64,000 bases of DNA from Desulfuromonadales bacterium (GTDB lineage Bacteria > Desulfobacterota > Desulfuromonadia > Desulfuromonadales > BM103). Below the pieces are notes generated by a model that saw only the letters and a list, made by a program, of their open reading frames with translations, had not been told where the DNA came from and searched no databases. How positions within the stretch are numbered: position 1 is the first letter of the stretch; every line of letters begins with the position of its first letter. Below are positions 1-64,000 of this stretch, one piece after another. The DNA lies in assembly GCA_014860225.1 (NCBI GenBank), contig JACZKE010000009.1, positions 1 to 64,000 of the forward strand, in the 5' to 3' direction. The translations under genes and the position numbers were made by a program.

Positions 1-123
1 CTGCGGAAAAAGACAAGAACTGGCCGACCGGCTGGAGACGATCGGTTTGTGCTGCGGCTTGAAGTTTTGGCGGGGAGGGCACTGAGGGTGAAACAGCCGG
101 GGCGACGACTAAGATTAGAATAG
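1..123 (+). CDS. C-terminal end of a REP-associated tyrosine (Y1) transposase, partial
   Basis: The first reading frame is open from the window edge to the TAG at 121-123, giving 40 residues. They contain TGRPAGDDRFV, then RLEVLAGRALR and KQPGRR. From memory this resembles the basic C-terminal tail of REP-associated tyrosine transposases (RAYT), which usually read like TGRPLG..FV..LE.LLGR.L...KPGRP. The HUH catalytic domain would lie left of the window. RAYTs mobilise or maintain short palindromic REP sequences, and a REP-like palindrome follows at 949-985. The other frames give shorter tails. Moderately sure. Confidence 0.6.
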   Translation: MRKKTRTGRPAGDDRFVLRLEVLAGRALRVKQPGRRLRLE

Positions 124-203
124 GTATTGTGTCCCCATTACTCAAGAAAGCATAGGACAAAAATAAAGGTTTGTCGTTCACCCGTAATTTGCTAAAGAAT
201 CGG

Positions 204-231
204 TTGACATTGGTAACGTAAGTGTTACTGT
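204..231 (+). promoter_or_regulatory. Promoter and operator-like repeat of the first toxin-antitoxin pair
   Basis: A consensus -35 TTGACA (204-209) is followed after 16 nt by a -10-like TACTGT (226-231). An inverted repeat GTAAC-N6-GTTAC (213-228) lies in the spacer and touches the -10. This is a good place for autorepression by the antitoxin. A strong AGGAGG precedes the toxin start at 262. Confidence 0.45.
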
Positions 232-261
232 AATGGTATGTTATGAGTTCCAGGAGGGAAT

Positions 262-591
262 ATGGAGGTCCGCGAATATCTGACTGCGGAAGGCCGCAGT
301 CCGTTTGCCAGATGGTTTCAAAAGCTGGATGCTCGAGCAGCAGTCAAAGTGACTGTCTCACTCAACCGCATGGAACAAGGGAACCTATCCAACACCAAGA
401 GTTTGGGTAGAATCTTTGAATACAAGCTCGACTACGGCCCTGGTTACCGGATCTATTTCGGACGAGAGGGTGATGTCCTGATTTTACTGCTGGGGGGTGG
501 CACCAAGCAAACCCAAAGCGAGAATATTTTGTCTGCAAACAGACGCTGGGCTGATTACATACAACGCAGAAAAGCAGGGAGGAAAGCATAA
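262..591 (+). CDS. Type II toxin, RelE/ParE superfamily (HigB/Gp49-like)
   Basis: A 109-residue basic protein with the Gp49/HigB-like layout: an N-terminal helix region (FARWFQKLDARAA.KV), the conserved GRIFEYKLDYGPGYRIYF core, and the LLLGGGTKQTQ..I..A C-terminal strand and helix. Family toxins are usually ribosome-dependent mRNA interferases. The start has a strong Shine-Dalgarno (AGGAGG, about 5 nt upstream). The toxin gene precedes its antitoxin, as in higBA-type modules, with one base between the TAA and the next ATG. The specific target is inferred from the family only. Confidence 0.88.
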   Translation: MEVREYLTAEGRSPFARWFQKLDARAAVKVTVSLNRMEQGNLSNTKSLGRIFEYKLDYGPGYRIYFGREGDVLILLLGGGTKQTQSENILSANRRWADYIQRRKAGRKA

Positions 592-592
592 C

Positions 593-913
593 ATGCCATT
601 GTCAAGATCGTTTCGTGAAACAGTGATGGCTCGGGCACAACGGGACCCTGAGTTTCGCGCCGAGTTGATCAGTGAAGCGACATCGGCCTTTCTGTCCGGT
701 GATATCGAGGCCGGCAAGGGACTGCTGCGCGATTATCTGAACGCGACGGGTTCGCTCCCCAACATTGCCCGCACCCTGAGCAAGGACGACAAAAGCGTGC
801 GTCGCATGCTCGGCCCGAACGGCAATCCGACTCTTAAAAACTTTATCGAACTCCTTCATGCCTGCCAGCAGGAGGAACATGTACGCTTCGAGGTGCGGGT
901 TGTGCACCAGTGA
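593..913 (+). CDS. Antitoxin of the HigA-like/COG3636 type, HTH regulator
   Basis: A 106-residue protein starting at the ATG one base after the toxin stop. The region GSLPNIARTLSKDDKSVRRML, followed by PTL.NFIELLHA, matches the atypical helix-turn-helix of the putative addiction-module antidotes of COG3636. It should bind the upstream toxin and repress the shared promoter through the inverted repeat at 213-228. The frame stays open upstream to 497, but those residues lie inside the toxin gene, so the 593 start is preferred. Confidence 0.85.
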   Translation: MPLSRSFRETVMARAQRDPEFRAELISEATSAFLSGDIEAGKGLLRDYLNATGSLPNIARTLSKDDKSVRRMLGPNGNPTLKNFIELLHACQQEEHVRFEVRVVHQ

Positions 914-948
914 AGAGTCGGGGGGCAGGTTTGACTCCTGGGAGCCGG

Positions 949-985
949 GGGACACCCAAAAATGAGTGTCCCACATGGGTGTCCC
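949..985. repeat. REP-like palindrome in the 914-1400 gap
   Basis: GGGACAC (949-955) and GTGTCCC (966-972) form a perfect 7-bp inverted repeat around a 10-nt loop, and a second GTGTCCC follows at 979-985. The layout resembles REP sequences handled by RAYT transposases, one of which ends at 123. The rest of 914-1400 holds a 34-codon open frame (1002-1106) that I do not recognise and the terminator at 1335-1370; I see no other gene. Confidence 0.45.
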
Positions 986-1334
986 AGCTTCTGAACTGTC
1001 GATGCTTTGGTACCAAGAAGAACTCTGCATGCCGATCGTACAAGTTGCGCTGGACAAGATCCGCTCGATTGATTGGGACGACTTGGCTCTGAACTTTTCC
1101 CCGTAAAATTGTATGGCTGGGCGTAATGCTAACGTGACACTCCCGCGAGAGCGTTTCGGCTGCCTCATCCAGAGAGCCCGATGTTGCACTTCTTAGCGCG
1201 AGGAAAGGTTTTGCGCTGGCGTCCCGGCCCTTGCCGGTTAGGTGAACGATCAATTGACATCTTATGGAATGCCTGTAATCTCTCTATTCAACGTAGAGAT
1301 GTGATGGCGTTCGGCAGAAAGAAAGAATTTTGAG

Positions 1335-1370
1335 CCGTCCTTGGTAATATGCCGATCGGGGCGGTTTTTT
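1335..1370 (+). terminator. Rho-independent terminator
   Basis: CCGTCC (1335-1340) pairs with GGGCGG (1359-1364), one G-U pair, and is followed by six T (1365-1370). It lies just upstream of the DUF3617 remnant and could end transcription from the first toxin-antitoxin pair. The 18-nt loop is long, so it is a modest candidate. Confidence 0.4.
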
Positions 1371-1400
1371 CGTTGATGCGTATAACTAATATAGATCTCA

Positions 1401-1637
1401 GTGAAAACAGGAATCGTGCTGATTGCCGTTCTGGCCCTTTTTCCATTGGCTGGCCAGGGGTGGGCGGAGAACATGAAGATTCGTCCCGGTCTCTGGGAAC
1501 ACACCTTAACGATGAAGACCCAGGGTGGCGAGATGGAGAACGCCATGGCCGATGGCAAACATGAACGCATGGAGATGACACAGGCCGGCAAATGGCTGTC
1601 GGACGACTGCGGCAACGTCAAACCACCACGACGCTAA
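1401..1637 (+). CDS. DUF3617-type periplasmic protein with a large internal deletion
   Basis: A 78-residue frame from GTG with a signal peptide (hydrophobic residues 5-20, cleavage near GWA-EN). Residues 25-50 (MKIRPGLWEHTLTMKT...) match the start of DUF3617 proteins. Residues 52-75 (HERMEMTQAGKWLSDDCGNVKP) match their extreme C-terminus. The roughly 80-120 residue middle that normally separates these blocks is absent, and the two ends are fused in frame near residue 50. No clear Shine-Dalgarno precedes the GTG. The function of DUF3617 is unknown, and this copy is probably inactive. Confidence 0.6.
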   Translation: MKTGIVLIAVLALFPLAGQGWAENMKIRPGLWEHTLTMKTQGGEMENAMADGKHERMEMTQAGKWLSDDCGNVKPPRR

Positions 1638-1748
1638 CCATCACTCACTCCTTTACCCCACAACCGGATGGGGTAGCAGCGGGGTCGGGCTTTCATAACG
1701 CCCGCTCCACTTTCAAACGGGTGGACCTGAGACATGGAGGTGTGAGCC

Positions 1749-2582
1749 ATGCTGGCAACCAGAAGACTCGGCAACACCGGGGTGGAGGTTACCTGTCTCG
1801 GCCTCGGAGGGGAGGGCGTATTGCGTACCTTCGGCCAGGACGCAGCCGCCGCCGCGATGATCGGTTGCGCCCTGGAAGGGGGCATCACCTATCTCGAATC
1901 GGCCCGCGCCTACGATGACAGTGAAACCTACTACGGGCAGAATCTCGGGCCCTGGCGCGAGCGGATCTTTCTTGCCAGCAAGGCCCACAACCGCACCGCC
2001 GCCGGCGCCGAGCAGATGCTGCACACCACCCTGCGCAACCTGCGGACGGACCACCTCGACCTGTGGCAGGTGCACGACGTACGCACCGCCGGAGACCTGG
2101 AGCAGATTTTCGGCCCGGGTGGTGCCATCGAGGCCTTCGACCGGGCCAAGCGCGCCGGCAAGGTACGGTTCATCGGCGTCACCGGGCACCATGACCCGCA
2201 GATCCTGCTCCGGGCCTTCGACCTCTACCCATTCGACACCGTATTGCTGCCGGTCAACCCGGCCGAACCGGCCTGGCAAGGCTTTCCGCAGTCCGTACTG
2301 CCGGAGGCCAACCGCCGCGGCATGGGGGTCATCGGTATGAAGGTGCTCTGCCGCGGCTTCGGCCTCCAGGTGCCGGGGTGCGACACCGCCGAGCGCTGGA
2401 TCCGCTACGCCCTCGGCCACGAACTGTCGACCTTGGTAATCGGCTGCGACAACCCGGAACAGGTGGAACAAAATCTGGCCGCAGCCTGCCAACCACCGCT
2501 GGATGCGGAGCAACGCAGTGCGATGGAGCGCCAGGTCGCCCCTTATGCCCGCGAGCTGATGTACTACAAGCCGTCGTTATAA
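1749..2582 (+). CDS. Aldo/keto reductase family protein
   Basis: A 277-residue TIM-barrel aldo/keto reductase; the family reduces carbonyls with NAD(P)H. The N-terminus RRLGNTGVEVTCLGLGG is typical. The usual catalytic tetrad Asp-Tyr-Lys-His maps to Glu50 (LESARAY in place of .DTA..Y), Tyr55, Lys78 (ASKAH) and His109 (WQVHD). The Asp is therefore replaced by Glu. The C-terminal cofactor region reads TLVIGCDNPEQVEQN. GGAGG lies 7 nt before the ATG. The gene is clearly richer in GC than the toxin-antitoxin genes on both sides. Substrate unknown. Confidence 0.88.
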   Translation: MLATRRLGNTGVEVTCLGLGGEGVLRTFGQDAAAAAMIGCALEGGITYLESARAYDDSETYYGQNLGPWRERIFLASKAHNRTAAGAEQMLHTTLRNLRTDHLDLWQVHDVRTAGDLEQIFGPGGAIEAFDRAKRAGKVRFIGVTGHHDPQILLRAFDLYPFDTVLLPVNPAEPAWQGFPQSVLPEANRRGMGVIGMKVLCRGFGLQVPGCDTAERWIRYALGHELSTLVIGCDNPEQVEQNLAAACQPPLDAEQRSAMERQVAPYARELMYYKPSL

Positions 2583-2753
2583 ATGTCGAGTGCGAAACAT
2601 GGCGTCCCAGGCACATACCTTGATTAATGAATGGTGGATATGAGGTAAGAAGTTCATATTGGCCACTTTTTTAAGTGCAACCAAATGGTGCTAAATGCGA
2701 CTATTTGTTGCGAAGCGCTGTTTTATGAGTTAAGTTGAATTTGGAGGTGATTT

Positions 2754-2981
2754 ATGGCGCAATCCGTAAAGATTAATGATGAGTTAGTGGAGTCTGCAAA
2801 AGCTGTTGCGAGAGCGGAGCACCGTTCTTTGGCAGGCCAAGTGGAGTACTGGGCAACGATTGGACGCGCTGTTGAAGAAAACCCTGACCTTCCTTTTTCG
2901 ATGATTCGCGAACTTCTCTTGGCTAAATCTGAAGTAGTGAGCGGTCTGGTTGAGGAATATGTCTTTGGCGAGGGGGAATAA
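2754..2981 (+). CDS. ParD-like antitoxin
   Basis: A 75-residue protein. The N-terminus MAQSVKINDELVESAKAVA looks like a ribbon-helix-helix, and HRSLAGQVEYWATIGRAVEENP is the signature of ParD-like (PF11903-type) antitoxins. It probably neutralises the overlapping downstream toxin and represses the pair. The sequence TTTGGAGG before the ATG gives a good ribosome site. The stop codon overlaps the toxin start (TAATG). AT-rich, accessory in character. Confidence 0.85.
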   Translation: MAQSVKINDELVESAKAVARAEHRSLAGQVEYWATIGRAVEENPDLPFSMIRELLLAKSEVVSGLVEEYVFGEGE

Positions 2982-3265
2982 TGCGAAAGGTTTTTCAAAC
3001 ACGAACCTTTGCCAAAAACAAAAAGAAACTACTCAAAAAACAGGTTAGCGAACTAGATAATGTCGTATTGAAGATTCTTGGCGATCCTGAGATTGGTGAG
3101 CAAAAGAAAGGTGATCTTCAAAGCGTCTATGTTTATAAGTGTAAAATCACAAAGAAGCTTTTCCTTGTCGCATACCTGTTTGACGATGACACCCTGACGC
3201 TACTGACGGTCGGTTCACATGAGAATTTTATCCGAGACTTGAAAAAACAGATAGCAAATACCTAG
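2981..3265 (+). CDS. Type II toxin, RelE/ParE superfamily
   Basis: A 94-residue basic protein: MRKVFQTRTFAKNKKKLLKK, then GDPEIGEQKKGDL and the strand pair VYVYKC...LFLVAYLFDDDTLTLLTVGSHENFIRDL. The GS.ENFY-like ending is common in RelE-fold toxins. Translation is coupled to the ParD-like antitoxin through the TAATG overlap at 2979-2983. Probably an mRNA interferase or gyrase poison; the sequence does not say which. Confidence 0.82.
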   Translation: MRKVFQTRTFAKNKKKLLKKQVSELDNVVLKILGDPEIGEQKKGDLQSVYVYKCKITKKLFLVAYLFDDDTLTLLTVGSHENFIRDLKKQIANT

Positions 3266-3485
3266 GTTTACCCTGCTGCTCCCCACAACATTCATAAAAA
3301 GAAGCCCCACAAAAGACTTTTTGCAGAAGGCTGCACAGGCGAAGGCCGAGGCCTTATATAAACATTATGAATCAGCTACTTATTGTCGAACACTCAACAA
3401 TCCACATAAAGTGATTACTGCCATTTTAAAGCATAATTCTGGTGTGTCGACGTTAACTAACCCATCCTGCCTTGACAATCCATAC

Positions 3486-3663
3486 CTATCAAATGGGTAG
3501 GTCTTTATGAGTGTATTATTTCTATCAACAAGGCTTTACCGGTACTTGATAGCCAGTGTCACAAAATCTGTCCAATTGCGCGTACGGATACTATCAAAAG
3601 GTTATCCTCATTGACAAAGGTTTGTCGATCCACTATCAATAGGGCTGTATTTTAACTTGATAG
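3486..3663. repeat. Operator-like array: duplicated CTATCAA-N17-TTGATAG plus single half-sites
   Basis: Two copies of a 31-bp inverted repeat, CTATCAA-N17-TTGATAG, lie at 3522-3552 and 3633-3663, exactly 111 bp apart. Similarity continues outside the arms (GCCAGTRTC after the right arm). Extra CTATCAA half-sites occur at 3486-3492 and 3591-3597. A separate near-palindrome, TTGACAAA-GG-TTTGTCGA, lies at 3611-3628. The second copy is 41 bp upstream of the recombinase-like gene. The rest of 3266-3485 shows no gene I can support. Confidence 0.65.
3611..3639 (+). promoter_or_regulatory. Candidate promoter of the recombinase-like gene
   Basis: TTGACA (3611-3616), a 17-nt spacer and TATCAA (3634-3639). 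The -10 lies inside the left arm of the second operator copy (3633-3663), so binding there would block the promoter. A start near 3646 would give a leader of about 60 nt. Confidence 0.45.
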
Positions 3664-3704
3664 CCAGTATCTCAGGTAAGACCCTATTGATTGGTATATT
3701 TATA

Positions 3705-4355
3705 ATGTCTCTAATTATTGGATACTTAAAGCCCGGATTAAACGTGCAGTCACAGCTTGATCAAGTCAAGGCTGCAGGAGCAACCAGAATCATTCAGGAA
3801 CAGTCTACCGACACGAAGCGAGATTGGTCACAGTTAGATAAACTGCTGAAGGATGTACGGGTCGGCGATACCGTGGTGGTCACCAGTTTCGACCAAATCG
3901 CGCACAGCGCCAGGCATTTGCTGGAGATCGTAAAGACACTTGACGCCGCCGGAGCTGCATTCAAGGTCATCGATCACGGTATCGACACCTCGACTCCACA
4001 TGGCCAGCTCTTGCCTGTACTTCTCAGCGCGATCACCGACTTCGAACGTCAGATAATCCGACAAAGACAAGCCGAAGGGATTGACATGGCGAAACGGCAA
4101 GGTCGCTATAAGGGTCGAAAACCAACAGCCATGGCGAAAGCAACAGAGGTTCTGGAACTGAATGCCCATGGTCTGACCAAACAAAAGATAGCCGACCAAC
4201 TTGGGATCGGCGTTGCGAGTATCTACCGGATCCTCAAGAACCATACGACACCAAAGAAAACCCGCAAAAAGAAATTGAAAAAGCCAGTCGATAAGCCAAC
4301 ACGCGAGTCTGTTGCTGAACAGTTGTCACTCTTCTCGTGGGATGTGAAGAGATAG
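3705..4355 (+). CDS. Serine-recombinase (resolvase)-like protein lacking the catalytic residues, with HTH
   Basis: A 216-residue protein with the resolvase fold order: N-terminal domain (IIGY, residues 4-7), IDT.TP.G motif (93-100), long helix DFERQIIRQR (112-121), then a C-terminal helix-turn-helix (LTKQKIADQLGIGVASIYRIL, 157-177) and a basic tail. The nucleophile region that normally reads GYARVST reads GYLKPGL, so Ser is Gly11 and Arg8 is Lys9. The motif DRLGR reads DQIAH (Gln64, His67), and the Arg45 equivalent is Trp41. All five catalytic positions are changed, so cleavage is not expected. An in-frame TTG at 3657 would add 16 residues inside the operator; the ATG at 3705 fits the family start. 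Confidence 0.8.
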   Translation: MSLIIGYLKPGLNVQSQLDQVKAAGATRIIQEQSTDTKRDWSQLDKLLKDVRVGDTVVVTSFDQIAHSARHLLEIVKTLDAAGAAFKVIDHGIDTSTPHGQLLPVLLSAITDFERQIIRQRQAEGIDMAKRQGRYKGRKPTAMAKATEVLELNAHGLTKQKIADQLGIGVASIYRILKNHTTPKKTRKKKLKKPVDKPTRESVAEQLSLFSWDVKR

Positions 4356-4905
4356 CCTGTCTCACGAGAGGGGAGATAGAATAAGAGTCATGAGTCAGCG
4401 CATCTCTGCGAATTCGTTTATTGGTCCTGCTTGATCATCTCACTTCATTTCCTGCCAATTTTAGCTCAAAGCAACCCGCACTTTTTCCGCGACCGCCATA
4501 TTTGCCCTGTAACGAGACTTTTCTCGTTTGACAAGGGCAAAGAGCATGGATCCAAACGACAATCCAGAGATCACTTTTGACTAATACGGCAAACAGGGGA
4601 GTCTTTCCAATAGCCACTAAATTGCGTTTCCGAATTCTTTACCGTCTATTTCCATCAACATGTAACGTCGCATAATATATATTATGTAAACCTTAGGTAC
4701 GTTTTGTTTGCAGATGCTTTTAGACGCGTTGAGCGAAGTAAAACTCAGGAAAACACCACCAAGGCAATTGGAGCATAAACAAGCCATCTCTCAGCCCTCG
4801 ACAAACAAAAAAGACGTCTTACAGGGCAAATTTAAAGGCCGCACATTCCATTGATTGGAATGTGCGGCCTAAAGATGAGTTGTGTGCTCACGAAAAGTAT
4901 TTTAA
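4356..4905. other. AT-rich intergenic stretch
   Basis: This 550-bp gap has no open frame that I find convincing; a 60-codon minus-strand frame at 4435-4617 has no family resemblance. It contains a perfect 16-bp palindrome, CATAATATATATTATG (4671-4686), and the terminator of the lipoprotein gene to its right. Confidence 0.5.
4837..4869 (-). terminator. Terminator of the Lys/Asn-rich lipoprotein gene
   Basis: A perfect 14-bp stem, GGCCGCACATTCCA (4837-4850) with TGGAATGTGCGGCC (4856-4869), around a 5-nt loop. Read on the minus strand it is followed by TTTAAATTT and lies 36 bp past the stop codon at 4906. Confidence 0.75.
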
Positions 4906-5955
4906 CTATTCGGATTTAAACTTACGCCGCATATCATCAATCGCTACAATTTTATCGGCAAGGTTTTTCCTGTCTGTTTTGTCCTGTGAAGCATTAACAG
5001 TATTGTCAGTTTTCTTGTTCGATCGTGAATCCTTAGCGTTCTCTTTATCAGAACGATTACTACGTTTAGTCGACACCGCTTCTGGGCCATCGATTATCAC
5101 CACTGTGTTCTCTTTCTTGTTAACGTCACCAGCGATCTTTCTTGGTTCAGTCTTGTCACGACTGTTTTGACGAACTGTGGTTTTGATCTTCTTTTTATTT
5201 GGGGTTTGGTTCGCATGCTGCTTTTTATCGACAGATTTTGCGGTACCGGATTTTTTTTCAATGATTTCTGGTTTTGATGTAGCTCTAACGACTTTTTCTG
5301 AATGCTTTTTATCTGAATTCTTGTCTATTATCAGCTGGTTACCTTTTGTTTTGTTCTGTTTCTTCGTGACATGATCAACATTTGTTGCGTCAGAACGCCC
5401 TGTAGAATACTTTTCATGCTTAACAGCAACCTGCTTATGTTTAGCTTCCTCTGAAATCTTTACTACTGGTCGTTTTACAGCAGCCTTGTTATTAATATTT
5501 TGAGAGGTTGATGATGCATTACGAACCTGAAGACGTAAACCGGTTAAATTGTAATCCTTGCCGGCATTGATATTCGAGTAGCCATGCCCTTTATCCCAGC
5601 TGTTGTCATAACTGAACCTCGATGAGCCATGAATGCCCTGACAATATCTGTCAGCATCGAAATGCAGGTTGTTTTGATGATAATGGGCATAAATTTTTGA
5701 ATGCCGCCCTCTTCTGTCCCTGACCGGAATTTCGACATACTGACCATCCAGGATGATGAAATGGATTGGCTTAAAGAAAACGCCACGGTAACTGTTGTCA
5801 GCATACAGGGTGACTTCGATGGGATGAACCTGTTGATAGACTCTCACTGAAGTGTGTCGTGTCGGTGCTCGATAAACAGCATCATGAACCACAGGTGCGC
5901 ACGCCGTAACCAGAATCAACATCAGGAATAATACAATTTTTTTCATTTCTCGCAT
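4906..5955 (-). CDS. Lipoprotein with a Lys/Asn-rich low-complexity tail, unknown function
   Basis: A 349-residue protein. The start at 5955 is chosen because AAGGAGG precedes it by 5 nt; an upstream frame to 6027 lacks a ribosome site. Residues 1-19 are a lipoprotein signal with lipobox LVTAC (Cys19). Residues about 45-150 form a folded-looking region (VTLYADNSYRGVFFKP, DGQYVEIPVRDRRGR). The remaining 200 residues are rich in Lys, Asn, Ser and Asp with almost no hydrophobic runs, probably disordered. Base composition is much more AT-rich than the neighbouring housekeeping genes, suggesting transfer. I recognise no family. Tandem operator-like palindromes lie upstream at 6045-6079. Confidence 0.75.
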   Translation of the reverse strand: MREMKKIVLFLMLILVTACAPVVHDAVYRAPTRHTSVRVYQQVHPIEVTLYADNSYRGVFFKPIHFIILDGQYVEIPVRDRRGRHSKIYAHYHQNNLHFDADRYCQGIHGSSRFSYDNSWDKGHGYSNINAGKDYNLTGLRLQVRNASSTSQNINNKAAVKRPVVKISEEAKHKQVAVKHEKYSTGRSDATNVDHVTKKQNKTKGNQLIIDKNSDKKHSEKVVRATSKPEIIEKKSGTAKSVDKKQHANQTPNKKKIKTTVRQNSRDKTEPRKIAGDVNKKENTVVIIDGPEAVSTKRSNRSDKENAKDSRSNKKTDNTVNASQDKTDRKNLADKIVAIDDMRRKFKSE

Positions 5956-6044
5956 GACATCCTCCTTTTTCGCATAAGAGCAAAACCATTTGGGGATAAT
6001 GCTATGCTTCAGGGATCGGCTTGTCATCGGACATCGGCCCTAAC

Positions 6045-6079
6045 GTAGACAGATGTCTACCATGTAGGGTGATGTCTAC
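6045..6079. promoter_or_regulatory. Tandem palindromic operator-like sites
   Basis: GTAGACA-GA-TGTCTAC (6045-6060) is a perfect inverted repeat. A second, weaker copy GTAG-GGTGAT-GTCTAC spans 6064-6079. The copies start 19 bp apart, about two helical turns, 90-125 bp upstream of the lipoprotein start. The arrangement suits a dimeric repressor or activator. The regulator is unknown. Confidence 0.55.
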
Positions 6080-6242
6080 ATTCATATCTTATTGGTATTA
6101 CTTCGTTTTAGGAGTTATATGAAAGGAATGATTGAGATAAAACAAAGTGAGTTTAGCCACAGATACCATACGGACAGGGACGGATGAATACGTTTGAAGT
6201 CAGGATAGTTTGCCGGATCAACTTTGTTGCTCTGCCCTGGAA

Positions 6243-8387
6243 TCAGCCGATACTGGCCAACTCAAGTCGGTTACCCCAACGCTCTTTGAGGACAGATCGT
6301 ATCTGCTTTGACTCCCGGAACTCAAGGCTTTCTGCATATGCGAATGCATCTTGGCGGGCATTTTCGAGGATACGGCCGTCACGCAGAATATTGGCAACGC
6401 GGAAGTCCGGCAGGCCACTCTGGCGGGTACCGAGAAATTCGCCCGGACCACGGATCTCCAGGTCGGCTTCGGCAATCCGGAAACCATCGTTAGTGGATCG
6501 CATGACTTCAAGTCGTTTCTCACCATCTTCACTGCACTTGTATGATTTCAATAAGATACAAATACTTCCGGCCTCACCACGACCAACCCGGCCGCGCAAC
6601 TGGTGGAGCTGCGCCAGACCGAAGCGCTCGGCATGCTCGACCAGCATGACCGTGGCATTCGGTACATCGATACCGACCTCAATAACCGTAGTGGCGACCA
6701 GAATATCGATCTCGCGATTCTTGAAGCGGGTCATGATCTCCTCTTTTTCCGCCGGTTTCATACGTCCGTGCAGCAGACCGAGTCGTGCCTGAGGAAAGAT
6801 GTCATTCTTGAGTTTTTCGGCGCCTTCAGTCGCTGCCAGCAGATCACTCTTTTCCGACTCTTCAACCAGCGGGTAGACGATATAGGCCTGGTGCCCCTTG
6901 TCTATTTCCTGACGCACGCGGGTATACACCCGACCGCGTTGTGCATCGGAGGCGACAATCGTTTCGACCGGAGTACGTCCGGGTGGCATTTCATCGATCA
7001 CCGACAGGGCCAGATCACCATAGACAGTCAACGACAGGGTGCGAGGAATGGGCGTGGCGGTCATTACCAGAATATGCGGGTGGGTGCCTTTCTCCCTGAG
7101 TACTGCACGCTGGCGAACGCCGAAACGGTGCTGCTCATCGATAATCCCAAGACCTAACTTGCGGAATTCCACACCTTCCTGCAATACAGCATGAGTGCCG
7201 ACAACCAGGTTGACCTGCCCTGCCCTGAGTTCTTCGAGAACTTGCCGCTTCTCTGCAACCGGCATCTTGCCGCGCAGCAGGGCAGCTTGCAAGCCAAGCT
7301 GTTCGAGCCAGCCATGGAACTGCAGATAATGCTGCTCGGCCAGGATTTCCGTCGGCGCCACAACGGCAACCTGCGTATCATTTTCGATAGCAACCAGCGC
7401 AGTCATCATGGCAACAATGGTTTTACCACAACCGACATCGCCCTGAATCAAACGGTTCATCGGGTGTGCCGACATCAGGTCATGTTTGATTTCACCAAGC
7501 ACGCGCCGCTGGGCTGCCGTCAGGCGATACGGCAACAATGCAGCCAGCGGTTTAGTATATTTATGGTTGACGGTAAAAGTGATCCCCGGTTCCATTACAA
7601 TTCCGCGGCGTTTCAGTGCGAGACCGAGTTCTAGAAAGAAAAACTCGTCATAGACCAACGAATGGAGCGCCGGGGTCCGGCCGGCTTCAAGCTGCTCTAT
7701 ATGGACTTCATTGGAAGGCCAGTGAATCTGCAGCAAGGCATCGGCCAGAGGCAGCAGTCCATGTTTTTTCACGAGGAAATCAGGCAGGCATGACGGCACA
7801 TAGCGGACAAACAGATCGACGGCTTGCTTCCATATTTTGCGGGCCGCGTACTGAGTCAAGCCTTCCGTTAGCGGATAAACCGGCAGGATTCGGCCAAAAG
7901 CCAATGGGTCGGAGCTTTGGTAGTCGGCAAGGGACTGATCGGGGGCCAAAAATTCAACGTCGGGGTGGTGAACTTCGCGGATTGCGCCGTAGCGTTTGAC
8001 TTCACCGGTAAAAACTGCACGCTGTCCCACAACGAAGCGCTTGTTCATCCAGTCCTTGCGATAGTGGAACCACTTGAGAACGATCTGCCCGGTACCATCG
8101 CTGACCACAACCTCAAACAGCTTACGGCGACTGCGCGATGTTGTAGCTTCACCACAGGCCAGAATCTCTCCGAAGAATACCTCATGCACACTATCACGTA
8201 AATGCGCTATCTTCCTGAACTCTCTACGATCTTCGTAACGATGAGGCAGGGTATAGAGAAGATCTTCTACGGTGTGGATGTTAAGCTTGGCGAGTTTTTC
8301 GGCGAGACGTGGCCCCACTCCCTTGAGATGAGCAACCGGAGTGGACAGGGGTTGACGGGATTGGTCTGCAGACACCTTGGTCATCAC
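6243..8387 (-). CDS. recG: ATP-dependent DNA helicase RecG
   Basis: 714 residues, close to the usual 690-700. RecG remodels stalled replication forks and Holliday junctions. The wedge/OB domain fills roughly residues 1-230 (HLKGVGP at 20-26). Helicase motifs follow: Walker A GDVGCGKT (316-323), motif Ia APTEIL, DEQH (417-420), TATPIPRTL and the motif VI GRVGRG. A C-terminal AD.EIRGPGEFLGTRQSG block is typical of RecG. It is last in a minus-strand run after carB, greA and a DUF1858 gene. Two adjacent ATGs at the start are equally possible. Confidence 0.97.
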   Translation of the reverse strand: MMTKVSADQSRQPLSTPVAHLKGVGPRLAEKLAKLNIHTVEDLLYTLPHRYEDRREFRKIAHLRDSVHEVFFGEILACGEATTSRSRRKLFEVVVSDGTGQIVLKWFHYRKDWMNKRFVVGQRAVFTGEVKRYGAIREVHHPDVEFLAPDQSLADYQSSDPLAFGRILPVYPLTEGLTQYAARKIWKQAVDLFVRYVPSCLPDFLVKKHGLLPLADALLQIHWPSNEVHIEQLEAGRTPALHSLVYDEFFFLELGLALKRRGIVMEPGITFTVNHKYTKPLAALLPYRLTAAQRRVLGEIKHDLMSAHPMNRLIQGDVGCGKTIVAMMTALVAIENDTQVAVVAPTEILAEQHYLQFHGWLEQLGLQAALLRGKMPVAEKRQVLEELRAGQVNLVVGTHAVLQEGVEFRKLGLGIIDEQHRFGVRQRAVLREKGTHPHILVMTATPIPRTLSLTVYGDLALSVIDEMPPGRTPVETIVASDAQRGRVYTRVRQEIDKGHQAYIVYPLVEESEKSDLLAATEGAEKLKNDIFPQARLGLLHGRMKPAEKEEIMTRFKNREIDILVATTVIEVGIDVPNATVMLVEHAERFGLAQLHQLRGRVGRGEAGSICILLKSYKCSEDGEKRLEVMRSTNDGFRIAEADLEIRGPGEFLGTRQSGLPDFRVANILRDGRILENARQDAFAYAESLEFRESKQIRSVLKERWGNRLELASIG

Positions 8388-8450
8388 CCCTACCCTGTTA
8401 GTCTGCCGAAGCCGTTGGGTCGATAGTAAGTTGACGAAGGAACGCTTAGA

Positions 8451-8648
8451 TCAGTCGAAGATTGCGTTCAGGGCAGTCAGAAGTTCCTCAACGTCCAGGC
8501 CGTGAGCCGTGGCGCCCTGCTCAAGGGTTTCATGCTGAGCCCCCATGCATCCGACGCAGCCAAGGTTGAAAGAACCGAGGACTCTGGCAACTTCAGGGCT
8601 CTTACGCATCACTTCGTGGAAGGTCATATCTTTAGTTATAGTGGCCAA
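8451..8648 (-). CDS. DUF1858 domain protein (small CxxC protein)
   Basis: A 65-residue protein. The start is a TTG at 8648, supported by AGGAG 8 nt upstream; a longer frame to 8735 would run into greA. The DUF1858 pattern is clear: ITKDMTFHEVMRKSPEVARVLGSFNLGCVGCMGAQHETLEQGA, with the CxxC embedded in a helix. DUF1858 domains occur next to redox and hybrid-cluster proteins and are thought to be disulfide-type; the role is unproven. It lies between greA and recG. A paralogue is at 32296-32508. Confidence 0.85.
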   Translation of the reverse strand: MATITKDMTFHEVMRKSPEVARVLGSFNLGCVGCMGAQHETLEQGATAHGLDVEELLTALNAIFD

Positions 8649-8664
8649 AAGAGTTTCTCCTGTT

Positions 8665-9141
8665 CTAAATATACTGAATATTGATAATTTCGTAAATACG
8701 CATACCAGATGGCACCTTGATATGGACTTCATCATCTACGCGATGTCCGATCAGGGCCTTGGCGACAGGACTGTTGATGGAAATAAGTCCCTGTTTGATA
8801 TTGGCTTCATCCTGGCCCACAATCCGATAGACCACTTCGCTTTCCGACTCGACATCAAACAGCTTGACGGTGGCGCCAAAAACAATTTTATCGGAATCAA
8901 TATCAGCAGTATCAATAATTTGAGCGCGAGCCATCTTGCCATTGATTTCAGAGATGCGCCCTTCGACAAACGCTTGCTTCTCCTTGGCGGCATCATACTC
9001 AGCATTTTCCGAGAGATCGCCATGAGCCCGGGCTTCAGCAATATCCTGGATGACCTTGGGGCGCTCAACGCGAATCAATTGCTTCAATTCCTCCTGAAGT
9101 CTTCGGTGTCCCTCCGGGGTCATCGGTACGGTTTCTGACAT
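8665..9141 (-). CDS. greA: Transcription elongation factor GreA
   Basis: 158 residues, the normal length. GreA enters the RNA polymerase secondary channel and stimulates cleavage of backtracked RNA. The N-terminal coiled coil carries the conserved tip [20 protein letters not shown], with the acidic catalytic residues. The C-terminal FKBP-like domain includes [22 protein letters not shown] precedes the ATG. It is separated from carB by a strong terminator, so it needs read-through or its own promoter in the short gap. Confidence 0.96.
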
Positions 9142-9172
9142 AGCTCTTTCTTCCTTACTGTAAAATAAAATT

Positions 9173-9198
9173 GTTCGGGCGGGAAAACCCGCCCGAAC
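9173..9198 (-). terminator. Terminator after carB
   Basis: A perfect 11-bp stem, GTTCGGGCGGG (9173-9183) with CCCGCCCGAAC (9188-9198), 4-nt loop. On the minus strand it is followed by AATTTTATTTTAC. It closes the pyrimidine operon before greA. Confidence 0.8.
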
Positions 9199-9236
9199 AT
9201 GAATGTTTTAAGGTGTGTATGCAACCGGCGTATACC

Positions 9237-12200
9237 CTACCCGTTCGCGGGATAGTACTCCTGTATCGGCCTAACGTCAAGACTTTCCCGCTTCATGGCC
9301 AGGATTCCGTCTGCTGCAGCCTGGATTCCGGCCACAGTTGTGAAATAAGCGACATTCTGCATGAGTGCTGAACGACGGATGGAAAAAGAGTCAATAATCG
9401 ACTGGACACCGAAGGTGGTATTGAACACCAGGGTGATCTGGTTGTTCTTGATCGCGTCGACGCAATGCGGACGCCCTTCCTTGACTTTGTTGATCGGGAT
9501 CGCCTCGATGCCATAGGCACGCAGAAAAGAAGCTGTGCCGGTGGTCGCGACGATTTCAAAGCCGGCGTCACGCAGCTTGCGTGTTGGCTCAACAATCGCC
9601 GCCTTGTCCTCTTCCTTGACGCTGACAAACACTTGACCGGAAGTCGGCAAACGAACATTCGCCCCGAGCTGCGCCTTGGCAAAGGCTTTGCCGAACTCGA
9701 AATCGATTCCCATGACCTCACCGGTCGACTTCATCTCCGGGCCGAGCAGACTATCGACCCCGGGGAACTTGGTAAACGGGAAGACCGACTCTTTGATCGA
9801 GATATGTTCCGGGATAATCTCTTTGTCGATTCCCAGCTCCTTGAGCGTTTTGCCGGCCATGATACGCGCGGCGATCTTCGCCAGCGGCCGACCGGTGGCC
9901 TTGGAGACGAAGGGTGCGGTTCGACTCGCCCGCGGGTTGACTTCGAGAAGGTAAATTTCGTCATCCTTGACGGCGAACTGAATATTCATTAAACCGCAAA
10001 CCCCCAGCTCAAGCGCCAGCAGAGCGGTTTGGCGACGGATCTCGTCAACAATCGTTTTTTTCAGGGAATACGTCGGCAGCACGCAGGCCGAATCGCCTGA
10101 GTGGATGCCAGCCTCCTCAATATGCTGCATGATCCCGCCAATCACCACCTGCTTGCGGTCTGAGAGCGCATCGACGTCGACTTCGATCGCCTGCTCGAGA
10201 AACTTGTCGATCAGGATCGGGTGATCAGGCGAAGCCTCGACGGCATACTTCATGTAGTTGCGCAGTTGTTGCTGATCGTAAACGATTTCCATGGCTCTGC
10301 CGCCAAGAACATAGCTTGGCCTGACCACAACCGGATAACCTACGCGATCGGCGATCTTTTCCGATTCAAAGACGGAACGGGCAATGCCGTTTTCCGGTTG
10401 TTTCAGGTCAAGCTTGTTCAGCAAAGCCTGGAAGCGTTCCCGGTCTTCAGCCCGATCTATGGCATCTGGAGAGGTGCCGATAATCGGCACGCCGGCCTTT
10501 TCCAGGGCAACGGCCAACTTGAGCGGTGTTTGACCACCGAACTGGACAATAACGCCCTCGGGCTTTTCTACATGGACGATTTCAAGCACATCTTCAAATG
10601 TCAACGGTTCAAAATAGAGACGATCAGAAGTGTCATAATCGGTTGAAACCGTCTCCGGGTTGCAGTTGACCATTATGGTTTCATAGCCATCTTCAGCCAG
10701 AGCAAAGGCCCCATGCACACAGCAATAGTCGAATTCGATCCCCTGACCAATACGATTCGGACCACCGCCGAGGATCATGATTTTGCGACGATCCGTAGGA
10801 TCCGCCTCACATTCCTCTTCATAGCTTGAATAGAGGTACGGTGTGTAAGCTTCGAACTCGGCTCCGCAGGTATCGACCCGCTTGTAGACCGGGCGGATAC
10901 CGAGTTGATGACGCAGTTCGCGAACCCGTTCCTCACGGGTCCCCCAGAGTCGCGCCAGACGCAGATCAGCAAACCCCATCTGTTTGGCCTCACGCAACAG
11001 CGAACGGAAGACTTCTCCCTCAGGCTGCTCCATGAGGCTGGCAGCTTTAACCAGGCGTTCTTCCATTGCGACTATCTGGGCGATGTTGTGCAGAAACCAG
11101 CGGTCGATATAAGTCAGTGCGAAAATTTCGTCGATGGACAGACCGGCCCGCAGCGCGTCGGCAACATACCAGATCCGCTCCCAGTTCGGGATGCTGAGCT
11201 TGTCCTGCAATTCGCGCAGTTCAGACTCATCGAGGACCCGCCGTTTTTCCTGAGAATCATCAAACAGGCGACTCTCAAAACCGCACGAGTCGATTTCCAG
11301 CGAGCGCATGGCTTTCTGCAGGCTTTCCTTAAAGGTACGCCCGATCGCCATCGCCTCGCCGACCGACTTCATCTGCGTCGTCAGCGTGGCGTCGGCCTGG
11401 GGGAACTTCTCAAAAGTGAAACGCGGCATTTTTGTGACCACGTAGTCGATGGTCGGCTCGAAAGACGCATAAGTCTCGCGCGTGATGTCGTTGCGAATCT
11501 CATCGAGGGTGTAACCGACAGATAATTTGGCGGCGATTTTGGCAATCGGGAAGCCGGTCGCCTTGGAGGCCAGAGCTGAAGAGCGTGAAACGCGCGGGTT
11601 CATTTCGATGACCACCATACGGCCGTCATCGGGATTGATACCGAACTGAATGTTCGAACCACCTGTTTCCACGCCGATTTCACGAATAATGCGGATAGAG
11701 GCATCACGCAGCAGTTGATATTCCTTGTCGGTCAAGGTTTGCGCCGGGGCCACGGTAATCGAGTCACCGGTGTGAATGCCCATCGGGTCGAGGTTTTCAA
11801 TCGAACAGATGATCACCACGTTGTCTGCGGTGTCGCGCATGACTTCAAGCTCGAACTCTTTCCAGCCGATAACCGATTCTTCAATCAGGACTTCGTTGGT
11901 TGGCGAAGCGTCGATCCCGGCCATGGCGAGTTGCTCGTATTCTTCCATGTTATAGGCAATCCCGCCACCGGTACCGCCGAGAGTGAACGACGGGCGAATG
12001 ATGACAGGAAAACCAATCTGTTCAATGATCACCATAGCCTCCTGGCGATTATGAGCGAGTCCGGATTCCGGCACGGCAATGCCTATGTTTTTCATCGCCG
12101 CTTTAAACAGCGTGCGGTCTTCAGCCTTTTCGATCGCAGGCAGTTTGGCGCCGATCAGCTCAACACCGTACTTCTCAAGGGTGCCGTTCTTGGCGACGGC

Positions 12201-12500
12201 CACGGCACAGTTCAGGGCTGTCTGGCCACCGAGAGTCGGCAAGAGTGCATCCGGACGCTCTTTCGCGATGATGCGCGCCAAGGTCTCTGCATTCACCGGT
12301 TCAATGTAGGTGCGGTGAGCGAAGTCGGGGTCGGTCATGATCGTAGCAGGGTTCGAGTTAAGCAGGACGACCTCGAATCCTTCTTCCTTGAGTGCCTTGC
12401 AGGCCTGAGTGCCGGAATAGTCAAACTCGCATGCCTGACCGATAACGATCGGACCGGCACCGACGATCAGGATTTTTTTGATATCAGTTCTTTTTGGCAT
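9237..12500 (-). CDS. carB: Carbamoyl-phosphate synthase large subunit
   Basis: 1087 residues from the ATG at 12500 ([17 protein letters not shown]); an extension to 12587 has no ribosome site, whereas GGAAG precedes 12500. CarB makes carbamoyl phosphate from bicarbonate, ATP and ammonia delivered by CarA. The two homologous ATP-grasp halves are visible: [15 protein letters not shown] in the first and [15 protein letters not shown] in the second, each with its metal-binding EMNPR or EVNPR motif. The C-terminal MGS-like allosteric domain (TGTASFLR) is present. It ends the pyrR-pyrB-pyrC-carA-carB unit. Confidence 0.97.
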
Positions 12501-12640
12501 GATCTTCCATTCATTTAGAGATTTGTATAGAAGCCACCAGGACACAAAGGCACGAAGAGAATCTTGGACCAAAGATATCTGTGACAAGTGGTTGTTTTAC
12601 AGGTACTTGCTTATTATTACTTTATAACTTCTATTAACTT

Positions 12641-13789
12641 TTATGACTCGGTGCCTGGTGGCTGATCTTTAGATTTCCAATCGTCCATCATCCTGATGAA
12701 TTCGCCAAACAGGTAGTTGGCATCGTGGGGCCCCGGTGAAGCTTCCGGGTGATACTGCACAGAGAAGGCCGGCAAGGTCGTATGATGAAGACCTTCCACT
12801 GTATTGTCGTTGAGGTTGATATGGGTGACGATGACATTGTCCTGCAGTGAGCTGGCATCAACAGCAAATCCATGGTTTTGCGAGGTGATCTCAACATTAT
12901 GCCCTTCTCCGCGTCTCACAGGCTGATTGCCGCCGCGATGGCCGAATTTCAATTTATAGGTTTTGCCGCCCAAAGCAATTGCTAGCAGTTGGTGGCCTAG
13001 GCAGATGCCGAATACAGGCACCTTGCCGAGCAGCTTGCGGATACATTCCTGGGCGTAGGTGATCGGCTCAGGGTCACCCGGGCCGTTACTGAGGAAAACC
13101 CCGTCCGGCCGCATGGCCAGAACTTCTTCTGCCGGAGTGGTTGCCGGTACGACAGTGACAGCGCAGCCTTTGCTGACCAGGTTGCGCAGGATGTTGCGCT
13201 TGAGTCCGAAATCAAAAGCGACCACCTTGAACCGGGCTGGACCCTGAACCTGCTCGTAGCCGTTCTCCAGATCCCAGGTTCCTTCATTCCAGTCGTAACG
13301 TTCCTTGCAGGTTACTTCCCGAACCAGATCCTGGCCGACGATAGACGGAGCCGCCTTGGCTTTCGCCACCAGGCTGTCAGCATCCGTATCGAGCGTAGAC
13401 AGTATGCCGGTTTGCGCACCTTTGTCGCGAATATGCCGTACCAAAGCACGGGTATCGATTCCGGCAAGGCCGATGATGTTGTTTTCTTTTAAATAGTCAT
13501 GGAGCGACATTTCCGAGCGCCAGTTGCTGGGGATGTCGCAGGCTTCCTTGACGATGAACCCGGCCAGATGCGGCCGGGAAGATTCGACGTCCTCGCGATT
13601 CATGCCGCAGTTGCCGATCAGCGGATAGGTCATTGTCACAATCTCGCCACGATAGGAAGGATCGGTGAGGATTTCCTGGTAGCCGGACATACTGGTATTA
13701 AAAACGACCTCACCGGAAATCTCTCCGGAAGCTCCGAAGGCCTGGCCGTAAAAGACCCTGCCATCGGCAAGGGCCAATGCTGCTTTCAT
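12641..13789 (-). CDS. carA: Carbamoyl-phosphate synthase small subunit
   Basis: 382 residues from the ATG at 13789 ([16 protein letters not shown]), four bases after the pyrC stop in operon order reversed: carA starts upstream of nothing else and pyrC ends at 13794. CarA hydrolyses glutamine and channels ammonia to CarB. The class I glutamine amidotransferase domain shows GICLGHQ with catalytic Cys263 and the [10 protein letters not shown] motif with His and Glu. AGAGAGG lies before the start. A 140-bp gap with no recognised gene separates it from carB. Confidence 0.97.
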
Positions 13790-13793
13790 ATTC

Positions 13794-15071
13794 TCAACCT
13801 CTCTTGTATACAATTTTTCCAGCGACGATGGTGCAGACTGCTGCACCTTTCATCTGCCAGCCGTCGAACGGGGTGTTTTTACTTTTACTCACAAGTTTCT
13901 GTGCGTCAACAGTCCATGCGAGATTCGGGTCGATGATTGTGACGTCAGCAACGCCGCCGGCAACGAGTTGCCCCACCGGCAGATTCAGAACCCCGGCAGG
14001 ACCGCTACTTAATAGAGCGATCGCCTTCGGCAGGTCGATCACGCCCTCTTCCACCAGCTTGAGAGTCAGCGGCAAGGCCGTTTCCAGGCCGACAATGCCG
14101 TTCATGGCAATATTGAATTCAACGTTCTTCTCGTCAATATGATGGGGTGCGTGGTCTGTGGCGATGGCATCCACGGTACCGTCGGCAATCCCCTGGCGAA
14201 CCGCAGCCATATCTTCCGCACTGCGCAACGGCGGGTTCATCTTGGCATTGGTGTTGTAGCCGCGGACTGCTTCATCAGTCAAGCTGAAGTGATGGGGAGC
14301 CGCCTCGCAGGTCACGTTCACGCCACGTTTTTTAGCCTGACGAACGATATCGATCGAGCCGCTGGTGGAGACATGCGCCACATGCAGGTGAGCGCCGGTA
14401 AATTCAGCAAGCATCACCTCTCTGGCCGTGGCAGCATCCTCGGCAACCCAGGGAATCCCCTTAAGACCAAGTTCCGTGGAAACCGGACCTTCATTCATGA
14501 CTCCCGAAGCGACCAGATCAAGATCCTCTGCGTGGGAGATGATCGTCAAACCGAACGGCCTGGCGTACTCCATTGCCCGGCGCATCAGCTGCGGGTTGCT
14601 GACCGGCTTGCCGTCATCAGAGACGGCACAGACACCGAGAGCTTTCAGCTCACCCATCTCCGTCAAAGACTCGCCGGCGAGTCCCCTGGTAATACTGGCA
14701 ATCGGGAAGACCCGGCAATAGCCCTCGTCGGCAGCTTTCTTCAGGATATAACTGGTGACTGTCTGGTTGTCATTGACCGGCTTGGTGTTCGGCATACAGG
14801 CTACCGAAGTAAAACCGCCGGTTACCGCCGAGAGTGTTCCTGAAGCAATATCTTCCTTGTACTCAAGGCCGGGATCGCGCAGGTGAACATGGATATCGAC
14901 CAGACCGGGTGTCACAACTTTGCCAGTGGCATCGATCACCTCGGCGTCCTTGGCAGACAACCCTTTACCGATAGCGGCAATCTTACCCTTTTCGATCAGC
15001 ACATCACAGAGATCGTCAAGCTTTTGTGCCGGGCTGATAACCCGTCCGCCCTTGATTAAAATTTTCGCCAT
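13794..15071 (-). CDS. pyrC: Dihydroorotase
   Basis: 425 residues, type I dihydroorotase length. It cyclises carbamoyl-aspartate to dihydroorotate. Metal ligands are seen in [10 protein letters not shown] (His61, His63), in SHAEDLD and in TDHAPHH. The carboxylated Lys and Asp expected of an active enzyme are consistent with an active zinc site. It lies 29 bp downstream of pyrB and 4 bp upstream of carA, so translation is probably coupled within the PyrR-controlled operon. Confidence 0.97.
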
Positions 15072-15100
15072 ATTTGCACCTGTCCTTTTATCAAAATCAA

Positions 15101-16039
15101 TTATCTGGTTTGCATCGATTCGACACCACTGACGAGATATAGCAGTGCCATACGAACAGCGACGCCATTCTCGACCTGGTCGAGGATAACATTTTGCGGG
15201 CCGTCAGCGACAACGGAGGAAATTTCCACGCCACGATTCATCGGCCCGGGATGCATGACAATAGCATCCGGCTTGGCAAGTTGCAGGTTGGTCGGGTTGA
15301 GCCCATAAAAACGCGCATATTCACGCAAACTCGGTATCATGACATTGCTCTGCCGTTCCATCTGGATGCGCAGCATCATGACCACATCAGCGTCCTTGAT
15401 GGCCTCGCGCATATCGGTAAAGACTTCGACATTGCCGAGCCGCTCGATCCCGATGGGCAGCATGGTCCCCGGGCCGCATACGCGCACCCTTGCGCCCATC
15501 CTCGTCAGCGCATAGATATCGGAGCGGGCCACGCGGCTGTGGGTGATATCACCGACAATCGCTACTTCGAGACCTTCTATGTCGCCTTTATGCTCGCGCA
15601 TGGTCAGCAGGTCAAGCAGCGCCTGACTGGGGTGCTCGTGGGCACCATCGCCGGCATTGACAACTGAGCAGCCGACCCGCTCGGCCAGGTAGTGCGGCGC
15701 TCCGGAATGTGCATGACGAATGACGATGATATCCGGGGCCATGGCTTCGATGTTTTTTGCTGTATCCTCAAGTGTCTCCCCTTTGACTACCGACGAAGTC
15801 GAACCTGAGATATTCACCGTATCGGCTGACAAGCGTTTGCCGGCGATTTCAAATGAAAGCCGGGTGCGGGTGCTGGCTTCAAAAAATGCATTAATGATGG
15901 TCTTGCCGCGCAGGGTGGGTACTTTTTTGATGTCCCTGGAATTGATTTCCTTAAACGAATCAGCGGTGTCCAAAATCAGCTGTATATCCTCTTTGGCCAA
16001 CTGCTCTATGCCAAGAATGTGTTTGTGCGTGAATGACAT
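15101..16039 (-). CDS. pyrB: Aspartate carbamoyltransferase catalytic subunit
   Basis: 312 residues. It condenses carbamoyl phosphate with aspartate. The carbamoyl-phosphate motif [12 protein letters not shown] (about residues 53-64) and HPSQALLDL are intact, as is the [11 protein letters not shown] segment that binds aspartate. No pyrI regulatory gene is in the operon, which agrees with control through PyrR. The gene follows pyrR with an 18-bp gap. Confidence 0.97.
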
Positions 16040-16057
16040 TTTTTCCTCCCTGGCAGG

Positions 16058-16594
16058 CTATGGTTTGATCAGACGTACTTCAAAAGGGCTCTTTTTTTCG
16101 TCAAAAACAACCGCGACATCCTCTTCGCGAGCCGTCGGCACGTTGCGTCCCACATAATCGGCTCGAATCGGCAGTTCACGGTGGCCGCGATCAATCAACA
16201 CGGCAAGCTGAATCGTGCTCGGTCGGCCGAAATCCATCAGGGCGTCCATTGCCGAACGAATCGTCCGGCCGGTATAAAGGACATCATCGACCAGGACGAC
16301 ATGCTTGTCATCGAGAGGAAACGGAATATCGGTCTTGCCGATCGGCAGATTGCCGCGAGCTGCCAGGTCATCACGATACATAGTGATATCAACCGAACCA
16401 AGCGGCACCTCAACGCCTTCTATCTCGCTGATGCGCGATTGAAGCAGGCGAGCCAGGTGATCACCGCCGGTGCGAATACCAATCAGGACGAGTTTCTCGC
16501 TGCCCTTATTGTATTCCAGAATTTCGTGGGCAATCCTGGTGATGGCACGCTTAATACCGGCTTTGTCCAGAATTGCAGTTTGCGCCTTGGCCAT
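16058..16594 (-). CDS. pyrR: PyrR bifunctional attenuation regulator / uracil phosphoribosyltransferase
   Basis: 178 residues. The PRPP-binding motif [17 protein letters not shown] is complete, and the basic surface ([23 protein letters not shown]) fits RNA-binding PyrR. When UMP is abundant, PyrR binds an mRNA loop and promotes termination ahead of the operon. GGGAGGAAG precedes the ATG. The leader between 16595 and 16750 contains a PyrR binding loop and a terminator, so both partners of the control are visible here. Confidence 0.95.
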
Positions 16595-16620
16595 TATCTT
16601 CCTCCCGTTGAAATCAGGGC

Positions 16621-16654
16621 AAAAAAAATACCTCTCCGCCGATTACGGAAAGGT
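16621..16654 (-). terminator. Attenuator terminator of the pyr operon
   Basis: On the minus strand ACCTTTCCG (16654-16646) pairs with CGGAGAGGT (16638-16630), one G-U pair, followed within two bases by eight T (16628-16621). It ends 26 bp before the pyrR ATG and downstream of the PyrR loop, the arrangement of a transcription attenuator. Confidence 0.85.
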
Positions 16655-16688
16655 ACAGATTTATGTTTCAAGTTGTTTGTGAGGCATT

Positions 16689-16722
16689 GTGGCCACCCTT
16701 ACCGACCTCTCTGGATCAGCTT
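16689..16722 (-). promoter_or_regulatory. PyrR-binding loop (anti-antiterminator) in the pyr leader
   Basis: On the minus strand the leader reads ATCCAGAGAGGTCGG, then TAAGGGTGGCC. The UCCAGAGAGGY core followed by a purine-rich strand is the known consensus of PyrR binding loops in Bacillus-type pyr leaders. It lies between the promoter and the attenuator terminator. Confidence 0.75.
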
Positions 16723-16754
16723 AAAAGGAGACATGTTTCAGTCAAATCCTGGGC

Positions 16755-16783
16755 AATATAGCAAGGTCAAAATATCGAGTCAA
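16755..16783 (-). promoter_or_regulatory. Promoter of the pyr operon
   Basis: On the minus strand TTGACT (16783-16778), a 17-nt spacer and TATATT (16760-16755). It matches sigma-70 consensus well and would give a leader of about 150 nt containing the PyrR loop and attenuator. Confidence 0.75.
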
Positions 16784-16909
16784 CAAAAACAGCTTTCACG
16801 CTGAAAGTTTCGACAAGACAGGACACACCCTTTGAGGTAAATTTGTCTGTAGTGCTGTAGCAAGTCTTGCTGCGGCCGAAATTATCCCCTTTACTGTCAG
16901 GAAGAATTT

Positions 16910-19411
16910 ATGGACATCAAAATATTACAAAAAAACTTCGATGCGAGTTTGACCGACCTGCCCCCCCTCGGCATGGATGTACACAGCCTGGTGGAGGATT
17001 TTCGGCACTATTATTCCCATACTCTGGGTCGTGACCGAAACTCCAGGTCGGCCTATTATGGTTACCAGGCCCTGGTGATGAGCGTCCGCGACCGGCTGAT
17101 GGAACGCTGGCAGAAGACCCGCTACGCTTACGATGCAGCTGACGCAAGTCATGCTTACTATCTTTCTCTTGAGTTCTTGATGGGCCGCACCCTGGGAAAT
17201 GCCGCCCTCAACCTCGGGCTCGACGAGGCGACCGATCTGGCAGTTCGCTGTCTGGGGATGGAGCTGGAGGAGTTGGCCGAAACCGAGAACGATGCCGGGC
17301 TTGGCAATGGCGGTCTGGGGCGGCTGGCCGCGTGTTTCCTCGACAGCTGTGCCACTCTGCAGTTACCGGTTACCGGCTACGGCATGCGCTATGAGTACGG
17401 CATGTTCCGTCAGATAATCGCCGCCGGCGAGCAGGTCGAAGAACCGGATCACTGGTTGCGAAAGGGTAATCCATGGGAACTGGAACGTCCGGAGTATACT
17501 CAACGGGTGCGCTTCGGCGGGCGTATTGAATGGCAACACGCAGACCGGGGGAAACAACGACCTCGTTGGGTAGAAACCCAGGATGTGCTGGCGGTCCCTT
17601 ACGATGTTCCGGTGCCGGGTTACCGTAACGGCACAGTCAACACCCTGCGTCTCTGGCAGGCCTCTGCCACCGACGAATTCAATCTCGGCGAGTTCAACGC
17701 CGGACTCTACCCAGAGTCTGTAGCGGCTAAGAATACGGCTGAGCAGATCACGTTGGTCCTCTATCCCAACGACACCAGCGAGAATGGCAAGGAACTGCGC
17801 CTGCGCCAGCAATACTTTCTCGCCTCGGCCAGCCTGCAAGACATAGTCGCCCGCTGGGTCGGCATCCACGGCCACGATTTTTCCAGATTTGCCGCCAAAA
17901 ACCGTTTCCAGCTTAACGACACCCATCCGAGTTGCGCAGTTCCTGAGCTGATGCGCCTGCTTATGGACGAGCACGACATGAGATGGGACGAAGCCTGGGA
18001 GATTACCTCTACCACCATGGCTTATACCAACCACACCCTGCTTCCCGAGGCACTTGAACGCTGGCCGGTGACAACCTTTGCCCGGCTATTGCCGCGACTA
18101 CTCGACATCATCTATGAGATCAACGCCAGATTCCTGGCCGAAGTCGCCCAGCGCTGGCCTGGCGACACCGCACAGCAGCGCCGCATGTCGATTATCGAAG
18201 AGGGCGCGATTCCACACGTGCGTATGGCCTACCTGGCCATCGTTGGCAGCTTTTCTGTCAACGGTGTCGCCGCTCTCCATTCTCAGTTGCTTACCGAGGG
18301 GTTGTTCAGCAATTTTTTTGCGCTTTGGCCGGAGAAGTTCAACAACAAGACCAACGGTGTCACCCCGCGCCGCTGGCTCGCCTTGTGCAACCCGCAACTC
18401 TCCAATCTGATCACCGAAACCATCGGTGAGGGCTGGGTTGCCGATCTCTCCCGACTTGCCGATCTGGCCCCGTACGCAGAAGATCCAGCCTTTCGAAGCC
18501 GCTGGCGGGCGGTGAAGCAGGCGAACAAATTGCTTATGGCGCAGATGATCGTGGTCGATTGCGGCGTGGCCTTCAATCTGGAAGCGATTTTTGATGTACA
18601 GGTCAAGCGCATCCATGAATACAAGCGGCAACTGCTCAATGTCCTGCATGTCATTCATCTCTACGACCGTCTCAAGCGGGGAGACGATGTTAATTTTACC
18701 CCGCGCTGCGTCCTCATCGGCGGCAAAGCCGCTCCCGGCTATTTCATGGCCAAGCGCATCATCAAGCTGATCAACAACGTCGCGGCTGTAGTCAATAACG
18801 ATCCGGTGACTGCCGGACGTCTGCGTCTCGCCTTTCTGCCCAATTATCGGGTAACCGCAATGGAAGCAATCGCTCCCGGAACTGATCTTTCAGAGCAGAT
18901 CTCCACTGCTGGCAAGGAGGCTTCCGGAACCGGAAACATGAAGTTCATGATGAACGGTGCTTTAACGATTGGCACCCTGGACGGGGCCAACATCGAAATC
19001 CGCGAAGAGGTTGGTGAAGAAAACTTCTTTCTGTTCGGGCTGTCCGCTGCAGAGGTCGAGGAGATGCGCAGCCGTTACGACCCCGTGGCAATCATCGCTG
19101 CCGATGAAGACCTGCGCCGGGTGATGCAGTTACTCGAAAACGCTCAATTCAACCAGTTCGAGCCAGGCATCTTCGACCCGATCCTCAACGCAATCACCAA
19201 TGCCGACGACCCCTGGATGACGGCGGCCGACTTCCGCAGCTACGTTGATGCACAGCAGCGCGTTGCCGAAGCCTACCGTAACGAGGAGCACTGGACCCGC
19301 ATGAGCATTCTGAATACCGCCGCAAGTTCCCGTTTTTCCTCGGACCGCACGATTGCCGAGTACAATAGTGATATCTGGGGACTGGAGGCGGTATCGCCGG
19401 TGACGGTATAA
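16910..19411 (+). CDS. glgP: Glycogen/maltodextrin phosphorylase
   Basis: 833 residues, GT35 family, normal length. It releases glucose 1-phosphate from glycogen or maltodextrin using PLP. The PLP lysine is Lys678 in GTGNMKFMMNGAL, followed by the TLDGANIEI segment. Other conserved blocks include GLGNGGLGRLAACFLDS, QLNDTHPS and the RRW of the glycogen-binding loop (GVTPRRWL). AGGAAG precedes the ATG by 5 nt. It is transcribed away from the pyr operon. No other glycogen gene is adjacent, so its pathway partners lie elsewhere. Confidence 0.97.
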   Translation: MDIKILQKNFDASLTDLPPLGMDVHSLVEDFRHYYSHTLGRDRNSRSAYYGYQALVMSVRDRLMERWQKTRYAYDAADASHAYYLSLEFLMGRTLGNAALNLGLDEATDLAVRCLGMELEELAETENDAGLGNGGLGRLAACFLDSCATLQLPVTGYGMRYEYGMFRQIIAAGEQVEEPDHWLRKGNPWELERPEYTQRVRFGGRIEWQHADRGKQRPRWVETQDVLAVPYDVPVPGYRNGTVNTLRLWQASATDEFNLGEFNAGLYPESVAAKNTAEQITLVLYPNDTSENGKELRLRQQYFLASASLQDIVARWVGIHGHDFSRFAAKNRFQLNDTHPSCAVPELMRLLMDEHDMRWDEAWEITSTTMAYTNHTLLPEALERWPVTTFARLLPRLLDIIYEINARFLAEVAQRWPGDTAQQRRMSIIEEGAIPHVRMAYLAIVGSFSVNGVAALHSQLLTEGLFSNFFALWPEKFNNKTNGVTPRRWLALCNPQLSNLITETIGEGWVADLSRLADLAPYAEDPAFRSRWRAVKQANKLLMAQMIVVDCGVAFNLEAIFDVQVKRIHEYKRQLLNVLHVIHLYDRLKRGDDVNFTPRCVLIGGKAAPGYFMAKRIIKLINNVAAVVNNDPVTAGRLRLAFLPNYRVTAMEAIAPGTDLSEQISTAGKEASGTGNMKFMMNGALTIGTLDGANIEIREEVGEENFFLFGLSAAEVEEMRSRYDPVAIIAADEDLRRVMQLLENAQFNQFEPGIFDPILNAITNADDPWMTAADFRSYVDAQQRVAEAYRNEEHWTRMSILNTAASSRFSSDRTIAEYNSDIWGLEAVSPVTV

Positions 19412-19476
19412 TATGCAATTCGTCAAAAAGCAGGTATTCTTGTAACAAGAGAGGCTCTTGCAAAAGTCGAAAATAC

Positions 19477-19562
19477 TGTCATTCCTGCAGGCCACTGGCC
19501 GTAATTCGGTGTCTGGATAAGTAAAATAACTGGATTATCGATAGAAGCCTTCGGGGATGACA
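19477..19562. repeat. 86-bp stretch with inverted ends, dispersed-repeat type
   Basis: TGTCATTCC (19477-19485) and GGGATGACA (19554-19562) are inverted with one wobble. Inside lie TCTGGATAA and CTGGATTAT in the positions where GTCATTCC...ATCCAG repeats of many genomes carry CTGGAT. A short hairpin CAAGAG-AGG-CTCTTG (19446-19460) precedes it. This and the repeat at 19692-19726 are all I find between glgP and the next gene. Confidence 0.4.
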
Positions 19563-19691
19563 ACCCTGTTGCAAGCGGCTAAAGAGAATCATTTTGAGCT
19601 GTTTACCAAACTGAGACGGTGCCATGATGCCGCAGTCGTCAACCTCAACCGGGGAGACATCGTAGCTTTTTCCGAAGTACCGGGTTCCCAG

Positions 19692-19726
19692 CTAGTGCCT
19701 ATCCGGAAACTCCGGACAACACAAAG
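19692..19726 (-). repeat. Dispersed repeat family B, third and partial copy
   Basis: On the minus strand this reads TGTGTTGTCCGGAG then TTTCCGGATAGGCACTA, matching the core of the longer copies at 31013-31080 and 44230-44297. It lies directly against the ribosome site of the gene at 19738. Confidence 0.65.
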
Positions 19727-19737
19727 GAAGGTGGGTT

Positions 19738-20214
19738 ATGAGTGATATCGCGGAATTGTTTGCAGACGGGCTGTTCAAAGGATTTGCTCCGGATGAAACG
19801 GTAGCATTCCTGCGCCGGTGTCAGGAAAAAACTTATCCGGATGGTACCAACCTTTTCATGGAGCAGGCTGAAGCGACCAAGCTCTACCTGATTCTAAAAG
19901 GAAGTATAGATCTCCACTTTGAGATGCCTCACCGGGAGAATGCAGACACAGCAATAGTTTCATTAAAACCAGGTGCTGCTGTTGGCTGGTCAGCAATTGT
20001 ACCACCACACCAATACCGGCTATCCGGATATTGCAGAGGTGAAACCACACTGCTTGAAGTCGACCGGGAGACCCTCCAGGTGCTCTTCGAAACCAATTAT
20101 CATCTGGCCTATATCTTCATGCGAAACATCGCCATCCTTACCGGTGAGCGTTTACACCATGTCCAGGACAAACTTGCCAAAGTCCTTGCAGATGAGGCGG
20201 TCAACGGTTGGTGA
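19738..20214 (+). CDS. Cyclic nucleotide-binding domain protein without output domain
   Basis: 158 residues that form one cNMP-binding (Crp-sensor) domain: LFKGFAPDETVAFL at the start, YPDGTNLFMEQ, LYLILKGSIDL, a phosphate-cassette region GAAVGWSAIVPPHQY, then LEVDRETLQVLFE. The normal cassette RxA-type Arg/Ser pattern is not evident, so nucleotide binding is doubtful. The C-terminal helix is present but there is no HTH, unlike Crp. GGAAGG lies before the ATG, next to repeat family B. Function unknown; a signalling or scaffold role is inference. Confidence 0.75.
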   Translation: MSDIAELFADGLFKGFAPDETVAFLRRCQEKTYPDGTNLFMEQAEATKLYLILKGSIDLHFEMPHRENADTAIVSLKPGAAVGWSAIVPPHQYRLSGYCRGETTLLEVDRETLQVLFETNYHLAYIFMRNIAILTGERLHHVQDKLAKVLADEAVNGW

Positions 20215-20563
20215 CCACGTCTGCAAAATTGTAAGTTTCCCTGAAGTGCCCCTGAGCCATGAAATAAAAGCCGGGCTGATCCCTTGTCCCCTACCTCAAG
20301 GGCATAAAGTTAACAACCTTTTGTCTTGCAAAAATACAACCTTACGAGGATTGTTTTAAGTTTCACATCCATGCGATTATGCACCCTGTAAAATGAGCTT
20401 CTGGAATGTGTGCTGCTGCAAAGAAAAACCCCATAATTAAAACTTGGCCATTCCTCACGGCTTGAGACCGATTGCCTGGGTTAAGTCTGGTTATTTAATT
20501 AAAAAGCCGACGATACACAGAACGCCATGTGTAGAATTCAATCGAGAAAATCGGGGAATATTC
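20215..20563. other. Intergenic stretch, nothing recognised
   Basis: 349 bp between the cyclic-nucleotide-binding gene and the zinc-ribbon gene. I see no convincing reading frame, terminator or promoter. The last 120 bp are in frame with the zinc-ribbon gene but have no good start. Confidence 0.4.
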
Positions 20564-20758
20564 ATGTTTAAGCATCAGTATCAATCTCGCCAGAAAATCC
20601 CTCTTGAATGTCCGTATTGCAAAGATTTTTTCGAATGCAACTCCGACCAGCTGTCTGCCGGCGAACCAATTATGTGCCCTCACTGTCACAAACTCTTTGA
20701 ATGCCGTAACCGCGAACTGTTTGCCGCCCTCAAACACATTCACAAGATGGCCAGCTGA
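20564..20758 (+). CDS. Small two-CxxC zinc-ribbon protein
   Basis: 64 residues with two zinc knuckles, CPYC...FEC and CPHC...FEC, separated by about 20 residues, which should bind one zinc in a ribbon. Such MJ0042-like ribbons occur in nucleic-acid binding and PilZ-associated proteins. The ATG at 20564 has GGGGA upstream; an in-frame extension to 20444 is unlikely. It is followed by a 50-codon frame 19 bp downstream. No named family. Confidence 0.6.
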   Translation: MFKHQYQSRQKIPLECPYCKDFFECNSDQLSAGEPIMCPHCHKLFECRNRELFAALKHIHKMAS

Positions 20759-20777
20759 ATAAATTACGAGGCATGAA

Positions 20778-20930
20778 ATGGACCCGGAACTGTTTGAAAA
20801 AACCCCAGTTCGAAAATGGAGCCAACTCACTAACGATGAGCAGAAACAGGAGCTGGAAGTGTTGCGTCAGAGCCGTTATTTCAAGAACTTGCCGAGCAGG
20901 ATACGAACCATCATTAACTTCATAACGTAA
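20778..20930 (+). CDS. Predicted 50-residue protein, unknown
   Basis: An ATG at 20778 with GAGG 6 nt upstream opens a 50-codon frame: MDPELFEKTPVRKWSQLTND, then EQKQELEVLRQSRYFKNLP and a hydrophobic end. It reads as a charged helix followed by a short basic amphipathic segment. It follows the zinc-ribbon gene closely and may be co-transcribed. No family is recognised. Plausible by context and ribosome site only. Confidence 0.45.
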   Translation: MDPELFEKTPVRKWSQLTNDEQKQELEVLRQSRYFKNLPSRIRTIINFIT

Positions 20931-20992
20931 ACCAAACGATCATTTTCAGGCAGAGGCACAGGCTATCGATTGCCTCTTGTAAAGGATTCAGC

Positions 20993-21733
20993 TCACGGGA
21001 GCATGCTAGCAAGCCACTTTTTGATCTTCTTATGGTGCGAGCCCTTCCAATATATTTGACCACAGCCAGTACACCGCTGGAATTCTTCGTAGTAGCGTCT
21101 GGTCTTAGGCTCCAAGCAATGCAGAACTTCACCCTTTGTCACCGTCTCTATCAACCCGTTGCAGATCATGCACCTCAGCCATGGCCGGATCTGCCCATGC
21201 AGATGGTAGCGGTCAAGAACCTGTCGGACCTGTTCATCTACGACATCAGAGCGCACAAGAGTCCCGTGCATCAGATGGCGATGCTTGAGAATACCCAGAT
21301 CACGCGTGAGGAGGATCCGCTCCTGTTCGACGGCAAGCCGGAGAAGTTCGGCATCGGTAAAGTCGTTACGATAGAGAGTGTCAAAACCAAGCAGACGCAG
21401 GCGGCGCGCCAACTTGCCGAGGTGGACGTCCAGGACAAAGGTGGCCGGTGAAGTAATGGCCTGGCTGAGCCGGACAAGTGGAACAGCTGGCATGGTAGAG
21501 AAAGGTGGGTAGACGGCAATGGTGTCGCCATGGCTGAGTTGGTAATCGAATCCCACCGAGCGGCCATTTGCGAGAATAACATCAACCTCAGTGTGCGGGA
21601 TTCCCATCGTCTCGATCGGATCCTTGACGCCCGGGTGGTCGCGAAAACGATAAACGACTGGTGCTGCCCGGTATTTGTGAACCAGCAGACTCTCCAGTCC
21701 GTCGAAAAAGTTGAAGCTGGCCACGTTTTCCAT
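20993..21733 (-). CDS. Mut7-C ubiquitin/RNase domain protein
   Basis: About 246 residues from the ATG at 21733 (MENVASFNFF), with GGGAA upstream; frames reach 21826 but the extension looks non-coding. The N-terminal 80 residues form a ubiquitin-like fold ending in GDTIAVYPPF, the Mut7-C ubiquitin domain. The C-terminal part is the Mut7-C RNase domain, a PIN-like fold: FVLDVHLGKLARRLRLLGFDT, TRDLGILK, and two zinc-like CxxC pairs (CMIC and CTGC). The family is suspected to be a nuclease; substrate unknown. Confidence 0.85.
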   Translation of the reverse strand: MENVASFNFFDGLESLLVHKYRAAPVVYRFRDHPGVKDPIETMGIPHTEVDVILANGRSVGFDYQLSHGDTIAVYPPFSTMPAVPLVRLSQAITSPATFVLDVHLGKLARRLRLLGFDTLYRNDFTDAELLRLAVEQERILLTRDLGILKHRHLMHGTLVRSDVVDEQVRQVLDRYHLHGQIRPWLRCMICNGLIETVTKGEVLHCLEPKTRRYYEEFQRCTGCGQIYWKGSHHKKIKKWLASMLP

Positions 21734-21912
21734 GAGCGTTCCCGGATTGCCGACGGTCGGCTGTGACTGGGTTAACTTTTGCAAAGGCCTCACCCGCAAA
21801 TGATTACACATAAGCGGCATAGCCAATTCACTATTTGACTGTATAATTCTCAGAATTACTCGTCAACCACCCTCTGTCAAAGCGACAGATGAGAACAAAG
21901 GAGACACCGACA

Positions 21913-22092
21913 ATGAATATGACAGAAATCAGATCGATTGCCAGAGCCCGGGGCATAAAATGTGCGAAATTGAATAAAACCGAGTTAGTCCGGGCCGTGC
22001 AAAAACAGGAAGGCAACACGGAATGTTTCAACACTGGTCAAGCGAACAGCTGCGGTCAGGATCAATGTCTATGGCTTGCCGACTGCCGGTAG
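21913..22092 (+). CDS. Small SAP/Rho-N-like protein
   Basis: 59 residues from the ATG at 21913, with AAGGAG upstream. The N-terminal MTEIRSIARARGIKCAKLNKTELVRAVQKQEGN is a SAP-like helix-turn-helix, similar to the Rho N-terminal motif. The C-terminal half, ECFNTGQANSCGQDQCLWLADC, carries four cysteines in a pattern I recall from short Desulfuromonadales proteins. It may bind nucleic acid and perhaps a metal. Function unknown. Confidence 0.65.
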   Translation: MNMTEIRSIARARGIKCAKLNKTELVRAVQKQEGNTECFNTGQANSCGQDQCLWLADCR

Positions 22093-22206
22093 GCAAGGTT
22101 TCTAATCAGAGTAACTTCATTGCGTTCACGCTGGGTTACCGTCCGGAAAACGACCATGGATTGAGAAGGAATGTGATTGGACCAATATGCCGGAATTGTT
22201 GCCGGC

Positions 22207-22386
22207 TTACGGATAGCCCGAAAGGCCGATAGCAGAGAACGTGAGGTCCAGCTCCATTTCTGGCACTTGCTTGGCGATCCACGCGGTGAAGAGATTGCTG
22301 TTGGGACCGGGGAATACCCTGTAGGTCGTTTTCCACGGTTATGTATGGGCAGCCTTGTCAATATCATGAATCAGTTCATCGACTCC
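22207..22386 (-). pseudogene. Remnant of a DUF3750-type gene with an in-frame stop
   Basis: One minus-strand frame of 60 codons reads GVDELIHDIDKAAHT, stop, PWKTTYRVFPGPNSN, LFTAWIAKQVPEMELDL, TFSAIGLSGYP, stop (TAA at 22209-22207). PGPNSNxF followed by W.A.QVPE..L.L...AIG is, from memory, the signature of the C-terminal part of DUF3750 proteins. The internal TAA (22341-22339) sits where the family has an aromatic residue before PW. The N-terminal part is missing, cut off next to the lepB terminator. A dead fragment. Confidence 0.55.
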
Positions 22387-22399
22387 GGCTCCCCTGTAC

Positions 22400-22435
22400 A
22401 AAAAAAGGGCGCTCCATACTTTTTCAGGAGGCCCC
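22400..22435 (-). terminator. Terminator of the lepA-lepB unit
   Basis: On the minus strand GGGGCCTCC (22435-22427) pairs with GGAGCGCCC (22415-22407) with one bulged C, then seven T (22406-22400). It lies 43 bp past the lepB stop. Confidence 0.7.
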
Positions 22436-22477
22436 TTTATCAGAGAGCTTACACGCAACAAACCGCGTTGCAAATGA

Positions 22478-23137
22478 TCAGTCGATCATGCGCCCTATGC
22501 GGCTCCAGCGCGGTCTGAAATTTTCAGTGTCCCAGGACCAGTACTTGATAAACGCTTTCCCCTTGATCACCGAGCGGTCGACAAACCCCCAGAAACGACT
22601 ATCATAGGAACGGTCGCGGTTGTCGCCCATAACAAAATATTTATCCTCAGGGACAATGACCTCAGGCATGTTGTCACGTGGACCGGCGGTCAGAGTCCCG
22701 TCCTTGTAAACGGCCTCAGGTGTCAGGTAACGCTCGCCGTTGATATACACGTTTTTGCTGCGAATCTCGATTTTATCACCGGGCAGGCCGATTATCCGCT
22801 TGATGAAATCGCGACGTTGGAAGTAGGATTTTCCCTTGTCTTCCGGAAATTCAAAAACGATGATATCACCACGTTCAGGGTCTTGTATCGACAGCATCGG
22901 TTCATCACTGAACGGCACCTGAAGGCCATAAATAAATTTATTTACCAGCAGATGATCGCCGATCAACAGGGTGTCCTCCATCGAACCGGACGGGATTTTG
23001 AACGCCTGCACAACAAAGGTACGGATAATCAGGGCAAGGATGGCCGCAACAATCAGCGCTTCGCTCCAATCACGAAGTTGTGACTTTTTCTTTCGGGGAT
23101 AACCATTAGACGTTTTGTTTTTTGTGAAGAACTTCAT
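22478..23137 (-). CDS. lepB: Signal peptidase I
   Basis: 219 residues. It removes signal peptides from exported proteins in the inner membrane. One N-terminal membrane segment (residues 25-45), catalytic Ser52 in IPSGSMEDTL and catalytic Lys113 in RRDFIKRIIGLPGD are present, as is the GDNRDRSYDSRFWG box. Its ATG overlaps the lepA stop (TAATG), so it is translationally coupled, the usual lepA-lepB order. Confidence 0.96.
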   Translation of the reverse strand: MKFFTKNKTSNGYPRKKKSQLRDWSEALIVAAILALIIRTFVVQAFKIPSGSMEDTLLIGDHLLVNKFIYGLQVPFSDEPMLSIQDPERGDIIVFEFPEDKGKSYFQRRDFIKRIIGLPGDKIEIRSKNVYINGERYLTPEAVYKDGTLTAGPRDNMPEVIVPEDKYFVMGDNRDRSYDSRFWGFVDRSVIKGKAFIKYWSWDTENFRPRWSRIGRMID

Positions 23138-24942
23138 TACTTGCCTTCCTTGACTTTCAATATGGCCAGAAAGGCTTCCTGGGGCAGCTCCACGTTGCCG
23201 ACCTGCTTCATGCGCTTCTTGCCTTCCTTCTGTTTTTCCAAAAGCTTGCGCTTACGGGTTATATCACCGCCGTAACATTTTGCGGTCACATCTTTACGCA
23301 GTGCTTTAACCGTTTCGCGAGCTATAACCTTATTACCGATTGCCGCCTGAATTGCCACCTCAAACTGCTGACGCGGAATAAATTCCTTCATTTTAGAAAC
23401 AAGGTCACGACCGCGGTACTGGGCTTTATCGCGATGGACGATTAAAGAAAGTGCGTCGACAAGATCTCCGTTGATGAGAATATTGAGACGTACCAGCTCG
23501 CTCTGACGGTAATCAAGATGTTCATAATCGAGAGAAGCGTAGCCGCGCGACAGACTCTTGAGACGATCAAAGAAATCAAGGACGATTTCGTTGAGCGGCA
23601 GTTCATAGATAACCATGACGCGATTAGCGGTGAGATACTTGATTTCACGCTGCACGCCGCGTTTTTCCTCGCACAGAGCCAGCACAGCACCAACGAATTC
23701 GTTGGGTACGTGGACCGAAGCAAGAATGAATGGTTCTTCAACATGATCGATAAACTGGACTTCAGGGAGTTTGTTGGCACTATCGACGTTGATCACTTCG
23801 CCCTTGACTGTAGTGACCCGGTAGACAACGGTTGGAGCGGTAGTAATCAGGTCGACACCAAATTCCCGCTCCAGGCGCTCCTGGATAATTTCCATATGCA
23901 GCAGCCCGAGGAAGCCGCAGCGGAAACCGAAGCCGAGCGCCATTGAATTCTCCGGTTCGAAAGAGAACGAACTGTCGTTGAGACGCAATTTTTCCATGGC
24001 ATCGCGCAAGTCTTCATAATCACCGGAGTCGATCGGATAAAGTCCGGAGAAGACCATCGGCTTGACCTCTTTGAAGCCGGGCAGCGCCTTTTCTGTAGGT
24101 CTGCGAACATGGGTAATAGTATCCCCGACCTTGGCGTCCTGAACCACCTTGATGCTTGCGGTTATGAACCCGACCTCTCCTGCCGTCAGTTCGTTCACGG
24201 CCATCGTGTGCGGGGCAAAGACCCCTACTTTCAGAATCTCATGATCTGTGCGACTGGCCATCAGGCGGATTTTGTCGCCCTTCTTCAGCGAACCGTCAAT
24301 CACACGCACCAGAACAATGACGCCCTGGTACGGGTCATACCACGAATCAAATATCAAGGCCTTCAGAGGTGCCTCAGGGTCCCCGTGGGGCGCTGGAATC
24401 TTCTTGACGATCGCCTCGAGAATCTCATCGATACCGATGCCGGCCTTGGCACTGGCGACCACGGCATCGCTGGCGTCCAGGCCGATGATCTCCTCAATTT
24501 CAGAACGCACCCTCTCCGGATCTGCGCTGGGCAGATCAATTTTATTCAGGACAGGAAAGACTTCGAGGTTCTGATCAATTGCCAGGTAGACGTTGGCCAA
24601 CGTCTGGGCTTCTACGCCCTGTGACGCATCGACAACCAGCAAAGCCCCTTCGCAGGCTGACAGGGACCGGCTGACTTCATAAGTAAAGTCAACGTGACCC
24701 GGTGTATCAATCAGATTGAGGATGTATTGCTGCCCGTCGACAGAGGTATAATTCAGACGCACTGCCTGGGCTTTGATCGTGATGCCGCGTTCACGTTCCA
24801 GGTCCATCTTGTCGAGGAACTGGTCGGTCTTTTCTCGATCGGACAGGGCTCCGGTCCTTTCGAGCAAACGGTCGGCCAGAGTCGATTTACCGTGATCAAT
24901 GTGGGCTATGATAGAAAAGTTGCGGATTTGTGACTGTTTCAT
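23137..24942 (-). CDS. lepA: Elongation factor 4 (LepA)
   Basis: 601 residues, standard length. A translational GTPase that back-translocates ribosomes or helps initiation. G1 [11 protein letters not shown]3 DTPGHVDF and G4 NKIDLPSA are intact, and the LepA-specific C-terminal domain ends [21 protein letters not shown]. No clear Shine-Dalgarno sits before the ATG at 24942. The 290-bp gap to the divergent acyl-CoA synthetase gene should hold both promoters. Confidence 0.97.
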
Positions 24943-25232
24943 ATATATAAAGTGAAATTTCCTGAGAGATGCAAACGATTTACAGACCGGCTGAGCAACA
25001 AAGAACTATGAAAAATATCGGATTCTTGTTGATTTGTAAAGGAGCAAACACTCGCTGGCTCTTTTTGGATCCCCCCTCATTACCTGCGCTCAGGCTTTAT
25101 TCTTGCCATTGTTGCATGTGCCTGACTAAGATGCGTTCCTGACTGAGAGTTCAAACAAGTGAATCAACAAACAAGAGAAGAGCAACAAACTCTGGCACAA
25201 GACAACAAAGCAAGGCAGGGAGCCTGATCGCA

Positions 25233-27095
25233 ATGTCATTGATTATAGAGATGCTGCAGAAAAGTTGTCGGAAATATGCCAAAAAGACTGCTCTGCGTTA
25301 TAAAGTGGCCGGATGCTGGACTGAATACAGTTACGAGCAGATATGGCAGACATCCGACCATGTAGCAGCCGGGCTGTCTGAATGGGGCATTGATGCAGGG
25401 GAACGCGCTGCCCTGCTGGCACCCTCTTCTCCAGCCTGGGTTGTAACTTACTTCGGCATCATTAAAAGCAACGCCATTGTCGTACCGGTCGACAAGGATC
25501 TCAAGCAGGGAGAACTTCGTCACATCCTTTCCGACTGCGGCGCCCGCGTGCTCTTTACTGAACAGGCCTTCCTCGAAACCGTTTACGACATTGCCGAGAG
25601 CTTGCCATCCCTCGAGAAAATCGTTCTTTTAAATCATGCTCCGACTCCGGAAGGACCGCTCCCGACGCAGGCTGAGCATGCCTTGACGGAACTGGTCATG
25701 GAATGGCGCAGGCTCAGTCGTCGATACCGGATTAAAGATGCTGACGTTAAGAAATTCGAAAACCTGGCTGAAGGTTTCCAGGAATTAATCGTGCCGACAA
25801 TGATCAAACAGGATGAAGGAAAGAAGAACTTCTTTTCACGCCTGCTGCATGCCCGCGATAAGGAGCTGCCGCTCTTCGATGTAGAATCGCTGGAAGACTT
25901 CCAGAGGACCACTCCTCCCCCTCTGTTGCAGCGTCAAGAGAACGATCCAGCTGTGATTCTCTACACCTCCGGTACAACGGGACGATCCAAAGGAGCCATG
26001 TTGAGTCATGCGAACATTTCCAGCAATGTCCATTCTGCCGTGGAGCTGTTTGCACTTGACCCCAATATGCACACCCTCTCCTTCCTGCCGATCAACCATG
26101 TTTTCGAGCAAGTTGCAGGGATCATCCTGCCGCTTTCGGTGGGAGGGACCGTCTCCTTTGCTGAGAGCCTGCGTAAACTGGGCGACAACCTCGCTGAAGT
26201 CAAACCGAACTTCCTGCTCGGTGTCCCGGCTGTCTTTCGCCTGCTAGCGGATCGCATGACACGCAAAATTGAGAGCAAGAAGCTATCGAAAGCCCTTTAC
26301 ACCTTCGGCCCGACCCGACCGTTGGTTACCAGAAAAATCCGGGAAGCCTTTGGAGGCAACCCGGTGTTTATAAGCGGCGGAGCAGCTCTCGACCCGGTCA
26401 TCGCATCCAAACTTATGGATCTGGGACTCAATGTTTACCAGGGCTACGGCATTACAGAGACATCGCCGGTCATCGCAGTGGAAACCCCCGAGATGAAGCG
26501 GCTCGGCACAGTCGGTAAACCGATACCGGGTGTCGAGGTTAAAATTCACGAACCGAATTCTGAAGGCGTTGGCGAAATCTGGGCCAAAGGGCCAAACATC
26601 ATGCTCGGCTATTACAACGATCACGAGGCCACCGATGAGGCCATCACCGATGGCTGGTACCATACCGGTGACCTGGGATGCATCGAAGCCGACGGCTACC
26701 TGGTGATCTGTGGGCGGCTCAAGAACCTGATTGTTACGGCAAACGGCAAGAACGTCTACCCGGAAGAAGTAGAAAACGAAATTTTGAACAGTCAATTTGT
26801 TGCAGAAATAATGGTTTATGGTCATAAAGTTGATCATACTTCTGAGGAAGTTTACGCTATCATCTACCCGGACCAGGATGCACTTGATGAATATGCTGAA
26901 GAGCTTGGTTCGGCTCCCTTTGAGCCACGGGAAATCGAGAATCTGATTCGCAAGGAGGTTTTGGAGCGCGGCAAGAACCTGGCCGACTACAAAAGAATCA
27001 AGCGCTTCACTCTGCGCGACATTGAATTCCCTAAAACCACAACGCGCAAAATCAAGCGTTTTGTCGTGGAGGCGGATATCGATGCGGAGGCCTAG
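25233..27095 (+). CDS. AMP-binding long-chain acyl-CoA synthetase family protein
   Basis: 620 residues of the ANL superfamily. It should activate a carboxylic (fatty) acid to acyl-AMP and then acyl-CoA. The P-loop YTSGTTGRSKGAML, GYGITETSPV, the D of YHTGDLG, GRLKNLIVTANGKNVYP and the C-terminal catalytic lysine region TTRKIKRF are all present. The length and the long insertion at residues about 150-215 resemble long-chain (FadD15-like) enzymes. AGGGAG precedes the start. The dispersed element at 27103 begins 8 bp after its stop. Confidence 0.92.
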   Translation: MSLIIEMLQKSCRKYAKKTALRYKVAGCWTEYSYEQIWQTSDHVAAGLSEWGIDAGERAALLAPSSPAWVVTYFGIIKSNAIVVPVDKDLKQGELRHILSDCGARVLFTEQAFLETVYDIAESLPSLEKIVLLNHAPTPEGPLPTQAEHALTELVMEWRRLSRRYRIKDADVKKFENLAEGFQELIVPTMIKQDEGKKNFFSRLLHARDKELPLFDVESLEDFQRTTPPPLLQRQENDPAVILYTSGTTGRSKGAMLSHANISSNVHSAVELFALDPNMHTLSFLPINHVFEQVAGIILPLSVGGTVSFAESLRKLGDNLAEVKPNFLLGVPAVFRLLADRMTRKIESKKLSKALYTFGPTRPLVTRKIREAFGGNPVFISGGAALDPVIASKLMDLGLNVYQGYGITETSPVIAVETPEMKRLGTVGKPIPGVEVKIHEPNSEGVGEIWAKGPNIMLGYYNDHEATDEAITDGWYHTGDLGCIEADGYLVICGRLKNLIVTANGKNVYPEEVENEILNSQFVAEIMVYGHKVDHTSEEVYAIIYPDQDALDEYAEELGSAPFEPREIENLIRKEVLERGKNLADYKRIKRFTLRDIEFPKTTTRKIKRFVVEADIDAEA

Positions 27096-27102
27096 GAGAC
27101 TA

Positions 27103-27249
27103 TCGGACTATACGGACCGAAGCGAAAATTTGGATGTTTGAGAACAGATTTTAGCTCATTTGCAGGTTCATAGCCGTAGCTATGGACCAAAAAGGAGCTG
27201 AAATATGGGCCGAACTGCCAAATTTGCAGCCGGTTCATGGATAGTCCGA
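27103..27249. repeat. Dispersed intergenic element A, full copy 1 (147 bp)
   Basis: Bounded by TCGGACTAT (27103-27111) and its exact inverse ATAGTCCGA (27241-27249). Nested inside are AAAATTTGG/CCAAATTT, TTTTAGCTC/GAGCTGAAA and the central GGTTCATAGC-CGTA-GCTATGGACC, so the element can fold as one long hairpin. A second full copy is at 49743-49891 and right-end fragments are at 32645-32677 and 38716-38748. It carries no reading frame. Confidence 0.85.
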
Positions 27250-27266
27250 CAGCCTCCGAGTACCCT

Positions 27267-27300
27267 GTAAAAAACGTCGACAGGATTAATTGTCGACGTT
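27267..27300 (-). terminator. Terminator of the ferredoxin gene
   Basis: A perfect 10-bp stem AACGTCGACA (27273-27282) with TGTCGACGTT (27291-27300), 8-nt loop. On the minus strand it is followed by T-rich sequence (TTTTTTACAGG), 60 bp past the ferredoxin stop. Confidence 0.75.
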
Positions 27301-27359
27301 ACGGCACATGTCTCACTAAAAGTGGCTGCTCCCCGGTTCAAGGCAAACGAAGAAATTAT

Positions 27360-27542
27360 TCAGGCTTCTTCTACAATATTGATAGCGTCATGCGGGCAGG
27401 CGGGAATGCAGAGACCATCCAGGTCACACCTGTCATGATCAACGACAGCTTTGCCATCGATGAGTTGCAATGCACGGTGCGGGCAGACCTTGACGCACTC
27501 ACCTGAGCCCTGACACTTGTCTCTGTCGACATAAATCTTCAT
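27360..27542 (-). CDS. Small ferredoxin with two incomplete 4Fe-4S motifs
   Basis: 60 residues from the ATG at 27542, with GAGGAG just upstream (a GTG two codons earlier is also in frame). Two ferredoxin half-motifs are present, Cys10/Cys16/Cys20-Pro and Cys39/Cys45/Cys49-Pro. In both, the second cysteine of CxxCxxCxxxCP is replaced, by Ser13 and Asp42. It could carry 3Fe-4S clusters or an Asp-ligated 4Fe-4S cluster, as known for some archaeal ferredoxins. An electron carrier; partner unknown. Confidence 0.85.
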   Translation of the reverse strand: MKIYVDRDKCQGSGECVKVCPHRALQLIDGKAVVDHDRCDLDGLCIPACPHDAINIVEEA

Positions 27543-27713
27543 TATCACTCCTCTGGGTCGGATTTAAACAAACTCTTCTTTATCTATAACCTGAATCCGT
27601 GGGTTTGATTTGGTTCTGCCTTTTCAAGCCATTTTGCAGACCCCAGCAGGTGAGGCGTGAGGCATAAGGGATGAGGCGTAAATCTTCAGGCGAAAACCGG
27701 GCCTTTGGTTATT

Positions 27714-27750
27714 CTCCTCACTCTTCACCCTTCACCCTTCACTCCTCACG
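27714..27750. repeat. CTTCACC-type tandem low-complexity tract
   Basis: Tandem CTCAC/CTTCACCC units fill this stretch, and GGTGAGGCGTGAGGC at 27649-27663 is roughly their inverse. The rest of 27543-27778 has no gene. Such tracts are probably degenerate repeats; no function is assigned. Confidence 0.4.
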
Positions 27751-27778
27751 GATTCAGGGGTTATAAACCGATAAGTGT

Positions 27779-28477
27779 TTATGTGCCGAAACACCGTCTT
27801 AACGCGACGCCAACCGGATCGGGAATGTTGACAAATTCGACTCCGAAACCGGGCGGATAGTTTTCCTTGATGCTCTCGTTTTGTGTGTTGGCCCAGGCGA
27901 TACGTCCGTGGATTTCAATACGGGTCTGCTGTTCATCCGGCAGAGAAAAGTTCAACAGCAGGTTTTCATCTTTTTGCCAGGCAGATTGGCAGACCAGAAA
28001 CATACCACCGCTGCTGACATCAATGCAATGCCCCTGCAGTCGTCGTCCCCGGCAGGTAAAACCCACAGGACCCTGGTATGCTTGACGCGATTCGCGGCGG
28101 TCAATACTCACCAGGAAGCGATGACCAGCGGTTAGAAAACCTCGCCGGCCGAGCGGTTTCGATAGATAGCCATCACCCCCTGCAGCACGGGCATCCTGCT
28201 CATTGGTTGCAGAAGCCTGGTCACCAATCAAAACGATGGGAATGACCTGAAGCTTCTGCTCAGACTTAAAAGCTCGGCAACAGGAGAGTCCGTTCATTCC
28301 TGGCATGTCAATGTCCATAAAAATCAGACTGGGACAATGTTCTCTGGCTACCGCTATCGCCTCTTCCCCGGATGATGCAGTCAGAATGGCTGCCGGAGTA
28401 TTTCGCAGAAATTGTTTTTCCAGCTCCAGAAAAAATCTGGAGTCGTCAACAAGAAGGATGCAGAGGGGGGTTCCCAT
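27779..28477 (-). CDS. Response-regulator receiver plus PilZ domain protein
   Basis: 232 residues. The receiver domain (1-115) has Asp11/Asp12, the phospho-acceptor Asp55 in FMDIDMPG and the lysine of YLSKPLG. The PilZ domain (about 125-225) has RRESR and DVSSGG, the two halves of the cyclic-di-GMP site. It should couple phosphorylation with c-di-GMP binding. I use the ATG at 28477; an in-frame TTG at 28489 overlaps the stop of the upstream hydrolase gene, so the two are coupled either way. No kinase is nearby. Confidence 0.88.
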   Translation of the reverse strand: MGTPLCILLVDDSRFFLELEKQFLRNTPAAILTASSGEEAIAVAREHCPSLIFMDIDMPGMNGLSCCRAFKSEQKLQVIPIVLIGDQASATNEQDARAAGGDGYLSKPLGRRGFLTAGHRFLVSIDRRESRQAYQGPVGFTCRGRRLQGHCIDVSSGGMFLVCQSAWQKDENLLLNFSLPDEQQTRIEIHGRIAWANTQNESIKENYPPGFGVEFVNIPDPVGVALRRCFGT

Positions 28478-28481
28478 GGAG

Positions 28482-29321
28482 TCATTCAACCTTCACTGAC
28501 GTGCCGACGTTGGCAAAGAAGACCTTATTGGGGAAACGGGCATACAGCTGGGCCGAGCGGATCTGACCGGTGCAGTGAGATACACCAAGGCGATCAAAAT
28601 CCAGATGCATCAGGTAGTCCAGGGTCGCGGCAAACTGTTCATCGCCGGCCGGTCCCAGGTGGGTTCCACCGATAATCGCGTGAATACGCCGACCACCTGG
28701 TTGGTTGCGAAAAAACTCGACCGTATTGATCAAACCGGCATGCGCGCACCCCAGCAGAACGACCAGGCCTTTTGACGTTTCGATGGCGAGCGCGGCATCA
28801 TCAGGGAAGTCATCCATCGCCCACCCTTTGCCATCCACGGACCGTCGAACGAGATGCGGATCACCGACCTCCAGTGGGGCAAGTCGAGGGATCGCACCGC
28901 TGAAATAGAGCCCCGGAGCCAGCTTTGTCAACGTATCCAGAAAATTAAATCTGGCACCGGCAGACTCCAGATCGTCACGGCTGTACGTCAGGCTGATATT
29001 TCGCTGTTCATGCTGCCCATGCCAGAAACGTTCATTAAATATCTGTGAATGTGCATAAACCGGGCGTGACCCCACTACATTGAGCAGCGGCAGTAATCCC
29101 CCACAGTGATCGTAGTGGCCATGGCTCAGGATGATGCCATCGATTTTTTGCACATCGTGGCCAAGAGCAGCCAGATTCGCCAGAAGCGTTTTGCCACTTC
29201 CGGTATCGAAGAGCCACGTACCGGTGGGTATCTGTACCAGGCAGGCAAAGCCGTGCTCACCGCATGCAGAGATCGGTCGACCAACTGTATTTTCACAAAC
29301 TATGGCAAGGTGCAGGCTCAT
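28482..29321 (-). CDS. MBL-fold metallo-hydrolase, COG1237-like
   Basis: About 279 residues from the ATG at 29321 (MSLHLAIVCENTVG). The metallo-beta-lactamase metal motif HGHYDHCGG is complete, with later ligand motifs GCAHAGLINTV and GGTHL and a C-terminal SHCTG. The arrangement resembles the COG1237 group related to the dihydropterin ribofuranosyl-aminobenzene phosphate synthase of methanogens. Substrate unknown. It overlaps or abuts the receiver-PilZ gene downstream and is divergent from yhbY. Confidence 0.85.
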   Translation of the reverse strand: MSLHLAIVCENTVGRPISACGEHGFACLVQIPTGTWLFDTGSGKTLLANLAALGHDVQKIDGIILSHGHYDHCGGLLPLLNVVGSRPVYAHSQIFNERFWHGQHEQRNISLTYSRDDLESAGARFNFLDTLTKLAPGLYFSGAIPRLAPLEVGDPHLVRRSVDGKGWAMDDFPDDAALAIETSKGLVVLLGCAHAGLINTVEFFRNQPGGRRIHAIIGGTHLGPAGDEQFAATLDYLMHLDFDRLGVSHCTGQIRSAQLYARFPNKVFFANVGTSVKVE

Positions 29322-29376
29322 GGCAGACAATATTAAGCTCTTTCCAGAAACAGGCTTCCACATAATCAAGCGAGGG

Positions 29377-29385
29377 TGCTATAAT
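29377..29385 (+). promoter_or_regulatory. Extended -10 promoter of yhbY
   Basis: TGC-TATAAT (-10 at 29380-29385) is a consensus extended -10 element, 37 bp before the yhbY ATG. No good -35 is present, which extended -10 promoters tolerate. Confidence 0.55.
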
Positions 29386-29422
29386 GCCGCACACACAGAA
29401 ACCCTAAAGGAACAGAAAACAT

Positions 29423-29734
29423 ATGTCAGAACTTCCCAAAACATTACAACTGACCGGCAAGCAGAACCGGTTTTTGCGCGGTCAGGCACATGGACTGCGG
29501 CCCTTCGTCATGGTCGGCAAACAACACCTCAGCGAAGAAGTCGTCAAAGCTACTCACGAAGCCCTGGAGGCGCATGAACTCATCAAGGTGAGGATTCAGG
29601 AGGGCTGCCTGACCGATCGCAAGACGGTCGCTTCCGAGCTTGCCGGTGAAACCGGTTCCGCCGTAGTGCAAATCCTCGGCAATACATTCCTGCTGTACCG
29701 CCCGAGCGACGACAAACTCATCACCCTGCCCTGA
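29423..29734 (+). CDS. yhbY: CRM-domain RNA-binding protein YhbY
   Basis: 103 residues, one CRM domain. YhbY associates with pre-50S ribosomal particles. The family pattern is clear: L.GKQ..FLRGQAHGLRPFVMVGKQHLSEEVVKAT, ALEAHELIKVRI and the G.T.FLYRPS ending. AAAGGAAC precedes the ATG. It converges with dgt, with only 13 bp between the stops. Confidence 0.93.
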   Translation: MSELPKTLQLTGKQNRFLRGQAHGLRPFVMVGKQHLSEEVVKATHEALEAHELIKVRIQEGCLTDRKTVASELAGETGSAVVQILGNTFLLYRPSDDKLITLP

Positions 29735-29747
29735 CCATACAAGACCG

Positions 29748-30881
29748 TTAAACCCTCTCATATGGCTCAAACAGCCGTTTGTATTCATCGAGTGCATAAC
29801 GGTCGGTCATGCCGGCAATGTAGTCGCAGACAACCCGTTCCCGACCATACAGCTCATACTTGTCCTGGTAACTCGTTGGCAGCAAAGTCGGGTTCTGCAG
29901 GTAATTCTCGAAAAGCATGATCAAGAAGCGCTCTGCTTTAATGCGCATGCGCTCAACTTTGTAATGGCGGTAAAGGTTCTTGTAAAGGAACCCCTTCAAT
30001 TCACGGTTACGCGCTGCTGTACCAGTGCTGAATCTCACCAGGTTAGCACCATGCTCACGTATCTCCTGCAGTGAATGAATCCCCGCTGCATCGATATTGG
30101 TTCGTGTCTGCTCAACAAGGTCGAGGATCAAAAAACCGATCAGGTGACTGATCGTCTGCAGGATTTGACGGTCTCCTGGCAATGAAGGATACTTTTCCGA
30201 CACCCTGGTGTAAGTTTCGGCCCAGAGATCAACGCCCATAAGTGCCTTCAGATCCAGATAACCGGCCTTGAGGCCGTCATCGATGTCATGGTTGTTATAG
30301 GCAATCTCGTCAGCCAGGTCGATAATCTGTGCCTCCAGGGTTGGTCGCAGCCCCGGACAGTACTCTTCAAAACCTGATCCACTCGGAATATCATAATCGG
30401 AGGAGTGCTTGATTATCCCCTCACGGGCTTCCCAACTCAGATTCAGACCGTTGAAATCCGGATAGCGCTCCTCCAGGATTTCGACGATGCGCAGCGACTG
30501 GCGATTATGTTCAAAGCCGCCGTAGGGAGTCATCAGGCGATTCAGAACCTCTTCGCCCGTATGCCCGAATGGCGTATGCCCGAGATCATGCGACAGGGCC
30601 AGGGTTTCAACCAGGTCTTCATTCAGTCGCAAACGTCGGGCGATTCCACGACCGATCTGAGCAACTTCCAGAGAATGGGTCAAACGGGTGCGGTAATAAT
30701 CACCTTCATGATTGACAAAGACCTGGGTTTTGTACTCGAGCCTCCGGAAGGCAGCACAATGGATAATTCTGTCGCGATCACGTTCATAGGCAGGGCGATC
30801 ATCCTTGTAAACCTCGCTATACCTGCGACCACGTGACGTTTCGCTCTGTGCGGCATATTCTGCCAGGTGCAGTCGTTCCAT
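29748..30881 (-). CDS. dgt: dGTP triphosphohydrolase-like protein
   Basis: 377 residues from the ATG at 30881, chosen because GGAGG lies 4 nt upstream. An HD-domain enzyme that removes triphosphate from dNTPs. The HD metal motif is RLTHSLEV...LSHDLGHTPFGHTGE, and the N-terminal FRRLEYKTQVF is typical of the Dgt type 2 family. The upstream 345-bp gap contains repeat family B. Confidence 0.93.
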   Translation of the reverse strand: MERLHLAEYAAQSETSRGRRYSEVYKDDRPAYERDRDRIIHCAAFRRLEYKTQVFVNHEGDYYRTRLTHSLEVAQIGRGIARRLRLNEDLVETLALSHDLGHTPFGHTGEEVLNRLMTPYGGFEHNRQSLRIVEILEERYPDFNGLNLSWEAREGIIKHSSDYDIPSGSGFEEYCPGLRPTLEAQIIDLADEIAYNNHDIDDGLKAGYLDLKALMGVDLWAETYTRVSEKYPSLPGDRQILQTISHLIGFLILDLVEQTRTNIDAAGIHSLQEIREHGANLVRFSTGTAARNRELKGFLYKNLYRHYKVERMRIKAERFLIMLFENYLQNPTLLPTSYQDKYELYGRERVVCDYIAGMTDRYALDEYKRLFEPYERV

Positions 30882-31012
30882 GTATCCTCCATTATTAACT
30901 CGTTTTCGTCTGGAAACGGCCCTTTTCCACAATCTCTGCGTCAATCGGCGGATTTGATTGTGCGGCGTAAAGTACTACGCCTCCGCTCAAATCCTTGATT
31001 TCCTTGACCTTG

Positions 31013-31080
31013 AGAAAAATTGCTCGTTTCCAGATCGAAAACTGTGCTTGTGTTGTCTGGAGCTTCCGGATGGACACTAA
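31013..31080 (+). repeat. Dispersed repeat family B, copy 2
   Basis: About 65 bp beginning AGAAAAATTGCTC and including AAAACTGTGCTTGTG and CTTCCGGATGGACA. It matches the copy at 44230-44297 with roughly nine differences. Its 3' half contains a short palindrome (TCTGGAG..TTCCGGA). It lies between dgt and rsmD; the rest of 30882-31139 shows nothing else. Confidence 0.8.
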
Positions 31081-31139
31081 CTCACATTTAAGCCATGCAA
31101 CATGCCATCTGTCAAGGCCGATTAACAACTCTCACCCGC

Positions 31140-31168
31140 TTGACCATAATAGACGATTGTGCTAGTTT
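31140..31168 (+). promoter_or_regulatory. Candidate promoter of rsmD-coaD
   Basis: TTGACC (31140-31145), 17-nt spacer, TAGTTT (31163-31168). A start near 31175 would put an 11-bp tandem repeat (31174-31201) in the leader before the rsmD ATG at 31227. Confidence 0.4.
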
Positions 31169-31173
31169 TTTTC

Positions 31174-31201
31174 GCACTTTACATGCACTTTACATGCACT
31201 T
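31174..31201 (+). repeat. 11-bp tandem repeat before rsmD
   Basis: GCACTTTACAT occurs twice in tandem (31174-31184 and 31185-31195) followed by a partial third copy. It lies just upstream of the rsmD ribosome site and may vary in copy number. Confidence 0.6.
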
Positions 31202-31226
31202 GGCAGGGCTTCTCAGGGGTAAACTT

Positions 31227-31775
31227 ATGCGGGTGATTGCCGGCACTTCACGAGGCAGGCGTCTGACGGAATTCGATGGCCACGATGTCCGACCGACACC
31301 GGACCGGGTTCGCGAGGCACTCTTCAACATTCTGCGCAGCAGGCTGGGGGACTTTGCCGGTCTCAGGGTCCTTGACCTGTTTGCCGGATCAGGAGCCTTG
31401 GCGATAGAAGCGTTAAGTCGTGGGGCGACCTCGGCCTGTCTAGTGGAAAAGACGCCGGCTGCAGCCAAAATCATTCGTGAAAACCTCAACCGCTGTAATT
31501 TATCTGACCAGGCAAAACTTATAATCCTGGATGCATGGAAGGCCCTGCCCGGATTCGCCTCAAGATCATTTGACCTGGTTTTTCTCGACCCTCCTTACGG
31601 TCAGGAGATGGTTGAACGCGCCCTTATCGAAGTCGACAGACTGGAGCTTCTCAGCAAAGAAGGAATTGTCTGTGCAGAAACGGCCGCAGATGAGATATTA
31701 CCTGAGTCTATCGGACAACTCCGGCGTATTGACCAACGACGTTACGGCACAATTTTGATAAACTTTTATTCCTGA
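31227..31775 (+). CDS. rsmD: 16S rRNA (guanine-966-N2)-methyltransferase RsmD
   Basis: 182 residues from the ATG at 31227, with AGGGG 8 nt upstream. It methylates G966 of 16S rRNA using S-adenosylmethionine. The N-terminal IAGTSRGR.L and RPTPDRVREALFNIL, the SAM site VLDLFAGSGALAIEALSRG and the catalytic DPPY (121-124) are intact. It forms a unit with coaD 12 bp downstream, a common pair. Confidence 0.95.
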   Translation: MRVIAGTSRGRRLTEFDGHDVRPTPDRVREALFNILRSRLGDFAGLRVLDLFAGSGALAIEALSRGATSACLVEKTPAAAKIIRENLNRCNLSDQAKLIILDAWKALPGFASRSFDLVFLDPPYGQEMVERALIEVDRLELLSKEGIVCAETAADEILPESIGQLRRIDQRRYGTILINFYS

Positions 31776-31787
31776 AAAGGGGCGGAC

Positions 31788-32285
31788 ATGAACAAGCAGA
31801 TTGCCATCTATCCCGGTTCTTTTGATCCGATCACCTACGGACATCTCGACATCATCGAACGCGGACTTGAAGTCTTTGGTCAAATCATCATTGCTGTCGC
31901 ACGCAATTCCGAGAAAAAGAGTCTATTCTCCACTGCGGAGCGTATCAGTCTTATCAAAGAGGCACTCGGCAGTAATGAGCGCGTTTCAGTTGAAACCTTC
32001 GATGGCCTGTTGGTTGATTACGTGGTGTCCAGAGGGTCCAGAGTCATCCTGCGTGGTTTACGGGCGGTCTCCGATTTTGAATACGAGTTCCAGATCGCTC
32101 AGATGAACCATAACCTCAAAAGCGAAGTCGAGACCCTCTTTATGATGACCTCGGTGCCTTACGGCTACCTCAGCTCTTCAATCGTTAAGGAGGTCGCAGG
32201 ACTGCAGGGTCCTGTTGAAAGCCTGGTGCCGCCAGTGATCGCAAAAGCGCTGGCCGAAAAGTTCGGTAAACCAAAGACAAACTGA
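31788..32285 (+). CDS. coaD: Phosphopantetheine adenylyltransferase
   Basis: 165 residues. It adds AMP to 4'-phosphopantetheine, the penultimate step of coenzyme A synthesis. YPGSFDPITYGHLDII (the HxGH-type nucleotidyl-transfer motif), RGLRAVSDFEYEFQ and the YGYLSSSIVKEVA segment are all standard. It lies between rsmD and a DUF1858 gene, all on the plus strand with short gaps. Confidence 0.96.
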   Translation: MNKQIAIYPGSFDPITYGHLDIIERGLEVFGQIIIAVARNSEKKSLFSTAERISLIKEALGSNERVSVETFDGLLVDYVVSRGSRVILRGLRAVSDFEYEFQIAQMNHNLKSEVETLFMMTSVPYGYLSSSIVKEVAGLQGPVESLVPPVIAKALAEKFGKPKTN

Positions 32286-32295
32286 AGGAGGCTTT

Positions 32296-32508
32296 ATGAT
32301 TACACGAGATATGACCATTGCTGAAATCATCGCCATCTACCCGCAAACCATGCAGGTCTTTCGTTCCTTCGGTCTCGATTGCATGGAATGTCAGATTGCT
32401 GACTATGAAGAAGTCGAACACGGCGCCGGCGTGCATAATGTCGACATCGAACAACTGCTCAAGGCGCTAAATTCGACAATAACCGGTAGCCAGGAAACGG
32501 CCTTATAA
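32296..32508 (+). CDS. DUF1858 domain protein (second copy)
   Basis: 70 residues. ITRDMTIAEIIAIYPQTMQVFRSFGLDCMECQIADYEEVEHGA gives the same helix with an embedded CxxC as the paralogue at 8451-8648. GGAGG lies just before the ATG. Its position 10 bp after coaD suggests co-transcription, and a strong terminator follows. Probably a thiol-redox or metal-binding accessory protein; unproven. Confidence 0.85.
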   Translation: MITRDMTIAEIIAIYPQTMQVFRSFGLDCMECQIADYEEVEHGAGVHNVDIEQLLKALNSTITGSQETAL

Positions 32509-32600
32509 CAAACCAAATCAACAGGACTCAGAAAAATACCTGTTCGAAATCCTACAGGTTGCAGGGTACCAGGTCTCGCTGCCATTCCTCGCAAAGAAAA

Positions 32601-32625
32601 AGGGACGGATTGACCGTCCCTTTTT
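32601..32625 (+). terminator. Bidirectional terminator between the DUF1858 gene and the barrel gene
   Basis: AGGGACGG (32601-32608), 5-nt loop, CCGTCCCT (32614-32621), then T to 32625. A run of A precedes the stem, so it can also work for the minus-strand gene. Confidence 0.8.
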
Positions 32626-32644
32626 AGTCGATATTCAAACAACC

Positions 32645-32677
32645 GGATTTGCAGCCGGATCAAGGATCGTCCGACAG
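32645..32677. repeat. Right-end fragment of dispersed element A
   Basis: GGATTTGCAGCCGG-ATCAAGGATCG-TCCGACAG matches the last 33 bases of the full copy ending near 27251 with a few changes. No left part is present. It abuts the stop of the barrel gene at 32682. Confidence 0.7.
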
Positions 32678-32681
32678 ACTT

Positions 32682-33377
32682 CTAGCCACCGAACTGGAAC
32701 GTCAGACCCAGCATGGCGCTCAAGTGATGACGCCAGTCTGAATCATCGTGAGACTCAAAATCATCGCTGCTGCGATAATCAAGGATATGTCGCACATCTA
32801 CGCGCAAAGCTGTATTTTGATTAATGGCATATTTGACCCCGCCACCCCACAGGCCCGCATAATCTTCGTCATTATGGCTTACGCCTTCAATATCATAGAT
32901 AATGACTCCGGCACCAGCAGCCAGATATGGACTCAGCCTTTGATCTGGCTGGAAATGATAGAGTGCGCTGACGCCGATAGTCCATATTTCAACATCCGGG
33001 TTACTGCCCTGGTCGAGATCGGTCTCGGTTGACGTGTAACGAACGTCGGTTTCGATCGCCCAATTACAAGACAGGTTGTATCCGACAGCCAGGCCGTAGG
33101 ACACATTATCTTCCAGTTGTAGACCACCATCGATCAGATGGTAACCAACCATGGGCGTCAACGTCCATGACTGCGGACAGTTCCGGCTTTGAAATGTTGT
33201 CGTGGGGACAGAATCCGTTCTGTCTGAGAATTGCGGATTGGTGCAGGTAGGTGGTTCGATGTAGCCGGGATAATCGCGATAAACCTTAGCCAGTTCCACT
33301 TCCCCAGCCATAGCAAACGGAACAAAGATTAAGCAAAAGACAACGACGAGGGCGACACGGCATGCAAGATGATACAT
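32682..33377 (-). CDS. Outer-membrane beta-barrel protein (OmpA N-domain-like)
   Basis: 231 residues. A signal peptide (1-24, ending AMA-GE) is followed by a region with three Cys, then about eight amphipathic strands such as WTLTPMVGYHLI, YGLAVGYNL, WAIETDVRYTS, WTIGVSALYHF, LSPYLAAGAGVI and LSAMLGLTFQFGG. The pattern fits an 8-stranded OMP_b-brl barrel. There is no C-terminal OmpA peptidoglycan domain. AGGAGG precedes the ATG. Function unknown. Confidence 0.8.
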   Translation of the reverse strand: MYHLACRVALVVVFCLIFVPFAMAGEVELAKVYRDYPGYIEPPTCTNPQFSDRTDSVPTTTFQSRNCPQSWTLTPMVGYHLIDGGLQLEDNVSYGLAVGYNLSCNWAIETDVRYTSTETDLDQGSNPDVEIWTIGVSALYHFQPDQRLSPYLAAGAGVIIYDIEGVSHNDEDYAGLWGGGVKYAINQNTALRVDVRHILDYRSSDDFESHDDSDWRHHLSAMLGLTFQFGG

Positions 33378-33465
33378 ACGAAGACCTCCTGAAAAAATAA
33401 TTAAAAATCATTACAACAAGATTGCCGAAAAAACCGAAAAAAGCAAGAGCTTAGAGCTGAAACAA

Positions 33466-34221
33466 TTATGCGACGCCAAGCCACGGATGGATTTGTGGAA
33501 TGATTCGCACGTCCCGATGTTCCCCTGCGGTAATCGTCTGCAATCTGAGCAAAACTTCGCCTCCCAGGGCAGGACCGGTAGCCAGCGTGCGCGGTTGCAG
33601 GACAAAAGGGACGTCCGGAGCGTACCGGTTTACCAGACGTGCTGCTTCGAGCAGCTCGGCATTTGTCGTAGCAGCGTCCACAACCAGCTTTACCTGGCAG
33701 AGCCGGTCTTTGGCAAGAGCCAGGAAATCTGCATGGTCTCTCCATGGGGTAGGAGATCCTGTGACAGCAGAGCCCTTGATATCCATGGATATCCAGTCCA
33801 CCAGAGGCAGAATCTTTTCGAGTTCGGCGGGAAGCGTGCCATTAGTCTCAAGAAAGACCGGCAGGATGGTAAGCATTTCTGGCAGCCACACTTGCAGGAT
33901 GTCAGCGTGGAGCAACGGTTCACCTCCTGTTAGCGCCACAGAATGATGGACATTGTTGTTGCTGTGTTGCCAGTCTGCAATCAAACAGGTGATTTCAGAG
34001 AGGTTGACAGGATTGCTATGGCTGCTGAATTGCCCGGAACCTGGCTTTGCTTCGATTTGACAGGTCGGGCCAGGTTCATAAACCGTGTCGCAATAATCAC
34101 AAGCAAGGTTGCACTCGGCAAAACGCACGAAAACCTGCCGGCAGCCGATCAGTACCCCCTCACCCTGCATAGAAGAGAATACCTCGATTAAAGGTGCATC
34201 AATCGCGGGTATAGCTGGCAC
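33466..34221 (-). CDS. queE: 7-carboxy-7-deazaguanine synthase
   Basis: 251 residues, a radical SAM enzyme that contracts 6-carboxytetrahydropterin to 7-carboxy-7-deazaguanine in preQ0/queuosine synthesis. The cluster motif is CNLACDYCD (Cys37, Cys41, Cys44), with the N-terminal SMQGEG and the ALTGGEPLLH site. It is last in a yacG-queD-queE run; its start overlaps the queD end by 23 bp, so it is coupled. The next steps (FolE2, QueC) are encoded at 56-57.6 kb. Confidence 0.95.
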   Translation of the reverse strand: MPAIPAIDAPLIEVFSSMQGEGVLIGCRQVFVRFAECNLACDYCDTVYEPGPTCQIEAKPGSGQFSSHSNPVNLSEITCLIADWQHSNNNVHHSVALTGGEPLLHADILQVWLPEMLTILPVFLETNGTLPAELEKILPLVDWISMDIKGSAVTGSPTPWRDHADFLALAKDRLCQVKLVVDAATTNAELLEAARLVNRYAPDVPFVLQPRTLATGPALGGEVLLRLQTITAGEHRDVRIIPQIHPWLGVA

Positions 34222-34570
34222 AGGCGTTATCCGATTCCCAAACGTTGACCCGCTCGACAGTAATGTTGGCGTTATTCAAGTGCTGGCTAAGAGTCTCAAA
34301 GAGGTAGCAACTGATATTTTCCGAAGAGGGGCTGGCGGTTTTAAACGGTGTAAGATCGTTCAGGTACTTGTGGTCGAGTTCGTTCAGAAGTCCCTTGGTC
34401 TCTTTTTTGAGAATCTTGAAATCAATACCGAGGCCGGCTGCATCCAATTCCTTTGCAGAAACTGTGACTTCAACCAACCAGTTGTGACCATGCAGATTCT
34501 CGCAATCCCCCTGATAATTAATCAGGTTATGAGCAGCGGCAAACGAAGTTTTTATCATCAAGTGATACAT
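34199..34570 (-). CDS. queD: 6-carboxy-5,6,7,8-tetrahydropterin synthase
   Basis: 123 residues from the ATG at 34570 (MYHLMIKTSFAAAHNL); a longer frame to 34603 runs toward yacG. It converts dihydroneopterin triphosphate to 6-carboxytetrahydropterin. Zinc ligands His14, His27 and His29 (LHGHNW) and catalytic Cys23 are present. It sits between yacG and queE, and overlaps queE. Confidence 0.93.
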   Translation of the reverse strand: MYHLMIKTSFAAAHNLINYQGDCENLHGHNWLVEVTVSAKELDAAGLGIDFKILKKETKGLLNELDHKYLNDLTPFKTASPSSENISCYLFETLSQHLNNANITVERVNVWESDNACASYTRD

Positions 34571-34583
34571 TATATAAGACCTT

Positions 34584-34787
34584 TCAATGTCTTGTTTTTT
34601 CATTATTAATTAGCATAACATCTTCCTCAGACAACTGCTCCTGTGATGCCTCTTGAATGCGATATGACTCATCAGCCCACTGGCCGAGATCAATCAACTT
34701 ACAGCGCTCCGAGCAGAACGGACGATGCGGATTGTCTTGCCAGATTACCACTTTGCGACATTGCGGGCATTTGATTTGTGACTTCAT
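34584..34787 (-). CDS. yacG: DNA gyrase inhibitor YacG-like zinc protein
   Basis: 67 residues. The zinc site reads CPQC...FCSERCK, and the following [14 protein letters not shown] is the YacG signature. In E. coli YacG binds and inhibits gyrase. It starts the queD-queE unit, 13 bp upstream of queD. Confidence 0.9.
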
Positions 34788-34829
34788 GGTGAGAAACTCC
34801 GTATGAATAAATTACCACGGTGGGAATCT

Positions 34830-35450
34830 TCAGGGCAACTGTGCGGCCGTTGCTTTTGCAATTTCCTTGCTCAATTCGGCCAGGAGCAGGCTCTCCGCCT
34901 TGACCAACCCGGCATAATCACCACCCTTTACAGGTTGCTTATAGTCGCTCTTTCCTCCGGCCAGACTGACCTTCCCCTCCTTATCGACAATCGCCCAGCG
35001 GGCACTCAGGATCGCTTCTCCGGTCAGATCTCCGTCGAACTGAACAACATCGATGATGACTCGATGCGTCGGTGAAAAATGATGCATCCAGGGGAAGAAA
35101 GCGATCTGTTCGACACCGAGCAGATCGCCCAGATTATTTCCCAGAACGTATGCAAAGTCCTTTTCCAGGACACCGGCCCAGCGATGAAATTCATCGAACC
35201 GGTAGATGTTCTGCGCATCACGGGTAACGATCTGTGTCCGCCTCAATACATCCGGAATTGTGATTGGACCGATGCCGATGCGGAGATCAGGCTCAGACTG
35301 CGCAGCATCCGTTGCTCCCAGCTGTTCCATCGTGAGCAGGCTGTAATAAGTTACCCTTGGAGACTGTTTGCCGAAGCATCCCGCGATGACAACACAAGTT
35401 AACAGGAGGCCGATCAACCTGATGATTATTCTTAATCGAATCGTGATCAT
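34830..35450 (-). CDS. pqiC: PqiC-like ABC transport auxiliary lipoprotein
   Basis: 206 residues. A lipoprotein signal with lipobox VIAGC (Cys25) is followed by a DUF330/ABC_trans_aux domain: YYSLLTMEQL, RIGIGPITIPDVLRR and RWA..L. In E. coli PqiC is an outer-membrane lipoprotein that closes the end of the PqiB tunnel. It overlaps pqiB by 4 bp and is last in the operon. Confidence 0.88.
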   Translation of the reverse strand: MITIRLRIIIRLIGLLLTCVVIAGCFGKQSPRVTYYSLLTMEQLGATDAAQSEPDLRIGIGPITIPDVLRRTQIVTRDAQNIYRFDEFHRWAGVLEKDFAYVLGNNLGDLLGVEQIAFFPWMHHFSPTHRVIIDVVQFDGDLTGEAILSARWAIVDKEGKVSLAGGKSDYKQPVKGGDYAGLVKAESLLLAELSKEIAKATAAQLP

Positions 35451-37099
35451 TGTGTGTCACCCTTTTTGCCGAAGATAAGGGCCTGGGGATCGCGCTCCAG
35501 AGTGTCCAGCAGCGACCGCAGGGAGCGAATGGCGAACGAGAGTTCATCGGTAAGCACTTGCGCATTGTAGCTGAGTGCGGAATCCTTGCCAATGGTCGCG
35601 TCTATTCCCTGCAGAGTGCTTTGGAGGTCATCCAGGGAGGCATTGATTCTGGGCAGCGTTTCTTTGCTGGCGCTCCCTGACAACGCCTTGATCTCCTCCA
35701 GGGTTAATGTCAGCGTAGCAATCGCCTCATGCAACTGCTTCCCGATCATCTCGAAAGGCACTTTTTCAAACTTTTTGAGCAGGCTGTCAACGCGTTGGAC
35801 GATCTGCTCAAACTGTGCCGGGATGGTCGGGAAAACCAGGTAGCCATTGGCGGCTACGAGTTCTGCAGGGGGGGCATCAGGGAAGAAATCGAGGTCGACG
35901 TACAATTGTCCTGTCAAAAGGTTGCCGGTTTTAAGCTGCGCCCTCATCCCCTTGGCGACAAGCTTTTCAACATAGTCATGAGACTCGGCCTCATCTGGGA
36001 TATTCTCTTCCCCGGTGGAGACAACATGGTCTTCTATTCTCGTGTCGATGCGCTCCGGCTCGATCATCACCAAGGTTGCAATGCGAAAGGACAAATTATC
36101 CGAATCGACTTCGAGTTTGACATCAAGAACTTCGCCGAGTTTGATCCCTCTGATCTCGACGGGAGCCCCCGGCGACAGACCACGGACACTCTGATCAAAG
36201 TACATCAGGTAGTAGCGCTTGACCGTGTACGTCTTCTCCTTGATGTCTTCATGATTTGCATAAAGTTTAAAGACCCTGTCCTCTTGTGCCTGCGGACCCG
36301 GTTCGAAATATTTCGGAAGATCGAAAGCCAGACCACCGAGCATGATCGAGACAATTGACTGGGTGTCGATCCTGACCCCTTCAGTGTCCAGAGTGACATC
36401 AATCCCGCTGGCATTCCAGAAACGGCTGTTATGCATCACTTTTTCATGGTATGGCGCGCTCACGAACACACGGATGTTCACCGCTTCGGCATCGGCATCA
36501 AAATCGTAGCCGATCACCTGGCCGACCTTGATGCCTCTATAATAAACCGGTGACCCGATATCAAGGGATCCAAGGGTTTCGGCTGCAAGCATAAAATGGC
36601 GTCCGGGCAGTCCGGACGTGACGACGGGGGGTTTTTCAAACCCAACGAAATCACTGGCAGGTTTTCCTTCCTTCGACGGGATACAGCCGATGTAGGCTCC
36701 GGAGAAAAGCGTGCCCAGGCCGCTGACCTCCCCTGCAGCCACTCTCGCCCGCACTACCCAGAACTGGCTCTGCTCGGTCAAATAATCTTCAGCATCCCGG
36801 GCCATCACGGCCGTGACGATAACCCCGGAAAGATCTTCCTTGAGCCTGATTTCGGTAACGGTGCCGATCTCGACATCCTTAAATTTGATCTTGGTCTTGT
36901 TGGCTTCAAGCCCTTCTGCCGATTCGAAGGTGATCGTTATCTCGGGGCCTTTTTCCGACCATGCCTTGAATGCCAGCCAGCCGCCGATCAGCAGAGCGAT
37001 AATTGGCACTACCCAGACGATAGAGAGTGTGTGCCGGGTCTGTATCTGCGCCTCAGGGACGCGTTCGACATGCTTTAATCCAGAACTTTCTTCACTCAT
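35447..37099 (-). CDS. pqiB: PqiB-like MCE lipid-tunnel protein
   Basis: 550 residues from the ATG at 37099, with GGAG upstream. One N-terminal membrane segment (about 25-45) is followed by three MCE domains: FESAEGLEANKTKIKFKDVEIG, then GSPVYYRGIKVGQVIGYD, and GAPVEIRGIKLGEV. A long helical C-terminus (about 430-540) fits the PqiB needle that spans the periplasm. It works with PqiA and PqiC in inner-to-outer membrane lipid transport. Length matches E. coli PqiB (546). Confidence 0.94.
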   Translation of the reverse strand: MSEESSGLKHVERVPEAQIQTRHTLSIVWVVPIIALLIGGWLAFKAWSEKGPEITITFESAEGLEANKTKIKFKDVEIGTVTEIRLKEDLSGVIVTAVMARDAEDYLTEQSQFWVVRARVAAGEVSGLGTLFSGAYIGCIPSKEGKPASDFVGFEKPPVVTSGLPGRHFMLAAETLGSLDIGSPVYYRGIKVGQVIGYDFDADAEAVNIRVFVSAPYHEKVMHNSRFWNASGIDVTLDTEGVRIDTQSIVSIMLGGLAFDLPKYFEPGPQAQEDRVFKLYANHEDIKEKTYTVKRYYLMYFDQSVRGLSPGAPVEIRGIKLGEVLDVKLEVDSDNLSFRIATLVMIEPERIDTRIEDHVVSTGEENIPDEAESHDYVEKLVAKGMRAQLKTGNLLTGQLYVDLDFFPDAPPAELVAANGYLVFPTIPAQFEQIVQRVDSLLKKFEKVPFEMIGKQLHEAIATLTLTLEEIKALSGSASKETLPRINASLDDLQSTLQGIDATIGKDSALSYNAQVLTDELSFAIRSLRSLLDTLERDPQALIFGKKGDTQ

Positions 37100-37730
37100 G
37101 CTGTTTCTCCAAAGCATCCCAGATCAACCGCGGATCAAAACACTCTGCAGCAATCATGGTCATTACAACGACGGAAGCAAAATAGATGGCAGCAGGGCCG
37201 GCGTCAATGTTGGCGATGAGCCCAAGTTTGACCAAAGCAACCAGAATGGTGACCACATAAATGTCAACCATCGACCAACGACCAACGGCCTCTGTAAGAC
37301 GATAGAGACGGGTCAGTTCCTTTGGGTGCCGGATTGACTTGAACTGCACGCAAAGCAGCAGGTAGATGAGGATGATAATTTTCATGAACGGTACGAGAAT
37401 ACTGGCCGTAAAAATCACCAGGGCAATCTGCCAGGAGCCTTCATGGATGAAGTAGATAACGCCACTCATGATAGTGTCCGTCTGAGTACTGCCAAGGGAT
37501 GATGTGATCGTCATTGGCAGGAGATTGGCCGGAATATAAAATATCATGGCCGCAATCACCAGGGCCCAGGTTCGCATAATGCTGTTCGGCTTACGTTGGT
37601 GCAGTTCTCCACCACAACGCGGGCAATAGGCAGCGTGATTGGCTGATAACTCTGGCATATGACTGAGCAGATGACAATCATGACAACTGACCAAGCCAAG
37701 TTGCCGGGCCATGACGAGGGTCTGTTTCAA
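37092..37730 (-). CDS. pqiA: PqiA-like membrane protein, second half gene
   Basis: 212 residues: a zinc-ribbon start (CHDC...CPRC) and four membrane segments (about 55-75, 95-125, 145-170, 175-195) with the PqiA motifs NLLPM and GRWSMVDIYVV. In E. coli PqiA is one 417-residue protein with two such halves. Here each half is a separate gene, and this one corresponds to the C-terminal half by gene order. It overlaps the preceding gene by 4 bp (ATGA) and pqiB by 8 bp. Confidence 0.9.
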   Translation of the reverse strand: MKQTLVMARQLGLVSCHDCHLLSHMPELSANHAAYCPRCGGELHQRKPNSIMRTWALVIAAMIFYIPANLLPMTITSSLGSTQTDTIMSGVIYFIHEGSWQIALVIFTASILVPFMKIIILIYLLLCVQFKSIRHPKELTRLYRLTEAVGRWSMVDIYVVTILVALVKLGLIANIDAGPAAIYFASVVVMTMIAAECFDPRLIWDALEKQHE

Positions 37731-38326
37731 GGTTCACCTTCCAGCCGTTCCCAGACCATATGCGAATCAACCGCAGTGATTGCAAAGTTGAGTACGAAGA
37801 TAAGCAGACCGAAGGCAATCACGGCCAGACCAGGTACAATCGTTGCCATCTTCCCCAGTTTGGCCATTGCTATCAGGATGCCGAGCATATAAATTTCCAT
37901 CATGCTCCAGGGCTTGACATGCTGGAACAAGCGAAAGACATTTATGGCAAATTTGACGCGAATGTTCAACTTCAGAGGGACAAAAACATAGAGCAGGCCA
38001 AACATCTGCATCAGGGGGATCAATACGCAGGTCAGCAAAATCAGTACAGCCAAAGGGATTATATCCTGACTGAATAACTGCTGAATCCCGCTCAACAGGC
38101 CGGTCTGCTGAACGATCGAGCCACTTTTTATAGCCAAAAACGGAAAGGTGATCGCAACGGCATAGAGGATCAGGCCGGAGATCGTCCAGGCTATGGTGCG
38201 GTTGATGCTGTCAGCCTTGGATTGCAACAGCAGGGCACCGCAACGAACGCAACGCGCGGTGGCGCTCTCCGGCATCGGCGGGATAGTGTGGATCAGGTCA
38301 CATTCATGGCAGGCGATCTGATGCAT
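37727..38326 (-). CDS. pqiA: PqiA-like membrane protein, first half gene
   Basis: 199 residues with CHEC...CVRC at the start and four membrane segments. FPFLAI replaces the NLLPM motif of the partner, and KPWSMMEIYMLGIL is the second conserved block. First gene of the pqi operon; ATGA overlap with the next half gene. The two proteins probably associate to form the equivalent of one PqiA. The promoter should lie in the AT-rich 38330-38420. Confidence 0.9.
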   Translation of the reverse strand: MHQIACHECDLIHTIPPMPESATARCVRCGALLLQSKADSINRTIAWTISGLILYAVAITFPFLAIKSGSIVQQTGLLSGIQQLFSQDIIPLAVLILLTCVLIPLMQMFGLLYVFVPLKLNIRVKFAINVFRLFQHVKPWSMMEIYMLGILIAMAKLGKMATIVPGLAVIAFGLLIFVLNFAITAVDSHMVWERLEGEP

Positions 38327-38776
38327 GGTTTTGTTCGATCCGCATAAAGTGGTGTTGCTTACGTATCAATCTGACCAATCATATTCTAAAACGATTAAAA
38401 CAACATACTATAATCACAATGATTTTCAATCATCTCGCGTCGGGGACCTGGAGTTGCAGGCGCAACTGCATGCCATCGGAAACTGTGATCTCGTGCAGGG
38501 CAATCTGTTCATAGAGGGAAAGCTACTTCGCGTACGACTTTCCAGGATGAAGAATAGCGTCTTCAAATTGTCATTGAATCGGGGCATCCAGGGATTGGCG
38601 ATATGGATGTGCTGGCCGGGGTACATCTGGAGATGGTATTTAAGGAAGGTGCTTCACACCTGCGACAATGGCAATTTGGCGGAGAACCACGCCAGCGTCG
38701 TTGCGACCACCAGCAGGATTTGCAGCCGGCTCATGAATAGTCCGACAGTCTGCCAGCCAGTTTTTAGAAGAACGGA
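38327..38776. other. Intergenic stretch with a possible gene remnant
   Basis: On the minus strand one frame reads FEDAILHPGKSYAK, stop, LSLYEQIALHEITVSDGMQL, RLQLQVPDAR, stop (38432-38430). It looks coding-like but has an internal stop and no start, so it may be a decayed 3' end. I do not recognise it. Element A's right end lies at 38716-38748. Confidence 0.35.
38716..38748. repeat. Right-end fragment of dispersed element A
   Basis: GGATTTGCAGCCGG-CTCATGAATAG-TCCGACAG matches the ends of the full copies. It lies just past the stop of the glycine-zipper gene at 38777, as the other fragment lies next to the barrel gene. Confidence 0.7.
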
Positions 38777-39253
38777 CTACTGGCGAACCCGCGCGGTCCC
38801 CCACGCATCTCTGATTACACGTACCCGGTCTCCGACATTGTAAATGCCGTCCTTCTCCTGGACAATAAGTATCAGCTCGCCGTTGTCCAGCTCGACTTCC
38901 AGCTCAAGTCCGGCAACCGTGGTCGCACCTTTCTCGATTGCTGAACCTGTCAGGCCACCGAGGATAGCACCACCAGCCGTGGCAATTCCCCGGCCAGAAC
39001 CGCTACCGACCGCGCTGCCGAGGACACCCCCCATGACTCCACCCGCGATGGTACCTGCACCCGTCTGAGTTCCTTCAATGGTAACCTCTCCAACCCGCAG
39101 AACGGTCCCATAGTAAACTGAGTGGCTTGTTCGGGCTTGTTCACGGGTGTAGACGCTGCCGGAAGTACTGCTGGGCATACAACCCGCCAGCATGAGAGCA
39201 GACATTACAAAACTGATAAGTACAATGTGAACGAGTAGCTTTTGATGAAACAT
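38777..39253 (-). CDS. Glycine-zipper lipoprotein (SlyB/17-kDa antigen type)
   Basis: 158 residues. A signal peptide ends in lipobox LMLAGC (Cys25). The centre is a glycine-zipper 2TM domain, GAGTIAGGVMGGVLGSAVGSG then GGAILGGLTGSAIE, and the C-terminus is a small beta domain (LEVELDNGELILIVQEKDG..VGDRVRV). This is the SlyB/Rickettsia 17-kDa antigen architecture, an outer-membrane lipoprotein linked to envelope stress. It stands alone. Confidence 0.88.
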   Translation of the reverse strand: MFHQKLLVHIVLISFVMSALMLAGCMPSSTSGSVYTREQARTSHSVYYGTVLRVGEVTIEGTQTGAGTIAGGVMGGVLGSAVGSGSGRGIATAGGAILGGLTGSAIEKGATTVAGLELEVELDNGELILIVQEKDGIYNVGDRVRVIRDAWGTARVRQ

Positions 39254-39495
39254 AGCAGTAATCCTTCCGTCTCATTTGGGCCGCAATTTTGGCCGCAATC
39301 AAATCATGGTTTAATTAAAAACAAAAGACCACAGCTGCATGAAAGTGTTTAGAATTTTAACACACCAACCTTGACAGGCAACTGTGCAAACCTAAAATGT
39401 AATTATTCAGAGCGTCCCTTTAATTGTATGCAGGACCGCAGATATTTCTCCTGCAGTGGATACATCACTTGATCATTTGCGAAGGATAACTGCTT

Positions 39496-40155
39496 GTGGA
39501 TAACGGCTTGATATCAAGAAAATTATGGAAGAACCTGGTTTTACTCGGGATGCTGCTGGCAGGTTGTTCATCTACGACTCTCAGCGGGTCCTGGAAGGAC
39601 CCGGATTACACTGGCCAGATCAAGAAAGTTTACATTGTCGGCATGGCTAAGCAGGAGACCACTCGTCGAATCCTGGAGGACGCCTTCCAATACCAGTTGT
39701 CTGCTTATGGTGTGTCCGGACTATCCAGCTACAAGGACCTGCCCAACATCCAGAATGCCGATGAAACCAAGATTGCCGCTAACATCAAAACCAATATTGC
39801 CGACTCGGTTCTTATAACCCACGTGACCGGCAAGCGCACCGAAGAAGTGGTCACCCCGGGGCGATTTACAAGTTACTACGATCCCTGGCCGTATTATGGC
39901 CACCCCTATTACGATTGGCCCTTCTACAACAACTATGGCAGTTACTACAACTACCGCCGGCAGATGATTTACGAGCCCACGATCATCTCGCAGTACAAAG
40001 TTATCACCGCCGAGGCTAACCTCTACGACACCAGGTCCAACAAGCTGATCTGGTCGGCGCAGTTGGAAACCGTCATTGAGAACGACATCCAGAAACTGGT
40101 CAATGATTTTGTAAAAACGGTCATTAAGGATATGAACAGCAAGGGGTTGATCTGA
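39496..40155 (+). CDS. DUF4136-like outer-membrane lipoprotein
   Basis: 219 residues from a GTG with GAAGGA upstream. Lipobox LLAGC gives Cys24. The mature part has SGSWKDPDYTGQIKKVYIVGMAK, a Tyr/Pro/Trp-rich insert (YYDPWPYYGHPYYDW) and a C-terminal AEANLYDTRSNKLIWSAQ...I..L...FVK.VI block. This resembles lipoproteins near DUF4136 that may bind cell-wall or secreted partners. Function unknown. Confidence 0.7.
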   Translation: MDNGLISRKLWKNLVLLGMLLAGCSSTTLSGSWKDPDYTGQIKKVYIVGMAKQETTRRILEDAFQYQLSAYGVSGLSSYKDLPNIQNADETKIAANIKTNIADSVLITHVTGKRTEEVVTPGRFTSYYDPWPYYGHPYYDWPFYNNYGSYYNYRRQMIYEPTIISQYKVITAEANLYDTRSNKLIWSAQLETVIENDIQKLVNDFVKTVIKDMNSKGLI

Positions 40156-40295
40156 AAGTCGGGACAAGGGCTTGTTAAATATTCATGAGTCGGTCAACCC
40201 TCATGCAGTGATTCCTTTTTGGAATCGCGTTAATAAAAAGGGCGGTTTTTTTATTCAGCCTTACCCGTTCGCAAATTTGTTCGCGAACAACAAAA

Positions 40296-40324
40296 AAGGA
40301 CCTAACCAAATCGGCTAAGTCCTT
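40296..40324 (-). terminator. Terminator of tRNA-Gly
   Basis: On the minus strand AAGGACTTAGCC pairs with GGTTAGGTCCTT (12 bp, two G-U), 5-nt loop, followed by T6. It ends 9 bp past the tRNA 3' end. Confidence 0.75.
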
Positions 40325-40332
40325 GTTTTTAT

Positions 40333-40407
<75 letters not shown>

Positions 40408-40419
40408 GAACAGGGCGTG

Positions 40420-40449
40420 ATTATAGGGTGTCGAAAATTACCTTGTCAA
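40420..40449 (-). promoter_or_regulatory. Promoter of tRNA-Gly
   Basis: On the minus strand TTGACA (40449-40444), 18-nt spacer, TATAAT (40425-40420). Perfect consensus hexamers; the -35 overlaps the cca stop codon. Confidence 0.8.
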
Positions 40450-41759
40450 TCCTTATTCTGGTAATGTTCGAGAAGAAACAGTCGTGCCTCTTCTTCACTG
40501 CTGACCTGTCCTGAAATTTCTGAATTTCTCAGCAGTTCCAATACCCTTGTCATTTCCGGACCGTCCTTAAGATGCAGTTTATTGCGTAACCAATGGCCAT
40601 CAACCAGGTCGTTGGGTCGCCGATCATCGATGTTGGCAACAAGAGGTACCCAGGCTCGAAGCTCTGCCGGAGAAGGTCGACTCTCAGGTGAACCGACAGC
40701 GGCCAGAGCCAGCAGAAGCAGTTTCGGTTCTATGTGCTGGCGTGCCGCCCACCAGGCATAGGCCCTTTCATTACGCGCGATGATGGCAAAATCGTTCCGC
40801 GCAACTTTATCCAGAGCAACGATCGCTGCAATATTAGTCCTGGCTTTTCGGCTGAGAAGCCAGTTTTCGGCCAGGGATCCCGGGAGTTCAGGCTCGATTG
40901 AGGCCAGCAGTATGGTGTAGAGAAGCAAGGTTTCATTACTGAGACCTTGTTCGATCTCCGTGGCAAGCCAGTCGCTGACTACGGGGTTGCAGTCAACGAG
41001 ATATTGCCATTTATTACGGCAAGACTTCAGGTTCACAATCAGTTCCGGGATTGACCTGTCAAACCTTTCTCCAAACAACTGCTGCCCTGCCCTGCTTTCA
41101 TGGAGCAGTTGCAGACCTCTGGCAGCATGTACGTCCGCAAAGATTTTCCAGACTTCCTGGCGGATACGTTCCGGAGCAATGCGCCCCAGTCCGGCGATCT
41201 CAGCCTGCATAGCAGACAGCGTTCCACAATCAATCTCCAGACCAAGCACTGTTGCGTGCCTGACGCCCTTGACAATGCGCAGCGGATCGTTTCGCAAAGA
41301 AACCTCGCTGACCATGCGCAGAGAATCAAGATGTAAATCCTCCACGCCACGACATGGATCAAACAGGGCCGAGCCCGACAGGTCTCCTGTCAACGGCAAA
41401 GCCAAGGCATTGATTGTGAAATCCCGGTCGAGGAGATCGCGTTTAAGATCAGGGGCACGGAACAGGGCAAAATCATAAATCAGGCAGTTGTCACCGTGGT
41501 TGACGACCACGCGACTCTGTCGACGTTCTTTATCGAGCCAGAACCAGTGGCCGCCAATGTGCCGGGCAAAATCGTTAGCCAGGGCGGTGGGGTCTTCAGG
41601 CATGATCAGGTCGAGATCGGAGAGCGGACGACCGATCAGGGCATCGCGAATGGCGCCACCGACCAGATAAGCATCCTTGTTTGTACAGAGGTCAAGAAGA
41701 CAGCGGAAATGTGGGCTGCTGTGCAAGACGTCAGACAGTTTGTCTATTGCGACCCGCAT
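40446..41759 (-). CDS. cca: CCA tRNA nucleotidyltransferase / poly(A) polymerase family
   Basis: 437 residues. Class II nucleotidyltransferase: YLVGGAIRDALIGRPLSDLDLIM contains the G-G loop and metal-binding Asp48 and Asp50, followed by RDLLDRDFTINALAL. The C-terminal half (RNA-binding helices) is shorter than in the E. coli CCA enzyme and lacks an obvious HD phosphohydrolase. It adds or repairs CCA ends, or adds A tails; the family cannot be split by eye. The adjacent tRNA encodes its own CCA. Confidence 0.88.
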   Translation of the reverse strand: MRVAIDKLSDVLHSSPHFRCLLDLCTNKDAYLVGGAIRDALIGRPLSDLDLIMPEDPTALANDFARHIGGHWFWLDKERRQSRVVVNHGDNCLIYDFALFRAPDLKRDLLDRDFTINALALPLTGDLSGSALFDPCRGVEDLHLDSLRMVSEVSLRNDPLRIVKGVRHATVLGLEIDCGTLSAMQAEIAGLGRIAPERIRQEVWKIFADVHAARGLQLLHESRAGQQLFGERFDRSIPELIVNLKSCRNKWQYLVDCNPVVSDWLATEIEQGLSNETLLLYTILLASIEPELPGSLAENWLLSRKARTNIAAIVALDKVARNDFAIIARNERAYAWWAARQHIEPKLLLLALAAVGSPESRPSPAELRAWVPLVANIDDRRPNDLVDGHWLRNKLHLKDGPEMTRVLELLRNSEISGQVSSEEEARLFLLEHYQNKD

Positions 41760-41788
41760 AGGCTATACCCTTCGCTGAAAAGCGACTC

Positions 41789-41827
41789 AAAAACAACAGG
41801 GGTCCCATTTACACGGGACCCCTGTTG
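41789..41827 (-). terminator. Terminator of the aminotransferase gene
   Basis: A perfect 13-bp stem CAACAGGGGTCCC (41794-41806) with GGGACCCCTGTTG (41815-41827), 8-nt loop; on the minus strand it is followed by T5. Confidence 0.85.
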
Positions 41828-41839
41828 TATTCACAGAGC

Positions 41840-43144
41840 TCAGGACAGGTCTTGCACGGCCTGGTAGATGATGTCGAAGAGTTCCTGGATGTCCTCTTCA
41901 GCAATACATGAGAAAGCGATGCGCAAATCGGTGCTGCCGATAGAGATGGTACCGACACCGTATTTGTCGAGCAGGTGCAGACGCAGTTTCTCGGCATCGA
42001 CCTGCTTCAGCTTGAGGCACATGAAATAGCCGGAGTTGAAGGGATAGTAGTCCCAGCAGGAATTGTACTTACCGCTGTCAAGGACCTGCTTGGTCTTGAG
42101 AGCTCGCCCTTTCATGATTTCAAACTTTTCATTCTTCTGCTTGATGAAATCCGGTGACTTGAGCGCCTCGATCACGAATGTCTGCGACGGGTGCGGGCAG
42201 TTGGATATGGTCGCGCGGATAATCCCCATGGTCTTCTTCTCGAGAGCGGTGATGACCGGTTCATTTTCGTAATCGTTGCCGTCGGCGAAGGTGATGAAGC
42301 CGGTGCGGAAACCCCAGACGAATTCTTCCTTGGTCGCACCGTCGAGTTTAACCGCAAGAATACGCGGATGCAGGTTGGCCAGTTTACCGAACAGCGACTC
42401 CTGCAAGGAATCCTCGTAGAACAAACCGAAATAGGCGTCGTCGGTGATCACCACGACATCGCAGCCGCCCTCGGCGATTTCCTTAATCGCTGCAACGATC
42501 TCATCCCCCTCGGCAACGGTCGGCGTATAGCCGCTAGGATTATTGGGGAAGTTGAGCAACACGACGACCTTGCCCTTTTCTTCCGCGGAGTTCTTCAGCT
42601 CAGCGCGGAAGCCGTTGACATTGTAGCCACCGGCCACGGTGAAGGTCGGGTGCTTCTTGACGATCGCTCCGCAACGGGTGACAAAGGTCAAGTTGTAATT
42701 ACCCCAGAGCATATCCGGCAGGATCAGGTGGTCACCCTTGTCGATGAACAGGTCGGCGACGATCGACAGACCATGGGTCAGTGCACTGGTAACGATCGGG
42801 TTACTGAAATGTTTCCCCTGCATGCAGGGATTCTCACGCAGCATCTTCTCGCGCCAGAGCGAACGCAGTTCCGGCTTGCCAGCCGGTGGTGCATAAGGGT
42901 ATATATCCTTCGGGTCAAATTTGCTCAGCTTGTCCTGGATACATTGCAGATACATCGGCCCGGAGCCTTCGGTGGCAATACCGATGGTCGCATTGAAACG
43001 GTGAGCCTTCTCTTTTGCTTCGGCAGACTGGGTCAGAATCCCTTTGGGAAAGAACAGGTTTTTGCCGAGTTCGGAGAGTGACTCGAGCACATGAGGGTTA
43101 TGTTGACTGAGCTGATCATTCAGTTCTTTGGCCAGGGGATTCAT
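41840..43144 (-). CDS. PLP-dependent class I/II aminotransferase
   Basis: 434 residues of the fold-type I family. The PLP lysine is Lys272 in DGATKEEFVWGFRTGF; the supporting NFPNNPSGY and ITDDAYFG motifs are intact. It has the N-terminal signature SELGKNLFFPKGILTQSAEA. Family members transaminate aromatic or other amino acids, but the substrate cannot be read from the sequence. It stands alone with its own terminator. Confidence 0.9.
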   Translation of the reverse strand: MNPLAKELNDQLSQHNPHVLESLSELGKNLFFPKGILTQSAEAKEKAHRFNATIGIATEGSGPMYLQCIQDKLSKFDPKDIYPYAPPAGKPELRSLWREKMLRENPCMQGKHFSNPIVTSALTHGLSIVADLFIDKGDHLILPDMLWGNYNLTFVTRCGAIVKKHPTFTVAGGYNVNGFRAELKNSAEEKGKVVVLLNFPNNPSGYTPTVAEGDEIVAAIKEIAEGGCDVVVITDDAYFGLFYEDSLQESLFGKLANLHPRILAVKLDGATKEEFVWGFRTGFITFADGNDYENEPVITALEKKTMGIIRATISNCPHPSQTFVIEALKSPDFIKQKNEKFEIMKGRALKTKQVLDSGKYNSCWDYYPFNSGYFMCLKLKQVDAEKLRLHLLDKYGVGTISIGSTDLRIAFSCIAEEDIQELFDIIYQAVQDLS

Positions 43145-43292
43145 TTTTTGCCTCCAGAGGTTGAGTGTTTATAACCTGTTAAACGCGGCTTATTTAATCA
43201 GGATCGCTTAAGAATTGTCAATGCAATTTCACCTGAAATGGTGGAAGCTTGATGATCTACAGACTGCTAACAAACAATTCAGGTCATTACCT

Positions 43293-44186
43293 ATGCTGTT
43301 TCTGCAAGTCATACTCCCGGTCTTTCTGATTGCCTCTGCAGGTTTTGTTTTTGAACGCAGGTCAGGAACCGATCTGCACTCTCTGGCCAACAGCGCACTC
43401 TACCTCTTCGCCCCGTCTCTGGTATTTTCTTCACTGTTGAAACACAATGTCGAAGGTGACGTTCTCGGACGTCTCATGCTTTTCATGGTGCTCTACACAG
43501 GCCTCTTCTGCCTGCTGGCTTACGGTATCGCACGCTGGCGAAAATTTGACAGCAATACGACCCGTGCGTTCACCCTGGTGACCTCGATGATGAACATCGG
43601 CAACTTCGGCTTGCCGCTTGTCTTCTTCGCCTACGGGGAACAGGCAATCAATATTTCGGTATTGGTTTTTGTTCTTTTCAACCTCCCCCTGGGCACCCTG
43701 GCGATACTGATCGCGCAAGGTCAGGGTGTCAAATGGCAAGAAGCGCTCAAGAACACCTTGAAGATACCGATCTTTTACGGCATGGCGCTGGCTATCCTCT
43801 GCAAAGTATTTGACTGGCAACCACCGGAATATATCATTCGTTCGACAGATCTGCTTGGTCAGGCGACTATCCCGATCATGCTGGTTCTGCTCGGCATGCA
43901 GTTGTCGCGCACTAAGGTGACACAAAACTGGGGCTTTTTCAGCCTGGCAACAGTGATGCGCTTGCTCGTTGGACCGGTGCTGGCTGTCGTTCTGACTACC
44001 TTGCTGGGTCTCGACGGCCTGACACGCAAAATCGTCATCCTGCAGACCAGCACTCCTTCGGCAGTCCTGCCACTCCTCTACACCCTGCGCTTCAACACGC
44101 GTCCGGATCTGGTTTCGGGCACAATCCTGCTCAGTACGCTCTGCAGTGCGATCACCTTGACAGTTTTACTTTATTGGCTGGGTTGA
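43293..44186 (+). CDS. AEC-family (auxin efflux carrier-like) transporter
   Basis: 297 residues from the ATG at 43293 (MLFLQVILPVFLIASAGF); an upstream frame to 43215 is not membrane-like. About ten hydrophobic segments in two repeats, with GNFGLPLVFFAYGEQA near the middle, the N-G-P motif of the family. It probably exports a small organic acid or similar metabolite in the inner membrane. Transcribed alone. Confidence 0.88.
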   Translation: MLFLQVILPVFLIASAGFVFERRSGTDLHSLANSALYLFAPSLVFSSLLKHNVEGDVLGRLMLFMVLYTGLFCLLAYGIARWRKFDSNTTRAFTLVTSMMNIGNFGLPLVFFAYGEQAINISVLVFVLFNLPLGTLAILIAQGQGVKWQEALKNTLKIPIFYGMALAILCKVFDWQPPEYIIRSTDLLGQATIPIMLVLLGMQLSRTKVTQNWGFFSLATVMRLLVGPVLAVVLTTLLGLDGLTRKIVILQTSTPSAVLPLLYTLRFNTRPDLVSGTILLSTLCSAITLTVLLYWLG

Positions 44187-44229
44187 GTGGTTGTTTCTGA
44201 AGTGCTGAATAAGAACAAATGATTTTGTT

Positions 44230-44297
44230 AGAAAAATTGCTCATATCCAGAGTGAAAACTGTGCTTGTGGTGTCCGGAGTTTCCGGATGGACATCAA
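44230..44297 (+). repeat. Dispersed repeat family B, copy 1
   Basis: AGAAAAATTGCTC, then AAAACTGTGCTTGTGG and TGTCCGGAG-TTTCCGGATGGACA, with the last part forming an imperfect hairpin. Matches 31013-31080 with about nine differences, and 19692-19726 over the 3' half. Located between the convergent AEC and mlaD genes. Confidence 0.8.
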
Positions 44298-44305
44298 ATA
44301 CAATT

Positions 44306-44331
44306 TGCCCATCCGGGTTCCCGGATGGGCA
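44306..44331 (-). terminator. Hairpin between AEC and mlaD ends
   Basis: A perfect 12-bp palindrome TGCCCATCCGGG (44306-44317), 2-nt loop, CCCGGATGGGCA (44320-44331). On the minus strand it is followed by AAATTGTATTTG, on the plus strand by A-rich sequence. Probably serves mlaD; the poor T tract lowers confidence. Confidence 0.55.
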
Positions 44332-44367
44332 AAAACGAGAAATCGATCCGTATCTTGTTGTGGTTCC

Positions 44368-45456
44368 TTAGAAGAGAGTGCCGAGGACAACGCCAAGGGC
44401 GGAAAGCGGACCGGTGTCACTGATGCCATCAACAGACTTCTCAACCTTGTGCAGCGTGGTTTTGGCGTCCAGATAAAGGTCGTCTTCATTAAGCAGACGC
44501 CCTAGGGTCCCATGACCATCATCAATCTTGCCGGCGATACTGCTGATCCGCACCATGCTCTCGTTAACATTGTCGTAGAGGGCGTCATCATGCAGCAGTT
44601 TGCCGAGAGACCCCTTTCCCTGATTGACTTTACCGGTAATCTCATTGAGGTTGGCAACCGTTTGAGCAGCCTCCTCATAAAGTCGATCATCGACCAGCAG
44701 CTTGCCCAGGGTCCCTTCCCCAGACTTGATCTGGTCTGAGAGGTCGGCAAGGTTGATCATGGTGTGGTTGAGGTTATCGTACAGAGCCGGGTCAGCGATC
44801 AGTTTACCGAGGGTCCCTTCGCCACTATCGAGGCGCGCCAGGAGTTGATTCAGGCGTGTGGACATGGCGGTCATCTCTTCATATAAAGCCGGATTATTCA
44901 CCAAGCGACCCAGGGTGCCCTCTCCCTCGTCAATCTTGGTGATAATGCTTTCGAGGCGGTTCACCGCATCGGCGAGCGGTTCGCGAGTCTCATCAACCAA
45001 CTCGCCGAGTGGCCTTAAAACGCGATCCTGGTTGCGATCCAGGTTACTGATTAACTGATCGATGTTGGCGCTGTCCTCAGTCTGAACGGTACTGTCGACA
45101 GGCAACAGCTTGCTGTCTGCCGAGCCGAAGTCAACGCCGAGAAACGTACCGCCAAGCATGTTTGTTTGCCGGATCTGCGCCACGCTATCTTCGCGGAGGA
45201 CGTCTTCCCGGTTGACATAAAAGTCGACGCGGACACGGCTGTCTTCGATACTGATTTCCAGAACCTTGCCGGCATCAACACCAGCAATCCTGACCGGGTC
45301 GCCGACGCTCAAGCCGACCGAAGAGTTAAAATACGCATGATATGCGTATTGATCCTCAAAAGGACGCCAGTCCTCGACCAGCTCAATCATGACTGCCAGT
45401 AAAATCAGGGATGCCAGAAAAAACAGACCGACTTTCTGCTCGACCGATATCGCCAT
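44368..45456 (-). CDS. mlaD: MlaD-like MCE protein with a repeated tail
   Basis: 362 residues from the ATG at 45456, 1 bp after mlaF. One membrane segment (8-25) and a single MCE domain (about 35-115, VGDPVRIAGVDAGKVLEI). The tail (residues 175-330) contains five copies of an xGTLGKLLxDxALYD motif at 179, 213, 247, 281 and 315, period 34, joined by helical heptad-like stretches. The tail would extend the MCE ring into the periplasm. It delivers lipid with MlaF and MlaE. Confidence 0.93.
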   Translation of the reverse strand: MAISVEQKVGLFFLASLILLAVMIELVEDWRPFEDQYAYHAYFNSSVGLSVGDPVRIAGVDAGKVLEISIEDSRVRVDFYVNREDVLREDSVAQIRQTNMLGGTFLGVDFGSADSKLLPVDSTVQTEDSANIDQLISNLDRNQDRVLRPLGELVDETREPLADAVNRLESIITKIDEGEGTLGRLVNNPALYEEMTAMSTRLNQLLARLDSGEGTLGKLIADPALYDNLNHTMINLADLSDQIKSGEGTLGKLLVDDRLYEEAAQTVANLNEITGKVNQGKGSLGKLLHDDALYDNVNESMVRISSIAGKIDDGHGTLGRLLNEDDLYLDAKTTLHKVEKSVDGISDTGPLSALGVVLGTLF

Positions 45457-45457
45457 A

Positions 45458-46357
45458 CTATTTTCCTTCTTCCTGGATGCCTTTGGTCGTTGTATAGATA
45501 AAATTCCGCACAATTGGATTCTGGCTCTTTTTGATCTCATCAGGCGTGCCGACAGCAATGATTTCGCCATCATGCATCATAGCAACACGGTCAGACAGAT
45601 AAAGTGCAAAGCTGAGGTCATGACTGACGATAACAGTCGTCAATTTAACCTTTTCTTTAAGAGACATGATAACCCGAGCCAGTTCGTCGGAGGTCACCGG
45701 ATCGAGTTCAGCGGTCGGCTCGTCATAAAGGATCAGGTCAGGATTCATCGCCAGCGAGCGGGCGATTGCTACCCGCTTCCTCATTCCGCCCGAAAGTTCC
45801 GAGGTACGCAACTCTTCCTTGCCTGCGAGGCCTACCAGGTCCAGCTTTTCCCGGATAATACGGCGGATACGCGCTTCTCCGCAGATGCGTTTTTCACGCA
45901 GCCAGAGGCCGACGTTTTCACCGACTGTCAATGAATTGAAGAGTGCGGATGACTGAAAAACCATGCTGTAGCGATAACTGCGTTTTGCATTTATCGACTC
46001 TGTCTTGCTTACATCATGGTCGTTGATCAGGATTTGCCCGCTGTCAGCATTTTCCAGCTTAACGATATGTTTAAGCAGCACGCTTTTCCCGGTTCCTGAT
46101 GGGCCGATGATCGAAAAAGTTTCTCCAGGCTCAATTGTCAAGTTGATATTCTTGAGGACATGATTGTCGCCGAAAGATTTATTGAGGTCCTTGATCTTAA
46201 TACTTACGCCAGAGGATCCTTCGTAACCGCTCTGACAGTTGTCTCCCTCTAAGATTGAAGGCGAAAAACCGTGCGCAAGTTTGGTCCAGAGACTGCCGAG
46301 AGGATTCAAGCCATTCAGGAAATGTCCATTTTTCGAGTTTTTGTCAGAATGTGTCAA
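45458..46357 (-). CDS. mlaF: MlaF-like ABC ATPase
   Basis: 299 residues. Walker A GPSGTGKS (85-92), signature LSGGM, Walker B LILYDEPTAELDP and the H-loop SHD are intact, and the MlaF-type TTVIVSHD is present. The start is a TTG with AAGGGG 7 nt upstream. It adds a ~50-residue N-terminal extension before the usual domain start (VSIKIKDLNKSF); no ATG or GTG sits there. It powers MlaE. Confidence 0.93.
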   Translation of the reverse strand: MTHSDKNSKNGHFLNGLNPLGSLWTKLAHGFSPSILEGDNCQSGYEGSSGVSIKIKDLNKSFGDNHVLKNINLTIEPGETFSIIGPSGTGKSVLLKHIVKLENADSGQILINDHDVSKTESINAKRSYRYSMVFQSSALFNSLTVGENVGLWLREKRICGEARIRRIIREKLDLVGLAGKEELRTSELSGGMRKRVAIARSLAMNPDLILYDEPTAELDPVTSDELARVIMSLKEKVKLTTVIVSHDLSFALYLSDRVAMMHDGEIIAVGTPDEIKKSQNPIVRNFIYTTTKGIQEEGK

Positions 46358-46368
46358 TACAGAGCCCC

Positions 46369-47142
46369 TTAAATCATAAAGCGCGTCAAGAGATAGTTGG
46401 CAACCATGATCAGCAGGAAGGAGAGAACCACCGACCTGGTTGTCGACTCGCCGATTCCCCGCGCACCACCACTTGTCTTAAAGCCGATGTAACATCCGAC
46501 ATGACCGATAATGCCACCGAAAACCATCGCCTTTAGAAGACCCTTGAAAACCTCCTTATAGCTCAACGCTCGGATCATGTTGTCGTAGTAAACACTAAAA
46601 GGGACATTGATTTTCGGATTGACTTCTGCGACGACACCACCGCCGATGATACCAACGATAATGGCAAAGACAACAAGCGCCGGCACACAAAAAAGGCAGG
46701 CAATCAATCTCGGCATGGCCAGGTAGCGTACCGGACTGATTTCCAGTGTTTTCAGCGCATCAATCTCTTCGTAAACCTGCATGGCACCAATTTCGGCCGC
46801 CATGGCAGAACCAATACGGCCGGCAACCAGCAAGCTGGTCATAACCGGTCCGAGCTCCTTGACCATCGACACGCCGACGATGGCCCCGATGGCTTCCTGG
46901 GAGCCATAAAGTGCCAACTCGGTACCTGTCTGCACAGAAAGTACCATACCGACAAAGAGAGCGACCAGCATGGCAATCGGCAGCGTGCCGACGCCGATCA
47001 AGTTCATCTGGCGAAGGATGCTGGTCAGATTGCGCGGTGCTTCCTTGAAATAGTAAAGTGTCTGGCAAAGCAGTTCCAGCATCTCACCGAGACCCTGCGC
47101 AACATTTAGCAGTTTACTTCCCAGGATATTTAAAAAACGCAT
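46369..47142 (-). CDS. mlaE: MlaE-like permease
   Basis: 257 residues, five or six membrane segments. The permease motif VSMVKELGPVMTSLLVAGRIGSAMAAEIGAM and EIDALKTLEISPVRYL are the MlaE signature. It forms the inner-membrane channel of the MCE transporter with MlaF and MlaD. It starts 12 bp after the WP-repeat gene, and precedes mlaF by 11 bp. No mlaB or mlaC is adjacent. Confidence 0.95.
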   Translation of the reverse strand: MRFLNILGSKLLNVAQGLGEMLELLCQTLYYFKEAPRNLTSILRQMNLIGVGTLPIAMLVALFVGMVLSVQTGTELALYGSQEAIGAIVGVSMVKELGPVMTSLLVAGRIGSAMAAEIGAMQVYEEIDALKTLEISPVRYLAMPRLIACLFCVPALVVFAIIVGIIGGGVVAEVNPKINVPFSVYYDNMIRALSYKEVFKGLLKAMVFGGIIGHVGCYIGFKTSGGARGIGESTTRSVVLSFLLIMVANYLLTRFMI

Positions 47143-47154
47143 AAAGCACTTGTC

Positions 47155-48591
47155 TCACAGTGGTTCGTTCCATCGAAAGCCCCAGGGCAGATAAAAGAGG
47201 TTTAATTGTTTTCCGCTGTCGCGGTCGTGGTAACTGACCAACCCTTTCAAGAAGCGAACGTCCTTAGAGTCTGTCGACTCCTTGCGATATTCAACGAACG
47301 GGAAAAGTTCCCAGGCGACTTTTTCGCTCTGCTTCTCATACCAGTAAAGGTTCCAGAACAGACTGACGATGGAATTGCCTTGTCGGTCCCATTTCTGCTG
47401 ATAAATCCGCCATAAAGGTGACCACAAACGTTCAATCGACTGATTGCCCGGGAAAAACGGTTCGATTAGCGAAAAAATGTGCAGATGACTTACGCCGTTT
47501 GTCATATTGTAACCAAAAAGAGGCCAAAGATCGACGCGGCGCATTGAATCGCCCGTTTCATACTTGGTCTCATGCCGATCCGAATAAAGGAAGAAAAGGA
47601 TACGATCACGACGACTTTCAATCAACTCGGTCTGCATCTCATCAACCTTGTATAGCGGCCAAAGATACCACCTCTTTCTCTTAACATCCATGGTTTCATC
47701 GGCAAAAAACGGCAGTATTTTCAACCCGTGATGATTTTCCCCTTTGATAACTCGCACGAACGGCCAGGGCGCGTTCCACACCTGATAATCCTTGACGTGA
47801 TCTTGCGTTTTGGAGAAAAAAGGCCAGAGAGCGGAACGGTATGATGTCTCGGGTGTCTCCTTACTGACATAGAACGGCCAGGCCGCTCTCACCTCCATCG
47901 GGGCGTCACTGTCAAGCCCGACCGATTCCGAGAAAAAAATCGGCCAGAGGAAAAATCTTTTCCGGTAGACGCCCTGCTTGCTGCTTTGTCCATAAATCGG
48001 CCAAAACTTGTAACCTGACTCGTTTTCACCGGTTATTCTGGCAAAAAATGGCCAGAGGACATTATCAATTCGCGTAGTCTTGCGTTCCGTGCGACCGTAG
48101 AGAGGAAAGAGGGTAAAAGATATGCGATCACGGCCGAACCAATTGAAGAGGGTGCCGCCGAAAGGGAAAAAAGCCATGTAGCGGCCCTGCTCTTCTTCAC
48201 CATAGAAGAGGAAAGGGAAGAGGTAAAACCGATTACTGCTGCCGGTTTCACGTTTGCCGAAATCGTAATTAAGCAAGTGTATAAGGTGGAAGCTTGTAAA
48301 TTCCTTATCCTTGCGGTGACCGAAAACGGGATAGAGGACATCGGTGCGGGAGACATTCTCTTCATCGACAGCCCGATAAAACAGGGGCCGCAAGGCATAT
48401 TCCGTTTCAATCCCTTTGGTTTCGTATTTCAGAAGTGGCCCGAGGAGATGAAGGCTATGATAGTCAGCGGATTCCGAGGCGCGATAATCGAACAACGGCC
48501 ACATCGTTGACACTGTGGCTTCGGCTGCAATAGCAGTTGTTGCACACCAGCATACGGCGAACATCAGAAGGAGTGAAATGCCACGTTTCAT
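47155..48591 (-). CDS. Secreted WP-repeat protein, novel family, leading the mla operon
   Basis: 478 residues with a signal peptide (1-22, ATTAIAA-EA). The mature part contains about 20 copies of a short hydrophobic motif, mostly LWPFF, FWPIY, LFPLYG or PWPFV, with the Pro near positions 32, 69, 88, 126, 143, 163, 181, 198, 217, 239, 257, 277, 294, 312, 357, 392, 431 and 469. The spacing of 17-22 residues and the charged links between suggest a repeated strand, perhaps a beta solenoid or barrel. Its place before mlaE suggests an outer-membrane or periplasmic part of this lipid system. I recognise no family; function is inference. Confidence 0.85.
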   Translation of the reverse strand: MKRGISLLLMFAVCWCATTAIAAEATVSTMWPLFDYRASESADYHSLHLLGPLLKYETKGIETEYALRPLFYRAVDEENVSRTDVLYPVFGHRKDKEFTSFHLIHLLNYDFGKRETGSSNRFYLFPFLFYGEEEQGRYMAFFPFGGTLFNWFGRDRISFTLFPLYGRTERKTTRIDNVLWPFFARITGENESGYKFWPIYGQSSKQGVYRKRFFLWPIFFSESVGLDSDAPMEVRAAWPFYVSKETPETSYRSALWPFFSKTQDHVKDYQVWNAPWPFVRVIKGENHHGLKILPFFADETMDVKRKRWYLWPLYKVDEMQTELIESRRDRILFFLYSDRHETKYETGDSMRRVDLWPLFGYNMTNGVSHLHIFSLIEPFFPGNQSIERLWSPLWRIYQQKWDRQGNSIVSLFWNLYWYEKQSEKVAWELFPFVEYRKESTDSKDVRFLKGLVSYHDRDSGKQLNLFYLPWGFRWNEPL

Positions 48592-48735
48592 GTATCAAAC
48601 CGGATAGATGGATTAAAGCCGAGAAGCCGTTGCGAGCTTAGCATGAGGACATGAATTGAACAACAGGAAGTGGACCCTTTTCATCTGCGAAAAATCATTC
48701 TTTTGAACTGCCTGAATCACTATCAGCATGCAATT

Positions 48736-49689
48736 TCAGATTGATTCAAGTGCTTCGCGGGCCTGTATGTGATCCGGCGCTATTTCAAGAGCCTGGCTCA
48801 GGGCATCAAAGGCGCCGGCGCGGTCGCCGGTCTTGATGCGGCACATCCCCAAAAGGCAGAAGAAATCGGCTGATTTGAACTCGGTAGTAAAATAATTGTC
48901 CTCTTCCAGTCGCTCCAGCAATTCCGTTGCCCGACGATAATCTTTCGCAGCATAAAGATGCATCGCTTCACCGATACACTCCAGATCATCCACCAGCGGA
49001 TGGTCTGGAAAACCAACATGGACACAGGATTCAATCCGGTCCCCAATGTTGTCTGCAGTCTTCTGGTCAGGAAAAGACTTAAGCAGCCGGTCAAATTTGT
49101 TGATCGCGGCGGGATAATCTCCAAAAAGGATGTCGATTTCAGCAAGCAGGTTCAAGGCAGCATGATCGTCTGCCTGCAACTTCAATATGTCCTGTCCGTA
49201 TCGCATTGCATTCAATAGATGACGACGCACTTGTGGCAGCTCGGTAAAGGTCATTGCCAGCCCGTAGAACCCCTGGGAGAGTTGCCAGAGCAGGCCCATG
49301 TTGTCTGGCTCGAGCAGGTGCAGAATCTTGAGATAAGTGAGTTTGCGGAAAACGTAAGCAGGCTCGACTTCTTTTTTGTCAAGCATGACTACGTGAGCTG
49401 CCAGATCTGCCAGGAAATGCGCATAGCCATCACGCAAGAGCTCTGCGTAATCCGTATTATGCAGACAATCGGGAAACTGACGCAGATAATCGTAGACTCC
49501 CTCACCAATCGCATTGTCGCTGGGACCATTGTCCATATCCTTGCGTTTGATCGGCAGAGGAATTTGCGGCAGAGAAACCGGTTTTTGATCCGGTCCGACA
49601 TGGATTGCCCGATCAGCAGGCGGTTGCCAGAAAATGAACTTCCGAGGGTCAAGGTTGTTTCTGTCGAGATCAGTCAGTGATTTCATCAT
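48736..49689 (-). CDS. TPR-repeat protein, unknown function
   Basis: 317 residues without a signal peptide. The N-terminal 60 residues have no clear fold; the C-terminal 200 contain tetratricopeptide-like helices, best at residues about 160-205 and 260-315 (AAINKFDRLLKSFP, AFDALSQALEIAPDHIQA). Probably a cytoplasmic scaffold. Two adjacent ATGs at the start. It is 144 bp upstream of the WP-repeat gene on the same strand and could be co-transcribed. Confidence 0.65.
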   Translation of the reverse strand: MMKSLTDLDRNNLDPRKFIFWQPPADRAIHVGPDQKPVSLPQIPLPIKRKDMDNGPSDNAIGEGVYDYLRQFPDCLHNTDYAELLRDGYAHFLADLAAHVVMLDKKEVEPAYVFRKLTYLKILHLLEPDNMGLLWQLSQGFYGLAMTFTELPQVRRHLLNAMRYGQDILKLQADDHAALNLLAEIDILFGDYPAAINKFDRLLKSFPDQKTADNIGDRIESCVHVGFPDHPLVDDLECIGEAMHLYAAKDYRRATELLERLEEDNYFTTEFKSADFFCLLGMCRIKTGDRAGAFDALSQALEIAPDHIQAREALESI

Positions 49690-49742
49690 GTCGAAGCATT
49701 CATCCAGTCATTTCAAAAGTTTAATAAGTATTACAAGGAGCC

Positions 49743-49891
49743 TGTTGATTATACGGGCCGAAGCGAAAATTTGGAAGTTTGAGAACAGATTTTAGCTCGA
49801 TTGAAGGTTCATAGCCGTAGCTATGAACCGAAAAGGAGCTGAAATATGGGCCAAACAGCCGAATTTGCAGCCGGTTCATGGATAGTCAACA
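49743..49891. repeat. Dispersed intergenic element A, full copy 2 (149 bp)
   Basis: About 85% identical to 27103-27249. Its outer arms are TGTTGATTAT (49743-49752) and ATAGTCAACA (49882-49891), which differ from copy 1 but again pair with one G-U. The central GGTTCATAGC-CGTA-GCTATGAACC is a perfect stem. It lies between the TPR gene and the tRNA-Glu terminator. Confidence 0.85.
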
Positions 49892-49951
49892 AACTCCTGG
49901 AGTGGTCGATGCAGGTCAATCATGATAGGGGTCAGGACGAAGATGTTGTGC

Positions 49952-49981
49952 AAAAAAAAAGCGGAGCCATACGGCTCCGCT
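49952..49981 (-). terminator. Terminator of the tRNA-Lys/tRNA-Glu unit
   Basis: A perfect 9-bp stem AGCGGAGCC (49960-49968) with GGCTCCGCT (49973-49981); on the minus strand followed by T8. A second palindrome CATCTTCC-TC-GGAAGATG (49984-50001) lies between it and the tRNA. Confidence 0.85.
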
Positions 49982-50006
49982 GCCATCTTCCTCGGAAGAT
50001 GCAAGA

Positions 50007-50084
50007 TGGTACGCCCAGGGGGATTCGAACCCCCGTCGCCGCCGTGAAAGGGCGGTGTCCTGGGCCAGGCTAGACGATAGGGAC
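50007..50084 (-). tRNA. tRNA-Glu (anticodon TTC) with a poorly paired acceptor stem
   Basis: 78 nt with encoded CCA. Anticodon stem CCGCC/GGCGG with loop CTTTCAC and T arm GGGGG-TTCGAAT-CCCCC are intact. The acceptor strands are GTCCCTA and TGGGCGT: only three Watson-Crick pairs, three G-T pairs and one C-C mismatch. The 3' strand would pair with (A/G)CGCCCA. The gene may be impaired, or the 5' strand may have been altered. Confidence 0.85.
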
Positions 50085-50138
50085 TTAAAACTTCAAGCAC
50101 CTAGCAGGAAAAGTTCCTGCATGTACACGCTTAAAAAA

Positions 50139-50214
50139 TGGTGTGCCGCGTAGGGATCGAACCTACGACCATCTGATTAAAAGTCAGATGCTCTACCTAC
50201 TGAGCTAGCGGCAC
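50139..50214 (-). tRNA. tRNA-Lys (anticodon TTT)
   Basis: 76 nt with encoded CCA. Acceptor GTGCCGC/GCGGCAC is perfect, anticodon loop CTTTTAA is in a TCTGA/TCAGA stem, T arm CGTAG-GTTCGATC-CTACG. First of the two-tRNA unit. Confidence 0.97.
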
Positions 50215-50225
50215 ACAGAACGCGT

Positions 50226-50255
50226 TTTATAAACTGACCCAGACTACGTTGTCAA
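50226..50255 (-). promoter_or_regulatory. Promoter of tRNA-Lys/tRNA-Glu
   Basis: On the minus strand TTGACA (50255-50250), 18-nt spacer, TATAAA (50231-50226), 12 bp before the tRNA 5' end and 31 bp after the cpoB stop. Confidence 0.75.
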
Positions 50256-50285
50256 CCTTTTTTACAAGACTTCGACAGACAAACC

Positions 50286-51149
50286 TCATTTGCCCTGCAA
50301 TATCTGCTTGGCTTTGTTAGCCTCATCAGAGAGCGGGAAACGCTCAATGACACTCTGCAGCAACAGGCGTCCGGTGGCTTTATCGCCAGAGGCTTCAAAC
50401 GCCAGTGCCTGTTTAAGCATTGCCGAGGCAACTTTTGGATGTTCACCATACTTCTGAATGACATCTTCAAACCGCAGAATCGCCTTCTCGTAGGCTTTCT
50501 GCGCATAATAGGTTTCACCGACCCAGTAAGCGGCATTGACGGCCAGTTCGTCGCCGGGATAACGCTTGAGGAACGTTTCCATCAATTCACGGCCAGCGGT
50601 AAAATCCTGTTCTTCGCGTATTTTCTTGAGAGCCTGTTCGTAGAGTGCCAGAGCGCTTTGCTCTGCCGGAGCCGACGCTACCGCGGTTCCGGCTGCAGTT
50701 GAAGCATTACCCGCAGGAGAAACCGGCACAGACGGTGACACAGCGGTGGTCGAAGATCCCATTTTAACGCCGGATTCCAGCTTGGCAAGTCGCTGTTCAT
50801 GATCGGCGATCTGCAGACTCAATTCATCGCGCAACATAGCCTGGTCCTGGCGCAGGTTATCATTGATGCGCTCCTGATCACCAGTACGTCCCTGCATCGA
50901 CTGCAGATCAACGCGAACACCATCGAGCTCAGCCTGGAAATCGGCCTGATTGCGCGCCAGCGTCTCAACATGAGCCCTGACACCCCCTGAGGTGTCGTCC
51001 TTAAGTTCCTTGACGGTCCGTTCGGCATCACCGAGGCGACGCTTCATTTCCAGCAGGTCGCGTTGCATTTGCAGGTCCTGCTGAGTGACCACACAACTAC
51101 TCAACAGTAAACCGGTAAGCAGAATGATCAGGTAACGAACATGAGACAT
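50286..51149 (-). CDS. cpoB: Tol-Pal system protein CpoB/YbgF
   Basis: 287 residues. Lipobox LLSSC (Cys19), so it is a predicted lipoprotein, unlike soluble E. coli CpoB. Residues 20-115 are a coiled coil (trimerisation), followed by a Pro/Ala/Ser-rich linker and TPRs (ALALYEQALKKIREEQDFTAGRELMETF, AYWVGETYYAQKAYEKAILRFEDVIQKYG). CpoB links PBP1 activity to Tol-driven constriction. Last gene of the tol unit. Confidence 0.92.
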   Translation of the reverse strand: MSHVRYLIILLTGLLLSSCVVTQQDLQMQRDLLEMKRRLGDAERTVKELKDDTSGGVRAHVETLARNQADFQAELDGVRVDLQSMQGRTGDQERINDNLRQDQAMLRDELSLQIADHEQRLAKLESGVKMGSSTTAVSPSVPVSPAGNASTAAGTAVASAPAEQSALALYEQALKKIREEQDFTAGRELMETFLKRYPGDELAVNAAYWVGETYYAQKAYEKAILRFEDVIQKYGEHPKVASAMLKQALAFEASGDKATGRLLLQSVIERFPLSDEANKAKQILQGK

Positions 51150-51191
51150 GAACTACTCCCCAAGCGACGCAGTACGCGAGGCTGTCTTGAA

Positions 51192-51728
51192 TTATTTGAC
51201 GGCCTTGAATTCAGCACGGCGATTTTGTGCCCAGGCATCTTCGTTGGAAGCGTTAACCAAAGGCTTCTCTTCACCATAAGAAATCACAGAAAGACGGCTG
51301 GAGCTGATACCCAGGGAGACCAGGTAGCTCTTCGCGGCCAGGGCACGACTTTCGCCGAGAGCCAGGTTGTATTCGTCAGAACCGCGCTCGTCGCAATGAC
51401 CTTCGATAACAACCTGAACATCATTCATGGTCTGCAAGTACTTGGCATTCTCAGCGAGAATGCTGCGGGCTTCGTCAGAGAGGGTGAACTGGTCAAAATC
51501 GAAATAAATCCGCTGCATGCCGGCCATTGCTTCGTGGCTCGGAACAGCTTCGCCCTGCATCGACTTGTCGTCAACACCCTTGGCTTCTTCTTGTTGACTC
51601 ATATCGGACTGAGCAACCTTCGCCTGGTCTTCGACCGCTGAGACTGGCGGGGTTTTGGCGCAACCAACCAGACCGCCGAAGAGAAACAGAACGACCAGGA
51701 CAACCTTGAGCATCTGCATTGTTTTCAT
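51192..51728 (-). CDS. pal: Peptidoglycan-associated lipoprotein Pal
   Basis: 178 residues from the ATG at 51728, with AAGGAG 8 nt upstream. Lipobox GLVGC, then the OmpA-like peptidoglycan-binding domain: IYFDFDQFTLSDEA, VVIEGHCDERGSDEYNLALGESRA and ISYGEEKPL. It tethers the outer membrane to peptidoglycan and binds TolB. Confidence 0.96.
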   Translation of the reverse strand: MKTMQMLKVVLVVLFLFGGLVGCAKTPPVSAVEDQAKVAQSDMSQQEEAKGVDDKSMQGEAVPSHEAMAGMQRIYFDFDQFTLSDEARSILAENAKYLQTMNDVQVVIEGHCDERGSDEYNLALGESRALAAKSYLVSLGISSSRLSVISYGEEKPLVNASNEDAWAQNRRAEFKAVK

Positions 51729-51849
51729 TTTTGGACTCCTTGTTAAGATCTTAGGTTCATAGCATCTCACGTTAACAGAACAGAGCTGCCGATTAAATTA
51801 TGACAGACAAAAACGCATTATATCGAGCCGGTAAGGAAATAACAACAAC

Positions 51850-53148
51850 TTACCAGCGCGGCGACCAGGCCGGATGACGACTGTCACTTTCCAGGGTCGT
51901 CAGACGCCGTGAACCGGTACCATCGGATCGCATGACATATATCCCACGTTTGCCGCCCTTGTCCGACGAATAGATAAGGAACCGGCCATCAGGGCTCCAG
52001 CGAGGATGCTCACTGTTGCCCGTCCCAAAGGTCAAGCGGCGTTCATCGGTACCGTCGGTATTAATGGTATAGATATCAAATCGCCCCCCTTCCTGACGGG
52101 TAAAAGCGATTCGATCACCCTTCGGCCCCCAGGCCGGCGTTGCATTATACTTGCCTTTAGTGGTCAAACGGGTCGTCCTGCCGGTGAAGATATCGGTGAT
52201 AAAAACATGTGGATTACCCTGGCGGTTGGAAATAAAAGCCAGGCGGTTACCGTCCGGACTCCAGCTCGGATCACTGTCAATGCCCCAGCTGTCGGTAATC
52301 CGTTTGCGTATACGACCACTGGTGTCTAGCAGATAGATTTCCGGGTTGCCATCTTTGGACAAAGTGAGGGCAATCTCGCGCTCGCTCGGCGCCATGCGGC
52401 CAGCCACGTTGAGGCCCGGCTTATAGGATAGCTTGGCTTCTTTGCCGGAATAAATCTCCTTGCGATAAAGATCGGGGTTGTTGGCCCGGTAAGAGGTAAA
52501 CAAGAGCTCCTTGCCGTGCGGAGAGAAGTCGGGATTGAGCACGATGGAACGATGATTGGTCAGGCGGATCGGCCGATGGCCATCGACGTCCATCAGCCAG
52601 AGTTCGCTGTGCCCGGACTGGTTGGAGATATAAGCGATACGCGCACTGAAAGGCCCCTCTTCTCCAGTTAATTCTTTGAGCACCTGGTCAGCAAAGGCAT
52701 GCGCCATACGCCGAACATCCTTGGCCTCACCGACATAACGGCGCCCGGTCAGCAGGCGGCGGTTGACAACATCAAACAGGCGTGCCTCAACGATCAGCTT
52801 TTCACCTTCCAGGGCGTAGGTGCCCTTGATCAGGGTTTCGGCGCCAAGCAGCCGCCATTGCGGAAAGTTGACCTGGGTGCTGAAGAGCCCGATGCGCTCG
52901 GCATCATCGAGAAACGCTTTCGGTGCGACGAAACGAAACAGACCCGAAAGGTCAAGGTCTGCCAGGAGGACTTCATTGAACTCGCCGCTAATCTTCTCCG
53001 ATTGCGGGCCCTTATCCGGCAGAAAGGTTGTCAGGGCCAGCGGGATCGACTGCTCACCGGGAGCCGAAATTTCGATCTGCGTGGCCGCCAGGCTTGACCA
53101 CGGAAGAGCAAGGCTGATCAGGAAAACCATGAAACAGCGCAACAACAT
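51850..53148 (-). CDS. tolB: Tol-Pal translocation protein TolB
   Basis: 432 residues, signal peptide 1-21 (SSLAA-TQ). The N-terminal D1/D2 part is followed by the WD40-like propeller with repeated SPDGNRLAFIS, GKYNATPAWGPKGDRIAF and HPRWSPDGRFLIYSS units. It binds Pal in the periplasm. Its ATG is 2 bp after the tolA stop, and GAGGAG within the tolA end provides the ribosome site. Confidence 0.96.
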   Translation of the reverse strand: MLLRCFMVFLISLALPWSSLAATQIEISAPGEQSIPLALTTFLPDKGPQSEKISGEFNEVLLADLDLSGLFRFVAPKAFLDDAERIGLFSTQVNFPQWRLLGAETLIKGTYALEGEKLIVEARLFDVVNRRLLTGRRYVGEAKDVRRMAHAFADQVLKELTGEEGPFSARIAYISNQSGHSELWLMDVDGHRPIRLTNHRSIVLNPDFSPHGKELLFTSYRANNPDLYRKEIYSGKEAKLSYKPGLNVAGRMAPSEREIALTLSKDGNPEIYLLDTSGRIRKRITDSWGIDSDPSWSPDGNRLAFISNRQGNPHVFITDIFTGRTTRLTTKGKYNATPAWGPKGDRIAFTRQEGGRFDIYTINTDGTDERRLTFGTGNSEHPRWSPDGRFLIYSSDKGGKRGIYVMRSDGTGSRRLTTLESDSRHPAWSPRW

Positions 53149-53150
53149 AT

Positions 53151-54035
53151 TTATCTCCTCGCCGCAGCGATATCCTTGAGGTTGAAAGTCACGACCAGTT
53201 TGAGTTCTTTCGGCAACGGTTGCGCTAGCTGCCTGGACTTGACAATGGCCGTTTTCAGTGAATCGTCAAATTGTTTGTTTCCAGAAAGGCGATCAACACT
53301 GTAACTGGTCAAGCTTCCACTTGCAGAATAATTCAAGGTCGCGACCGCCTCAAAGTCAGCAATACGTGACTGGTCAAGAAGATATGGGGAAAGAACCCAG
53401 TTCTGCTGGATAAATGCCTGTACAAAGGCCAGGGCGCTGACTCCCACCTCATCGCCCTGGCCGTCCGGCATGCCCACAGGCACATCGGCCGGGACCGTCG
53501 CTGCTGCGCCGACGGAATCACGCAACTTGGCCAGTTTGTCTTTTAACGCTTCTCGTTCGGCCTCGCGTGCCTGACGCTCACGAATCTCATCAAGAGCGCT
53601 CTGCAGTTTCTGTTCTTTGGCTTGAACCGGCTTTGCTACTGGTTTTTCTGTCGGCTTTGGGACGGGCTTTTCCGCCGGTTTCGGTTTCGGTTTCGGTTCT
53701 GCTGCCGGAGTCGGCTTGACCAGTGGTTTTACCTCAGGTTTAACCGGTTCCCTGGGGACGGCCGGGGTGACGGTCTGGGCTGCGGGCTTGACCGGCTCCG
53801 GCTTCGGTTTGCTGACCGGCCGCGGGTCGGGGCGACCGGCCTGCGGGTTGAGGACCGGCTTGTGAATCAGGTCAACATAGTAGACCGGCGGCTTGTAACG
53901 TACTTTCGTGCCGAACAGGTCAACGCTGAAGACCACCAAAACCAGGACGTGGGCAATCAGTGAGACCAATAGCAGACGACCAAACTTCGGGTCTTTATGG
54001 AAGGTATTGTTCTGGCGCAAAGGCACGACTGACAT
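53151..54035 (-). CDS. tolA: TolA/TonB-type energy-transducing protein
   Basis: About 294 residues from the ATG at 54035 (MSVVPLRQNNTFH); the frame extends to 54095 but that would overlap tolR. One membrane segment (about 20-40), a long Pro/Lys/Glu-rich linker (60-150, many KP, EPKPKP repeats), a short coiled coil and a TonB-like C-terminal domain (VATLNYSASGSLTSYSVDRLSGNKQFDDSL). No strong Shine-Dalgarno. It links the TolQR motor to TolB/Pal. Confidence 0.9.
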   Translation of the reverse strand: MSVVPLRQNNTFHKDPKFGRLLLVSLIAHVLVLVVFSVDLFGTKVRYKPPVYYVDLIHKPVLNPQAGRPDPRPVSKPKPEPVKPAAQTVTPAVPREPVKPEVKPLVKPTPAAEPKPKPKPAEKPVPKPTEKPVAKPVQAKEQKLQSALDEIRERQAREAEREALKDKLAKLRDSVGAAATVPADVPVGMPDGQGDEVGVSALAFVQAFIQQNWVLSPYLLDQSRIADFEAVATLNYSASGSLTSYSVDRLSGNKQFDDSLKTAIVKSRQLAQPLPKELKLVVTFNLKDIAAARR

Positions 54036-54051
54036 CAGGCTGCTCGCTTGC

Positions 54052-54474
54052 TCACTTCTCCGGCTCCTGGGCGACCATGCCAAGCTTGACGACACCGGCC
54101 CGTTTCACGGCGGCCATCACCTGGACCACTTGGCCATAGGGAACCGTTTTGTCCGCTTCGAGATAAACTGTTTTGTCTTCCCGTTCGCTTAAGACCTGTT
54201 GCAGAACCGGGATCAGTTTCGCCGCGCTGTCAACCTGGCTGCTGCCGACCATGATCTGCCCTTTGCGGTTTACGGTTATGATCAGCGGCTCCTTGACGGC
54301 CGAGAGGTTGGGCGCATTCTCGACTTCCGGCAGGTCGACATCCACACCCTTCTCCATCATCGGTGCGGTAATCATAAAAATAATCAGCAGAACCAGCATG
54401 ACGTCGACAAAGGGGGTCACGTTTATCTGGGCCAGCATTGTGCGCCGGCGGTTGCTGTTCTGACCGACTTCCAT
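54052..54474 (-). CDS. tolR: Tol-Pal system protein TolR
   Basis: 140 residues, ExbD/TolR family. One N-terminal membrane segment with the proton-path Asp (NVTPFVDVMLVLLIIFMITAPM), then the periplasmic domain with YLEADKTVPYGQVVQVM. It forms the proton-driven motor with TolQ. Confidence 0.95.
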   Translation of the reverse strand: MEVGQNSNRRRTMLAQINVTPFVDVMLVLLIIFMITAPMMEKGVDVDLPEVENAPNLSAVKEPLIITVNRKGQIMVGSSQVDSAAKLIPVLQQVLSEREDKTVYLEADKTVPYGQVVQVMAAVKRAGVVKLGMVAQEPEK

Positions 54475-54475
54475 C

Positions 54476-55147
54476 TTAATTGCCTCGACTCATACGCTGG
54501 ACGATGTTCAACATCTCCTGGCTGAAATTATCCATCTCGCCAGTTAAGACGTTGACCTTGTTGACAAAGTGGTTATAGCCGATAACCGCCGGGATCGCTG
54601 CCACCAGGCCGATCGCAGTGGCGACCAGGGCCTCGGAGATTCCCGGCGCAACCACAGCCAGCGAAGCGCTGCCGCTGGTGCCGATGCCGTGAAAAGCATC
54701 CATGATTCCCCAGACGGTACCGAACAGACCTATAAATGGCGCCGCCGATCCGGTCGTCGCCAGAAAGGAAAGATACTTCTCGAGACGGTGTGTCTCGGAC
54801 GTAGTAGAGCGACGCAGCACGCGGGCAACCCGTTCCTGTTCGCCGAGATCGGCAACCAGGTTGTCGCTTTCCTGGCCATCGGACTGGCGCCGGCTCTGCG
54901 CCAGCTCGCGGTAAACTTCGCGAAACAGGACGGTAAGCGGTGACTGACGAAAGCCATCCAGGCCTTGGCTGATGGCATCAAAGCGTTTCTTCGACCAGAA
55001 AAAGTCGAGGAACCGGTCCGAATCGCGAATCGCCCGACGAATGACGAGCTGTTTGTAGAATATAATGGTCCATGAGACTACGGAAAAATAGACCAGAATC
55101 AACAGCACCAGTTTTACCACCGGCCCGGCATTGAGAACCAGTTCCAA
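54476..55147 (-). CDS. tolQ: Tol-Pal system protein TolQ
   Basis: 223 residues, MotA/TolQ/ExbB family. Three membrane segments (about 12-30, 128-150 and 165-190) with the conserved SFLATTGSAAPFIGLFGTVWGIM and GISEALVATAIGLVAAIPAV. It is first in the tolQ-tolR-tolA-tolB-pal-cpoB series, 1 bp before tolR. The 129-bp gap upstream should hold its promoter. Confidence 0.96.
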   Translation of the reverse strand: MELVLNAGPVVKLVLLILVYFSVVSWTIIFYKQLVIRRAIRDSDRFLDFFWSKKRFDAISQGLDGFRQSPLTVLFREVYRELAQSRRQSDGQESDNLVADLGEQERVARVLRRSTTSETHRLEKYLSFLATTGSAAPFIGLFGTVWGIMDAFHGIGTSGSASLAVVAPGISEALVATAIGLVAAIPAVIGYNHFVNKVNVLTGEMDNFSQEMLNIVQRMSRGN

Positions 55148-55276
55148 GGGTCTTCTCCTTAAACAATGAGGTGTAGGACCCGGTATGACATCCGGGTTCG
55201 CATTTATTCTGCGGCTTGATTATCGGGCAGCGTTGTCGGCAAGTCAACCGTGCATAAACGCTTTCCACTCTACGCA

Positions 55277-55975
55277 TTAGAACAGTTCACCCAACTCTGC
55301 GACAATATGCTGCGCTGTTTGTGACCCGGGCGAGCGGGCCACCAGACGCCGCAAATCGGCAAGTTCATCAAGATCGTCCCAGCATTCCGTTTCATGATAG
55401 GACAAATCGAGTTCCCGGCTGCGTTGGCGGGTTGCCTCCAGCACCCGGGAGGTGCTCCAGGGGATCTCATCAAAAAGCTGCGTCGTCGCCCGCCGCATGC
55501 CGACAATCGCGTAACCGCCATCATGACAGGGAACGACGGCGACATCTGTATCCTGCAACTGCACCAGGATCTGATGGATCAGAGAAACGGGAAGGTCAGG
55601 GCTGTCGGATCCGGCCAGCAAAACCGGGCCACCGCCGACAGTAAAGAGTGCACGTACAGCGTTGCTCATGCGGGCACCGAGATCATCCCCGGTCTGGGCG
55701 AGTAATGGCAGACCAGGGAAGTTTGCCCTGAACCAGTCCCGTTGTCCGGCATAACAGATGACCAATGGCAGCTCTGCTGAAAGCAGCCGTGCGACCGTCT
55801 CCAGTAAAGCGATGCGATAGAGTTGGCTGGCCTGCTCCGCTGACAACGGTGGCGTCAGCCGCGTTTTGACCAGACCGGCCACTGGTTGCTTGGCAAACAG
55901 ACCGATAACAGGTTCAGAATGACTAATAATGTGGCTGTTTGCAGGGTTTTCCACCTTGTTCACAGCTTTATCCAC
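55277..55975 (-). CDS. TIGR04282-family glycosyltransferase-like protein
   Basis: About 232 residues from a GTG at 55975 overlapping the folE2 stop, with AGGAG 10 nt upstream; a longer frame to 56050 runs into folE2. GLFAKQPVAGLVKTRLTPPLSAEQA and LLAGSDSPDLP match the TIGR04282 group (rSAM/selenodomain-associated transferase 1). Nucleotide-sugar-like fold; substrate unknown. Confidence 0.85.
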   Translation of the reverse strand: MDKAVNKVENPANSHIISHSEPVIGLFAKQPVAGLVKTRLTPPLSAEQASQLYRIALLETVARLLSAELPLVICYAGQRDWFRANFPGLPLLAQTGDDLGARMSNAVRALFTVGGGPVLLAGSDSPDLPVSLIHQILVQLQDTDVAVVPCHDGGYAIVGMRRATTQLFDEIPWSTSRVLEATRQRSRELDLSYHETECWDDLDELADLRRLVARSPGSQTAQHIVAELGELF

Positions 55976-56750
55976 GTCCGGTAGACTCCTGCCGTTCGAC
56001 CATGGCATAGGCGGAATGGTTATGAATTGACTCGAAATTCTCACAGGCAACCCTGAACCAGGTCACTTCGGGAACCTTGAGCAAACGCTGGGTCACCGCC
56101 CGCACCACATCTTCGACGAACATCGGATTGTCATAGGCCTGTTCGGTCAGAGCTTTTTCGTCCTCGCGTTTGAGCAGGGAATAAACCGGCGCACTGCCGC
56201 ACTCTTCCACCCAGGATACCAAATCTTCCAGCCAGATGTGGTCCGTATAACGGACCTCGACTTTTACGGCACTGCGCTGGTTATGAGCACCCCGGGCACT
56301 GATCTCCCGCGAGCATGGGCAGAGCGAGGTAACCGGTACAGTGACACCGAGGATAAAATCGTAGCTTTCGCCGAGACTACCCACCATACGACACTGGTAC
56401 TCCATGAGGCTGCGTGCCTTTGAAATCGGGGCCTGCTTCTCGATGAAGTAAGGGAACTCCAGTTCCAGATGGGCACTGCTGGCTTCAAGACGCTCCTTCA
56501 TGTCGCTCAGCATCGTGTTCATACGGTCGATGCTGATCTGGCCATGGTACTGGTTGAGAATTTCTATGAAGCGGCTCATGTGTGTGCCCTTGAAGTGATG
56601 GGGCAGATCGACATACATGTTGATGCGTGCCACCGTCTGCTGATGCTCTTTGCTCTTGTCCATGACCACGATCGGGTAACTGATATCTTTGACACCGACC
56701 TTGTCGATAGCGATGTTGCGGTTATCACGGGTTTTCTGCATATCAGGCAT
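55968..56750 (-). CDS. folE2: GTP cyclohydrolase FolE2
   Basis: 260 residues from the ATG at 56750 (MPDMQKTRDNRNIAIDKVGVK), the usual FolE2 start; in-frame ATGs at 56825 and a GTG at 56867 would add a His-rich extension. It converts GTP to dihydroneopterin triphosphate, the first step of both folate and preQ0 synthesis. The metal and catalytic region shows VTSLCPCSREIS, with CPCS carrying the key Cys. Metal-flexible, used when zinc is scarce. It follows queC and feeds QueD-QueE-QueC. Confidence 0.95.
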   Translation of the reverse strand: MPDMQKTRDNRNIAIDKVGVKDISYPIVVMDKSKEHQQTVARINMYVDLPHHFKGTHMSRFIEILNQYHGQISIDRMNTMLSDMKERLEASSAHLELEFPYFIEKQAPISKARSLMEYQCRMVGSLGESYDFILGVTVPVTSLCPCSREISARGAHNQRSAVKVEVRYTDHIWLEDLVSWVEECGSAPVYSLLKREDEKALTEQAYDNPMFVEDVVRAVTQRLLKVPEVTWFRVACENFESIHNHSAYAMVERQESTGRG

Positions 56751-56870
56751 GCCGCCGGTTTCGCGGATGTCATGGTGCGTGCTGTGTGATGCGTGATGAC
56801 TGGAATCTTTACTGGCTTTGCTCATGGCATGACTTGCTCTCAGATTTGTTGTTCTTTCATGGATCACGGG

Positions 56871-57560
56871 CTACGCGTCACGGACCACGTAATCGATCGG
56901 ATCTACAACCCCGGCCTCTCTGAACCCCTTCAGGCGCAAGCGGCAGGAATCGCAGCGTCCGCAGGAAATGCCGTCCGGCGTCGGGTCGTAACAGGAGTGG
57001 GTCAAGCTGTAGTCGACGCCAAGGTCCAGACCGGTCAGGATAATTTCAGCCTTGCTGAGCTGGATCAACGGCGTGTGGATCGTATAGGGGTGATCCCCTT
57101 CAACCCCGGCCTTGGTAGCCAGGTTCGCCATGTTTTCAAAGGCGCTGATAAATTCGGGTCGGCAGTCGGGATAACCCGAATAGTCCAGCGCATTGACACC
57201 AATATAGATGTCAAAGGCGCCGAGGACTTCCGCCCAACCAAGGGCGAAACTTAAAAAGATCGTATTCCTGGCCGGCACGTAAGTGATCGGGATGTCGTCT
57301 TTTGAGGACTGATCTTTCGGCACGGCCAGATCGGCGGTCAAAGCGCTGCCACCGAACTGGCGCAGGTCGATCTGCATTACCTGGTGGCTTGCCGCACCGA
57401 TCTTCTGTGCATATTTGCGCGCCTTGTCCAACTCCACGGAATGCCGTTGACCATAAGCAAAACTCATGGCATATACCTCAAAGCCATCTGCCCGGGCAAT
57501 CGCCATGCAGGTGGTGGAGTCAAGACCGCCGCTGTAAAGAACTACCGCTTTTTTTATCAT
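56871..57560 (-). CDS. queC: 7-cyano-7-deazaguanine (preQ0) synthase
   Basis: 229 residues from the ATG at 57560; GGGG upstream. ATP-dependent conversion of 7-carboxy-7-deazaguanine to preQ0. PP-loop SGGLDSTT at the start and the C-terminal zinc site [20 protein letters not shown] are complete. Adjacent to folE2. Confidence 0.96.
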
Positions 57561-57600
57561 TTTTAATTTTCCCCGTTCCGCATACAAAATTTGATGTGTC

Positions 57601-59040
57601 TCAATAACCAAGCCGGTGAACCTTGAGCAGGTTGGTGGTGCCTGGATCGGAAAGTGGACTGCCCATGGTGATCACCACCACATCCCCCTTGTTGAGAACC
57701 CCGGCGGCAAGCACTGCGGCATCCACCGAACGAATCTGCGCTTCTGTATCTCCTTCGATATCGACCCGGATCGAACGGACTCCGGCAAAAAGGGCCATGC
57801 GCCGCCGCACCGCCTGGGATGGTGTTACCGCATAGACCGGCATCGCCGGACGATACTTGGCGACCAGGGCAGCCGTACTGCCGGTCTGGGTAAAAGCCAG
57901 AATTGCCGCAGCACCGACGTTTTTGGCCACCCGGCAGGCTGCCTGGCCAATCGCTTCCGGAAGACTCTGATAGCCGCTCTGCTCAGAGAGTGAATGGAAA
58001 AACTGCTCTTTGAGTTGCGGGTCACGTTCAACGTCCACAGCAATCCGCACCATCATGGCCACAGCTTCACACGGGTATTTCCCGGAAGCGGTTTCCGCCG
58101 ACAACATGACTGCATCGGTGCCATCGAGAATGGCGTTGGCCACATCCGAGGTCTCGGCACGGGTAGGGCGAGGACTGTACACCATACTCTCCAACATCTG
58201 GGTCGCCGTGATGACCGGCTTGCCGGCCAGATTACACTGGCGGATAATATGCTTCTGAATCAACGGCACCTTTTCCGAATTGATTTCTACACCGAGATCG
58301 CCACGCGCCACCATGATGCCGTCGGCTGCAGTGAGAATTTCTGCAAAGGCATCCACTGCTTCCGGCTTTTCAATTTTGGCGATGACCTTGATTGCTGCCT
58401 GCCGCTGAGAGAGCCGTTTTTTGAGCTGCAAGACATCCTCTGCTGTACGCACAAACGAGAGCGCGATATAGTCGAGTTTCTGCTCCACACAGAATTCAAG
58501 GTCGTTTATATCCTTGACTGTAAGTGCTGGAGCAGAAACCGCCACGCCCGGCAAGTTCATCCCTTTGCGGTTTTTCAGTTCGCCGCCGACCAGAACACGG
58601 CAATAAACATTGTTGCCTGCGACATTTTCGACCTGCAGTTCAAGCAGGCCGTCATCGAGAAGGATCCGGTCGCCAAGGTGCACGTCTTGTGGCAATGCGC
58701 TATAATTGGTCGGGATCAGCCCGTCCTCGCCAAGCACATCCGCCGTGGTCACCACCACGGATTGGCCGGCGGTCAAGGTCATGACATCGCAACGCATCAG
58801 GCCGGTTCGAATCTTCGGCCCTTGCAGATCACCGAGGATGGCAACCGCCTGACGACGGTTCCGGGAAAGTTCACGGATCAGAGCGACCGTTTCAGCCAGA
58901 GTCGCGTGCTGCCCGTGAGAAAAATTGAGCCGAAAGACGTCTGCGCCTGCTTCCATCAAGGCCAGCAATGTCTGCCGTGAATCACTCGACGGGCCGACAG
59001 TAACTACAATTTTATTGCGCCGAAACACTTTCACAGGCAA
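57601..59040 (-). CDS. pyk: Pyruvate kinase
   Basis: 479 residues from a TTG at 59040 chosen because AAGGAG lies 6 nt upstream and the product then starts at the usual [19 protein letters not shown] position; an upstream frame to 59148 would add 36 odd residues. It makes ATP and pyruvate from PEP. The motifs [27 protein letters not shown] and the C-terminal regulatory domain are present. Confidence 0.95.
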
Positions 59041-59257
59041 AAGCAACTCCTTCCTCCGTAGGTTATGACCGCTAAGACAAGGCAGACCGCGCTTTACGGC
59101 AGTCATTGAAAATACACTCGCAAATAGTTCCGGACGAAAACTAGCCATGAGACGACAACGATCAACTATAACATAGCGCAGATCCCGATTAAACTGGCAA
59201 AACTGTTGCTGAAGGTGAAACAGCTATGATATAAGTCTCTGTTCAATAGAGGGTTTT

Positions 59258-61693
59258 ATGCCTAAACAGACAAATAGTCAAAAAAAATCACCCCTCGCCA
59301 CTGTGGTCCGCATCCTCTTGGGTCTTGGTGTGCTTGGCCTGCTGCTTGCCGTCATCGTGCCGATTGGTGCCTATTTGTACATATCCAAGTCGCTGCCTCG
59401 CGTCGATACGCTTGCCGACTACCGACCGCCAATCATCACTCGGGTACTCAGTGATGACGGGACAGTCATTGCTGAGCTTTTTGAGGAGCGCCGGATCATC
59501 GTCCCGGTATCACGCATGCCGAAACAACTGATTCAGGCGTTTGTCGCTGCTGAAGATTCAAACTTCTTCAAACACAAAGGGATTGACACCGCTTCGATTC
59601 TGAGAGCAGCTCTTAAAAACATTAAAGCCGGAGGAATTGTTCAGGGCGGTAGCACAATTACCCAGCAAGTCGCCAAAAGTCTGCTTTTAACTCCGGAGCG
59701 TAAATTCAAGCGTAAATTCAAAGAGGCAATTCTTGCCTACCGTATGGAAAAGCGGCTCTCCAAGGAAGAGATCCTCTACCTTTACCTCAATCAAATCTTT
59801 CTTGGTCACGGCGCCTATGGCGTACAGGCGGCCGCTGAGAACTACTTCGACAAGGATGTCGAGAACCTGACCCTTGCCGAATGCAGCATCCTTGCTGGCC
59901 TGCCGAAAGCCCCCAGCCGTTATTCTCCCTACCGCAACTATGAACGCGCCAAAGATCGCCAGGTCTACGTCCTTGGCCGCATGGTTGATGAGGGCTTTAT
60001 CACCAGGGAAGAGTCTGATCAGGCCAAAGCGGAAGAACTGGAGATCCGGCCACGCATCAATCAACACATCACGGATACGGCATACTTCACCGAACAGGTG
60101 CGCCGCTATCTGGAGGATACGTACGGCAAAGATCTCCTTTACCACGGCGGACTCGAAGTTCAAACCAGCATGAACCTCAGGATGCAGCTGACTGCCCAGG
60201 CTGAAGTCCAGGCGAATCTGCGCGCCCATGACAAGCGTCAGGGTTATCGTGGTCCCCTTGCCGTTTTAGGCCTCGAAGAGGAAGCCTTATTCCTGCGCCA
60301 GCAGACAGAAACCTTTACCGAGAAGCGACCAGTTCTCAATGATGTCATTGAAGCCGTTGTCACTGGCTCCGACAAGCAGAGCCTTCACCTGCGCATGGCT
60401 GAACAGGACGGCCACATCACGTTGAAATCAGCAAACTGGGCCGGGCCGCCTCAAGTGGTCAAGCGCTCTGCTCAGGCAACCGGCAATGCAACCGGCAAGG
60501 CAACCCATTTGCCCCTTGGTTCCAAAGTGCAGGTGCGCATCATCGAGATGCCGCAGAATTTTCCATGGCTACTGACTCTGGAACAGGAACCGGAAGCCCA
60601 GGGGGCTTTGCTGGCCATGGATCCACACAACGGCCAGATAAAGGCTATGGTCGGTGGTTATGATTTCCGCACCAGCCAGTTCAACCGTGTCCTTCAGGCT
60701 CGCCGGCTTCCAGGCTCGGCAATGAAGCCGCTCATCTACGCAGCCGCCCTTGATAAAGGCTACACCCCGGCCACAATGATTCTCGACACACCGCTAATTT
60801 TCAAGGAAAAGCTGGAAAACGGGAAAATAAAGGAATGGAAACCGAAAAACTATTCCAAGCGCTTCTACGGTCCGGTTCCGTTTCGCACTGCTCTGGCTAA
60901 ATCCTACAATGTCATTACGATCAAGATCCTCGAAGATATCGGCGTGCGCTATGCCGCCAACTATGCTCGCAAACTCGGCATCGAATCGCATCTCGACGAG
61001 GATTTAACTCTCGGTCTCGGTTCGTCAGCTCTGACTCCGATGGAGCTAGCGCACAGTTATTCGGTGTTGGCCAACGGCGGCGTTAAGGTGGTGCCCACTT
61101 ATATTAACAAGATCCTGGATCGCGACGGCAAGGTTATCGAATCCAACGATCCGGCTGATTTCCCCGCAGGACCACAGGACGGGCAGAAACTGACAGGTCA
61201 ATTGCGCAGCAGGGTTATCAGCGCGGAAACCGCCTATCTGACTACAAACATCCTGGAAAGCGTGGTTCAGAATGGCACCGGAGGGCGGGCAAAGGCATTA
61301 AACCGTCCTGCGGCCGGCAAGACCGGCACTACCAACGATCTAAAGGACGCCTGGTTTGTAGGTTATGTTCAGCAACTCCTGGCGGTCACTTGGGTAGGCT
61401 ATGACCAGGAGCGCCCTCTGGGTAAAAGGGAAACCGGCTCCCTGGCCGCCGCACCAGCCTGGGTCGCTTTCATGGCGGAGGCCACTAAAGATCTGCCGGT
61501 CAAACAGTTTCCTGTTCCGGACAGCATAGAATTTCGGCCGATCGATCCTCTTACCGGCTTGCTGGCACCAGAAGACAATCCGGATATTGTTATCGAGGCT
61601 TTTGCACCCAACACTGCGCCGGTGCGTTATGCGATGGAAGAAAAAACCCCTGAGGCCAAGGATTTTTTCCGATTGGATATGGATGAGCTTTGA
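59258..61693 (+). CDS. mrcA: Class A penicillin-binding protein 1A
   Basis: 811 residues, bifunctional peptidoglycan synthase. An N-terminal membrane anchor (17-45), the transglycosylase domain with EDSNFFKHKGID and GGSTITQQVAKSLLL (about 85-150), and the transpeptidase domain with active Ser487 (PGSAMK, Lys490), KSYN (near 548) and KTGT (688-691). Length is normal for PBP1A. AGAGGG precedes the ATG. It is transcribed away from pyk and is alone. Confidence 0.96.
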   Translation: MPKQTNSQKKSPLATVVRILLGLGVLGLLLAVIVPIGAYLYISKSLPRVDTLADYRPPIITRVLSDDGTVIAELFEERRIIVPVSRMPKQLIQAFVAAEDSNFFKHKGIDTASILRAALKNIKAGGIVQGGSTITQQVAKSLLLTPERKFKRKFKEAILAYRMEKRLSKEEILYLYLNQIFLGHGAYGVQAAAENYFDKDVENLTLAECSILAGLPKAPSRYSPYRNYERAKDRQVYVLGRMVDEGFITREESDQAKAEELEIRPRINQHITDTAYFTEQVRRYLEDTYGKDLLYHGGLEVQTSMNLRMQLTAQAEVQANLRAHDKRQGYRGPLAVLGLEEEALFLRQQTETFTEKRPVLNDVIEAVVTGSDKQSLHLRMAEQDGHITLKSANWAGPPQVVKRSAQATGNATGKATHLPLGSKVQVRIIEMPQNFPWLLTLEQEPEAQGALLAMDPHNGQIKAMVGGYDFRTSQFNRVLQARRLPGSAMKPLIYAAALDKGYTPATMILDTPLIFKEKLENGKIKEWKPKNYSKRFYGPVPFRTALAKSYNVITIKILEDIGVRYAANYARKLGIESHLDEDLTLGLGSSALTPMELAHSYSVLANGGVKVVPTYINKILDRDGKVIESNDPADFPAGPQDGQKLTGQLRSRVISAETAYLTTNILESVVQNGTGGRAKALNRPAAGKTGTTNDLKDAWFVGYVQQLLAVTWVGYDQERPLGKRETGSLAAAPAWVAFMAEATKDLPVKQFPVPDSIEFRPIDPLTGLLAPEDNPDIVIEAFAPNTAPVRYAMEEKTPEAKDFFRLDMDEL

Positions 61694-61764
61694 GTGAAAG
61701 CCTTTATCATTTTGAATCGTTTATTCTTAAACCAAAGCCATTAAGCTGCGTACTTCTATCCGAC

Positions 61765-62418
61765 CTATTTTTGCCTGCCAACCCCAACCTGCGGACAACG
61801 ATCAACCACCGGGCACGCTGAGCACCAAGCCGTCTGTGCCCGACAGCATTGCCGACCATGAAATATCAGGACATGCGCGGTCTGAGTCCAGCGCCCGGAC
61901 GGCAGCAGTTTGCAGAGCTGCTCTTCTACGCCTTCTGGTGTACGGGCAGTCGCCCAACCCAGACGGCGGGCAACACGACCAACATGGGTGTCCACAACCA
62001 TCCCCGGAATATCAAAAGCATTGCCCAAAACCACGTTCGCAGTTTTACGCCCGACACCTGGCAATGCAATGAGCGCCGTCAGTTCCTGCGGGACCACGTT
62101 TTTATGAAATCTCACCAGCGCAGCTGCACAACCAATCAGGTTTTTAGCCTTGTTGCGAAAAAATCCGGTAGAACGAATCAAGTTTTCAACCTCAACCTGG
62201 TCGGCAACGGCCAGACTTGCCGGGTCAAGAAAGCGCTTAAACAAAACAGGCGTCACCAGATTGACCCGCACATCGGTACACTGTGCAGAGAGAATCGTTG
62301 CAACCAGCAATTGCCATGGGTTTTGATGGGTGAGGGCGCAACTTGCCTCCGGGTAGGTTACCTGCAGCAGATCGAGAGTGGTGAGCACGTGGCTGGATGT
62401 AATTCGTGAGATTTTCAT
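61765..62418 (-). CDS. nth: Endonuclease III
   Basis: 217 residues from the ATG at 62418 (MKISRITSSHVL); the frame extends to 62718 through the neighbouring EEP gene. A DNA glycosylase/AP lyase for oxidised pyrimidines. Catalytic Lys125 in LPGVGRKTANVV, Asp143 in VDTHVGRVARRLG and the 4Fe-4S cluster at Cys192, Cys199, Cys202 and Cys208 are all present. Convergent with mrcA. Confidence 0.95.
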   Translation of the reverse strand: MKISRITSSHVLTTLDLLQVTYPEASCALTHQNPWQLLVATILSAQCTDVRVNLVTPVLFKRFLDPASLAVADQVEVENLIRSTGFFRNKAKNLIGCAAALVRFHKNVVPQELTALIALPGVGRKTANVVLGNAFDIPGMVVDTHVGRVARRLGWATARTPEGVEEQLCKLLPSGRWTQTAHVLIFHGRQCCRAQTAWCSACPVVDRCPQVGVGRQK

Positions 62419-62495
62419 GTTTACAACGCAGGTATCTATTGAATTGACTAGAAATACTGTTATCAACCCTGTCCACAGAGTTTTCCACAAGCGGA

Positions 62496-63230
62496 TTAAC
62501 CGGGAGCAGCTTCCATACGTGTGCCTGTCAACGGCTTCAAACGCACTGAGCGCCGCGTATCCGTGACCTGCACCGTCATGGTCAGCGGCAAATGACTGGA
62601 GGCCTGGCGAGCCAGAAAGCTGTGATTGATTGAAGCCTCGAGAACTCGTACTGCTCCACGCAGATATGCGCGGTCTCGCCCGAAAATCGGAAAACGGGCA
62701 GGGTAGGTGCCTCGCCAAAGCGGCCGGCGGGTCCGCCGCAGGGTCGAGGCCAGCTCCAGATTACCGGCACCCCAGACGTAGTCGGCAAAATCGCCCATAA
62801 TCAATGCCGGGCAAACCAGGGATGGGTTACCGAGCAGATCCGGTCCAAGCAGATTTGCAATCTGGTGGATGCGCAGGCGGGGAAAACTGTCGAGGCAGAC
62901 ATTAAGCAGGTGCATACGCTTGCCGCCAAGCTCCACGTCAGCACGCAGACACTGGCCACCGTAACCGAGATCGAATTTCTGCACCGCCTTTAGCGGGAAA
63001 AAAGAAAGATAGGCGAGCGTTCCACCACCGGCATCCCGATAAACATCCAGGCCGAGACGTTCCGCAAGATAGGGCAGAATATCAAGCTGATGCGTTGCAC
63101 CAAACTCCTGTAAAGCTACGATATCGGGAGCGGTGTCTGCAATCACATTCAAAATCCGGTCAGGATTGATCCAACCGTCACTGCCGCGGCAATCTTGAAT
63201 GTTATAGGTCATGATGCGGGCGGTGGTCAT
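62496..63230 (-). CDS. Endonuclease/exonuclease/phosphatase-fold protein, divergent active site
   Basis: 244 residues from the ATG at 63230, with GAGG upstream. TYNIQDCRG carries Asn10 and ALQEF carries Glu42, both expected EEP residues. The normal GDFN reads GDFAD and the C-terminal SDH reads SSH, so two active-site positions differ. It may act on a phosphate ester with altered chemistry, or be non-enzymatic. Divergent from nth's end by 77 bp. Confidence 0.7.
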   Translation of the reverse strand: MTTARIMTYNIQDCRGSDGWINPDRILNVIADTAPDIVALQEFGATHQLDILPYLAERLGLDVYRDAGGGTLAYLSFFPLKAVQKFDLGYGGQCLRADVELGGKRMHLLNVCLDSFPRLRIHQIANLLGPDLLGNPSLVCPALIMGDFADYVWGAGNLELASTLRRTRRPLWRGTYPARFPIFGRDRAYLRGAVRVLEASINHSFLARQASSHLPLTMTVQVTDTRRSVRLKPLTGTRMEAAPG

Positions 63231-63299
63231 ACCTGCCTCGCTGCCAGGAAGCTGTCGTACGTAACCAGAACCTGGTACCACTAAATAGTGGCAGCGCTA

Positions 63300-63869
63300 T
63301 TATTGCTGAGTCAGACGTTTGACACTTCGAATAACGACTGGCTCCACGGGAACATCACTGAACCGACGATATGTGTGCGTCGGGCTGGCGGCAATCTTGT
63401 CTACCACATCCATTCCTTTGACGACTTTGCCAAACACGGCGTAACCATAGCCTCTGGCCGTGGTATCTTTGTGGTCGAGAAAAGCATTATCCTTGAGGTT
63501 GATGAAAAACTGGCTGGTTGCACTGTCAACCACGCCGGTGCGGGCCATGGCGATAGTGCCGCGCAGGTTACGCAAACCATTGCTGGCCTCATTTTTGATT
63601 TCTTCTCCGGTCTTTTTCGGCTCCATTTCGGCGGTAAAGTTGCCGCCCTGGATCATGAAGTCTTTAATGACCCGATGAAAGATTGTGTCTGCGTAGTGTC
63701 CGCTATCCGTATAGGCCAGGAAGTTGGCCACCGACAACGGCGCCTTTTCGCTGTCCAGCTCTACGGTAATGTCGCCAAAGTTGGTTTCAATGACAACCAG
63801 ATCCAAGGCAAATGCCGGAGCAGTCAGCAGCAAGGTTGCAAAGAGAGTAGTCAGTAAAATGTTTTTCAT
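63300..63869 (-). CDS. Periplasmic peptidylprolyl isomerase, cyclophilin type
   Basis: 189 residues with a signal peptide (1-21, APAFA-LD). The cyclophilin core is clear: [42 protein letters not shown] (catalytic Arg), GTIAMARTG and SQFFINL. It assists folding of periplasmic proteins, like PpiA. AAGGACGAACG upstream. It follows gpsA closely. Confidence 0.95.
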
Positions 63870-63887
63870 CGTCGTTCGTCCTTTCCC

Positions 63888-64000
63888 TTACTCGTCTTCA
63901 GAGGTCAGTGTCCGCATCATCAGATCGGCAGCCGCCTGCTGAGGGTCTTTGTTTTCGTAGAGAACCTGATACATCTGCTCGGTGATCGGCATGACTACAC
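63888..64000 (-). CDS. gpsA: Glycerol-3-phosphate dehydrogenase, C-terminal end, partial
   Basis: Minus-strand frame from the window edge to TAA at 63890-63888. The residues read VVMPITEQMYQVLYENKDPQQ, then AAADLMMRTLTSEDE. This is the characteristic C-terminus of GpsA (MPI.EQ.Y.VLYE.KDP..A...LM.R). It makes sn-glycerol 3-phosphate for phospholipids. The upstream part lies outside the window. It is 18 bp before the cyclophilin gene. Confidence 0.9.
   Translation of the reverse strand, partial: VVMPITEQMYQVLYENKDPQQAAADLMMRTLTSEDE

Follow-up and report, generated by a model that had tools for sequence, protein, structure and literature searches.

Palindromic multicopy intergenic sequences are tabulated in Geobacter and Pelobacter genome papers (PMC2700814, PMC2996986, PMC3543383), and the passages of their main texts on these "multicopy nucleotide sequences" mention neither CTAG ends nor strand polarity. 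According to passages of PMC10969869, the Chunjie MITE of Geobacter uraniireducens is 178–235 bp long and mostly intergenic, with 38 copies bearing inverted ends and direct repeats and 57 partial copies. The element analysed here resembles this Geobacter MITE, as so described, in its mostly intergenic location, inverted ends and partial copies; Chunjie is longer, and the comparison is by description only, so the two may belong to the same family. The Correia, ERIC and QMITE repeats, again compared by description only (partly from passages of PMC10969869), are likewise MITE-like and folded with truncated forms. Other Geobacter motifs are named in passages of PMC11109978, while PMC2267715 mentions none of Geobacter, Pelobacter and Desulfovibrio. 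The REP, REPIN and BIME repeats are also high-copy intergenic palindromes, and the shortest forms of our element resemble REPs, but the element is ~169 bp long, has CTAG on both sides and also occurs in drafts that gave no Y1_Tnp match. In bacterial MITEs the interior commonly resembles decayed filler, and a conserved strand-polar interior is not known to us for Correia, ERIC or QMITE. Literature on the present family was not found in the open full-text library, as judged by titles and passages, and the occurrences of the string CTGTCGGACTA in the literature are unrelated by title. The family, with its conserved strand-polar interior, seems to be new, and it may already be among the unnamed multicopy sequences of Geobacter and Pelobacter.

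The window, which means the whole 64,000-nt stretch of DNA that was analysed, contains two full copies and two clear right-end fragments of one element, located as follows.

27092..27260, plus strand: full-length copy 1 (CTAG ... CGAG), with the more stable strand, the one that reads GAAGCGAAAATTTGG first, on the plus strand
27092..27111, plus strand: left end of copy 1, CTAG and the terminal inverted repeat (family form CTAG followed by SAGNCTGTCGGACTAT)
27241..27260, minus strand: right end of copy 1, comprising the terminal inverted repeat and CGAG, a decayed CTAG
49734..49900, plus strand: full-length copy 2 (CAAG ... CTGG, decayed CTAG ends), with outer arms altered on both sides
32640..32685, plus strand: right-end fragment with a terminal CTAG (32682–32685)
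38711..38756, plus strand: right-end fragment with a terminal CCAG
22187..22235, plus strand: possible older right-end fragment with 63% identity to the reference copy across 49 nt, a weak match that may be due to chance

With its ends included, the element runs from CTAG through SAGNCTGTCGGACTATNCGGGCC and a long hairpin to GGCTCATGGATAGTCCGACAGNCTSCTAG. An earlier note made from the sequence had reported the two full copies, which are 92% identical over 141 ungapped bases. Its borders of 27103–27249 and 49743–49891 enclose the inner part and fall short of the CTAG-like ends, which extend to 27092–27260 and 49734–49900; both of its right-end fragments are real and wider than described. The 17-mer CCGGTTCATGGATAGTC was found four times in the window with up to 3 mismatches, compared with an expectation of 0.11. 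The stop codon of a 620-aa ORF (25233–27095) is the TAG within the left CTAG of copy 1. The element has terminal inverted repeats, is shorter than 500 bp, lacks coding capacity and occurs in many copies, all of which characterise a MITE. None of the 135 copies with usable flanks is located inside an uninterrupted ORF of at least 90 aa, in agreement with the statement that there is no reading frame. The window also holds another family of dispersed repeats, represented by CTAGTGYCYATCCGGAAACTCCGGACAACAC and the inverse sequence, at 19692–19727, 31013–31089 and 44230–44306, one copy of which begins with CTAG, as well as a 42-nt direct repeat (3522–3563 and 3633–3674; 76% identity, 111 bp apart).

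The genome from which the window comes (3.94 Mb, 68 contigs) contains at least 40 copies, these being the best 40 of 161 candidates scored, and some are cut at contig ends. The end motif was located at 231 sites of this genome with up to 3 mismatches, as compared with 55 for the reversed control. At least 12 contigs end within an element copy, and in practice the family breaks draft assemblies. In the complete genome G034, at least 40 copies were likewise obtained (the best 40 of 89 candidates), which are 96–100% identical to one among them. Across the order, the element was detected in at least 39 of 98 genomes (including its own) and at least 13 of 21 families; these hand-counted values are lower bounds, as three candidates were scored per genome among the matches listed. 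The exact core 36-mer gave 29 stretches in Pelobacter sp. UBA6093, UBA6812 and Desulfuromonadales LH_M60. Two divergent full copies (L087, 3075–3242; L216, 1386–1553) show ~70% identity to the window copy, and their fold is kept with different stems. A covariance-model search of relatives, as proposed in the earlier note, was performed with a model built from 74 copies; when 395 genomes of the phylum were scanned at 1e-5 under strict filters, 10 matched. Full-length matches outside the class were obtained in four genomes (G140, G188, G217 and G244; E 9e-26 to 1e-16), and a weak model match was obtained in G328. The genome G050, belonging to the same genus as G034, gave no match in this strict-filter scan, and so the element looks dispensable. 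It is carried by G024. The earlier note had named a lack of further copies, or arms that fail to pair in them, as the outcome that would speak against it; many more copies exist, and their arms pair. The plasmid and phage collections gave no element match. An exact 19-nt end motif was observed near the edge of a phage-like contig (L300, 5362–5380) without the rest of the element. This was the one exact match among viral contigs; it has no second end and was taken as chance.

Amplification is lineage-specific. Of 129 copies, 90 have their nearest neighbour in their own genome, as compared with 14.5 in label shuffles, which indicates bursts; this comparison treated UBA6093 and G063 as separate, although they are probably one genome. 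Copy 1 separates a conserved gene from a convergent one that looks ferredoxin-like by eye; in relatives (L111, L117 and L118, among others) these two genes adjoin with no element between them, which answers the call in the earlier note for a comparison of empty sites. When sites of G034 were queried with joined flanks, two of six were spanned without the element in genomes of the same genus, and the other four were not spanned. Empty sites, another mark of a MITE, are hence present in relatives, although their junctions are not readable to the base because these relatives are too diverged.

The tetranucleotide CTAG is rare in this DNA: 22 occurrences were counted in the window, whereas base composition predicts 249 and dinucleotide shuffles predict 122, a 5- to 11-fold depletion. 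It was nevertheless found at one or both ends of 126 among 143 copies (both 58, left 96, right 88, neither 17). Eight of the 143 copies abut a second end-like sequence with one tetranucleotide in common, which is CTAG in six and decayed in two (L216 and L055). The abutting neighbour in L186 is a short form sharing CTAG, and L216 is composed of two full copies with CTTG in common. The presence of CTAG at the ends and the common tetranucleotides fit insertion into CTAG with duplication, and CTAG is thus the probable 4-bp target duplication. Another family of palindromes, whose ends read CTAGTGTCCCGTGC(GG), was also observed, including after an ORF in L114, and two LH_M60 copies of the element studied here (L048, ~6405; L052, ~2942) lie directly at the CTAG end CTAGTGTCCCGTGC of such a palindrome.

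Both full copies of the window fold end to end, as had been noted, with energies of −71.9 and −69.3 kcal/mol (z −9.3 and −9.7) for copies 1 and 2, and none of 200 shuffles folded as well. The altered arms of copy 2, TGTTGATTAT on the left and TGTTGACTAT on the right (as reverse complement), are compensated except for one wobble, so that the arm changes pair within each copy as claimed. The earlier note took this compensation as an argument for selection on structure. Two copies alone are insufficient for that conclusion, because both ends of a MITE must fit one enzyme, and because one arm of a palindrome can be overwritten with the other in a single step of template switching (PMC8604942). The case for structure comes from wider data, namely a 74-copy alignment, conserved unpaired positions and strand polarity.

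The alignment comprised 74 of 117 distinct full copies; the 43 omitted were 31 copies of the own genome and 12 others, among them L218, whose right end is decayed. Length variants from named drafts with spacings of 104, 69, 73, 81, 124, 129 and 154 were dropped for runs of N, and N-free ones were retained. RNAalifold predicted 54 pairs for this alignment, of which 35 showed two-sided compensation. Paired cells amounted to 96.3%, and for five measures none of 500 shuffles scored as high; cells changed on both sides numbered 181 versus 34.9 in shuffles, in an alignment from which the structure itself was derived and whose related copies make cells and folds non-independent. Sliding the partner by 1–3 columns lowered pairing to 30–49%. 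The outer arms co-vary among copies, as in GTCGGACTAT/ATAGTCCGAC, GTCCGACAAT/ATTGTCGGAC (L217) and GTCCGAGAAT/ATTCTCGGAC (L220), and as GGAG/CTCC versus GCAG/CTGC. Four out-of-class copies (L306–L309), which lie outside the model, have the same fold although their stems differ widely in sequence (e.g., GAGGGAAGTGGGAGGAC against GTCCTCCCACTTTCC in L307), and the loop motifs GCGA-like/GCAG and TTTGAG/CGAAAA are retained in them.

A strand polarity was evident for this fold. The strand reading GAAGCGAAAATTTGG is the more stable RNA in every one of the 74 copies in the alignment (mean difference 19.4 kcal/mol), and the plus strand is more stable in all 117 distinct full copies. The same was obtained for the interior alone (74 of 74), and DNA parameters gave 73 of 74. 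For the other strand, RNAalifold predicted 28 pairs at −18.9 kcal/mol, as compared with 54 pairs at −46.7 kcal/mol. The four diverged out-of-class copies share this polarity, and a weak fifth one (L310) is a tie. At the RNAalifold pairs, 446 G-T cells were counted versus 39 A-C cells, a ratio with some circularity, since the folding itself permits G-U pairs. The fair recount is strand-symmetric: at 63 pairs with a Watson–Crick consensus, it gave 158 G-T versus 91 A-C cells and 34 versus 16 pairs (p 0.015), which is a moderate signal. Divided by hand, the outermost 11 pairs have 28 versus 42 such cells and the other 52 pairs have 130 versus 49, so that the ends resemble conventional inverted repeats of double-stranded DNA and the interior resembles a single strand that folds. 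Since the copies are related and consensus wobbles are inherited, polarity supports present selection and does not prove it.

These data bear on whether the element could be a plain MITE whose interior is unselected, with compensation generated by template switching and cross-species likeness by horizontal spread. Template switching is known to homogenise the arms of inverted repeats and to invert spacers (PMC8604942); the tip of the short form in L081 is inverted (by eye), and the copies of the own genome show greater likeness to those of G043, which belongs to another family, than to copies of other genomes. Template switching, however, would give Watson–Crick arms and remove loops, yet the loops, one-sided wobbles and polarity persist, and the loops and polarity hold in the diverged copies outside the class, apart from the tie mentioned above. 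An unselected interior is hence regarded as doubtful. The reading that we favour, and consider probable, is a non-autonomous MITE-type mobile element with CTAG ends whose propagation would use a strand-specific hairpin interior.

The gene context was examined for 135 flanked copies. In 99 of them the genes on both sides lay within 400 bp, in 30 a neighbour was more distant, and 6 lacked one; ORFs were called by a simple greedy script that is blind to genes broken by insertion. Among the 99 copies, 22 were sense and 35 antisense in intervals between co-directional genes, 23 were in convergent and 19 in divergent intervals, indicating no sense bias toward genes, and a cis-acting role in mRNA is therefore unlikely. 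One copy of G034 (L267, 1923–2091) seems to break an ORF resembling a PIN-domain gene (by eye), so gene avoidance is not absolute. The compensations, the conserved loops, the polarity with G-U pairs and the conservation outside the class could also be understood if a ~150-nt hairpin were transcribed from the copies or a few masters and bound by a host protein, with the multicopy, mobile character of its locus being incidental. The orientation counts do not favour such a structured RNA with a host function, and neither does the apparent dispensability in G050. The window copy also has no Rfam match, either at the gathering thresholds or at E up to 1, and three other loci gave two weak matches far below the cut-offs, of which mir-4657 (E 0.47) lies inside the element. 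We therefore consider a host-serving RNA unlikely.

Short forms were found alongside the full copies, and they are internal deletions of 38 to 95 bp. The own genome contains forms of ~68–76 bp and of 38 bp, and G034 contains forms of 66–95 bp, among which a 76-bp form was present at eight fetched places with an identical junction. Unless the deletion recurred, this single junction suggests that movement may be possible without the interior. Of eight forms tested, two had clear direct repeats where the deletion is joined, of 9 bp in a G034 form and 5 bp in L092; the script used undercounts repeats that extend into the first five bases, the 38-bp form being an example.

A source of the mobilising enzyme was sought among transposase genes with two Pfam profiles, PF05598 and PF01797, and otherwise through lists of end patterns. 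An autonomous copy was not found in G034 among the listed and fetched ends, which bracket no transposase, nor was an autonomous partner seen by eye among the ends listed for six one-contig genomes. Two ends ~1 kb apart in G034 were considered as an autonomous element and turned out to be a short form and a solo end around an unrelated ORF. The PF05598 enzyme was rejected as the mobiliser, because its one match in the own genome has no good end nearby. Six solo ends (L227, L232, L243, L245, L263 and L264) flank ordinary sequence or ORFs, among which no transposase was recognised by eye.

A REP/BIME- or REPIN-type repeat moved by a Y1 tyrosine transposase (RAYT) was among the candidates of the earlier note, together with a MITE and a structured RNA; this list includes the reading favoured here, and its BIME/REP member is unsupported, as the element lacks a one-sided GTAG tag and occurs in drafts without a Y1_Tnp match. 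REP sequences and REPINs are characterised in passages of PMC3733652 by a 20–40 bp palindrome with GTAG at one end; the element does not fit this definition and carries the same CTAG-tagged inverted repeat at both ends. It is nonetheless palindromic, intergenic and of high copy number, and six Y1_Tnp matches were found in the own genome, one of which is a RAYT-type gene with an element copy starting 18 bp upstream of its start codon (L103/L137, own contig C63). The sequence GGGGCCAGGTCTACACATTTCACATTTTTAGCACA was observed downstream of this gene and is like a stretch in L110. Relatives of the L103 RAYT were detected in 66 of 98 genomes at 1e-30 by protein search, and an element end near such homologues was seen at the own locus only, 29 of 30 loci being without one. 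Four element-bearing drafts (G004, G008, G010 and G080; 59–87% complete) gave no Y1_Tnp match, and among six element-bearing genomes two had a match (one in G044 and two in G032); matches were also present in the own genome, G034 and G063. An exact end was located near only one of 13 Y1 loci in G034 and G063 (L255) and one of six in the own genome (L103), and the Y1 genes at both places adjoin other short repeats (by eye). The orientation of copies in G034 showed no clear replichore bias (23 versus 17 of 40, counted by hand from a coarse, noisy skew). The Y1 genes thus do not track the element, a RAYT is unsupported as its mobiliser, and a repeat of this type is very unlikely.

For the favoured MITE-type element, a mechanism may be proposed as follows. 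Its ends, CTAG with the family repeat and the inverted counterpart at the far side, would be recognised by an enzyme acting in trans, and insertion into CTAG would leave CTAG on each side. The presumed target duplication would be made by a DDE-type transposase. The ~140-bp interior is no mere spacer and is kept as one long hairpin, which has conserved loops and whose wobble pairs work on one strand only. That strand would be single-stranded and folded during the propagation of the element itself, either as ssDNA or as a transcript helping the mobiliser; a single-stranded stage of its own cycle appears likeliest because the orientation toward host genes shows no sense bias. More tentatively, it is possible that the enzyme integrating this phylum-wide element at CTAG uses the folded strand, in RNA or ssDNA form, as its substrate or cofactor. 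To our knowledge, no bacterial miniature element has been reported to move by a folded strand that is integrated at CTAG. The copies turn over, while their interior persists as a structure of one strand only, in this order and in other classes of the phylum, and the role of a folded strand in the life of a miniature element thereby becomes a testable question.
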